From a virus, in the IMG/VR virus record IMGVR_UViG_3300035438_000513, positions 1 through 31,502 of that record: DNA of 31,502 nucleotides; one strand, written 5' to 3'. The position numbers and the translations under genes were made by a program. This document shows, piece after piece, positions 1-31,502 of the stretch; the first letter of the stretch is position 1, and each line of letters opens with the position of its first letter. The notes beneath the pieces were generated by a model that worked only from the letters and a program-made list of their open reading frames with translations, was not told the DNA's origin and did not search any database.

Positions 1-301
1 ATTCACCCCAACTTATTTCTTCAAGGTCTGGAATGAATCCAAACTCCACACCGTTCAATTTAAATCTATGTTTGAACTTTGTTTTCTCGTTAAACAATTT
101 GTCAAAGTGTTGCACCAACTCAATTACGGTCGATGCTTTCATCTTAACAACTTCCTTTAATTCAAGACCGCAAAATATTTCAATCATTTTTTGAAATACA
201 AACTCTTTATCATCCGAGTTGTTTAAAGTAAGCATATACTTCTGATACCTGTCTAAACTGATTTCGGACAGGTTGGAAGGTATTTCAATCTCTACTTGCA
301 T
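1..301 (-). CDS. Tail assembly chaperone-like protein, N-terminal part (runs off window)
   Basis: One hundred codons from ATG at 301 stay open to the window edge; the protein begins MQVEIEIPSNLSEISLDRYQ and reaches FIPDLEEISWGE. I recognise the style of a protein common in Bacteroidota siphophages beside the terminase or tail genes, and I assign it a tail assembly chaperone role mainly because its apparent C-terminal half, at the other window end (31199-31502), contains a frameshift site as in lambda G/GT. The start overlaps the preceding 40-residue gene by 10 bases, in line with the tight packing here. Chaperones of this kind coat the tape measure before tube polymerisation. The family call is from memory, not a search. 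The split suggests that the window is a linearised circular or permuted genome. Confidence 0.7.
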   Translation of the reverse strand, partial: MQVEIEIPSNLSEISLDRYQKYMLTLNNSDDKEFVFQKMIEIFCGLELKEVVKMKASTVIELVQHFDKLFNEKTKFKHRFKLNGVEFGFIPDLEEISWGE

Positions 302-414
302 AGTATACTATTGTAATTTCTTATTTTATACAATACTTCATGTATTATAAAATCGTTTATGTTTTGATATCCATAACAATCGCGATATAAACCTGGTGTC
401 AATCTACAACTCAT
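292..414 (-). CDS. Small protein of unknown function, 40 aa
   Basis: ATG at 414 overlaps the TGA of the preceding gene as ATGA, and the frame closes with TAG at 292-294, ten bases inside the next gene. The product starts MSCRLTPGLYRDCYGYQNIN, ends in NSILCK and has three cysteines. I recognise no domain. The start/stop overlaps on both sides are the main argument that it is real: the same ATGA coupling recurs throughout this phage. It lies between the terminase and the tail chaperone, so it probably belongs to the late operon. Confidence 0.55.
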   Translation of the reverse strand: MSCRLTPGLYRDCYGYQNINDFIIHEVLYKIRNYNSILCK

Positions 415-602
415 TTTGCCACCATTACTTTAGCTCTTACACCCTTCCAATATTTCAATGACGCTTCCGCTTTCGCTACTTCATTGTCGATTGATTCAAC
501 ACATTGAAATTTCCAATTATCCCCATACTCATCCTTGTAAGCATCCACAACTTTAACACTGCTTTCATTAATCATTTGTCTTAAACTTTTACCTAATTCC
601 AT
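411..602 (-). CDS. Small hypothetical protein downstream of terminase, 63 aa
   Basis: ATG at 602 lies 14 bases inside the end of the terminase large subunit gene. The protein is charged, starts MELGKSLRQMINESSVKVVD and ends KYWKGVRAKVMVAK; it looks soluble, mostly helical, with no cysteine pairs, signal peptide or membrane segment apart from a single Cys. No family recognised. Its position in the terminase operon and the overlaps on both sides (ATGA at its stop) support expression with packaging or tail genes. Confidence 0.6.
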   Translation of the reverse strand: MELGKSLRQMINESSVKVVDAYKDEYGDNWKFQCVESIDNEVAKAEASLKYWKGVRAKVMVAK

Positions 603-1794
603 ATTTTCCTTTATTTGGGTTACTTAATTGATAACTAACTGCATACCTTAACGCATCTAACGCGTGGTTATATTTATCTATTGGTGTTTCTGACTTCTTT
701 TCTAGCCAACAATAGTTATTTAATTCTTTTATCAAATCTACGGAATTTTCTTCAATAATTAAGTCATAGTCTTGTAATAAACTTATTCCATACTTTACCG
801 AATCTGCTCCTTTAATTGTTGGTACAATATTTAAACCTTGAGACTTTAATTCGTTAATCAAACGAGGTTCTGCATTATCCGCAACTATTAAGTCACGTCC
901 CGCAAATTGTCTGTTAAGTTGTGAAAGTTGTGAAGTGGTCAATCCTGTTTGATAAATGTGTAATCTAACATAAATTATCTTGTTAGTTTTATCTATTGAC
1001 GTTTCAACAAGTGTAGATGGATCGTTACTAAAACCATAATCCTGACCAAATACACTACCATTATCTTTATTGTACTCTCCAATTCTCCAATTAGTAAAGA
1101 TAACTCCTTCCGCTTTCTCTAACCACCCTCCGAGTATGGTGTGCTTATATTTGTCAGGTCGTCGTTCTTTTATTGTTTTAATCTGATTTAAGAAACTTTC
1201 AGATAGGTTTGATATGTTATCCTTATACGTTGTGTGAATGTACGTCGTATCACCTTTAACCGTGTTGACTCCTGCTTCAACTCCTCTACTCTCGAAAAAC
1301 TTTTGATAGATGAAGTGTTCTTTTGTTGCAGGGTTAAGTATTAATATTACCCTGTTTTGTTTTTCCTTATGTCGAATAGAGTAATCAATTTTGTCAAATA
1401 CATCTTCATCGGTTAACTCTTCAGCTTCATCTAAAATCCAACAAGTGACCCCAGCCAATGATTTTAAATTTGCTGTTTGAGTTCCGCTCGATGTCTTAAT
1501 ACCTTTGAATAATATCTTACTTCCTGTTCTTAGATTTATTATTTCATCCTTTGTTATATGAAAGTCTTTGTGTTTGTCTAATATATCAATCTTATCAATA
1601 AATTCAGGTATAATAGAGACGTGAGCAGAAGTAAGGGTATAACGTGTAAATAAGATAACATGGTTTGTTTCATATGTAAGGAGCAGTAGAAGTAAATTAA
1701 TAGAATATGACTTACCACTACCGCGACCACCTGTAACAATAAAATATCTACTGTCGTTTCCAAATGCTTTATATTTCGGGTTCAGAAGTACCAA
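589..1794 (-). CDS. terL: Terminase large subunit (ATPase-nuclease DNA packaging motor)
   Basis: A 401-residue large terminase of the Phage_terminase_3 type. It docks on the portal, pumps DNA into the prohead with its ATPase and cuts concatemers with its RNase H-like nuclease. Walker A is GGRGSGKS (22-29), Walker B ends in ILDEAEE (D122/E123), and a coupling motif ILNPATKEH follows near 152-160. The nuclease domain begins at GQDYGFSNDPS with D252 and D258, then VADN (D306) and HALDALRYA (D380). Its start is unusual: no ATG exists before Walker A, and the frame is closed upstream at 1810-1812, so TTG at 1794 is the best start. It overlaps the small subunit gene by 26 bases, suggesting translational coupling. 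Length is normal to slightly short. Confidence 0.96.
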   Translation of the reverse strand: MVLLNPKYKAFGNDSRYFIVTGGRGSGKSYSINLLLLLLTYETNHVILFTRYTLTSAHVSIIPEFIDKIDILDKHKDFHITKDEIINLRTGSKILFKGIKTSSGTQTANLKSLAGVTCWILDEAEELTDEDVFDKIDYSIRHKEKQNRVILILNPATKEHFIYQKFFESRGVEAGVNTVKGDTTYIHTTYKDNISNLSESFLNQIKTIKERRPDKYKHTILGGWLEKAEGVIFTNWRIGEYNKDNGSVFGQDYGFSNDPSTLVETSIDKTNKIIYVRLHIYQTGLTTSQLSQLNRQFAGRDLIVADNAEPRLINELKSQGLNIVPTIKGADSVKYGISLLQDYDLIIEENSVDLIKELNNYCWLEKKSETPIDKYNHALDALRYAVSYQLSNPNKGKYGIR

Positions 1795-2053
1795 AACTAA
1801 TAATATCTTTTAAATTCATTGTAGTAACGTTGATATCTTGTTCAACATGTTCTTTTGGTTTACCACAACCATATTCAATTAAAATCTTTGCGCTTGCTAT
1901 CCTATCTGACGGTCTTTTAGCTTCATCAATCATTATTTCAGCTAATACTCTGAAAGCATCTTCAACGTGTGGTTGTGCTAAAGTAAAACCTTTTATCTCG
2001 TCTGATATTGCTTTACGTCCTGACCCTTCTCTTTTACCTCCGTGTGTGTTCAT
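1769..2053 (-). CDS. terS: Terminase small subunit
   Basis: This 94-residue protein begins MNTHGGKREGSGRKAISDEI; the GGKREGSGRK N-terminus is a familiar feature of small terminases in phages of Bacteroidota. The middle is helical (AEIMIDEAKRPSDRIASAKILIEY), consistent with the oligomerisation region. Small subunits recognise phage DNA and load the large subunit, and the large subunit gene follows with a 26-base overlap. It is short for the family, so any DNA-binding HTH must be compact. Identification rests on the N-terminal pattern plus position. Confidence 0.85.
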   Translation of the reverse strand: MNTHGGKREGSGRKAISDEIKGFTLAQPHVEDAFRVLAEIMIDEAKRPSDRIASAKILIEYGCGKPKEHVEQDINVTTMNLKDIISFGTSEPEI

Positions 2054-2077
2054 TTGAAATCCTTTGATTAGTCAAGT

Positions 2078-2473
2078 CTACCCTAAAAATCCGCCTTGCC
2101 CTTCTGGAAAAGACTCTTTGTTATATTCATTAAAAACTATTCTAACTTTGCGTAACATATCGTTTAGACAACTAGCGCATGAAGTTGGTCTTTCGTTTGT
2201 TTTAAATACTCTATTGTAAACCTTTAAAAACTCTATTTGTTGTGATGGTTTAATCTTAACAGAGATTTGAGGTAATAGTTCTTCCAATAGCTTGTATTCA
2301 GGTTCTGTTAAGCACTCTGGAGTCTTATAAGGAAATAGTTTGTTTAATACTTCTTTACGTTTATCGCAGCCACAATCTTTTCCTGCAATGAATTTAACAG
2401 CTTTATCAATTCCTGTTGCTTCAGTAAATTTAGCTACTGTATCTCCAAATCCTTTTGATATTCTTTTTGCCAT
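2078..2473 (-). CDS. Cysteine-containing hypothetical protein before terminase
   Basis: A 131-residue protein starting MAKRISKGFGDTVAKFTEAT. It has an N-terminal amphipathic stretch, then CGCDKR near residue 35 and a later CASC, giving four cysteines that could bind a metal, and a glycine-rich tail ending EGQGGFLG. I have the impression that similar proteins (GDTV..FT.ATGI..AV) sit next to small terminases in other Bacteroidota phages, but know no function. It overlaps the sigma-like gene upstream by 40 bases. Possible roles include a packaging accessory or a virion protein; neither is shown by the sequence. Confidence 0.75.
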   Translation of the reverse strand: MAKRISKGFGDTVAKFTEATGIDKAVKFIAGKDCGCDKRKEVLNKLFPYKTPECLTEPEYKLLEELLPQISVKIKPSQQIEFLKVYNRVFKTNERPTSCASCLNDMLRKVRIVFNEYNKESFPEGQGGFLG

Positions 2474-2916
2474 ATCTTTAATTTCCGTTTACATTTTTTA
2501 ATAGTGTGAAAAATAGAAGTCAAACTTATTTTAGTTTCTTTTTCTAATTCTCGCATTGACTTTCCGCTTCGTAAATATAATAAAAATAGTTGTTGGTCGA
2601 ACCATTCCCATGTTTTTATTTCATCTTCAACACTCTGATAGTATAACTCAATTTCATATGTTTTGTTGTTTTCGTCCTCTGATAGGTCAACCAACATGTC
2701 GATGTCAACCATTGAAACATTCCGTTTGCATGAGTCGTAAAAAGAGTTGCGCAGCATTATCCAAATGAATGACTTGGTTATTACTTGACCTTTGCCGTAT
2801 TTGTGAAAACGAATGTACATATCTTGTACTATGTCTTCAGCATCGGTCTTGGCTCCGAATCGTTTAACAATTCGTACCCATTCATCATGATACTGCGCTA
2901 TCTCTTTTAAATTCAT
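2434..2916 (-). CDS. Sigma-70 family-like RNA polymerase sigma factor
   Basis: At 160 residues this matches the size of small ECF-type sigma factors. Region 2 is suggested by DAEDIVQDMYIRFHKYGKG (about 25-43), where the EDIVQD pattern resembles the core-binding helix; a C-terminal helix-turn-helix (about 115-150, SMRELEKETKISLTSIFHTI) fits region 4. The acidic linker between them is short. It sits directly before the terminase genes, and phage-encoded sigma-like factors commonly redirect host polymerase to late promoters, so a role as late activator is a reasonable inference. I see no matching late promoter motif. It could instead be a non-sigma HTH regulator. Confidence 0.72.
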   Translation of the reverse strand: MNLKEIAQYHDEWVRIVKRFGAKTDAEDIVQDMYIRFHKYGKGQVITKSFIWIMLRNSFYDSCKRNVSMVDIDMLVDLSEDENNKTYEIELYYQSVEDEIKTWEWFDQQLFLLYLRSGKSMRELEKETKISLTSIFHTIKKCKRKLKIWQKEYQKDLEIQ

Positions 2917-2918
2917 GC

Positions 2919-3203
2919 TTACTCTTTGATAAACGTTCCGTTTTCGGTTTTTCCTTTTCGGTATTCAATAACTTTGAATGCACGTTTTGCACAATCTTCA
3001 AGTGAATAACCCATTTGATTAGCTAATATAACAAGTGTAATGTAAGTATCTCCAAGGGCGTCAATCGTTTCTGAAATATCTCGCTTTAGTATTGCAGATG
3101 ATAATTCCCCAATTTCCTCATACACCTTAGCTAACTGTTGGTACTTGTTGTCTGGATTGTCTAACCCCCTTGCTTTGCCCCAGTTGATTATTTGTTTTTC
3201 CAT
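2919..3203 (-). CDS. MazG-like nucleotide pyrophosphohydrolase
   Basis: A 94-residue all-alpha NTP pyrophosphohydrolase of the MazG-like group. The metal-binding signature is visible: VYEEIGELSSAIL near 28-40 (EExxE) followed by ETIDALGDTYITLVILANQM near 46-65 (acidic ExxDxxxD helix). Such enzymes hydrolyse (d)NTPs to monophosphates and in phages may clean the nucleotide pool or blunt the (p)ppGpp or starvation response; the substrate here cannot be told. The gene follows the HNH endonuclease gene with a 16-base overlap and is followed two bases later by the sigma-like gene. Confidence 0.88.
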   Translation of the reverse strand: MEKQIINWGKARGLDNPDNKYQQLAKVYEEIGELSSAILKRDISETIDALGDTYITLVILANQMGYSLEDCAKRAFKVIEYRKGKTENGTFIKE

Positions 3204-3631
3204 TTTTTATTTGTTTTACCTTTTCTACATAAATTATATTTAGATGCTGCAATTGTATTTTCGCAAAGTCCAATTTTAAAAGCGTGTTTCATATTAAAAC
3301 TTCTTGAACAGTATTCTAGATTTTGTATTTTATTATCTGTTTTTATTCCGTTTATATGATTTATATCTTCCTTTCCTTCTTTTTGCCTTAAAAAAGACAT
3401 CATAACTAAAACGTGAGATAAAAACTTTTTTCTTTTTGAGTTTTTGTATAAGTCGTAACAAACATACCCATTAGAATTTATATTTCCAGAAAGTTCTCGA
3501 CCTTTAAAACTTCGGCTAGAACGTCCATATGGATATGTCACAACCCTATCAACACTTCTTAATTTACCATGACTACTTATCTGATACCAACCCTCAAATC
3601 CAATTACATCTTTCCAAATTTCTTCTTGCAT
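3188..3631 (-). CDS. HNH homing endonuclease (NUMOD4-HNH type)
   Basis: This 147-residue protein has an N-terminal NUMOD4-like DNA-binding segment (EIWKDVIGFEGWYQISSHG, then GKLRSVDRVV) and an HNH nuclease core: LSHVLVMMSF supplies the first His, DINHINGIKTDN the central H-N-x-x, and QNLEYCSRSFNMKHAF the end. A basic tail follows. Free-standing endonucleases of this type nick or cut DNA and spread between phage genomes. A TAnnTTTG box lies about 90 bases upstream, so it may have its own promoter and a long structured leader. It resembles the second HNH gene (15653-16168) in architecture but is clearly diverged. Confidence 0.93.
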   Translation of the reverse strand: MQEEIWKDVIGFEGWYQISSHGKLRSVDRVVTYPYGRSSRSFKGRELSGNINSNGYVCYDLYKNSKRKKFLSHVLVMMSFLRQKEGKEDINHINGIKTDNKIQNLEYCSRSFNMKHAFKIGLCENTIAASKYNLCRKGKTNKKWKNK

Positions 3632-3655
3632 AATTTTACGTTTTTATTCACGTTA

Positions 3656-3720
3656 TTAGTAAAGAAACGGAGTAGGAACGTGAACCTTTTGCATAAGACC
3701 GCTAAATCTTAACTCCGTTT
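3656..3720 (-). promoter_or_regulatory. Structured leader with nested stems and 12-codon ORF
   Basis: The region upstream of the HNH gene contains a perfect 8-base inverted repeat (AAACGGAG 3665-3672 with CTCCGTTT 3713-3720) enclosing a second hairpin (TAAGA 3694-3698 with TCTTA 3707-3711). On the minus strand a 12-codon ORF, MQKVHVPTPFLY, runs from ATG at 3694 to TAA at 3656. Part of the segment (AGTAGGAACGT, 3671-3681) recurs in opposite orientation in the primase leader. The pairings are read directly; any role as a leader RNA or attenuator is inference. Confidence 0.4.
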
Positions 3721-3721
3721 A

Positions 3722-3729
3722 CAAATATA
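3722..3729 (-). promoter_or_regulatory. -7 promoter element TATATTTG
   Basis: The minus strand reads TATATTTG, an exact match to the Bacteroidota -7 consensus TAnnTTTG, just after the stop of the DUF3310-like gene. No TTTG is seen at the usual distance upstream, so the -33 element is weak or absent. It would drive the HNH, MazG-like, sigma-like and terminase genes through a 90-base leader. Confidence 0.45.
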
Positions 3730-3733
3730 CTAA

Positions 3734-4114
3734 TTATTTATTTAACTGCTCTGTCTCATCTTTATATTTTTCTCCTTGTTCTTTCATGTAAAGGTCTAAC
3801 AAAAACTTAGTTTTTTCTATGTCTGTTATAAACTCTTTTTTCTTTCTGCATCTTACTATCCTTTTTACAATTTCAAATTCATACGCATTTAGTCCATGGT
3901 CTTCTGCAAACTTGTAAAGGCTACCTTTTTCATTATTGTAATAGCTTGGTGTTTTGTCGGTCAATATCTCAAAGTATGATTCGATAGTGTCAAACTGATG
4001 CTCCTGGCCTTTGTCATTCATTATCCAAATATAGCTATTATCTTTTTTAATCACATCGTACACTTTACCGTAGGTTACGTTGGCAAAGTATTTTTCAATA
4101 CATCGTAGCTTCAT
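3734..4114 (-). CDS. DUF3310-like phage protein with SH3-like N-terminus
   Basis: The 126-residue product seems to have two parts. Residues 1-52 (MKLRCIEKYFANVTYGKVYD) look like a small beta-rich, SH3-like module found at the start of many phage proteins. Residues about 65-115 (KFAEDHGLNAYEFEIVKRIV, then DIEKTKFLLDLYM) resemble DUF3310, a helical phage domain linked loosely to nucleotide metabolism. The gene starts with ATGA overlap on the thyX stop, so it is translated with thymidylate synthase, in keeping with a nucleotide role. The DUF3310 match is from pattern memory; function is unknown. Confidence 0.75.
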   Translation of the reverse strand: MKLRCIEKYFANVTYGKVYDVIKKDNSYIWIMNDKGQEHQFDTIESYFEILTDKTPSYYNNEKGSLYKFAEDHGLNAYEFEIVKRIVRCRKKKEFITDIEKTKFLLDLYMKEQGEKYKDETEQLNK

Positions 4115-4752
4115 AATTCAAATACCTTTAATGACTCAGCAAAGTTACCATTTTCTTTTAATTGTTCTAACATTTCAGCAACTAATTCACGGGTTTCTTG
4201 TTGTGCATCTGACTTCAAACGTTGTTTACAAAGTCTTATAAATGCGTATAACGAACCCGTCCAAATCATCGTTGTATTAAGATTTAATGGAAGTATTGTT
4301 CGCGCTTGTTCTTTAGATACGCCAAACCGAATTAAATCATCGTATGCTTTCTTACATGTTTCTTTAACATTGTATTCAATTTGATTGCATTTCTCTTGTG
4401 TATCGTACGGTAAAGCTCCAGCACTACCTTGTTTACTATCTTTACTTTGTTCGCGCCACTCACTGATAAGCGTGTAAGAATCTGCAAAGTCAATATATCG
4501 ACCGCTAATTGAATTATACTCCACACCTATCTGAGTCTTTACTAACTGCCTTTCAACATAAATAGGCATCTGCAACCTAAACACTAACTTAGGATGACTA
4601 AACGGACTCCAATGATTATTACGTGCCAAATAAGATATTAACCTATTGTTTTGTTCTAAGCTGTAATCTTCAGCTTTTTTATTGAATGATACACGGGCAA
4701 CATCACAAACTGTAACGTCCGACCCAAATGCATCTAATAACTCTACTTTCAT
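4111..4752 (-). CDS. thyX: Flavin-dependent thymidylate synthase ThyX
   Basis: ThyX converts dUMP to dTMP using methylene-tetrahydrofolate, FAD and NADPH, supplying thymidine for phage DNA. The 213-residue length is normal. Visible signatures are HWSPFSHPKLVFRLQMPIYV (about 47-66), the dUMP/FAD region ERQLVKTQIGVEYNSISGRY where the usual RHR is altered to a VKT sequence but the E-x-N-S-x-S-G-R-Y half is kept, and a C-terminal block with ILPLNLNTTMIWTGSLYAF and KQRLKSDAQQETRELV. The changed RHR is worth noting although the rest of the active site looks intact. It is followed by the DUF3310-like gene with an ATGA overlap. Confidence 0.95.
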   Translation of the reverse strand: MKVELLDAFGSDVTVCDVARVSFNKKAEDYSLEQNNRLISYLARNNHWSPFSHPKLVFRLQMPIYVERQLVKTQIGVEYNSISGRYIDFADSYTLISEWREQSKDSKQGSAGALPYDTQEKCNQIEYNVKETCKKAYDDLIRFGVSKEQARTILPLNLNTTMIWTGSLYAFIRLCKQRLKSDAQQETRELVAEMLEQLKENGNFAESLKVFEL

Positions 4753-4773
4753 AATGTTTTGTTTTATAATTAG

Positions 4774-4950
4774 TTATGAACCACAATATAAACATTCTTC
4801 CAAATCATCATCATCTGCATCTGGATTGGTTTCAATCTCTGGATTTAATTGTTTCTTTAACTCATAGATTTCCATCATTAACTCCCCATCTTCAAATAGG
4901 TTGCCCGTTAACTTTGCTTTTAATTCTTCAATCTGTTGTTTAATTTCCAT
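4774..4950 (-). CDS. Small acidic protein, 58 aa
   Basis: ATG at 4950 overlaps the end of the preceding small gene by 11 bases; stop TAA at 4774. The protein starts MEIKQQIEELKAKLTGNLFE, has a leucine/lysine/glutamate-rich helical first half that could form a coiled coil, a run of four aspartates, and a CLYCGS end with a CxxC pair. No family recognised. Its place between recombination and thyX genes suggests the early or middle operon. Confidence 0.65.
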   Translation of the reverse strand: MEIKQQIEELKAKLTGNLFEDGELMMEIYELKKQLNPEIETNPDADDDDLEECLYCGS

Positions 4951-5059
4951 CGTTATCCTTATTATAAAATGCTTTTCTAATTAATCTACCTACATTAATG
5001 ACGCCAACGCGATTCTCTCTAAACTTCCATCTGCAGATGTCAAACTCAATTGCTATCAT
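4940..5059 (-). CDS. Small hypothetical protein, 39 aa
   Basis: Starts with ATG at 5059 (MIAIEFDICRWKFRENRVGV) and overlaps the preceding gene's end by 14 bases and the next gene's start by 11. The open frame extends upstream to an ATG at 5152, but that part lies fully inside the coding sequence of the 51-residue gene and has an unlikely composition, so the internal start is preferred. The product is basic, with no known domain. Confidence 0.45.
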   Translation of the reverse strand: MIAIEFDICRWKFRENRVGVINVGRLIRKAFYNKDNDGN

Positions 5060-5201
5060 CCAGCGATTCCTGTTCTTGTTGTCCTTTTTCATATCCTTTT
5101 TTAAATCCCGCTTTAAAAACCTGTGAGTATAAACATTCTGTTGTTGATTCATAGGTAAAATCCATCCATGCTTCGTGAGCTGATTCTTCTAATTCTGTCA
5201 T
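5046..5201 (-). CDS. Small hypothetical protein, 51 aa
   Basis: ATG at 5201 overlaps the upstream TGA as ATGA; the frame ends at TGA 5046-5048. The product begins MTELEESAHEAWMDFTYEST and contains FKAGFKKGYEKGQQEQE, the alternating aromatic/glycine/lysine helix seen in many small phage proteins of unknown role. The perfect start/stop coupling makes it a convincing gene. Function unknown. Confidence 0.65.
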   Translation of the reverse strand: MTELEESAHEAWMDFTYESTTECLYSQVFKAGFKKGYEKGQQEQESLDDSN

Positions 5202-5506
5202 TGTATCTGAACTTTAATGTTTTCTTTAAACTCGTCAATCTGCTTGATTATGTTCGAGTAAGTCTGAGCCATTGTTTCGTTGTTGTTCTCTACAAATGTA
5301 GTTGCAAATCTTTCAACACCATTGATAAATTGGTTAATCGTACGTTTAATTTCGTGCTTGTGAAACATATTGTCGCTTACATCATCCAGTGAATGTAGTG
5401 CAGATTGACATAGCATCATTGCACGCGCTATGTGTTGGTAATATTCTATCGCCCTTAGGCGTTTAGCCTCACTTAAATCAGCAAGGCTCTGAACGTCTTT
5501 TTTCAT
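5198..5506 (-). CDS. Helical hypothetical protein, 102 aa
   Basis: I place the start at ATG 5506 (MKKDVQSLADLSEAKRLRAI), just after the upstream stop at 5508; an ATG eight codons earlier would overlap the DUF3127 gene. The protein appears entirely helical, with a central LHSLDDVSDNMFHKHEIKRT and a C-terminal ETMAQTYSNIIKQIDEFKEN. No enzyme motif or membrane segment. It sits in the recombination/single-strand DNA cluster but I cannot name a function. Confidence 0.7.
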   Translation of the reverse strand: MKKDVQSLADLSEAKRLRAIEYYQHIARAMMLCQSALHSLDDVSDNMFHKHEIKRTINQFINGVERFATTFVENNNETMAQTYSNIIKQIDEFKENIKVQIQ

Positions 5507-5507
5507 G

Positions 5508-5801
5508 TTAAAATGGTTCTGTTGATTCAACTTTGTTTACTCTCCACGCATCAATTGACGTGAAATACTTACCTTGCCACTCGTTTGTTTTGAAGTTAAA
5601 TAACACCTCAACTTCTTGGTCAACCTTGTTGTATTGGATAAACTTATCTACTTTCTCCGTGCCAAAAATTCCAAACTTCACTGATTGAGGATATTGGCCA
5701 TTTGTTTCTGTTACTACAAACTCTACTTTTTTGTTTGCACCTACTTCAATCACTTCTAAAATGTTGGTGATTTTTCCGTTAAATTTCATTTCGTTTTTCA
5801 T
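5508..5801 (-). CDS. DUF3127 protein, probable OB-fold ssDNA-binding type
   Basis: A 97-residue protein with the DUF3127 pattern typical of Bacteroidota: MKFNGKITNILEVIEV at the N-terminus, FVVTETNGQYPQSVKFGIFG in the middle and YFTSIDAWRVNKVE near the end. The family is predicted to adopt an OB fold resembling single-stranded DNA-binding proteins and often sits with phage recombination genes, as here beside the exonuclease and ERF genes. It probably coats ssDNA during replication or annealing. Start could be ATG 5801 or the fifth-codon ATG at 5789; MKFNGK fits the family start better, but both are possible. Confidence 0.85.
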   Translation of the reverse strand: MKNEMKFNGKITNILEVIEVGANKKVEFVVTETNGQYPQSVKFGIFGTEKVDKFIQYNKVDQEVEVLFNFKTNEWQGKYFTSIDAWRVNKVESTEPF

Positions 5802-5940
5802 CTTCTTTTATTTTATTGTTTGCTATTTTAAACGCCTCTTTGACGCACTCTGTTACACTATACTTTTTCTTTTGGTACTTTAACCGCATCCGTATTTCAT
5901 CGATAGGTATGTCACTAAAGTCAACTATACTTCTTTTCAT
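5779..5940 (-). CDS. Small basic hypothetical protein, 53 aa
   Basis: ATG at 5940 lies 20 bases inside the end of the exonuclease gene and the stop at 5779-5781 falls inside the start of the DUF3127 gene. The protein begins MKRSIVDFSDIPIDEIRMRL and is lysine-rich (KYQKKKYSVTECVKEAFKIA). A short beta strand followed by helices could fit a small DNA-binding protein, but I recognise no family. Confidence 0.55.
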   Translation of the reverse strand: MKRSIVDFSDIPIDEIRMRLKYQKKKYSVTECVKEAFKIANNKIKEDEKRNEI

Positions 5941-6547
5941 TGATTTGATTTATGTATTGTTTATAATATTCAATTGCTGCCGCTGAACGTTCTAACATTT
6001 CCTCTTCAAGTTGATAGTCACGTTCAATGGTTAACATCGTTACAAGGCTTTGAATTGGTGCATCGCACACATTATGTAGGTCTTCATTTTCGTAACCGAT
6101 TAAGTCGCTTGGTGTGTCTACCATACAGTAAGCAAGTGCAGCGCGTTCTACATTGTAAAGATACATATACCCTCGTAATTGATACTCGTAATCTTTGATA
6201 TTAATATCACCAGGTGTTGCAGGAAATGTGTCAAATGACCATGAGGTTTTAATGTCGATTATTAACTCAGGTGTGTAGATGTCGCATTCACCTGTTAGCA
6301 GCTCGGTTGTTTTACGTTCTGTATTCTTTTCGTAGTTAGTAAATAGAACATCGTTAAGTAGTTCAATTGACTGATCCTCGCATTGTATACCCTTAGTTAC
6401 GTACTTATTGTTTAACTCAGTAGTGTAACCAAAGTAGTCTTGTTTAGCAATTGACTTGATGTAGCTCTTTGCTGTTTCGGACAGTGCCTCACTTTTACTT
6501 CGTGAGGCTGTCATAATTTTCGGGAGTGATGAACATCTGATTAGCAT
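5921..6547 (-). CDS. PD-(D/E)XK exonuclease (YqaJ/RecE-like)
   Basis: A 208-residue nuclease with the viral recombinase pattern: VTKGIQCEDQSIELL (about 50-64, the helix with the first acidic residue), LLTGECDIYTPELIIDIKTS (about 83-102, the G-x-D ... D-x-K core) and YEYQLRGYMYLY with the motif-IV glutamine. Enzymes of this kind resect double-stranded ends 5' to 3' to expose ssDNA for an annealing protein. The ERF gene lies two genes upstream, so the two probably form a two-component recombination system, with the DUF3127 protein as possible ssDNA partner. Start overlaps the preceding stop by 7 bases. Confidence 0.86.
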   Translation of the reverse strand: MLIRCSSLPKIMTASRSKSEALSETAKSYIKSIAKQDYFGYTTELNNKYVTKGIQCEDQSIELLNDVLFTNYEKNTERKTTELLTGECDIYTPELIIDIKTSWSFDTFPATPGDINIKDYEYQLRGYMYLYNVERAALAYCMVDTPSDLIGYENEDLHNVCDAPIQSLVTMLTIERDYQLEEEMLERSAAAIEYYKQYINQINEKKYS

Positions 6548-6825
6548 GATTTTTTAAATTTTAATTGATTATACTTTAATAATTCAGCTTCTTCATGTTC
6601 CGTTAAGTCTTGTGTAACTTCACAATCAATATAAAGTGTATCCGATGTAATACTATACCATTGATGCGTTGCTTTTCCAATAAATTCAACTGATACAAAT
6701 TCAACTCCTTCTGATATTGAATCATAAAAAACAACAGAAGAACCAATAGGAGCAATATATTTTTTCCCTTTTAACGACATTAAAGGTTCGCACTCTTTAT
6801 CGTGTAATTCATATGTTACTAACAT
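6541..6825 (-). CDS. Hypothetical beta-rich protein in recombination operon
   Basis: A 94-residue protein starting MLVTYELHDKECEPLMSLKG between the ERF and exonuclease genes, overlapping both by 7 bases. Alternating hydrophobic residues (GSSVVFYDSISEGVEFVSVE, then THQWYSITSDTLYIDCEV) suggest a small beta fold followed by a charged helix (EHEEAELLKYNQLKFKK). No known domain. Position suggests a role near recombination. Confidence 0.7.
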   Translation of the reverse strand: MLVTYELHDKECEPLMSLKGKKYIAPIGSSVVFYDSISEGVEFVSVEFIGKATHQWYSITSDTLYIDCEVTQDLTEHEEAELLKYNQLKFKKSC

Positions 6826-7328
6826 AGCTCTAATTGTTTAGGTGTTAATTCAAACTTATCTTTTAATTTTTCCATTGTGTACTCCCCTTTTTTGATTTTC
6901 TCAAGTGCAGCTTGTAAACGTTCGTCGGTTATTGTTTCTTTCTTTTTTGGTGTTGGTGCTTTTGAGTCAGGGTCACTTTCTGTTTCGTCAATTAAAAACA
7001 AACCATTTAAAGCATATTTGCGAGCGTAACTTGATGCAGTCCCTGTTGTCTGTTCAGAACTCATGCCTTTATGCTCTCCCATCTCAGCAAAACCAAAAAC
7101 CTCAATAGACTCAGCTTCGTGTTTAAATGTTGCAGTTGCTTTTAAAAATAACTTATTACCTATCTCAACTATTGAATCTGACATTAACAATAATGAATCA
7201 TATTTGTTAAGTAAAGGCTTTAAAGACTCTAATATTTGTTCCGCACTTCTATACTTGTACTTCCCAAATGCGTTGAATGAACCTTTTGGACATTTCAACT
7301 CTGCCTGTATTTTAATTAAATTTTTCAT
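6819..7328 (-). CDS. ERF family single-strand annealing protein
   Basis: ERF proteins, like that of phage P22, anneal complementary single strands and act with an exonuclease in phage recombination and circularisation. The 169-residue product shows the family: FNAFGKYKYRSAEQILESLK (about 19-38), then the strongly conserved GMSSEQTTGTASSYARKYAL (about 88-107) followed by NGLFLIDETESDPD. The C-terminal third is lysine-rich and helical. It starts with an ATGA overlap on the preceding stop, and the YqaJ-like exonuclease is two genes downstream in the same operon. Confidence 0.95.
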   Translation of the reverse strand: MKNLIKIQAELKCPKGSFNAFGKYKYRSAEQILESLKPLLNKYDSLLLMSDSIVEIGNKLFLKATATFKHEAESIEVFGFAEMGEHKGMSSEQTTGTASSYARKYALNGLFLIDETESDPDSKAPTPKKKETITDERLQAALEKIKKGEYTMEKLKDKFELTPKQLELC

Positions 7329-7537
7329 GATACAATTAGTTTAACGTTGTTTTTCTTAAAGATTGTCATTTCTAAATCGTATTCAATCGAATCCCAATTA
7401 ATGTTTAAATGGTCAATCAATACGTCTTGTTCAAAAGCACCGAGTACTATCGACCCGTTGTAAATGCTAATTGAAAAGAACTTTGAAGCATCGACCTTCC
7501 GAAGTATCAATGCTAATTTTCTAAGGTTTGTTTTCAT
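7325..7537 (-). CDS. Small hypothetical protein, first gene of recombination operon
   Basis: A 70-residue product starting MKTNLRKLALILRKVDASKF, 25 bases after a promoter-like sequence and coupled by ATGA to the ERF gene. The sequence alternates helix and strand (FFSISIYNGSIVLGAFEQDV) and looks like a compact alpha/beta fold. No family recognised. Being first in the operon, it may be an early regulator or an anti-host protein, but nothing in the sequence shows it. Confidence 0.7.
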   Translation of the reverse strand: MKTNLRKLALILRKVDASKFFSISIYNGSIVLGAFEQDVLIDHLNINWDSIEYDLEMTIFKKNNVKLIVS

Positions 7538-7561
7538 TGTGTGTTTTGTTTAGTTATGTTA

Positions 7562-7591
7562 CAAATATAATCATTAATAATTAATCTGAAA
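7562..7591 (-). promoter_or_regulatory. Bacteroidota-type promoter for recombination operon
   Basis: Minus strand: -7 box TATATTTG (7562-7569) exactly fits TAnnTTTG; 18 bases upstream lies TTTC (7588-7591), one mismatch from the -33 TTTG. It stands in the short gap between the VRR-NUC stop and the 70-residue gene, and should drive that gene, ERF, exonuclease, DUF3127 and onward. Confidence 0.65.
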
Positions 7592-7609
7592 CTATTTCTT
7601 TAAATTTTT

Positions 7610-7930
7610 CTAAACTTTTTCTTTAAATTCATCTAAAGACCTTACTAAATGGTATTTAAAACCTTGTAATTCTATTATTTTCTGGAACTCTTTTTGCTTT
7701 TCGCTTTGTTTTCCTTTTAAGTCTTTACATTCAACAAATAATACTTCTCCGTTATTTATACAAATCAAATCAGAAACCCCAGACATTAAACCTGTGGCTT
7801 TTTTAAACATTTGTTCTTTTGCGCTTTTACCTTCATTAGGTACTGAAAAAATAATATTATTATTATTCAAATTATTATTTCTATACCAAATAATTATTTC
7901 TTGCTGTATTTTAGATTCCGATTTTTGCAT
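7610..7930 (-). CDS. VRR-NUC domain nuclease
   Basis: A 106-residue stand-alone VRR-NUC protein of the PD-(D/E)XK superfamily. It starts ESKIQQEIIIWYRNNN, has SVPNEG, then TGLMSGVSDLICI (the metal-binding D), EVLFVECKDLKGKQSEKQKE (E-x-K core) and YHLVRSLDEF at the end. In phages such proteins are often next to an SF2 helicase, and here the gene overlaps the helicase gene's end by 20 bases. Stand-alone viral VRR-NUCs are thought to cut branched or structured DNA such as junctions during replication or packaging; that role is family knowledge, not visible here. Confidence 0.92.
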   Translation of the reverse strand: MQKSESKIQQEIIIWYRNNNLNNNNIIFSVPNEGKSAKEQMFKKATGLMSGVSDLICINNGEVLFVECKDLKGKQSEKQKEFQKIIELQGFKYHLVRSLDEFKEKV

Positions 7931-9407
7931 CTCTTTTTTGTTTTAATTGATTTAACATTAAATCTTTATGCCATTTATTATTTTTTACATTGTGTTTTTT
8001 ACACCAATTATCTAATTCAATTAAAGCTTGTGAATCACAAAAATTATCATCTACAACATCAACATTTTTAACTTGATAATTTAATATATGTTCTTGTATC
8101 TTATGTAAAATTGCGTATGGTTTCCATTGTCTTTGCTCTGCTAATTCATAAAGCCTATCATAAGGAATATTAATAGGTTTTTCTTTTGTAAGCAAATAAA
8201 GCTTCTGTTCTTTTTCTTCTTTGGCTTGTTTTTCTCTCTCTTCTTCAAAATCAAAACCGCAATTTTCACAATTAACTTTTCTTACGTGTTGTGTAAAGCT
8301 ACACTCTGGACATTCTTTTATTGGACTAGCACCTTCTTTTTTTTCTCCTTTATCTTTTTTAGAACCTTTTAAAAAATAATTTTGCCAATCAAAATACCCA
8401 TCATAAAAACCATGTCTTATTGTGTTTTTACCTAAATCTAAAACTATAAATTTATCTTTGTTTTCATATAACCTAGACCCCCTTCCAATCATTTGTAAAT
8501 ATAAAGCAAGGCTTTTTGTCGCTCTATTTAAAATTATACCTTTAACACTTGGTTCATCAAATCCTGCTGTTAAAACACCAACGTTACAAAGTATTGCATC
8601 ATCTTGCTCTTTAAACTTTTTTAGTATGCTTTTTCTTTCATTTAATGGTGTTTCACCTGTAAGAGTGTAAACATTCAAACCCTCATTTTTAAAAGCATTA
8701 TAAACATCATCATTATGCTTTAAATTTACATTAAAAATTAATGTCTTATTTCCTTTTAATTTATCCCAATAAGCATCTATAACATTTTTAACCATCTTTT
8801 CAGATGAGTAAAATTCTTCCATTTGCTTCTCGTCAAAATCACCGCCTTTTGTTTTCCATTTTTGCTTTGATACTAAATCTGATGCAAAACCATAAACATT
8901 ACAATTCAATAAATAATTATTATCAATCAATTTATTAATCGAAACAGGCATGATCATTTTATTATAATAATTAGATAAAGGCTGTTCATTAATTGGTGTT
9001 GCAGTTACCCCTAGAATTTTAGTGTTTTTACATTCAAAAAAAGGGAGTTTTTTAAAGTTACCAATATGTGCTTCATCTATTATTATTAATCCAAAAGTTG
9101 GTAATTTATCCAATCTTCTGTTTAAAGTTTCAACCATACCAACGTAAAAATCAAAATCTGTTGGTATTAATTTAACTCCTCTTTCAATCGAAAAACATCT
9201 TTCCCCTAAACTTTTTTTAGCCTGTTCTAATAATTCAGTTCTATGAACTAATATTAAAACTTTTTGAATGTGTTCTGTAAAATGTCTTTTAGCAACTTCA
9301 CAAAATGTAAATGTTTTTCCTGCTCCAGTAGGCATCTGTAAAAGTATATTTTTTTCTGTAGATGCTTCAAATTCTTGTATTGCCTTGTGTTGATAGTCCC
9401 TTAACAT
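7911..9407 (-). CDS. SF2 DEAD/DEAH-type helicase with zinc finger
   Basis: A 498-residue superfamily 2 helicase. Walker A is PTGAGKT (26-32), motif II DEAH (111-114), motif III TAT near 135, then LAGF-style GVLTAGFDEPSVKG and motif VI QMIGRGSRL near 312-320. After the helicase core a CxxC ... CxxC zinc-binding segment occurs (CPECSFTQH and CENCGFDF), followed by a charged C-terminal region. The gene lies four bases after the primase-helicase and overlaps the VRR-NUC gene, so these three act together in phage DNA replication, perhaps in branch migration or origin opening. Architecture resembles phage and mobile-element RadD/UvsW-like helicases. Confidence 0.95.
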   Translation of the reverse strand: MLRDYQHKAIQEFEASTEKNILLQMPTGAGKTFTFCEVAKRHFTEHIQKVLILVHRTELLEQAKKSLGERCFSIERGVKLIPTDFDFYVGMVETLNRRLDKLPTFGLIIIDEAHIGNFKKLPFFECKNTKILGVTATPINEQPLSNYYNKMIMPVSINKLIDNNYLLNCNVYGFASDLVSKQKWKTKGGDFDEKQMEEFYSSEKMVKNVIDAYWDKLKGNKTLIFNVNLKHNDDVYNAFKNEGLNVYTLTGETPLNERKSILKKFKEQDDAILCNVGVLTAGFDEPSVKGIILNRATKSLALYLQMIGRGSRLYENKDKFIVLDLGKNTIRHGFYDGYFDWQNYFLKGSKKDKGEKKEGASPIKECPECSFTQHVRKVNCENCGFDFEEEREKQAKEEKEQKLYLLTKEKPINIPYDRLYELAEQRQWKPYAILHKIQEHILNYQVKNVDVVDDNFCDSQALIELDNWCKKHNVKNNKWHKDLMLNQLKQKRDAKIGI

Positions 9408-9410
9408 AAC

Positions 9411-11501
9411 TTAATTAAATATACATTCATAAAATCTTATTGTTTTTCCATTTACCTTTTGAATCTTTTGTTCATAGCCACAAATCTTTAAGGCTTGACC
9501 GATTCTCTTAGTAGACGTTCTTAAACTAGGAAACAATCTTTCTAATTCTAGTTTTATATCTGTGTTTGTCATCTTAGTGTAAGGGTCTGGAATTAAATTT
9601 CTATCTATCAATTCAACCTCAGACATTACCTCTGTATTTTTAGTTGTTGACTTATTTAAATACTCAATTTCTCCTTTCGTTAAAAACCATGCTGTTTTAT
9701 CCTGCTCCCATTCTTTATATAATTCAACAAACAATTTTGTTTTATCTATCTTTTTAAATCTATCAAAATCAAATGAAATTAAATTTATAGGAATAATCCT
9801 TCTATTACCTGTCGGGTCGTTTATTATTTCGTAATCATTTGATGTACCACCTAATACTGCTAATCTGTTTAAATCTTCCGAAACTTTACCAAAAGGCATT
9901 CTTATCGAGAAACTTTGTTGTGAAGATAAACGCTTTAATTTTGTAGCATCTCTTTTAGATTTACCACCAAATTCATCATCTACAATCAACCATTTTTTAG
10001 TCATTAAAATTTCAGAATCTTTACCTTCATCTAAATTTGATTCTGCATAAAACTTTTTTAAATCTTCTGGAAATAAATTTCTAAAAAATTCTGTTTTTTT
10101 AATACCTTGTTCACCGCTTAATACTAGAATCATTAATGAATATGTACCGTGAGCAGAACCTATTAATCCTAACATCCATTTTTTTAAATAAACATCTAAA
10201 TAATCTGTTATAACTAGCTTTTCTCTTTCTTCATATATTACACTTTCAATCTCAAAACACTTTATTAATTCATCAAAATTGTCTTTTGCTTCAATATGTT
10301 TGTTTTGTTCAAACCAATTAGTTATCGGGTTGTAAGATTCAGAATTATCAACATTTTGAATTAACGTAAATATTTTATCTTTAGATATTTTATCGTCTAT
10401 TTTTGTCCAAACTTGAGTGTAAAATTTTGCTAGTGTTCGGTCTGTCATTTCTTCTTTGCCAAATTCAAAATTTCTCGTTACCTCATTAAATCTAACTTTC
10501 GATAATTTTATTAAATCAATTATTAAATCAATTTCTGTTTTTTCTTCATTATCTTTTTCTTTAAATTTTTCAACTAAATTTTCATCATCTCGAATGTTTA
10601 ACTCTTTTAAAATCTCTTTTGGATTATCAGATAACTTTACAATAGATTTTATTTGTTCAGTTTTTTCAGATGTTAATTTAATGCCTGCTTCTCTAAACTT
10701 ATAATAAACACTAGAAATTGTTATTCCTGTACCTTCTCTTTTTAAAGCTTGTGTATAATCCTTTTCTGCTTTTTCAGAATTATATTTTACAGACGACCTA
10801 CATAAAGCATGAAAATAATCTCTACCATCTTCTCGAAATTCTGAAACTAATGCAAAGCATAAACCAATATAATCATTATAATCATCAAACAAATTCATAT
10901 AACTTGCTTGATTTACCATTTCATCAAAATCAGATTTTACAACTATTGTCTTAAAATTCTTTTTATCAACCTCTTTTTTCTTTAAGTATTTTTTAAAGGT
11001 TTTTGATTTGTTATTTTGAAATAAATGCGGGTCATAAGATACAAAGCGCAACCTTGAAACATCTTTACAAGCTTTATCAAGAACTATTGAATAATTTATG
11101 AAGAAATATTCTTCTAAACCTAAATAAGCATCTAAATGTTTATTACCGTCTATTTTTACATAAATAGCATATCCACCATTGCCAGAACAAGAAGCATGAA
11201 CTACATAAACATATTCGTCTCTTTTGATATCTTCAATGTCAAAAGTGCAAATCTGATCTTTTGCATCCACATCTAAACAAATAATGTTTGAATGTTCTAC
11301 CAAGCTTTTAATTTCGCGTTGAGCAAACACTCCAGATGGTGTTAAACAATGCAGTTTTGTCTTTTCAATTTTGTTAGTTCTATAATCTAACACTTCATCC
11401 TGCCACTGTCCATTTTTCACACCATCAAAAAACTCCTGTTCAGATAAGTTTCTAATTGGTTTTGCCTTTGGCTCTTTGCAGTATTTAAAAATACTAATCA
11501 T
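9411..11501 (-). CDS. Primase-helicase: BT4734-like N-domain and VirE-type ATPase
   Basis: This 696-residue replication protein joins three modules. Residues 1-180 match the BT4734-like N-terminal domain, an archaeo-eukaryotic primase relative, with ICLDVDAKD (D77, D79) and SCSGNGGYAIYVKI. Residues 190-275 resemble a primase C-terminal helical domain (GLCFALVSEFREDGRDYFHA). Residues about 430-600 are a virulence-associated E/SF3-like ATPase, with GEQGIKKT (463-470) as Walker A and WLIVDDEF (504-511) as Walker B, then GGTSNDYEIINDPTGNRR. In Walker A the expected glycine before Lys-Thr is lysine. The protein probably primes and unwinds phage DNA; it is the first gene after the candidate origin and its own promoter. 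Confidence 0.93.
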   Translation of the reverse strand: MISIFKYCKEPKAKPIRNLSEQEFFDGVKNGQWQDEVLDYRTNKIEKTKLHCLTPSGVFAQREIKSLVEHSNIICLDVDAKDQICTFDIEDIKRDEYVYVVHASCSGNGGYAIYVKIDGNKHLDAYLGLEEYFFINYSIVLDKACKDVSRLRFVSYDPHLFQNNKSKTFKKYLKKKEVDKKNFKTIVVKSDFDEMVNQASYMNLFDDYNDYIGLCFALVSEFREDGRDYFHALCRSSVKYNSEKAEKDYTQALKREGTGITISSVYYKFREAGIKLTSEKTEQIKSIVKLSDNPKEILKELNIRDDENLVEKFKEKDNEEKTEIDLIIDLIKLSKVRFNEVTRNFEFGKEEMTDRTLAKFYTQVWTKIDDKISKDKIFTLIQNVDNSESYNPITNWFEQNKHIEAKDNFDELIKCFEIESVIYEEREKLVITDYLDVYLKKWMLGLIGSAHGTYSLMILVLSGEQGIKKTEFFRNLFPEDLKKFYAESNLDEGKDSEILMTKKWLIVDDEFGGKSKRDATKLKRLSSQQSFSIRMPFGKVSEDLNRLAVLGGTSNDYEIINDPTGNRRIIPINLISFDFDRFKKIDKTKLFVELYKEWEQDKTAWFLTKGEIEYLNKSTTKNTEVMSEVELIDRNLIPDPYTKMTNTDIKLELERLFPSLRTSTKRIGQALKICGYEQKIQKVNGKTIRFYECIFN

Positions 11502-11523
11502 AATTTAATTTTTTTTAATGCAA

Positions 11524-11600
11524 AAAGGGTCTCAAATGTTCGGAGGGACGTTCCTACTAATTCAAAACCCTTTATTAAATAATTTCTTTTTGTGCGTCCC
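11524..11600 (-). promoter_or_regulatory. Primase operon leader with pseudoknot-like pairing
   Basis: In transcript order the leader holds GGGACG (11600-11595), AAAGGGT (11583-11577), CGTCCC (11550-11545) and ACCCTTT (11530-11524). First pairs with third and second with fourth, an interleaved arrangement that is the definition of an H-type pseudoknot. The second helix ends 22 bases before the primase ATG. The pairing is perfect at sequence level; a regulatory role, such as autogenous repression of the primase, is inference. Confidence 0.45.
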
Positions 11601-11610
11601 TTCACGGGTA

Positions 11611-11640
11611 CAAATATACTTATTTTTTTAATTTATCAAA
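11611..11640 (-). promoter_or_regulatory. Bacteroidota-type promoter for primase operon
   Basis: Minus strand: -33 TTTG (11637-11640), 18-base spacer, -7 TATATTTG (11611-11618), an essentially perfect match to the phylum consensus. It lies between the repeat array and the primase, giving a leader of about 105 bases. Confidence 0.8.
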
Positions 11641-11664
11641 CATTTTTTTATTTTTTTTTTTGAC

Positions 11665-11936
11665 GGTTACAGGTTACAGATGGTTACAGATCAGTTTTTC
11701 AATCTGTAACCGCTCAAACCCCTAGTGTTTATTGGTATTTATATATATAGGTTACAGGTTACACTTAATATACATATTTTTAACTACTTTATTTTTTTTT
11801 TTGTTTGATTAAACTTTATTTTTTTTACGCTAGAAGTTTTAAAAAAGTTAAAAAAATGGCGGTCTTCTGTAACCGCTTTGTAACACTTTGATAATCAGAC
11901 TGTTTTCGGTTACACGTTTTTTGTTAATCTGTAACT
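11665..11936. repeat. GGTTACA repeat array, candidate replication origin or operator
   Basis: This belongs to the only long gene-free stretch (11502-12022). Ten copies of GGTTACAG/C or its complement occur at 11665, 11672, 11682, 11704(-), 11750, 11757, 11867(-), 11879(- partial), 11908 and 11929(- partial). Three are in tandem, and two make a perfect 10-base inverted repeat, GGTTACAGAT 11682-11691 with ATCTGTAACC 11702-11711. CTGTAACCGCT is repeated at 11704 and 11867. The copies are interspersed with T-runs and very AT-rich DNA that could melt easily. Placement just upstream of the primase operon is typical of iterons; clustered operators for a phage regulator are the alternative. Confidence 0.75.
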
Positions 11937-11951
11937 TTTTTACGAATCAAC

Positions 11952-11977
11952 AAAAAAACCGACTTGTTAGGTCGGTT
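11952..11977 (-). terminator. Rho-independent terminator after glucosaminidase operon
   Basis: On the minus strand AACCGAC (11977-11971) pairs with GTCGGTT (11963-11957) around an ACCTAACAA-type loop, followed by a T run to 11952. It lies 46 bases beyond the glucosaminidase stop and separates that operon from the repeat array. Confidence 0.85.
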
Positions 11978-12022
11978 TAGTTGGTTAAAAAGGAGGTTGC
12001 CAGCATTCACCTACCGTTTCCA

Positions 12023-12388
12023 TCAAAACTTTTTTAACATTTCAATATAGCCTTCCTCTTCCGCGTATCCTATTTTTTGCAAGAACACGTAATAATCGCC
12101 TTTAACGTATCTTTTATCCTGCCAAGCCTTGTAATACTCTACACAAGCGTCAACGCTCTTAAAACGCATTAAACGACCCTTATAAATGAATCCGAACGCA
12201 TTGTTATACTCCGTAAATGCTCTGCTAACTCCATTACCCGTTTCAAGACGGTATTGTGCGTAAACAATTTCAGGATGTTTTATCCCCTTGTCTTTGATTT
12301 GCTGTAAAGTCAATTGAGCGCCAGATATACTGCTCATCAGCAGAAAGCTCGTCATAAGTAGGGGTTTGATATTCATAATCTTCTTCAT
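12023..12388 (-). CDS. Exported glucosaminidase-like endolysin
   Basis: The 121-residue product (ATG at 12388) starts MKKIMNIKPLLMTSFLLMSS, a basic n-region and hydrophobic stretch that look like a Sec signal peptide cut near ISGAQ. The mature part matches the N-acetylglucosaminidase (FlgJ/LYZ2-like) fold: VYAQYRLETGNGVS with the probable catalytic glutamate, then EYNNAFGFIYKG, AWQDKRY and FLQKIGYAEEEGYI. It would cleave peptidoglycan glycan strands in the periplasm. An upstream TTG at 12412 keeps the frame open, but ATG gives the better signal peptide. It overlaps the HTH gene by 119 bases, exactly over the signal peptide region. It may be a lysis enzyme exported independently of holin. Confidence 0.82.
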   Translation of the reverse strand: MKKIMNIKPLLMTSFLLMSSISGAQLTLQQIKDKGIKHPEIVYAQYRLETGNGVSRAFTEYNNAFGFIYKGRLMRFKSVDACVEYYKAWQDKRYVKGDYYVFLQKIGYAEEEGYIEMLKKF

Positions 12389-12578
12389 AATATGGTTGAT
12401 TTTTATGCCCAAAATATAGGCTTGTTATGTACTTTTTTCCTTCCCATGTTGCGATTGCGTGTCCAACGGTCGCAATGGGAACGTTTAAATGTTTAGCTAT
12501 ATCTAATTGAATCCATCCAGATTCGAGCATGTTACGTACACGCTCGTAAATGTAATCATAGTTCGAAGGGCTTTTCAC
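12270..12578 (-). CDS. Helix-turn-helix protein, 102 aa
   Basis: The best start is GTG at 12578 (KSPSNYDYIYERVRNMLESG). Residues about 17-45 form a clear HTH: MLESGWIQLDIAKHLNVPIA followed by TVGHAIATWEGKKY, similar to Trp-repressor/RNA polymerase region-4-like or transposase-like recognition helices. The C-terminal half is acidic and tyrosine-rich and overlaps the glucosaminidase gene for 119 bases (143 if its TTG start is used). It could be a small transcription regulator; its operators are unknown. ATG at 12530 would remove the first 16 residues but keep the HTH. Confidence 0.65.
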   Translation of the reverse strand: MKSPSNYDYIYERVRNMLESGWIQLDIAKHLNVPIATVGHAIATWEGKKYITSLYFGHKNQPYYEEDYEYQTPTYDELSADEQYIWRSIDFTANQRQGDKTS

Positions 12579-12885
12579 AATAGCAATTTATTAAAATGTT
12601 TTGAAACGGTGCGTCTTGGTCGTGATCTGTAACCATGTACTCACCCGAACCTCCACACGTTATACACTTATTTATTTCTGCAAACTCGGTAAATTGCTCT
12701 AACTCCATCGTTGTACAGATACGGTTTCCAGGTTCATCATACACTAAACCGTCATTGATGTACAAACGTTCTCTAAGCTCTTCAAATGATGCGTATACAC
12801 TATCGCTGTCAAGACTTACAAATTCCACGTCTGAGGGCATAATTAACGTGTCTACCTTGAATATCTTTTTAATTAACGTCTTCAT
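12556..12885 (-). CDS. Zinc-finger-like hypothetical protein, 109 aa
   Basis: The product starts MKTLIKKIFKVDTLIMPSDV and ends with a cysteine cluster: INKCITCGGSGEYMVTDHDQ, then INCYCEKPFEL. CxxCGGSG resembles half of a DnaJ-type or phage small zinc finger, with the partner cysteines some 20 residues further. The middle is acidic. ATG at 12885 overlaps the end of the membrane protein gene upstream by 17 bases, and the end overlaps the HTH gene by 23. Function unknown; metal binding is probable. Confidence 0.7.
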   Translation of the reverse strand: MKTLIKKIFKVDTLIMPSDVEFVSLDSDSVYASFEELRERLYINDGLVYDEPGNRICTTMELEQFTEFAEINKCITCGGSGEYMVTDHDQDAPFQNILINCYCEKPFEL

Positions 12886-13021
12886 AACTTTTTGCTATTA
12901 ATGTCCAACCTAATAAAGCAATTCCAACCCATATTGCTGTTGATGTGTCCCAGTAGTGATTTACAAACCCTACCGAAATTATACATATTAAAATGTAAAG
13001 TATTGTTCTAGCGTGCTTCAT
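12869..13021 (-). CDS. Small membrane protein, 50 aa, two TM segments
   Basis: ATG at 13021 to TAA at 12869. The protein starts MKHARTILYILICIISVGFV, a first membrane helix, followed by NHYWDTS and a second, TAIWVGIALLGWTLIA, ending KSYEDVN. This is a hairpin topology with both ends probably cytoplasmic. It overlaps the preceding gene by 14 bases. It could be a holin-like, spanin-like or superinfection-exclusion protein; the nearby glucosaminidase makes a lysis role conceivable but not proven. Confidence 0.65.
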   Translation of the reverse strand: MKHARTILYILICIISVGFVNHYWDTSTAIWVGIALLGWTLIAKSYEDVN

Positions 13022-13181
13022 GACCCATAATTTTTAAGATGAATAAATAGTTTTCTCCTACAAGTTTTTGTACTTCGGTTTTTAACTTTTCTGAATACGG
13101 TACTTTTTCGCATTTGTTACCATAACCAAATTTTTCTCTAATTTCTGAAATTTGACTTTCAATTAAATCTGCTGTTTTCAT
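13008..13181 (-). CDS. Small hypothetical protein, 57 aa
   Basis: ATG at 13181 lies 24 bases downstream of a strong promoter match and is the first gene of this operon; stop TAG at 13008. The product begins MKTADLIESQISEIREKFGY, is charged and helical, and ends LFILKIMGHEAR. No domain recognised. Confidence 0.65.
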   Translation of the reverse strand: MKTADLIESQISEIREKFGYGNKCEKVPYSEKLKTEVQKLVGENYLFILKIMGHEAR

Positions 13182-13204
13182 GTGTTTTGTTTTTAATTAT
13201 GTTA

Positions 13205-13235
13205 CAAATTTAAACATTTATTATTAATACGCAAA
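13205..13235 (-). promoter_or_regulatory. Consensus Bacteroidota promoter
   Basis: Minus strand: -33 TTTG (13232-13235), exactly 19 bases, -7 TAAATTTG (13205-13212). This is a textbook match for the phylum. It stands directly downstream of the late-operon terminator and drives the five small genes ending with the glucosaminidase. Confidence 0.82.
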
Positions 13236-13244
13236 CTTTTAAGC

Positions 13245-13274
13245 AAAAAAAAAGCGATTTATTTCTAAACCGCT
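13245..13274 (-). terminator. Rho-independent terminator of the late operon
   Basis: Minus strand AGCGGTTT (13274-13267) pairs with AAATCGCT (13260-13253), eight pairs with one G-U, six-base loop, followed by nine Ts. It lies 22 bases after the stop of the L,D-transpeptidase-like gene. Confidence 0.88.
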
Positions 13275-13295
13275 CCAAAACACATTGTAAATATA

Positions 13296-13883
13296 CTAAA
13301 ATTCTTCTAATAAACAGTACGTTATCCTATTTTGATTTTTAATCATGTTAATGATCATGCTATATTGCTCTACATTATTACACACTTGGCAACCTGCTGA
13401 CCAGCCCCCAATGTTTTCTCCAATCTTTTTTACGGATAAATCATTTGAGATGCTGTGAAAGTTGATTCCGTAACCACTGCCTTTAATAGGTGTTCCGATT
13501 TCCTCACTTTTACCATCACGGTCTCCGTCACGGTATACAATGAAGTTACCAACTTGACGTAATGCTGGCATTTTACCCTGATGTAAACCATAAGCCCAAA
13601 CATCGTAATACCATTCGTTGGATTTAACAACCGCTGCACCTACTTTGTTATACTTCAAATAGCCACCTTCTAAGATAGGTGTACCTGGGTTTGTTGTACC
13701 TGTAACAACTTTTACAAATTGTTCACCATTGAATAAGTAAAATTTATCATCGTACTTGTTTGGCGCGTCCTCATTTGATCTAACTCCAAGGATCCAATAG
13801 CCTAATGGAATTGTTTTGAACGACTTTAACTCTTCTACTCTATCAAGTAGTTGGTCTGTTGTGTAACTTCTAACGTTGCTCAT
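13296..13883 (-). CDS. L,D-transpeptidase-like peptidoglycan-active protein (probable endolysin)
   Basis: The C-terminal half of this 195-residue protein shows a YkuD-like signature: GYGINFHSIS with H143 and, after a short gap, GGWSAGCQVCNN with S162 and C165, matching the HxxS...SxGC pattern of L,D-transpeptidase-fold enzymes. The N-terminal 60 residues are helical and then strand-rich. No signal peptide is seen, so holin-dependent release is likely; the holin candidate gene overlaps its start by 14 bases. In Bacteroidota phages such proteins occupy the lysis slot. It may act as an L,D-endopeptidase or carboxypeptidase rather than a cross-linker. The terminator follows at once. Confidence 0.75.
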   Translation of the reverse strand: MSNVRSYTTDQLLDRVEELKSFKTIPLGYWILGVRSNEDAPNKYDDKFYLFNGEQFVKVVTGTTNPGTPILEGGYLKYNKVGAAVVKSNEWYYDVWAYGLHQGKMPALRQVGNFIVYRDGDRDGKSEEIGTPIKGSGYGINFHSISNDLSVKKIGENIGGWSAGCQVCNNVEQYSMIINMIKNQNRITYCLLEEF

Positions 13884-14076
13884 CGACTGTTAATTGAGAT
13901 AAAACTCCCGCTACTGAACCAACAGCAACCAAATAAGGCGCAATTGCTAAACCAAAAGGCGGCGCGATTAAAACCGCTCCTAAACCTCCGATTACTATAC
14001 CTACACTTTGAACCTTTTTCCAAAAGTTTGGAGTTGGTGAATTCCATCTATTTTTTAATAACTTCAAAACTTCCAT
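13870..14076 (-). CDS. Holin candidate, small membrane protein, 68 aa
   Basis: The protein starts MEVLKLLKNRWNSPTPNFWK with a basic amphipathic end, then a hydrophobic hairpin: VGIVIGGLGAVLIAPP and GLAIAPYLVAVGSVAGVL, joined by a short proline turn, and a charged end (TVDEQR). Size, two membrane segments and position directly before the lysis enzyme fit a class II-like holin that would open the inner membrane. It overlaps the 40-residue gene upstream and the enzyme downstream. Functional assignment is by context. Confidence 0.7.
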   Translation of the reverse strand: MEVLKLLKNRWNSPTPNFWKKVQSVGIVIGGLGAVLIAPPFGLAIAPYLVAVGSVAGVLSQLTVDEQR

Positions 14077-14170
14077 CTGTATATTTTATCATGTAATTAC
14101 TTGAGTCGCTCCAAACCGTTTGAATGACTTTATTATTAACTATTTGCCCATCGTAGAACTTACGCTTCAT
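14048..14170 (-). CDS. Small hypothetical protein, 40 aa
   Basis: ATG at 14170 shares a TAATG junction with the previous stop; the frame ends with TAG at 14048-14050, inside the holin candidate gene. The product starts MKRKFYDGQIVNNKVIQTVW and continues SDSSNYMIKYTDGSFEVIKK, which looks like a small beta domain. The single-base stop/start coupling is the main support. No family recognised. Confidence 0.55.
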   Translation of the reverse strand: MKRKFYDGQIVNNKVIQTVWSDSSNYMIKYTDGSFEVIKK

Positions 14171-14400
14171 TATGGTAATTGGCTAATTATTGGATTGTAA
14201 TCTATTTCGGGTAATGTTAAAAGCCACGCATCACATGGTATTGATTCAGCTTGTTGTAATGTACATCCGTTAACCTCTTCATTTGAGATAAACCAATTTC
14301 CATCGGCATCTTGCAAAGGATTAAATAATTGACCTTGAAAACCCCATACTTTACCTGTAAGGATGTTTTTTTGTTCTATTGTTAATTGTCTAACTTTCAT
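14170..14400 (-). CDS. Hypothetical protein next to LamG structural protein, 76 aa
   Basis: A 76-residue product starting MKVRQLTIEQKNILTGKVWG, then FNPLQDADGNWFISNEEVNG and ending TLPEIDYNPIISQLP. I believe similar short proteins follow tail fibre or LamG genes in other flavobacterial phages, with no known role. It sits three bases after the LamG gene stop. It could be a fibre assembly partner or small virion protein. Confidence 0.7.
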   Translation of the reverse strand: MKVRQLTIEQKNILTGKVWGFQGQLFNPLQDADGNWFISNEEVNGCTLQQAESIPCDAWLLTLPEIDYNPIISQLP

Positions 14401-14402
14401 GA

Positions 14403-15110
14403 TTAAAAAGGATAGTATTTAGTTTGTAATTCTGTTATTTCTGATTGTGATAAAGCTCTATTCCAAATACCTACTTCATCTATTTTTCCACTGTAAAAAA
14501 ATGAAGGAGTTGTATTGTCGATAGCTGTATAGCATCCAATCCTAAAAGGATGATTTGTATTATAATTTACAGATGAATAAGATGTTAAATTATTGCTTCC
14601 TGAATTCCCTGTTTGTAATGTACCATTTAAATAAATTTTTAATTTATCAGTTCTATCAACAACAAAAACAGCATGATACCATGTGTTTGTTGTTAATGTA
14701 GTATTGTTTTCCACAAAGGCATTTGTACTTGCATCTGTTTGAAAGTTAAAAACTAATTTGCTTGCATTATAATAAACAGATATTCTACCAACACTACTTC
14801 CAGAAATTGCTTTAGAAAACAAAGATGTATACGTTGCAAAACTTGACGCGTTAAACCACATTGAATAAGACCAACTGCTTGTTCCTAAATCAAAAGTATC
14901 ACCTAAATCAGCGTAAGACGTTGTGCCGTTAAAGTTAAAAGCATTGCCACTTTTTCCTATTGTATATGTTAGCCCTCCATATGCAGTCCCATTGTATGTA
15001 CTTAATGAATCACTTACATTATTTTCAGCTTTATAAGCCGATACTAACCCCAATGACAATGTGGAAGATGCTCCACTACTTGCTATTATTCCGTAATTTG
15101 CTAATATCAT
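14403..15110 (-). CDS. LamG/concanavalin-like virion protein
   Basis: A 235-residue protein with a LamG (concanavalin A-like jelly roll) domain over nearly its full length: GLVSAYKAENNVSDS (about 21-35), NGTAYGGLTYTIGKSGNAFN, WSYSMWFNASS, TWYHAVFVVDRTDKLKIYLN and the C-terminal SGKIDEVGIWNRALSQSEIT, all hallmarks of the fold. Such domains bind glycans; on phages they decorate capsids or form receptor-binding parts. It is encoded between the connector and the lysis genes, so it is probably a virion decoration or accessory fibre. A short hydrophobic N-terminus (MILANYGIIASSGAS) is not a convincing signal peptide. Confidence 0.88.
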   Translation of the reverse strand: MILANYGIIASSGASSTLSLGLVSAYKAENNVSDSLSTYNGTAYGGLTYTIGKSGNAFNFNGTTSYADLGDTFDLGTSSWSYSMWFNASSFATYTSLFSKAISGSSVGRISVYYNASKLVFNFQTDASTNAFVENNTTLTTNTWYHAVFVVDRTDKLKIYLNGTLQTGNSGSNNLTSYSSVNYNTNHPFRIGCYTAIDNTTPSFFYSGKIDEVGIWNRALSQSEITELQTKYYPF

Positions 15111-15174
15111 TTAAGTATTGTTTAAGTTTAATAATATTTTCTTCCTTTGGTTTGTACTCTTTTTTTTTCTTCAT
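15076..15174 (-). CDS. Possible 32-aa lysine-rich small protein
   Basis: ATG at 15174 overlaps the connector gene's TGA as ATGA, and the frame ends at TAG 15076-15078, 35 bases inside the LamG gene. The product begins MKKKKEYKPKEENIIKLKQY and is very basic. It may be a true micro-protein or only a reading frame that couples translation between the connector and LamG genes. No homology claimed. Confidence 0.4.
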   Translation of the reverse strand: MKKKKEYKPKEENIIKLKQYLNDISKLRNNSK

Positions 15175-15671
15175 AAATACCAATTTGTTAAATAGTTATT
15201 ATGCTGCGGATAAACATCACCGTTCTCATTAGTTGTATACTCAGGAAACAAACTATTATTTTTACAAATATAGTCTAAAAACCTTTGCGAGTAACTTTCT
15301 GCAATACGTTTTTCTTTTTCGATTAAGTAATCAACTTCCTCTTTCGATACGATTTCGCTATTCTCAGATTGATGCTTATAAATCCCTTTGTTACTAATTG
15401 TGTAAGCGCAAAACGGCAAATATTCCACCATGGTGAAATGAATTAGCATCGGCTTTAAATACGAGCGTACAAGCGTTATATAGTTACCAGCAAGTGTATT
15501 GTTGGTAATATCCGTTTTAATCTTATCCAATAGCTTACTACCCGTGTATTGTTGAATCCAAATGTTTTGAGCAACTAACACAAATTGAATCACTTTGTCA
15601 ACGTCTGTATTTGCGTTCAAAGAAGTGTATTCTTGTAGGTCTTTTTTCGATATTAATAGTGCTTCTGCCAT
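15171..15671 (-). CDS. Head-tail connector-like protein (DUF6712 type)
   Basis: The 166-residue product starts MAEALLISKKDLQEYTSLNA and has VIQFVLVAQNIWIQQYTGSK, LVRSYLKPMLIHFTMVEYLP, YKHQSENSEIVSKEEVD and a C-terminal LFPEYTTN. This pattern, an alpha-helical bundle with AQ.IWIQ.Y.G.KL and SENSE, matches a family common in Bacteroidota phages (DUF6712) that I take to be an adaptor below the portal, analogous to HK97 gp6. The HNH gene separates it from the portal and overlaps its start by 19 bases. Family recall, not a search. Confidence 0.8.
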   Translation of the reverse strand: MAEALLISKKDLQEYTSLNANTDVDKVIQFVLVAQNIWIQQYTGSKLLDKIKTDITNNTLAGNYITLVRSYLKPMLIHFTMVEYLPFCAYTISNKGIYKHQSENSEIVSKEEVDYLIEKEKRIAESYSQRFLDYICKNNSLFPEYTTNENGDVYPQHNNYLTNWYL

Positions 15672-16168
15672 AAGTGTTTGTATGCTTTTTTATTTTTAAT
15701 CCTCCAAATTATCGATGCGTGTACCTTATATATTATTCCTAATTTTCTTGTAGATAAATTTGAGTTAAAAATATATAACGCTTCTTCATCCGTTAACTTT
15801 GTTTTTGTAAGTCTTATTTTAACACCGTGTATTACGTTTTCACTTATTGTACACCATTCTAAATTTTCAACTCTATTATCTGTTTTTACACCATTTATAT
15901 GGTTTACTACGGGTTTATTTTCCTCATTTGGTATAAATGCTTCAGCGACTAATCTATGTACTGTAAAATCAAATCTTTTACCATCATTTTTTAAATTACA
16001 TCTGTAATATCCTTTATCATTTAATCTTATGTTTTTAGGTGTTCCTTTGTAAACCCTTGTAAAACCATCTCTATAATGTTTTACTACCCTATCAATACTT
16101 CTAACGTTTCCAATATTACTAACTTCATATTGTTTTTCAAATCCTTTAATTGCTTTCCAAGTTTCCAT
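15653..16168 (-). CDS. HNH homing endonuclease (NUMOD4, HNH, C-terminal HTH)
   Basis: A 171-residue free-standing homing endonuclease. NUMOD4 covers METWKAIKGFEKQYEVSNIG; the HNH core is TVHRLVAEAFIPNEENKPVV with NHINGVKTDNRVENLEWCT; a C-terminal HTH (LSTRKLGIIYKVHASIIWRI) would read DNA. It is inserted between portal and connector genes, two genes whose products contact each other, and has its own promoter at 16185-16214, which fits a selfish element. It overlaps the connector start by 19 bases, so the connector's ribosome binding region lies within it. It is a diverged relative of the HNH at 3188-3631. Confidence 0.95.
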   Translation of the reverse strand: METWKAIKGFEKQYEVSNIGNVRSIDRVVKHYRDGFTRVYKGTPKNIRLNDKGYYRCNLKNDGKRFDFTVHRLVAEAFIPNEENKPVVNHINGVKTDNRVENLEWCTISENVIHGVKIRLTKTKLTDEEALYIFNSNLSTRKLGIIYKVHASIIWRIKNKKAYKHLWQKHY

Positions 16169-16184
16169 ATTATCTTATTTTTTA

Positions 16185-16214
16185 CAAAGATAATAAAATG
16201 ATTACAATATACAA
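16185..16214 (-). promoter_or_regulatory. Promoter for the HNH endonuclease
   Basis: Minus strand: TTG (16212-16214), 19 bases, TATCTTTG (16185-16192), an exact -7 TAnnTTTG match, 17 bases before the endonuclease ATG and in the gap after the portal stop. It would let the endonuclease be expressed apart from the late transcript. Confidence 0.68.
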
Positions 16215-16228
16215 CCACCTTTAAAAGA

Positions 16229-17953
16229 TTATTTTGCATCTGAGGGTAAATTTTTATTTCTTGGACTATATCCCTTTAATGGTAAGTTATTAGGGTAAAC
16301 AGAAACTTCTGAGGGATTAGTTACTTTATACCCTCTTATCTCTGCTGCTCTTGTCCCTACCTTTTCAAACATATCTTTATCGTTTAACATATAAGTTAAT
16401 CGTGACCATTTGTGATGGCATCGCGGTCCACCATGGAATCTAAATATATCATATTTATCCGCTCCAAATTCTCCAAATCCTCTATTAACAACACTTTCAC
16501 TCATTCTGTCAATATCCTCTTTTCTATACACTTTATTAGCACTCATCATTGCTTTACAAAAAGCTCTTTCGGGATTCGGGTTACCTGTGTATTTATATCG
16601 AACCTTAAACATTCTGCCCTTTACTTGTTTATCCTGTGAAGATACTGCCGTAGGTCTTGCTGTTCCTGTTGATACAAAATTTAATACTTTATCAAGTAAA
16701 GAAAGTTTTGTAGTAGTATTTTCAAGGTCGTTTAAATATTCGTTTAATGATTCTTCATTATCGTAATCAGCATCCCTCTCATCAATTAATACATAGTTTT
16801 CGTCAATATCTTCACCGAACTCATCTAATAACAATTCAAGCTCTGATTTATATGAACTCATCTGTACGGGCTGTGGCTCATCCCCTTGTAAAGGATTCAA
16901 TGTTTTAAATTTAAGGTTAAGTGATACACCATTAAATGATAACACTTTTTTAAGCATTTCAACAATCATTTGTTGTTTTGGTTTGATAACCATGTTTTCA
17001 AATAACAACGCTCCAGTTTTCATTTCATCTGCATTTGAACTAAATCCTGTTGCAACTGAAACACCAAATAATAGAGGAGTAGTAACGTTATGTGAACGTA
17101 ATATTTTGAACGTAGATTCTTCACTCAAATATTGGTAATGGTCTGGAGCATCATTTAAAGGTATTGAATCAATTGTTGTTTTGGTTGCTTCATTTTCATT
17201 AAAGGAAATTACTACTTTCTTACCTTTTGAACCTGTAAGCTTACTAATTACTTGAGCTGAAATTTCATCTTTCATCTCGTCAGTTGGGGTGCCGTTGTTA
17301 AAGTTTATTATACTTGTTGGTGAAAAAGAGTTACTAACCTCATTTATAAGGTATTCAGCCATTTTCTCCTCAAGTAACGCGTAATCAATACCACCTTGAT
17401 AATCTACATTTGAAAAGTATTTCATCCCAGCGCTATAAGGTGCTAAATATAATATCTCAACTTCTTTTTTAGACGTTCCAAACGAATCGAATCTTTTAGG
17501 TACGTATTTTTTAGGGTCTGTCCAATTGTCAGAATAGAAATATCCTACAATATCACCGTCCTTATTGCATTTCTCAGGTCTTAATAATTGAATAGGCGTG
17601 TGGAAAACCCTTGTAATTGCTTTATGTCCCTTATCGTAATGAATCTGTAATGCACACTGCCCTAATGCGTACAAATCAAAGATAATGCGTCTTAAATCAT
17701 CCTCTTTTAATATAGATAACAGTTGCGCCCATTCGTTTGGCTTCATTGCGCTATCAGTAGCGGTCAACCCTTGACCGTAAATTAACCTACAAATGTTATT
17801 AATTACAGCGTTGTTCGTTGCTGAATTGCTGTAACGCTCGATTAAGAACTGATAATAGTTATTATCTTCACCATATTCTACCCATTCGTTTTTGTTATTT
17901 TCAACAATTACGGGAGCAGTATAGGATGATAATTGTATAATGTTATTATTCAT
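16229..17953 (-). CDS. Portal protein with MuF-like C-terminal domain
   Basis: The 574-residue protein forms the dodecameric DNA gate at the capsid vertex. Portal-like features are NNAVINNICRLIYGQGLTAT near 47-66, the crown/stem region with DDLRRIIFDLYALGQCALQI, FHTPIQLLRPEKCNKDG and a helical C-terminal core with SHNVTTPLLFGVSVATGFSS. Residues about 445-574 are an extra module, KVRYKYTGNPNPERAFCKAM ... DKYDIFRFHGGPRCHHKWSR, resembling the C-terminus of Mu F-like minor head proteins, with clustered Cys and His. A portal carrying its own MuF-like tail seems recurrent in Bacteroidota phages. It overlaps the previous gene by 8 bases. Confidence 0.88.
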   Translation of the reverse strand: MNNNIIQLSSYTAPVIVENNKNEWVEYGEDNNYYQFLIERYSNSATNNAVINNICRLIYGQGLTATDSAMKPNEWAQLLSILKEDDLRRIIFDLYALGQCALQIHYDKGHKAITRVFHTPIQLLRPEKCNKDGDIVGYFYSDNWTDPKKYVPKRFDSFGTSKKEVEILYLAPYSAGMKYFSNVDYQGGIDYALLEEKMAEYLINEVSNSFSPTSIINFNNGTPTDEMKDEISAQVISKLTGSKGKKVVISFNENEATKTTIDSIPLNDAPDHYQYLSEESTFKILRSHNVTTPLLFGVSVATGFSSNADEMKTGALLFENMVIKPKQQMIVEMLKKVLSFNGVSLNLKFKTLNPLQGDEPQPVQMSSYKSELELLLDEFGEDIDENYVLIDERDADYDNEESLNEYLNDLENTTTKLSLLDKVLNFVSTGTARPTAVSSQDKQVKGRMFKVRYKYTGNPNPERAFCKAMMSANKVYRKEDIDRMSESVVNRGFGEFGADKYDIFRFHGGPRCHHKWSRLTYMLNDKDMFEKVGTRAAEIRGYKVTNPSEVSVYPNNLPLKGYSPRNKNLPSDAK

Positions 17954-18263
17954 AGATTATAAATTCGTTGGTTGTTACCGTTTGAGTAAAGTTTGAGCTT
18001 GGATTATTCGTACAGAATATACGACCGTAGAATCGAATGTCGTTTGTTTTACCAATTTTACAAACATAAGTATGACCTTCTTTAAGTCCAAAGGTAGCCG
18101 TTGCCGTATGGTAATAATCACCAGTCGCGTAGGTCGTTATATTAATCGTTGTAGTGACGTTTGTTTGTTCGTCTGTAAGAAATATCTTATCGGAGTTTCC
18201 TGTGCCTTCACGTGGCACGAAGTAAACTATTTGTGGTGATGTGGACGTGGTTAATACTATCAT
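17946..18263 (-). CDS. Small structural-type protein before portal, 105 aa
   Basis: I choose ATG 18263, giving MIVLTTSTSPQIVYFVPREG, because similar small proteins in Bacteroidota phages start this way and because upstream is only a TTG at 18299 inside the terminator's T-run. The product is all-beta (KIFLTDEQTNVTTTINITTY, then GHTYVCKIGKTNDIRFYGRI) with two cysteines. It is probably a virion or head-completion protein; it overlaps the portal start by 8 bases. The start codon lies in the loop of a hairpin (18254-18272). Confidence 0.72.
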   Translation of the reverse strand: MIVLTTSTSPQIVYFVPREGTGNSDKIFLTDEQTNVTTTINITTYATGDYYHTATATFGLKEGHTYVCKIGKTNDIRFYGRIFCTNNPSSNFTQTVTTNEFIIYE

Positions 18264-18272
18264 TAATAGTAT
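18254..18272 (-). promoter_or_regulatory. Hairpin presenting the start codon
   Basis: ATACTAT (18254-18260) and ATAGTAT (18266-18272) are perfect complements with a five-base loop; on the mRNA the loop is UAAUG, so the AUG of the 105-residue gene is exposed at the tip. The pairing is all A-U except one pair, so it is weak alone. Translational control is inference. Confidence 0.4.
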
Positions 18273-18297
18273 AACTAAAAAAGAGTGTTTTTGTTGC

Positions 18298-18328
18298 AAA
18301 AAAAAAAGAGGGGCGTTTTAAACCCCTC
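18298..18328 (-). terminator. Rho-independent terminator after second tube-like paralogue
   Basis: Minus strand GAGGGG (18328-18323) pairs with CCCCTC (18313-18308) around a nine-base loop, followed by ten Ts. It stands 7 bases beyond the stop of the 201-residue gene and would reduce transcription into the portal gene. Confidence 0.9.
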
Positions 18329-18334
18329 CGTGTA

Positions 18335-18940
18335 TTAACTTGTTACAATCGTGGATTGTGTTTTTGGAAAATCTTGGTTTGATAAATTATTATAAAAAGC
18401 ATTTGTCCCCAAAGGCACGAATTGTGAGGGCAAAAGCTCCTCTGCTTGGAAGGTCATGGAATATCCACTAAAATCACCGACCGATGCTCCATTATTAATA
18501 TTTCCACTCGTTACGTCACAACCTCTCAAAAGTCCAACTAAGAAAAATTGTCCTTCGTTGTTTTCAACTAAAATTCTTGGCTTTGCATACGCTAAAGTTT
18601 TAACAGCGGTGTGTGTTGCAATGTCCTGTTTTTTTAGTTTAATAGTCAATGTTTGACGAAAGAATGTAGTTCCGTTTTCACGTGAAGTTACTATTTCTTG
18701 GTCGTAAACATTCTCGTTAGATTTAAGCTCGAATTTATATAATGAAGCAATACCTTGAAAATAATCAATTGATTCATTAAAATCGTTATCCAATAGATAG
18801 TCCCACTGATTAGCCATTGGTGTGTTTTCTTTATAAATAAAATTTGCTGTTATATTCTCATTAATAAAGTAAACGTTTTTAAGCCCTGCAAGTGAATCCC
18901 TACAAGGCTCTAAACGACCTGCTGTTATAGCGCAAGGCAC
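18335..18940 (-). CDS. Tail tube-like structural protein, paralogue 2
   Basis: A 201-residue protein that is a clear duplicate of the gene upstream. Both start PC-x-x-x-x-GR-x-E-x-C followed by GL-K-x-VYFIN, and the block KFELKSNENVYDQEIVTSRE followed by TTFFRQTLTIKLKKQD is nearly the same in the two. Further matches are GQFFLVGLLRGCD and GDFSGYSMTFQAEE. Two near-N-terminal cysteines are conserved. High-copy virion proteins made from capsid-proximal genes and bracketed by terminators are often tail tube subunits; that is my preferred reading, with decoration protein as alternative. The start is GTG at 18940, two bases after the upstream stop. The C-terminus differs from paralogue 1. Confidence 0.78.
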   Translation of the reverse strand: MPCAITAGRLEPCRDSLAGLKNVYFINENITANFIYKENTPMANQWDYLLDNDFNESIDYFQGIASLYKFELKSNENVYDQEIVTSRENGTTFFRQTLTIKLKKQDIATHTAVKTLAYAKPRILVENNEGQFFLVGLLRGCDVTSGNINNGASVGDFSGYSMTFQAEELLPSQFVPLGTNAFYNNLSNQDFPKTQSTIVTS

Positions 18941-18942
18941 GG

Positions 18943-19485
18943 TTAAGCAGTTACAACCGTTGCACCAGTGAAACAGTCAGCAACAATAGTTGTTGAACTT
19001 GTAATGTCTGTGAATGGTGCTGGTAGAGCCTCTTCCGCAACGAAAGTTAAACTGTAACCATTAAAATCACCAAGCGCCCCACCATTGTTGATACTTCCTG
19101 CCGTTAAATCAGCACCTCTAAACAATCCCATCAAAAAGAATTGACCGTTGTTATTTTCAATTAGGACGTGTGGTCGACTATAGGCCAAAAGTTTGATTTC
19201 TTTGTGAGTAGTCGCGTCTTGTTTTTTCAGTTTAATTGTTAACGTTTGTCTAAAGAAAGTTGTGCCAGCTTCACGGCTAGTAACTATTTCTTGGTCAAAT
19301 ACATTCTCGTTAGACTTTAACTCATACTTGTACAAGTTGTCAACGTTTGTTACTGCCGTGATTAAGTCGTTTGTAAAAGTTACATCAGACGGAACTATTT
19401 GATAATTAATGAAGTACACGGCTTTTAGTCCTCCGATTGCTTCTTTACACGCTTCCGCGCGTCCTATTGTTAAATTACAAGGCAT
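18943..19485 (-). CDS. Tail tube-like structural protein, paralogue 1
   Basis: This 180-residue product starts MPCNLTIGRAEACKEAIGGL and contains KYELKSNENVFDQEIVTSRE, TTFFRQTLTIKLKKQD, GQFFLMGLFRGADL and GDFNGYSLTFVAEEALPAPF. It is strand-rich, lacks signal or membrane segments, and is closely related to the following gene (about two-thirds identical by eye in the central block). It lies after the capsid terminator. I think it forms the tail tube or a related ring, as the phage has a tape measure but no other obvious major tail protein. The tube assignment is contextual. Confidence 0.78.
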   Translation of the reverse strand: MPCNLTIGRAEACKEAIGGLKAVYFINYQIVPSDVTFTNDLITAVTNVDNLYKYELKSNENVFDQEIVTSREAGTTFFRQTLTIKLKKQDATTHKEIKLLAYSRPHVLIENNNGQFFLMGLFRGADLTAGSINNGGALGDFNGYSLTFVAEEALPAPFTDITSSTTIVADCFTGATVVTA

Positions 19486-19505
19486 CTGTTTAAGTTTAAA
19501 AATTT

Positions 19506-19539
19506 TAAAAAAAAGGGGAGGGACTTTAAGCTCCTCCCC
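19506..19539 (-). terminator. Strong terminator after the major capsid gene
   Basis: Minus strand GGGGAGG (19539-19533) pairs with CCTCCCC (19521-19515), followed by nine Ts (19514-19506). A GC-rich 7-base stem in this AT-rich genome stands out. It follows the capsid stop by 22 bases and should set capsid transcript dosage above that of the tube genes. Confidence 0.93.
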
Positions 19540-19560
19540 ACGTTATCTGTTAGCTAATTA

Positions 19561-20520
19561 TTAGTTAGCTGCGTTTGGAATATTATAAGTAACAATGTCT
19601 GATACAGAATGATAGTTAACAGCCATTCCTGCACGTAATACAAATCTTACATTTTGTGAACCGTCCATTGGTGCCATGTCAATTAAAGAAACTTCATTTG
19701 TATCGTTTAATAAACCACAACCGAAAAACAAGTTTGAAGTTTCAGCAGCGATCGCAGTGTTAGCAGCTAAACCGTTAGCAACGAATAATGGAATACCATC
19801 AAAAGTTAAAGCACCTCCGTTGTACCATTGTGTTCCCTTAGCATCTGTACCCGAGTTTGAAGTAGCAGCTACTGAGAAACCACCTAACGCTCTAACATAA
19901 GCCTTCATAACACCTTGTGGCACGTAGATTTTTAAATCAGGTGAACCGTACAAAGCAGCAGGAATTGCATCTACAATTTTTCCTAATTCAGTAATTACCG
20001 TAGCAGAAGCAGAAATAGCAGAAGAACCTGCAACCTCATTCGCAGTTGGTAAAGCAGCATCCGCAGCCAATAATGTAGCGATACCATCAATTTGACCAGC
20101 TGTTGCGTTTGCACCTCTCCATATAGAAACCTCTACAGATGAAGCAACTTTATCAGTGATGTAAGCTAACAAGTAGTCAACAAATGATTTTGCCAAAACT
20201 TTGTTTGCACTGAATCCCATTTCTTCAGCTTGCCACGTTGGCAAAAAGTCTTTTTTACACAATTGTAAATTTACTTGAAACTGCTCTAAAGTCAAACTTC
20301 TTTCAGAAAGTGTTACAGTAGATGTAGCATCAAAATCACAAGTAGCGTTCTTTAAAATGTCGTCCGTTCCAATTTTGAACATTGTCGTTTTGTAAGCAAT
20401 GTTTGGTATGATAGTCATACCTCCATTTGCCAAAGTGTTACCGCTTAATAAAGCAGCTCTTACCCATAGTTTGGAATCTTGCCCAGCATATGATGTAGTG
20501 ATTGTTGCAGTTGTAGCCAT
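19561..20520 (-). CDS. Major capsid protein
   Basis: A 319-residue protein rich in alanine, threonine and small residues, starting MATTATITTSYAGQDSKLWV. CDFDATSTVTLSERSLTLEQ and VNLQLCKKDFLPTWQAEEMG match a capsid family I associate with Bacteroidota phages; later DGIPLFVANGLAANTAIAAE and the C-terminal FVLRAGMAVNYHSVSDIV suit the HK97-like fold. Position right after an acidic scaffold gene and before a strong terminator supports it. The XkdF-like protease (24053-24619) would cut the scaffold or capsid N-terminus during maturation. The subunit is expected in hundreds of copies. Confidence 0.9.
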   Translation of the reverse strand: MATTATITTSYAGQDSKLWVRAALLSGNTLANGGMTIIPNIAYKTTMFKIGTDDILKNATCDFDATSTVTLSERSLTLEQFQVNLQLCKKDFLPTWQAEEMGFSANKVLAKSFVDYLLAYITDKVASSVEVSIWRGANATAGQIDGIATLLAADAALPTANEVAGSSAISASATVITELGKIVDAIPAALYGSPDLKIYVPQGVMKAYVRALGGFSVAATSNSGTDAKGTQWYNGGALTFDGIPLFVANGLAANTAIAAETSNLFFGCGLLNDTNEVSLIDMAPMDGSQNVRFVLRAGMAVNYHSVSDIVTYNIPNAAN

Positions 20521-20531
20521 TTTTTATTTGT

Positions 20532-21089
20532 TTATTTGTTATTGTATACTTCTTCTAAAATCTTATCTCTTGTTGATTTACCTGTGTTTGTAGCCAAATC
20601 CATATGCTCAATTGGTTTTGCGTTTTCAGGGTTGTACTGAATTGGTTTTGGCTCTTCAGTCAACTCAACTACTTCGGGAGTCATTGCAGCCAACTTAGTT
20701 TCAAGTTCAGCAATCTTTGATTCCATTTCTGCGAAGTGTTGCTCAGTGATGCTTACAACTTTTTTTGGTTGTTTCACTTCAACCTCTGGAGTCACATCAG
20801 CTTCAACTGGCATCTCTTCCTCTTCTGATTCTGCAGGCATTTCTTCGATTGATGCAATCATTCCAACCTCTTCAACGATTAAAACTCTACCGTCTTCAAG
20901 TTCGTAATTGCCAACTTCCAATGGTACAGGTTCACCTTCAGGAACTACAATCATAACACTTGCACCAGGTTCAAACGAGTCTGCTTCAATTACCGTGTTA
21001 CCATCTACTAACTTCATTTGCTCTAACTTCACCTCCATTCCTAAGAAGGTCTTGATAGTTTTTAACGCGTCTTTTATTTCTTTAGTCAT
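20532..21089 (-). CDS. Acidic scaffold-like protein with lipoyl-like N-domain
   Basis: The 185-residue product is strongly acidic and lies 12 bases before the capsid gene, the usual scaffold position. Residues about 20-80 form a strand-rich module (VKLEQMKLVDGNTVIEADSF, then VPLEVGNYELEDGRVLIVEE) that recalls small barrel/lipoyl-like segments in Bacteroidota prophage proteins; the middle is a Glu/Pro-rich linker; residues 115-138 (AEMESKIAELETKLAAM) are a probable coiled coil. Scaffolds guide capsid assembly and are then removed. Assignment is by position and composition. Confidence 0.75.
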   Translation of the reverse strand: MTKEIKDALKTIKTFLGMEVKLEQMKLVDGNTVIEADSFEPGASVMIVVPEGEPVPLEVGNYELEDGRVLIVEEVGMIASIEEMPAESEEEEMPVEADVTPEVEVKQPKKVVSITEQHFAEMESKIAELETKLAAMTPEVVELTEEPKPIQYNPENAKPIEHMDLATNTGKSTRDKILEEVYNNK

Positions 21090-21112
21090 ATCTTTTTTCT
21101 TTAATAACTTTA

Positions 21113-21274
21113 TTAACCTCTTTCTGTTGTAATTTGCCTTACTTCAATAGTATGGTTTACATTACTAATTGTTTGTTGTTGTGTACTTCCAACTCCTTGA
21201 GAGTTACCATCGCAACACTCTTTACTGTACGTGCCATCTTTACATTGACAGCCTTTTTTTCCTCCTTTTCTCAT
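21113..21274 (-). CDS. Small Cys-rich protein, 53 aa
   Basis: ATG at 21274 overlaps the previous TGA as ATGA; stop TAA at 21113. The product starts MRKGGKKGCQCKDGTYSKEC, with four cysteines (CQC ... CC) around KDGTYSKE, then a Gln/Ser/Asn-rich part. The C-x-C-KDGTYS-x-x-CC pattern recurs, as far as I recall, in short flavobacterial phage proteins near capsid genes. It could bind metal or form disulphides in the virion. Function unknown. Confidence 0.68.
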   Translation of the reverse strand: MRKGGKKGCQCKDGTYSKECCDGNSQGVGSTQQQTISNVNHTIEVRQITTERG

Positions 21275-21885
21275 AACATTAATATATTACCTATTTCGTT
21301 TGTAAACTCTTTAAACTCCTTAAAATCAATCTCTGTACACTTATTTTCTTTTACGTAGTCAATCCCAATGTAAGCAACAAAATTCCCTTTCTTAAAATAC
21401 GGTGCTATACATATAGATTGTATTCCTTGTCTTAATAACGATGCTTTTGTTGTTTGCTCTTTGATGTTGTTTATTTGGCAATAGTTCATTCTTTCTAACA
21501 TTATCTGTTGCAAAAACATAGGATATAAACTAACAGGAATATTCTGTAAATTATGAGCTTCCGAGCTAATACCATTGTTGCAAACTTCAAATGTCATTGA
21601 TTGATGGTTTCTATGCGTTCCATCGTAGTACTTAATTGTGTTGTGAAATTGAAATATATAAGCCCTATCAGCATTGTATTTTAGCATCAATTCATTTAAC
21701 ATTTGTTGAATTAAAACATTGTTATTAATGTCTTTTTTCACCTCGTCAACACTTTCAATTTTCTTTGTCACTACTTCAGTAACTAATGACTTGTAATAAA
21801 AAAGAATGAAAGCAAGCAGAATTATAATTAGCACTATTGTTTTTGTCTTCCTGATTTGCTCTAAAATGTACTTGATTTCATTCAT
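21271..21885 (-). CDS. Membrane-anchored GAF-like domain protein
   Basis: The 204-residue product has one N-terminal membrane helix (TIVLIIILLAFILFYYK, about 16-32), a short coiled linker, then a GAF-like region: MLKYNADRAYIFQFHNTIKY, YDGTHRNHQSMTFEVC, the conserved-looking NGISSEAHNLQNIPVSLYP and a closing IQSICIAPYFKKGNFVAYIG. GAF domains bind small ligands. In a phage capsid/fibre cluster this is odd: it might act at the host inner membrane during late infection, sensing a metabolite, or be part of DNA entry. I recall similar N-terminal helix/GAF proteins in other phages without known role. Confidence 0.7.
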   Translation of the reverse strand: MNEIKYILEQIRKTKTIVLIIILLAFILFYYKSLVTEVVTKKIESVDEVKKDINNNVLIQQMLNELMLKYNADRAYIFQFHNTIKYYDGTHRNHQSMTFEVCNNGISSEAHNLQNIPVSLYPMFLQQIMLERMNYCQINNIKEQTTKASLLRQGIQSICIAPYFKKGNFVAYIGIDYVKENKCTEIDFKEFKEFTNEIGNILML

Positions 21886-21921
21886 AATTATATAACCTTT
21901 ATTTAAGGTCTTTGTTGTAAA

Positions 21922-22071
21922 TTAGATGTAGTCATTTATGATAGTTTCTTGTGCTGTTATTTCGCTTGTTACATCAGCATTTAAAACCTCATTTCCTACT
22001 CTGATTATATTTAAGTAGCTGCTCTCTACATATGTGTAAGCGCCCCTTACTTCTTGATATACCTCTATCAT
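21922..22071 (-). CDS. Small hypothetical protein, 49 aa
   Basis: ATG at 22071 overlaps the fibre gene stop as ATGA. The product starts MIEVYQEVRGAYTYVESSYL, has a strand-rich middle with NIIRVGNEVLNADVTSEITA and ends ETIINDYI. It may be a small fibre-associated protein or chaperone; no family is recognised. The ATGA coupling supports its reality. Confidence 0.6.
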   Translation of the reverse strand: MIEVYQEVRGAYTYVESSYLNIIRVGNEVLNADVTSEITAQETIINDYI

Positions 22072-23096
22072 GACAAACAATTTAAAGTTAATTGACTAAT
22101 ATCAAAACTACAAGCGTTTGATGTCGCGCCCGAAGTTCTAACCGCTTGAATCGTTATCGGTGTAGTGTCGTTTGGAAGGTTTGTTGTTATTGACCCCTCA
22201 ACTGTTACGTTGTTTTCCAACGAAGTAACTTTGTAATAAACAGTCATTGAATTAAATGGGTTGTACAATTCAAAAACAAAAAAATCAGTTGCTGCACTTC
22301 CCGTTCTGTTTGCAGGAAAATTAACTCCTAAATCTATTTTGGTAGCCGTTCCCGTTGCATCGTTATGAAATATTTGCAAATTAGTATCCAAAGCATCCGA
22401 ACCTATTCCAACTATGTTAGTCAAACTATCTACATTTACAGTTGACGAAATACCTAATAAAGTTGTTGCCGATGTCATCCCATAGAATTGGCGCGCCCCT
22501 GTATTTAAGGCTGTATCTGAAATGCCAAATCCAACGCAAAACCTCCAACCCATGTCTATGATATTAAAAGCACTTGTTGACCTATAACCGCAAACACCAT
22601 TTAAAGCGGGAGTTGAAACACCAATTTTTAAACGCGTCTTTTTAGTTTGCATGGATGTTGTTGATACCGCCACCGCTGTAGCCGTACCCTGTAAAGTACC
22701 AACCGCAATGTTTTCAGAAAGTACAGTTGTTGAATTGTGTTGCGCCCTGTAACCCCTTGCAATTTCTGAACTTGCTACATTCCAATAACCCGTGCTTACA
22801 AGTTTAGCGTCAATTTGGTTTTCAACCGCCTGAGTCGTTGGGTACTTAGTGTTATTTATTACACTAAAATTCGTAGCCTTGTTTGCTAACACTTCGAAAG
22901 CCGCAACATCATAAATTATTTCTGAAATCCCAGCTGATGTACGTGTGTATATTTTACCATTTGTTGTGTTCATGTAGAACTCACCAATGTATAAATCAGT
23001 GCTTAACCATGTACCATCTCTATGGTCTGAACTTGCGGGAATGGTAGCAATACCAACACCCTTTTTTATTATTATTCTCTTAGTTATGTCGCTCAT
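22068..23096 (-). CDS. Tail fibre/receptor-binding protein candidate
   Basis: A 342-residue protein with fibre-like parts. The N-terminal segment (GTWLSTDLYIGEFYMNTTNG then KIYTRTSAGISEIIYD) is a short module common at the base of Bacteroidota phage fibres; NNTKYPTTQAVENQIDAKL is a recurring trimer linker. The C-terminal 220 residues are strand-rich (LKIGVSTPALNGVCGYRSTS, FVFELYNPFNSMTVYYKVTS) and resemble a jelly-roll receptor-binding head. This is the likely host recognition protein, as it ends a block of fibre genes. Head fold inferred from pattern. Confidence 0.72.
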   Translation of the reverse strand: MSDITKRIIIKKGVGIATIPASSDHRDGTWLSTDLYIGEFYMNTTNGKIYTRTSAGISEIIYDVAAFEVLANKATNFSVINNTKYPTTQAVENQIDAKLVSTGYWNVASSEIARGYRAQHNSTTVLSENIAVGTLQGTATAVAVSTTSMQTKKTRLKIGVSTPALNGVCGYRSTSAFNIIDMGWRFCVGFGISDTALNTGARQFYGMTSATTLLGISSTVNVDSLTNIVGIGSDALDTNLQIFHNDATGTATKIDLGVNFPANRTGSAATDFFVFELYNPFNSMTVYYKVTSLENNVTVEGSITTNLPNDTTPITIQAVRTSGATSNACSFDISQLTLNCLS

Positions 23097-23338
23097 AAAT
23101 TGTATATATCTGAATTAATACTCGCACCAACGCCACCTGTTAAGCTGTAAACATCTTCATCTGCACTAGTGCCACCAAATAAAACACCGTTATCCTCATC
23201 ACTTAAATTTGTAATCAGTATTTTTTTAGGTATGCCACTATTAAAGGGCTGTATAAATAAAGAGTCACTATCCAAAGCGGTAGTGACTTCTTTAAATCTT
23301 ATAAATGAAGGTGTTAAATTTCCGTTGAACTCGGTCAT
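23093..23338 (-). CDS. Fibre-associated hypothetical protein, 81 aa
   Basis: An 81-residue product starting MTEFNGNLTPSFIRFKEVTT, between two fibre genes with 4-base and 1-base overlaps. It contains LFIQPFNSGIPKKILITNLS and a Gly/Ser/Asp-rich end. The LxIxxxxGxPKKILITNL pattern resembles short fibre linkers, so it may be a detached fibre segment or adaptor. Function unknown. Confidence 0.68.
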   Translation of the reverse strand: MTEFNGNLTPSFIRFKEVTTALDSDSLFIQPFNSGIPKKILITNLSDEDNGVLFGGTSADEDVYSLTGGVGASINSDIYNL

Positions 23339-24051
23339 TATAAAGCTAAATTACCTGATACATACGCTTCCGTTGCGGAAATAAATAGAATTGTCGCGCT
23401 TGAATATTGACTATTTATTTTTAGTTTGCCACCGTCACTTCTTAAAGTTACACCCGAACCAGTGATTGTCGTTTGTCCTGCTCCATATTGTGTAACCAAA
23501 ACTTGTTGACCTGCTGTGAATACACCTGAAGGCACGGTTAAAGTGTTGGCAGTTGCTTTGTTCATCTCAATTACTTGTCCGTTATCAGCAGCTACTAAAG
23601 TGTAAGAATCAGTTTTACGTGACAATGTTAAATCAAGAATAGTTTGTTGCGTGTATACTTGCCATGCAGAACCCGACCATCTATAAGTAGTATTTGTTTT
23701 TGTTGAAACTACCAATGTACCCACTCCAACGGTTGCGTTTTCATAAATGTACGACCATGCATCACCGTTCCAGGTCACAACACCACCTGATAAATATAAA
23801 TACTTATCAAATCCCGAACCTAACCCACCACCTGGCAAAGTAAGTATAACATCTGTTACAGGCATAGCGTAATCAGTAGCAACACCGACATCTTTAATTA
23901 CACCGTTTGAATGATATTTTAACTTGCCATCGATATAGTGGATTGTTCCGTTTTCTTTTACTATTCCTGTTTCATCTGTAATAACATCCGCTTGCACTCT
24001 CCAAGTAGCGTTGTTAATCGTTTGCGTGTTGTCAATTATTGTTACTCCCAT
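23338..24051 (-). CDS. Tail fibre-like structural protein, 237 aa
   Basis: The product starts MGVTIIDNTQTINNATWRVQ and has a mid-part with YLYLSGGVVTWNGDAWSYI and NTTYRWSGSAWQVYT, repeats of aromatic/Gly-containing strands typical of fibre shafts. Residues about 150-237 form a domain seen in many phage structural proteins: SYTLVAADNGQVIEMNKATA followed by TLTVPSGVFTAGQQVLVTQY, AGQTTITGSGVTLRSDGG. No catalytic residues visible. It follows the protease gene by one base. Tail or baseplate fibre is the best reading. Confidence 0.75.
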   Translation of the reverse strand: MGVTIIDNTQTINNATWRVQADVITDETGIVKENGTIHYIDGKLKYHSNGVIKDVGVATDYAMPVTDVILTLPGGGLGSGFDKYLYLSGGVVTWNGDAWSYIYENATVGVGTLVVSTKTNTTYRWSGSAWQVYTQQTILDLTLSRKTDSYTLVAADNGQVIEMNKATANTLTVPSGVFTAGQQVLVTQYGAGQTTITGSGVTLRSDGGKLKINSQYSSATILFISATEAYVSGNLAL

Positions 24052-24052
24052 T

Positions 24053-24619
24053 TTATATTGATTTTAAAAGTTCCTTAATTTCGTTTATTATATCCTCATG
24101 ACTTTCTGCTTCAAGTTGGTCTAACCCATCAAACTTTCCTTCAATACTAAACCCTTTGAATTTACCGTCTTTGATTTGTTGCCAAACCTCTTCATTGTAA
24201 ACTTTCATCTTGACAACCCATGAGCCCTTAACAGCATCTAATTTATAAATGTTAGACTTGTCGTGTTTCTCATCTTCAACTATCCAACTTTCGATTAAGC
24301 TAACACCCTCAACATTGTGGTCATGGTCAACTGTTACGTTATTATTGTAATTCTTTTTTAAGTAAAGTTCTTGCACTTTAGCAATTGTTTCTTCGCTGAA
24401 AGAAATCGTAAACTCCTTATCTTTAATACGTCTTAGAATCTGTTTGTTAGGCACTAATGCAAGCCCCACAACCTCACGTTTTTCATCGTTGGCAACTTGT
24501 AACTCAACATCCAATGCGCTTAAAAAAATAAACGTCTCTTCAATGGCAGGGCGGTCTACTAATGAAATTGCGAAAACCCCTTGCTCGTCATCCTTTATTG
24601 TTAGCTCTATGTTCTGCAT
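24053..24619 (-). CDS. XkdF-like prohead serine protease
   Basis: A 188-residue protein matching the XkdF/peptidase S78-like family of phage maturation proteases. Visible motifs are VVGLALVPNKQILRR (50-64), NVTVDHDHNVEGVSLIESWI (94-113) with candidate catalytic H99/H101, and GSWVVKMKVYNEEVWQQIKD followed by GFSIEG (156-161) with S158. Such enzymes digest scaffold and trim capsid subunits. Here it lies directly after the tape measure and far from the capsid gene, with fibres between, an unusual arrangement. Which residues form the catalytic dyad is my guess from motif position. Confidence 0.85.
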   Translation of the reverse strand: MQNIELTIKDDEQGVFAISLVDRPAIEETFIFLSALDVELQVANDEKREVVGLALVPNKQILRRIKDKEFTISFSEETIAKVQELYLKKNYNNNVTVDHDHNVEGVSLIESWIVEDEKHDKSNIYKLDAVKGSWVVKMKVYNEEVWQQIKDGKFKGFSIEGKFDGLDQLEAESHEDIINEIKELLKSI

Positions 24620-24640
24620 ATCTTTATAACTTAGAATTGA

Positions 24641-26803
24641 TTAAAATGTTGCATTTCTTACTCTATTACGGTCTAAGGCTTGTGCTGTCGATACCTCACC
24701 GCTTACTACATACGCTTTAATAGGCTGTTGTTGTAACGCTCCTAACTGCATTTGTGGTTGTGCTTGTATAATGTCAAAGCTCGGAGTACGTGGGGATGTT
24801 GGTGTACTTGTTGCTGTATCTCCACCACCGCCACTGCTCTGAAATTGTGTGTTAGCTATCTTTGCTATGTTCAAAGCTCCTAACGTACCCACCAAACCAG
24901 CTTGTATAAATTGCGCTCCAGGGAATAAAGGCACTTGAGTTAATGCGGCTGTAACCCCTTGAGCAGTGTTAACAATTGCATTCCCTAAACTCGCGGCTTT
25001 ATTTAATTGAAATGCTTTGCGTTGGTCCGCCTCATTGCCTTGAGCGAATAGTTCTGCAATACCTCCCAACACATTAAAAGACATTGCTGTTAACTCAGCT
25101 TTTTTACTTAAAGTTTCACGTTCAGCTTTTATCTTAATGTCTTTTATTTCTTTTGCTTGCGCCTCTTCTAATGTCTTTGTATCTTCTCCGTTTTGTTTTG
25201 CAAGTTCAATCAGTCTGAAATATTTATCAGTAACCATTTGAACCTCTAAATCTTGCTTTAATTTTAAGGAATCATAGTAAGCATTTTCAACTCCTTCAAT
25301 TTCTGAAATTAAATTATTCTTATCTTCAATTTGCTTTAAATTATATTTTGATCTTATCAAATCAAGTTCTTCAAGTTGCGCCTGTTCTAATGATTTAGTA
25401 TCTTCATTGTATTCCTTAGCTTTTTCAATTAAGTAAAAATATTTGTCGTTAACGTCTTGTATTTCTTTTTGTTGTGCCGAAAGTCTTTTGTCTTGCGATT
25501 CTGTTAATTGTTTTTCAATATCACTTAACACTTGATTTTCTGCTTGAGCTTTGCTTTCAGCAACTTTATTTTCTAAATCAATTTGAGCTTTTAATTTTTC
25601 TTTTTGTTGTTCCTTTAATGTTTTTTGAGATTCTTTAAATGCGTCTTTTTGATTTTTTTCTAATGTTAAATTAAGTTCTTCTTGTTGCAGTTTTAAATCT
25701 TCGTTCTGATTTTTTTTAGTCTTTAAAATTTCATTTCTTTGAGCTTGGAAGTCCTTAAACTCTTTGTTTAAAGCATTTGCTCTATCCCAATCTTCATCTA
25801 CATAAGCTTCAATGTACATGTTTCGCTTATCCTTAAGCAATTTATCAAGGTCTGCAACCGTTCTTTTTTGTACTTGTACACGTTCCTTATTGAATTTTTT
25901 CTCTATGTTTAATTGTTCTTGTTCACTTGCGCCACGTGCTTTCGCTAATCTTAATTCAGCATTTAAATTTTTGTCTATCTCCTCAGTATTTTTTTTATAT
26001 TTTATGTTAGCCTTATCAATTTCATGATTCAAAGCATTTTGTCGACGCTCTAATTCTTTTGTACCATCAATCCATTCCATTATTTTAGGCAATAGGAATC
26101 CAATTGTCACTACCAAAACACCTATTCCTGTTGCTATAATAGCCCCTTTTAAAGTAGTAAACGCTGTTACTACATTTGTTTTTATAGCAGAGCCCAAATC
26201 AACAAATGATTTTTTAGCATCTTTCAAGCTTTGCAAACTTTCGGCTATTGCCATCGCACTTTGAACTTTCAAAAGTTGCTCTTCTACTTTTTCACTTTCA
26301 ACACCAATAAGCCCCAAAGCTCCTTGATAGGCAGCAAACCCACTTGTAACACCCCCGAGTGCGCCTGACATTTTTTGTGTCATTGTAGTGGCAGCTGCAT
26401 CAACTACTTTGTCAGTTTCAATTTGTGTTTTTCTAAACCTTGCAACTTGTTCAAGTAAATCTTTATACTCTTTAGTTGCTGTGTTCCCTGCTAATGCTAA
26501 CTCATAAAGTCTATCTTCAGCCTCACCCATACGAGTGGTTAATGGCTGTAAATCCCCATATACTTCCTCAAATGAAGAATTGACATTTGTTACGCTTTTG
26601 TTTAAGTCATGATAAGCCTTGTTTAAATCATGTAGTTCTTCCTCAGCTTTTTTTACTTCCTTACTATTTTTACCATACTTGCTACTAAGTGAATCAACAC
26701 TTTTTGACGTGTCATCAATTTGTTTTTGTAGTGAATCAAACTTAGATTCTACATCAGAAGTGTTAGTCTTTACCTCTAATTCAATTATTTTCTTTTCTGC
26801 CAT
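24641..26803 (-). CDS. Tail tape measure protein
   Basis: At 720 residues, with long alpha-helical coiled-coil regions, this sets tail length. The N-terminal 130 residues are heptad-rich (SKFDSLQKQIDDTSKSVDSL), a hydrophobic region follows (GAIIATGIGVLVVTIGFLLP, about 219-238) as usual for these proteins, then a long charged coiled coil (about 250-560) containing two similar repeats, KYFYLIEKAKEYNEDTKSLE and KYFRLIELAKQNGEDTKTLE. A Gly/Thr/Pro-rich C-terminus follows. At roughly 1.5 angstroms per residue it would suggest a tail near 110 nm, so a siphovirus. The 57-residue gene precedes it with a 19-base overlap. Confidence 0.92.
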   Translation of the reverse strand: MAEKKIIELEVKTNTSDVESKFDSLQKQIDDTSKSVDSLSSKYGKNSKEVKKAEEELHDLNKAYHDLNKSVTNVNSSFEEVYGDLQPLTTRMGEAEDRLYELALAGNTATKEYKDLLEQVARFRKTQIETDKVVDAAATTMTQKMSGALGGVTSGFAAYQGALGLIGVESEKVEEQLLKVQSAMAIAESLQSLKDAKKSFVDLGSAIKTNVVTAFTTLKGAIIATGIGVLVVTIGFLLPKIMEWIDGTKELERRQNALNHEIDKANIKYKKNTEEIDKNLNAELRLAKARGASEQEQLNIEKKFNKERVQVQKRTVADLDKLLKDKRNMYIEAYVDEDWDRANALNKEFKDFQAQRNEILKTKKNQNEDLKLQQEELNLTLEKNQKDAFKESQKTLKEQQKEKLKAQIDLENKVAESKAQAENQVLSDIEKQLTESQDKRLSAQQKEIQDVNDKYFYLIEKAKEYNEDTKSLEQAQLEELDLIRSKYNLKQIEDKNNLISEIEGVENAYYDSLKLKQDLEVQMVTDKYFRLIELAKQNGEDTKTLEEAQAKEIKDIKIKAERETLSKKAELTAMSFNVLGGIAELFAQGNEADQRKAFQLNKAASLGNAIVNTAQGVTAALTQVPLFPGAQFIQAGLVGTLGALNIAKIANTQFQSSGGGGDTATSTPTSPRTPSFDIIQAQPQMQLGALQQQPIKAYVVSGEVSTAQALDRNRVRNATF

Positions 26804-26958
26804 GTTGTAGCTTGTTTTAAGTATAACTCTCTTTTAGCTTGTTTGTAGCTTTCGCGAATAGAAGTTGTAAGTTTATATTTGCCCTTAGCGATGTCTACTA
26901 TTTCGCTTTGACCGTAGAAGTCGCTTGACTTCAATAGTTGAATAATTGTATTAAGCAT
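26785..26958 (-). CDS. Small hypothetical protein before tape measure, 57 aa
   Basis: ATG at 26958 lies inside the end of the 725-residue gene by 8 bases; stop TAA at 26785, 19 bases into the tape measure gene. The protein starts MLNTIIQLLKSSDFYGQSEI, ends ELYLKQATTWQKRK, is basic and probably helical. Small genes at this position can assist tape measure folding, but no homology is claimed. Confidence 0.62.
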   Translation of the reverse strand: MLNTIIQLLKSSDFYGQSEIVDIAKGKYKLTTSIRESYKQAKRELYLKQATTWQKRK

Positions 26959-29128
26959 CTTGGTAAATTGTTAAGTAAGGTTTAGTATTTCTATAATAAT
27001 TAAATGTTTTTGGAAGCCCTGTTAAATTCTCAGGTATAGTAACCGTAACCAATTGCTCTGTAGTGTAAGTGATAAAATCAACACCATAGCCTAACATATC
27101 GGCTACTCCATTTTCAAGAAATATAGGTATTTCAACATTGCTTTCTGCAGAACTTTGAACTGGAATATTAACATTTGCAACTGCTCTAAAATCATTGATT
27201 AAAGACAAATCAACTTCACCGCTTGTTAAGTTTACTTTCATCTCGTTAATTACATATCGTTTGTCTCTAATTATCAAACGGTCGTTTAACTTTAACGATG
27301 TAAGCAATGAAATAGGGAATAGTGCTTTAACGTTTGTTAGTCTGTTTTTAGGGTTAAACAAGTTTTGTAAATACGCATTGTAATAATTTAAATATAATGA
27401 GTTGTTGATTGACGTACTATCAAATGCACTACCTTCTACTGAGAAATGATTAGAATACAAAGCATTGTTATATGTCAACTGATTTGTCAAAGGCATATAT
27501 TGAGTTCTTTGTGTTACCGTTTCACCAGTACTAAGCCAAAAAGAAACACCTGTTTTTAAAGCATCTAAATACAAAAGTATAGGCTTATTGTCATAGCTTT
27601 CAACTGAGTTAATTGTATCTAATAAAAAAGCCCTTGGAGGCTCTAAAACATTTGTTACATCTTCTTTTGTAAATGATATATTTTCAAATGGAACGTCTAT
27701 TTTATATTCACCTCCGTCATAATTTGCATTTGAATCTTTATAACTTCCATATTCACGCGCAAATCTTGAATCATATTCTTTATTTATAAAACTTTCTGAC
27801 TTCTCGTAATCAAATGATATTTCTTTGTAAAGTTTATGCCTTTCAATTGTAATTTCGTCCGTGTCAACGTGTTCTGTAACATCTACAATTGCACCTTTTG
27901 TATACCAATCATCTAATGGTTCTACTTGAAAATTGTCTACCGAGGTAGCATAACAAGTGAGATTAAACATTTTAAAAATACCGCTTAAAAAGTCATATAT
28001 TTTAATATTTGGTACATGGTCAGAGGGGTTTAAAAAATTAGTAGTAGTTACATTTGCGCATGTAATATATGTATTTGTTGAAATGTCCCCACCTCCTAAA
28101 ACCACAATTAAAGGTGAAGCACTTGTTAAAGGAACATTTGAACGTAATCTAAAAGTATAATTACCGCTACTATTTGCCAATGGGAATTGGTCAGGAACAC
28201 CTCCCGAACCTACTGAAGTGTATGCAGCAAATGTATTTACAAATTTACCATCTAAATAAACATCTAAATAATACCTTTCAACTGTTGAATGAGTTATCTT
28301 AATAGTGAACTGTCCTTTCTTTTTAACCATTGTGTTATTAGCTAAATTATAAGTAGCTGTACCACTTGATGGTAAACCACTAATAAAATCTAATTCAACT
28401 GAAAAAACTTCCTTAAACGACTTTTTATTTTTAAGCAACAAAAATAATTCTGTAAATAACTTTTGATTAAAGAAATTTGAATTAAATGTTACACCGTATT
28501 TTGTTTGTATTGTCTCAAATATTTTCTTTACACGCAAAGACGGAAACAACTCATTATAAACAACAGGGTAATTTGTATTGCTTATATCCGTGTTTGAACC
28601 ATCCCCATAGCTCCAAAGTCTATTTGATGAAATTAAAGGGTATCGAATATCATAACTTGTTGCAGATGTTAATCTTGTTCTTACTTCAGAACCATTGTAA
28701 GTATGTCCGTAACTGCTCAAATCTAAATCTTTTAGAGTGTCATCCCCGAACGCATCTTTAAGGCTCGTTAAATCACCGTAAAACGTTATTGAATAGCTTT
28801 CAACACGTCCTTTAACAACGTTTGAACTCTCAATTGATATTTTCCCACTCCTAAATGGAATAGTACCTATCTCGATAAATGCGTTCCTTCTTATGTTAGG
28901 GTTGTCGTTTGCATTTACATCTGTTTGGTAAAAGTGTTCGAATAATCTATTGTTACGTGGTGATGCAGGAATCGTAAACGACTGCGTAAAGTCAGTGTAA
29001 ACTTTTGCCAAGTCCTGAACGTTTTGAATCGAGCTATTAATCTGAATTTCTTCATCATTAAACAACTCTAACTTTTCATAGTTGTTTGAATCCGCAATTA
29101 CTTCTATGTATACGTCTACCTTTCTCAT
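26951..29128 (-). CDS. Tail tip/baseplate-like structural protein, 725 aa
   Basis: A large strand-rich protein starting MRKVDVYIEVIADSNNYEKL. The N-terminal 120 residues (VYTDFTQSFTIPASPRNNRL, then RSGKISIESSNVVKG) are a pattern I associate with a virion protein of flavobacterial phages encoded next to the tape measure. The middle contains VEPLDDWYTKGAIVDVTEHV and later KLNDRLIIRDKRYVINEMKV, similar in style to phage hub or distal tail proteins. I infer a tail tip or hub role from position and size. Its start shares a single base with the stop of the 339-residue gene. Confidence 0.72.
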   Translation of the reverse strand: MRKVDVYIEVIADSNNYEKLELFNDEEIQINSSIQNVQDLAKVYTDFTQSFTIPASPRNNRLFEHFYQTDVNANDNPNIRRNAFIEIGTIPFRSGKISIESSNVVKGRVESYSITFYGDLTSLKDAFGDDTLKDLDLSSYGHTYNGSEVRTRLTSATSYDIRYPLISSNRLWSYGDGSNTDISNTNYPVVYNELFPSLRVKKIFETIQTKYGVTFNSNFFNQKLFTELFLLLKNKKSFKEVFSVELDFISGLPSSGTATYNLANNTMVKKKGQFTIKITHSTVERYYLDVYLDGKFVNTFAAYTSVGSGGVPDQFPLANSSGNYTFRLRSNVPLTSASPLIVVLGGGDISTNTYITCANVTTTNFLNPSDHVPNIKIYDFLSGIFKMFNLTCYATSVDNFQVEPLDDWYTKGAIVDVTEHVDTDEITIERHKLYKEISFDYEKSESFINKEYDSRFAREYGSYKDSNANYDGGEYKIDVPFENISFTKEDVTNVLEPPRAFLLDTINSVESYDNKPILLYLDALKTGVSFWLSTGETVTQRTQYMPLTNQLTYNNALYSNHFSVEGSAFDSTSINNSLYLNYYNAYLQNLFNPKNRLTNVKALFPISLLTSLKLNDRLIIRDKRYVINEMKVNLTSGEVDLSLINDFRAVANVNIPVQSSAESNVEIPIFLENGVADMLGYGVDFITYTTEQLVTVTIPENLTGLPKTFNYYRNTKPYLTIYQDA

Positions 29129-30147
29129 TATACAACGCTATTAATTAAATCATACGCAAATTCAAACTCCAAACTATAATTAATCTGTTTTGTGTTTAGC
29201 GACTTGTTTAGTTCAATCGACTTTGTTTTAAGGATAGCTGGCTTTTCATCTACTAACACTTTTTCACTCAACATTAATTGTTTTAAGTTGTCTTTAAAGT
29301 CCTCTTCTACCCACCCACTATTGACCTTTATACTTTGCTTTCCGTTTTGGTTATACGTTGTACGTTGTCCACCAGTCAAACTATAATTGTACGGTTGCAT
29401 TAAGTTGTAATCTTTGTTTGTTACTTCAATGTTATCGTTTGAAGCCTTAAAGAAAAATTCACGTTGAAACGCACCATGTTTATTTATGAAGTCAACTTTA
29501 ACAGGCGTATACAAACACTCTTCAATAGGTTTAAATGTCCATGTTGCCTGTGTTATGTTTGAACTATTTACAACCTCTACCTTCCATTGGGTTGTGAAGA
29601 TACTGTTATAAGCTCGCGGTACATAATACCAAATATTCCCCAACGCTGAACTAAGGTAAAGTATACCTTCCGGATCTGTCCATCTAATTCTATCGTCTGG
29701 TTGAAGGTAAACCAATATATAACCTGGGTTTGAACCTCTATGATAGTAGTAAGTCTTTTGGTCTAATAAATAATCCCATCCATAGTAGTTGTAACCGTCC
29801 GTAAAATCGCTATACCCATCCGTAGCAATGTAATCAGTTGTATCAATTAATGTTTCTGTAGCTACTACTGTTTTATATCTTTTTACTCTTACGTTTAATT
29901 TTTGAACACTACCATAAGAAGTCGTTAAGGCTATAATGTTAGCATAAACCGTGTGGTCAAAGTATTCCCTTATATATGGTGCAATGTCGTAATAAGTTGT
30001 TGGAGCATTGGATGCAGGAATAGCTTTACTTAAGTTATATTGTGGTGTCGCGCTGAACGTTGTCGCACTAATAAATAACTCTATTCGTGTACTAACTTGA
30101 CTTGCTTCATTAATACTAATAATATACGGTGACCTTGCTCTAATCAT
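29128..30147 (-). CDS. Tail structural protein, 339 aa
   Basis: A 339-residue, beta-rich and aromatic-rich protein starting MIRARSPYIISINEASQVST. It contains YDIAPYIREYFDHTVYANII, many Tyr/Trp (DGYNYYGWDYLLDQKTYYYH), and a C-terminal MLSEKVLVDEKPAILKTKSI. No enzyme motifs. The gene overlaps its neighbours by 4 and 1 bases and lies between a gp10-like tail completion gene and the large tail tip gene, so it is probably part of the distal tail. Family recalled only as an uncharacterised phage protein. Confidence 0.7.
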   Translation of the reverse strand: MIRARSPYIISINEASQVSTRIELFISATTFSATPQYNLSKAIPASNAPTTYYDIAPYIREYFDHTVYANIIALTTSYGSVQKLNVRVKRYKTVVATETLIDTTDYIATDGYSDFTDGYNYYGWDYLLDQKTYYYHRGSNPGYILVYLQPDDRIRWTDPEGILYLSSALGNIWYYVPRAYNSIFTTQWKVEVVNSSNITQATWTFKPIEECLYTPVKVDFINKHGAFQREFFFKASNDNIEVTNKDYNLMQPYNYSLTGGQRTTYNQNGKQSIKVNSGWVEEDFKDNLKQLMLSEKVLVDEKPAILKTKSIELNKSLNTKQINYSLEFEFAYDLINSVV

Positions 30148-30686
30148 TTCGGTTGTTTAATTGAGTAGTTAAATATCTTTTCTAAATCTATTTTCAAATC
30201 ATTTACTAATTCTTGAGGTAAACGTTTGTAAGCCGCTTCAAATGGCTTAGTAAAAAACAAAGTTGGTCTTATACCTTTAGCATAAATTGACCTTGTGATT
30301 AACCAGGCGGTTGAATCGTAACTCATAAACTTCCCTTTCTTATCTTTGAACTGAAATTTACGTGATTTAACCCATCTGTTTATACCATCGGTCAACCCTC
30401 CTTTTTTACCTTTACCACTCCCAAACTTGTAAGGTGAGTTAGGAGCTTTAGCACTTGACTTCTTACCCCTCACTCCTTTGTCTTGATAGTTACCGTACTC
30501 CTCCATCTGAAAGTTAAGGAAGTAACCTTTAGCATAAACTTTCGCTTCACCTTTAAGTGAGTTGTAAAGCTTTCTTGATACGTTCCTATCGCCCTTACTT
30601 AAGTTAGTGCGAGCCTGTTTAATTACCGAAGTTTTAAACTTATCCAACGCAGCTTGTAGCCCTGACTCCCTTAAATCTGCTAACAT
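30144..30686 (-). CDS. HK97 gp10-like tail completion protein
   Basis: A basic 180-residue protein. It starts MLADLRESGLQAALDKFKTS, then has QMEEYGNYQDKGVRGKKSSA (about 62-81), DGINRWVKSRKFQFKDKKGK and the conserved WLITRSIYAKGIRPTLFFTK (about 128-147) followed by PFEAAYKRLP. EYG.Y.DKGV.G, I..W and RSI..KGI+PT.FF..PF fit the gp10-like neck/tail completion family, which sits at the head-tail interface. It overlaps the upstream gene by 7 bases and the next by 4. Confidence 0.82.
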   Translation of the reverse strand: MLADLRESGLQAALDKFKTSVIKQARTNLSKGDRNVSRKLYNSLKGEAKVYAKGYFLNFQMEEYGNYQDKGVRGKKSSAKAPNSPYKFGSGKGKKGGLTDGINRWVKSRKFQFKDKKGKFMSYDSTAWLITRSIYAKGIRPTLFFTKPFEAAYKRLPQELVNDLKIDLEKIFNYSIKQPK

Positions 30687-31138
30687 ATAGTCATTTCATT
30701 TGGTGCCAATATGTCAAAGGTCATTGTCCAACCTGCAACAGCATCGGTAAACCTATCAACAAAAGGCTCACAACTTGCCGTGTCGTCCAACACTTCGTAA
30801 CCTAAATTACTAATATCACCACGTCTTACACGTTCAAATATTCTATTTAGTATAGTTAACGTTGTGTTTAGAACATCATCCTCGTTGTCGTTACCCTTAA
30901 ATATATCCGTTACATCATCTTTACTTATATCGACTATACTCATCATAACAAGTGATATATTATACACCGTTGTATTACCTCTAAATGCTACATCATTAAA
31001 AATAATGTGACACAATGGGTACATATCTTGCTTTGCATTGGTAATTTTATCAAGGCTACCCTTCGTTACTCGATTAACTAACGGGTCCGCAAGTATAGAA
31101 TCATGCAATAATGTAGATAGGTTATAATAGTTTTTCAT
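30680..31138 (-). CDS. Tail terminator-like/tail completion protein, 152 aa
   Basis: The 152-residue product starts MKNYYNLSTLLHDSILADPL, then NAKQDMYPLCHIIFNDVAFR, NISLVMMSIVDISKDD, NDNEDDVLNTTLTILNRIFE and a closing AVAGWTMTFDILAPNEMTIC. The order of elements (N-terminal helix, P-L-x-H strand, a strand with I-x-L-V-M-M, a long helix, then G-W-x-M-x-F-D) resembles tail terminator or minor tail proteins of lambda U/gp10 type. It overlaps the frameshift ORF by 17 bases. Fold and role inferred. Confidence 0.68.
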   Translation of the reverse strand: MKNYYNLSTLLHDSILADPLVNRVTKGSLDKITNAKQDMYPLCHIIFNDVAFRGNTTVYNISLVMMSIVDISKDDVTDIFKGNDNEDDVLNTTLTILNRIFERVRRGDISNLGYEVLDDTASCEPFVDRFTDAVAGWTMTFDILAPNEMTIC

Positions 31139-31388
31139 GTGACTTCTTTAATTGATTAACTTCGATTCTACTTTTTTGTTGTTCGAAGGTTAGAAAAGTC
31201 AAACATTGATGAAGCCCCAACGCTGTAACTTCGTCAAATCTTCTAATGTCTCCTTGAGCGACGTGATAGATTGAACTATACCATCCCCATTGTTTGCTGA
31301 ATTGAACATTCTCTGAATACGGGTTTTGTTCTTCATTGTCTCCAAAGAGGATAGCGTACTGCTTATTAACTCGATTCCTAAAGTCCAA
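31122..31388 (-). CDS. Frameshift extension of tail assembly chaperone (GT-like domain)
   Basis: This frame has no ATG or GTG: the only possible start is TTG at 31388, exactly at the end of a nine-T run inside the chaperone gene. It lies in the -1 frame relative to that gene and stays open for 88 codons. The product has FSKQWGWYSSIYHVAQGDIR, FDEVTALGLHQCLTFLTFEQ and a basic end (KKSHEKLL), a well-formed protein domain rather than a shadow. I therefore read it as the C-terminal extension made by -1 frameshifting, as lambda T is joined to G. The extended form would bind the tape measure and recruit tube subunits. It overlaps the zero-frame end by 188 bases. Confidence 0.82.
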   Translation of the reverse strand: MDFRNRVNKQYAILFGDNEEQNPYSENVQFSKQWGWYSSIYHVAQGDIRRFDEVTALGLHQCLTFLTFEQQKSRIEVNQLKKSHEKLL

Positions 31389-31502
31389 AAAAAAACCGAG
31401 GCAGGAAGCACAACGTCCAACGGTGCGTATTTAAGAACCTCTGAGTAACTTAAATCTCCCTTGTAAGGCTCTATTTCATATTTGCCCTTAATATCCTTTA
31501 CA
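31199..31502 (-). CDS. Tail assembly chaperone-like protein, C-terminal part (enters from window edge)
   Basis: The frame is open from the window edge and ends at TAA... codon 31199-31201, giving about 100 residues: KDIKGKYEIEPYKGDLSYSE, then VLKYAPLDVVLPASVFFWTL and a long helical end to QRWGFINV. With the N-terminal part at 1-301 this makes a protein of roughly 200 residues or more. The frames are compatible only if the missing junction is 1 base modulo 3. The T-run that allows -1 frameshifting lies in the codons for VFFW. A TTG-started shorter version (31420) is an artefact of the window edge. Confidence 0.75.
   Translation of the reverse strand, partial: VKDIKGKYEIEPYKGDLSYSEVLKYAPLDVVLPASVFFWTLGIELISSTLSSLETMKNKTRIQRMFNSANNGDGIVQSITSLKETLEDLTKLQRWGFINV
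31388..31394 (-). promoter_or_regulatory. Programmed -1 frameshift slippery site (T TTT TTT)
   Basis: The minus strand has GG, nine Ts, then GG. In the chaperone frame the codons are GTT TTT TTT TGG, which places T TTT TTT in the X XXY YYZ register. A one-base slip back re-pairs perfectly and continues TTG GAC TTT in the frame of the 88-codon extension. I did not identify a convincing downstream pseudoknot. Confidence 0.8.

Follow-up and report, generated by a model that had tools for sequence, protein, structure and literature searches.

Features of the probably recoded gene

The window analysed here is a viral record and comprises 31,502 bases. The putatively recoded gene lies at its high-coordinate end on the minus strand, the strand being a point that was absent from the initial annotation of this DNA. 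The zero-frame ORF is 5'-open at the edge of the window; its first ~125 codons fall outside the contig and were read in relatives. The features of concern are the following:

31199..31501, minus strand: 3' part of the zero-frame ORF (ORF listing and translation; complete homologues in relatives)
31387..31395, minus strand: T9 run (A9 on the plus strand), kept as T9 or T10 in the relatives listed
31388..31394, minus strand: slippery heptamer T_TTT_TTT in the -1 register (sequence and relatives)
31122..31388, minus strand: -1 frame ORF of 88 codons plus stop, giving the helical C-terminal domain of the proposed fusion (ORF listing, translation, conservation and model)
31199..31388, minus strand: dual-read overlap of 190 bases, with strong support for selection on both frames (substitution and stop-avoidance tests)
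30680..31138, minus strand: the following gene, of 152 aa, which resembles a tail-completion gene in position only; it overlaps the end of the -1 ORF and has a homologue in relatives
24641..26803, minus strand: tape measure protein, 720 aa, in the same gene block (PHROG tape-measure matches, best E 5.7e-10)

The first of these segments encodes the end of a common N-terminal domain and then, past the slip site, a zero-frame tail of 62 residues. On the minus strand the zero-frame codons pass through the run as GTT (31396-31394), TTT, TTT and TGG (31387-31385), and the frame goes on for about 62 codons to a stop at 31201-31199. The -1 ORF of the window contains no ATG or GTG and heads with a TTG that lies partly inside the T run. 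The initial annotation had reported this phasing, the register of the heptamer, the 88 codons without ATG or GTG, some 60 further zero-frame codons and about 190 bases read in two frames. All of its coordinates were reproduced, and the last two figures were found to be 62 codons and 190 bases. A further observation, which extends to the representative relatives, concerns the bases TTTAGG past the run (31384-31375, minus strand): they encode Leu-Gly when read in the zero frame and Phe-Arg when read in the -1 frame, and they hold a TAG stop in the +1 frame.

Conservation of the run among relatives

Is the nine-base run genuine? An assembly error, a pseudogene or a phase-variable homopolymer may be suspected, for the source is a metagenomic contig, and homopolymers are error-prone and hypermutable. 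The initial annotation had itself pointed to eight or ten Ts making one continuous frame, or relatives with their own downstream ATG and no slippery run, as observations that would speak against it. A search with the fused product found at least 80 viral loci, and further searches of viral and bacterial genome collections, made with an N-domain homologue, an N-domain profile and a Nonlabens homologue, raised the total to at least 251 loci. Among the matches listed, 251/251 loci keep T_TTT_TTT in the -1 register (T9 in 234, T10 in 17), and no out-of-phase indel occurs at the run. For the T10 loci of the first set, one end of the run was lengthened by substitution. A second search used the -1 domain only, so that relatives were not picked through the N-domain. 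Here 80/80 loci among the matches listed are in register (T9 in 79, T10 in 1), with zero-frame extensions of 53-86 codons; both 251 and 80 are counts of loci rather than of independent lineages, and some contigs are shared between the searches.

The zero-frame tail is 53-90 codons long in nearly all loci listed, and 25 codons long in Nonlabens phages P12024L and P12024S, two isolated phages that also carry the arrangement. Loci were present as well in six bacterial genome records, including Galbibacter pacificus CAA-3, and every named host or genome record belongs to the Bacteroidota. With at least 600 rows matched in the search of the viral collection, this group of Bacteroidota phages appears abundant.

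Both observations that might have spoken against the initial annotation were sought, and neither was found among the listed loci; both frames stay open. Because the 251 and 80 loci listed, isolate genomes included, keep T9 or T10 in register, the alignments indicate that the T9 site is not an assembly error. Their conservation of the run rules out a pseudogene or phase variation as well, unless many relatives share one systematic error, and we regard such explanations as extremely improbable. From the first set, 67 representatives were taken at an identity limit of 78%. A sense-strand T run of nine or more is present at the slip site in 67/67 of them, while the 280 kb of ORF sequence that surround these loci contain only 2 others. 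Such runs are so rare elsewhere in ORFs that the T9 at the slip site is more than chance.

Selection on both reading frames

The overlap of 190 bases can be read in two frames. Is it under selection in both? The initial annotation had proposed to compare synonymous substitution over the overlap in related phages, and this test was run in the fused frame on 82 matched pairs, with synonymous change given relative to expectation and the upstream region set to 1.00 by construction. The ratio is near 1 in the segments upstream, falls to 0.20 in the segment starting at the slip, and is 0.46 across the overlap. It is still 0.63 past the zero-frame stop, where the start of the next gene is possibly the cause; therefore not all of the suppression need stem from the second frame. 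A breakdown of substitutions by codon position gives the same picture. Stop codons give a separate measure. Under ordinary codon usage 640 zero-frame stops are expected over 204 sequences, and 0 are observed. When the -1 codons were replaced with random synonyms, the zero frame remained open in 0-2.5% of trials for the 13 representatives whose tail has its full length; for the Nonlabens phage, with its 25-codon tail, the figure was 33%. Those replacements that are seen in the zero frame are not more conservative than chance would give, so the case for selection is stronger for an open zero frame than for a precise tail sequence.

One might argue that only the -1 frame matters, with the zero-frame tail a passive open stretch and its product merely a truncated form. 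Such a tail would agree with the lack of conservative replacements and with the mere 25 codons found in the Nonlabens phages, but it does not explain why none of the 640 expected stops is seen or why random synonyms so rarely leave the frame open in the 13 representatives. Nor does it explain why, among the loci listed, the tail keeps to 53-90 codons in phages other than the Nonlabens group, or why synonymous change is halved across the overlap. A passive tail is thus improbable in our estimate, and selection on both frames over the 190-base overlap is strongly supported by these sequence comparisons.

The -1 domain and the proposed products

What does the -1 frame encode? It had been described from the first as an ordered-looking domain, and this description is borne out: the domain is conserved among relatives, and its AlphaFold model is helical and confident, with a mean pLDDT of 89. 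No fold match for it was found in the PDB. For 20/67 representatives the -1 ORF is without any ATG or GTG. Among the other 47, the first ATG or GTG comes at about codon 57 or later in 44, beyond the conserved WGWY core, and conservation of the -1 protein sets in at the slip. These points bear directly on whether the downstream part could be an independent gene that has a start of its own, as it is treated in the annotation of P12024L/S (gp41 in the Nonlabens phage). Most -1 ORFs have no ATG or GTG ahead of the conserved core, and the missing usable starts rule such a gene out; we give it hardly any probability. Because no start codon is able to supply it, the -1 domain is, judging from its sequence, a real part of a protein that would be made only through recoding.

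The best explanation overall, and one that we consider quite likely on the sequence evidence, is a single gene that gives two isoforms through recoding. Both proteins would share an N-terminal domain of ~160 residues. Ordinary reading would continue for 62 codons beyond the T run and yield a protein of ~225 residues. A slip of one base back on U_UUU_UUU within U9 would instead yield a fusion of ~250 residues that ends in the ordered helical C-terminal domain (~88 residues), with its stop abutting or overlapping the start of the next gene.

Possible slippage by ribosome or RNA polymerase

Which machine slips at the run? Downstream of it no stimulatory RNA structure was found in the 67 representatives (mean folding z ~0), and upstream no SD-like stimulator is supported, with SD-like tetramers just upstream in 4/67. 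Simple ribosomal slippage on U7 without stimulators is possible, and seven Ts suffice for ribosomal slippage. The run is never shorter than nine Ts, however, in 331 locus reads among the matches listed. In many bacterial genomes it is also from nine bases on that A/T runs are visibly selected against (PMC1088944). Together with the missing RNA structure and SD-like element, and with the rarity of such sense-strand runs elsewhere in ORFs around the loci, this argues for programmed transcriptional slippage, in which RNA polymerase would add or drop a U at T9 and the same two proteins would come from another slipping machine. In that case the fusion would come from U10 transcripts and the zero-frame protein from U9 transcripts, and a U8 transcript would encode an N-domain ending after about two more codons. 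Since the +1 frame meets a stop after two codons in 63/67 representatives, a U8 transcript would yield little beyond the N-domain.

On the other hand, the heptamer lies in the exact ribosomal -1 register, and the two outer Ts may be kept by the amino acids on either side, to judge from the residues encoded there: V/L/I/F ahead of FF, and behind it W or Y (zero frame) or L (-1 frame). Given the correct register, the lack of stimulators, a run never below nine and outer Ts that are possibly held by residues, we place ribosomal slippage first and polymerase slippage as a serious second. Thus the slip is rather likely to be mainly tandem ribosomal slippage, and slippage by RNA polymerase, with the products just listed, is the less likely but by no means negligible reading. 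As for the programmed -1 frameshift that was initially claimed, the programmed -1 recoding is strongly supported (251/251 and 80/80 listed loci); the ribosomal mechanism implied there by the likeness to lambda is not established, since an invariant run of at least nine Ts without stimulators also suits the polymerase. A more far-reaching scenario, less likely than not, is a new phage gene family that uses polymerase slippage at an invariant T9. If true, two isoforms of a tail-assembly protein, or up to three with U8, would be made with alternative C-terminal ends from the same 190 bases. The invariant nine-base run makes the question of ribosome versus polymerase directly testable in the cultured Nonlabens phages.

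Neighbourhood and possible function

A homologue of the 152-aa next gene comes directly after the recoded gene in 64/64 testable representatives, most often with a 3-base overlap. Terminase is found upstream in 36/48, and the usual place of the recoded gene is between terminase and this tail-completion-like gene. A tape measure gene follows in the window, a few genes further downstream, and no major tail protein was recognized next to the recoded gene. Of the neighbours named in the initial annotation, the tape measure protein was recognized (720 aa, PHROG families); for the genes called tail completion and tail tip, the only PHROG matches are to families without a known function.

In 67/67 representatives the N-domain belongs to PHROG_32199, a family that likewise has no known function. 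The model of the zero-frame protein has a mean pLDDT of 79.7 and no match among PDB folds. Against a viral fold library its significant matches are uncharacterized phage proteins, and the two chaperone-named entries of that library are not significant. Likeness to known tail assembly chaperones was found neither in Pfam, PHROG nor the PDB, by sequence or by fold. Note that tail assembly chaperones are highly diverged in general, so the missing similarity is weak evidence against membership in this class.

Then what may the gene do? We favour a role like that of lambda gpG/gpGT, in which the scarcer fusion would join the tape measure to the tail-tube protein, because chaperones of the G/GT kind are the best known case in which tailed phages employ a -1 shift (PMC5009743). 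A second possibility, which we rate lower but take seriously, is that the recoded gene is real and yet encodes another head-tail or tail-module protein with two isoforms, not a chaperone. PHROG_32199 has no assigned function, and there is no match to Pfam, PDB or a chaperone-named PHROG. The gene order also points this way, with terminase upstream in 36/48, no major tail protein seen adjacent, and a single-ORF relative of the N-domain in Duneviridae that sits between portal/adaptor and tape measure genes. Yet the hallmark of G/GT is a tail-module gene that gives two products by -1 recoding (PMC5009743), and the tape measure gene is only a few genes downstream. The name of tail chaperone given initially fits in architecture and in tail-module neighbourhood; with no sequence or fold match to a known chaperone, the identity itself is not established. 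The recoded gene should not be filed as a member of the G/GT family, because a search for similarity gave none and the zero frame runs on well past the slip, but it may still work like one.

Several other places in the window were noticed. Two adjacent paralogues at 18335-19485 on the minus strand (MPCAITAGR..., 201 aa, and MPCNLTIGR..., 180 aa) lie beside a likely capsid gene; the 180-aa one matches PHROG_19091, of unknown function, and the pair are possibly tandem-duplicated tail or capsid-decoration proteins. A 171-aa ORF at 15653-16168 on the minus strand has by eye the look of an HNH/NUMOD-type homing endonuclease and seems to be inserted beside a portal-like gene (16229-17953). Two T11 runs (11651-11661 and 11792-11802) fall in an apparently non-coding stretch downstream of a 696-aa ORF at 9411-11501.

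Comparison with known systems

Tail genes with programmed -1 recoding are familiar, and in the limited set of literature searched no description of this gene or its frameshift was found. The novelty lies in the gene family, in its invariant run of nine bases, and in a long, conserved zero-frame tail encoded by DNA that is read twice. It is this lengthy dual-coded tail that is unusual, and it illustrates cleanly how a single slip can give two protein ends that are both under selection. Programmed recoding with dual coding is strongly supported by the sequences; the mechanism may be ribosomal, and the role may be that of a chaperone. The recoded gene is apparently unannotated, being called two unrelated hypothetical genes in its only close cultured relatives, and gene callers miss it or split it.

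Those relatives are the Nonlabens phages P12024L and P12024S (Inhavirus; PHROG_32199, PHROG_38404), where gp40+gp41 and gp38+gp39 have a homologous N-domain and -1 domain, with T9 in the same register and next to terminase. They differ from the window in a zero-frame tail of 25 codons and in being annotated as two hypothetical genes. At 6001-6695 of P12024L/S, where gp40+gp41 and gp38+gp39 lie, the second annotated CDS begins inside the -1 domain, and each pair is probably better annotated as a single recoded gene.

A more remote relative of the N-domain is a protein of ~293-302 aa in Duneviridae (hhalign 95%, profiles), encoded in the tail region, upstream of the tape measure and near portal/adaptor genes. 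Examples are Flavobacterium phage 2A gp12, laban6-1 gp17 and Cellulophaga phage Ingeline gp05. Unlike the window gene, it is one continuous ORF with no frameshift. We do not claim that its C-terminal half is the -1 domain: an alignment over the full length was obtained with the fused profile, but the -1 domain alone gave no match. Flavobacterium phage 6H gp10 was considered as a second independent frameshift and dropped, relatives such as phage 2A gp12 having one continuous ORF of ~293 aa. At 10047-10927 of phage 6H, gp10 has 191 aa and is truncated against the ~293-aa homologue of phage 2A; ~300 unannotated bases in other frames follow, and the region has the appearance of a gene that was disrupted or that carries a sequencing indel.

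Programmed transcriptional slippage is known in bacteria from the A9 of Thermus dnaX, from Shigella mxiE and from IS elements. Like these, the window family has a conserved run of at least nine bases that joins two frames with no evident stimulatory structure. Unlike them, its run also forms a correct ribosomal -1 heptamer.

A close comparison in design is lambda G/GT, where a -1 shift at a heptamer near the 3' end of G leaves the N-domain alone or fused to a -1 domain without its own start (PMC5009743). Frameshift efficiency is 6-7% in two chaperone genes (PMC3711429). As in lambda and its HK97-type relatives, the window family has an in-register heptamer in a tail-module gene (251/251 and 80/80 listed loci), and as in lambda its -1 ORF lacks a usable start of its own, so that the product would arise only as a fusion. 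In contrast to lambda, the family shares no detectable sequence or fold similarity with G/GT. Terminase is the usual upstream neighbour of the family's gene and the tape measure lies downstream; a major tail protein, which a G/GT-type gene would have on its other side, was not recognized. The family's U_UUU_UUU is set in an invariant U9 run, and 53-90 further zero-frame codons (25 in the Nonlabens phages) are dual-coded beyond the slip.
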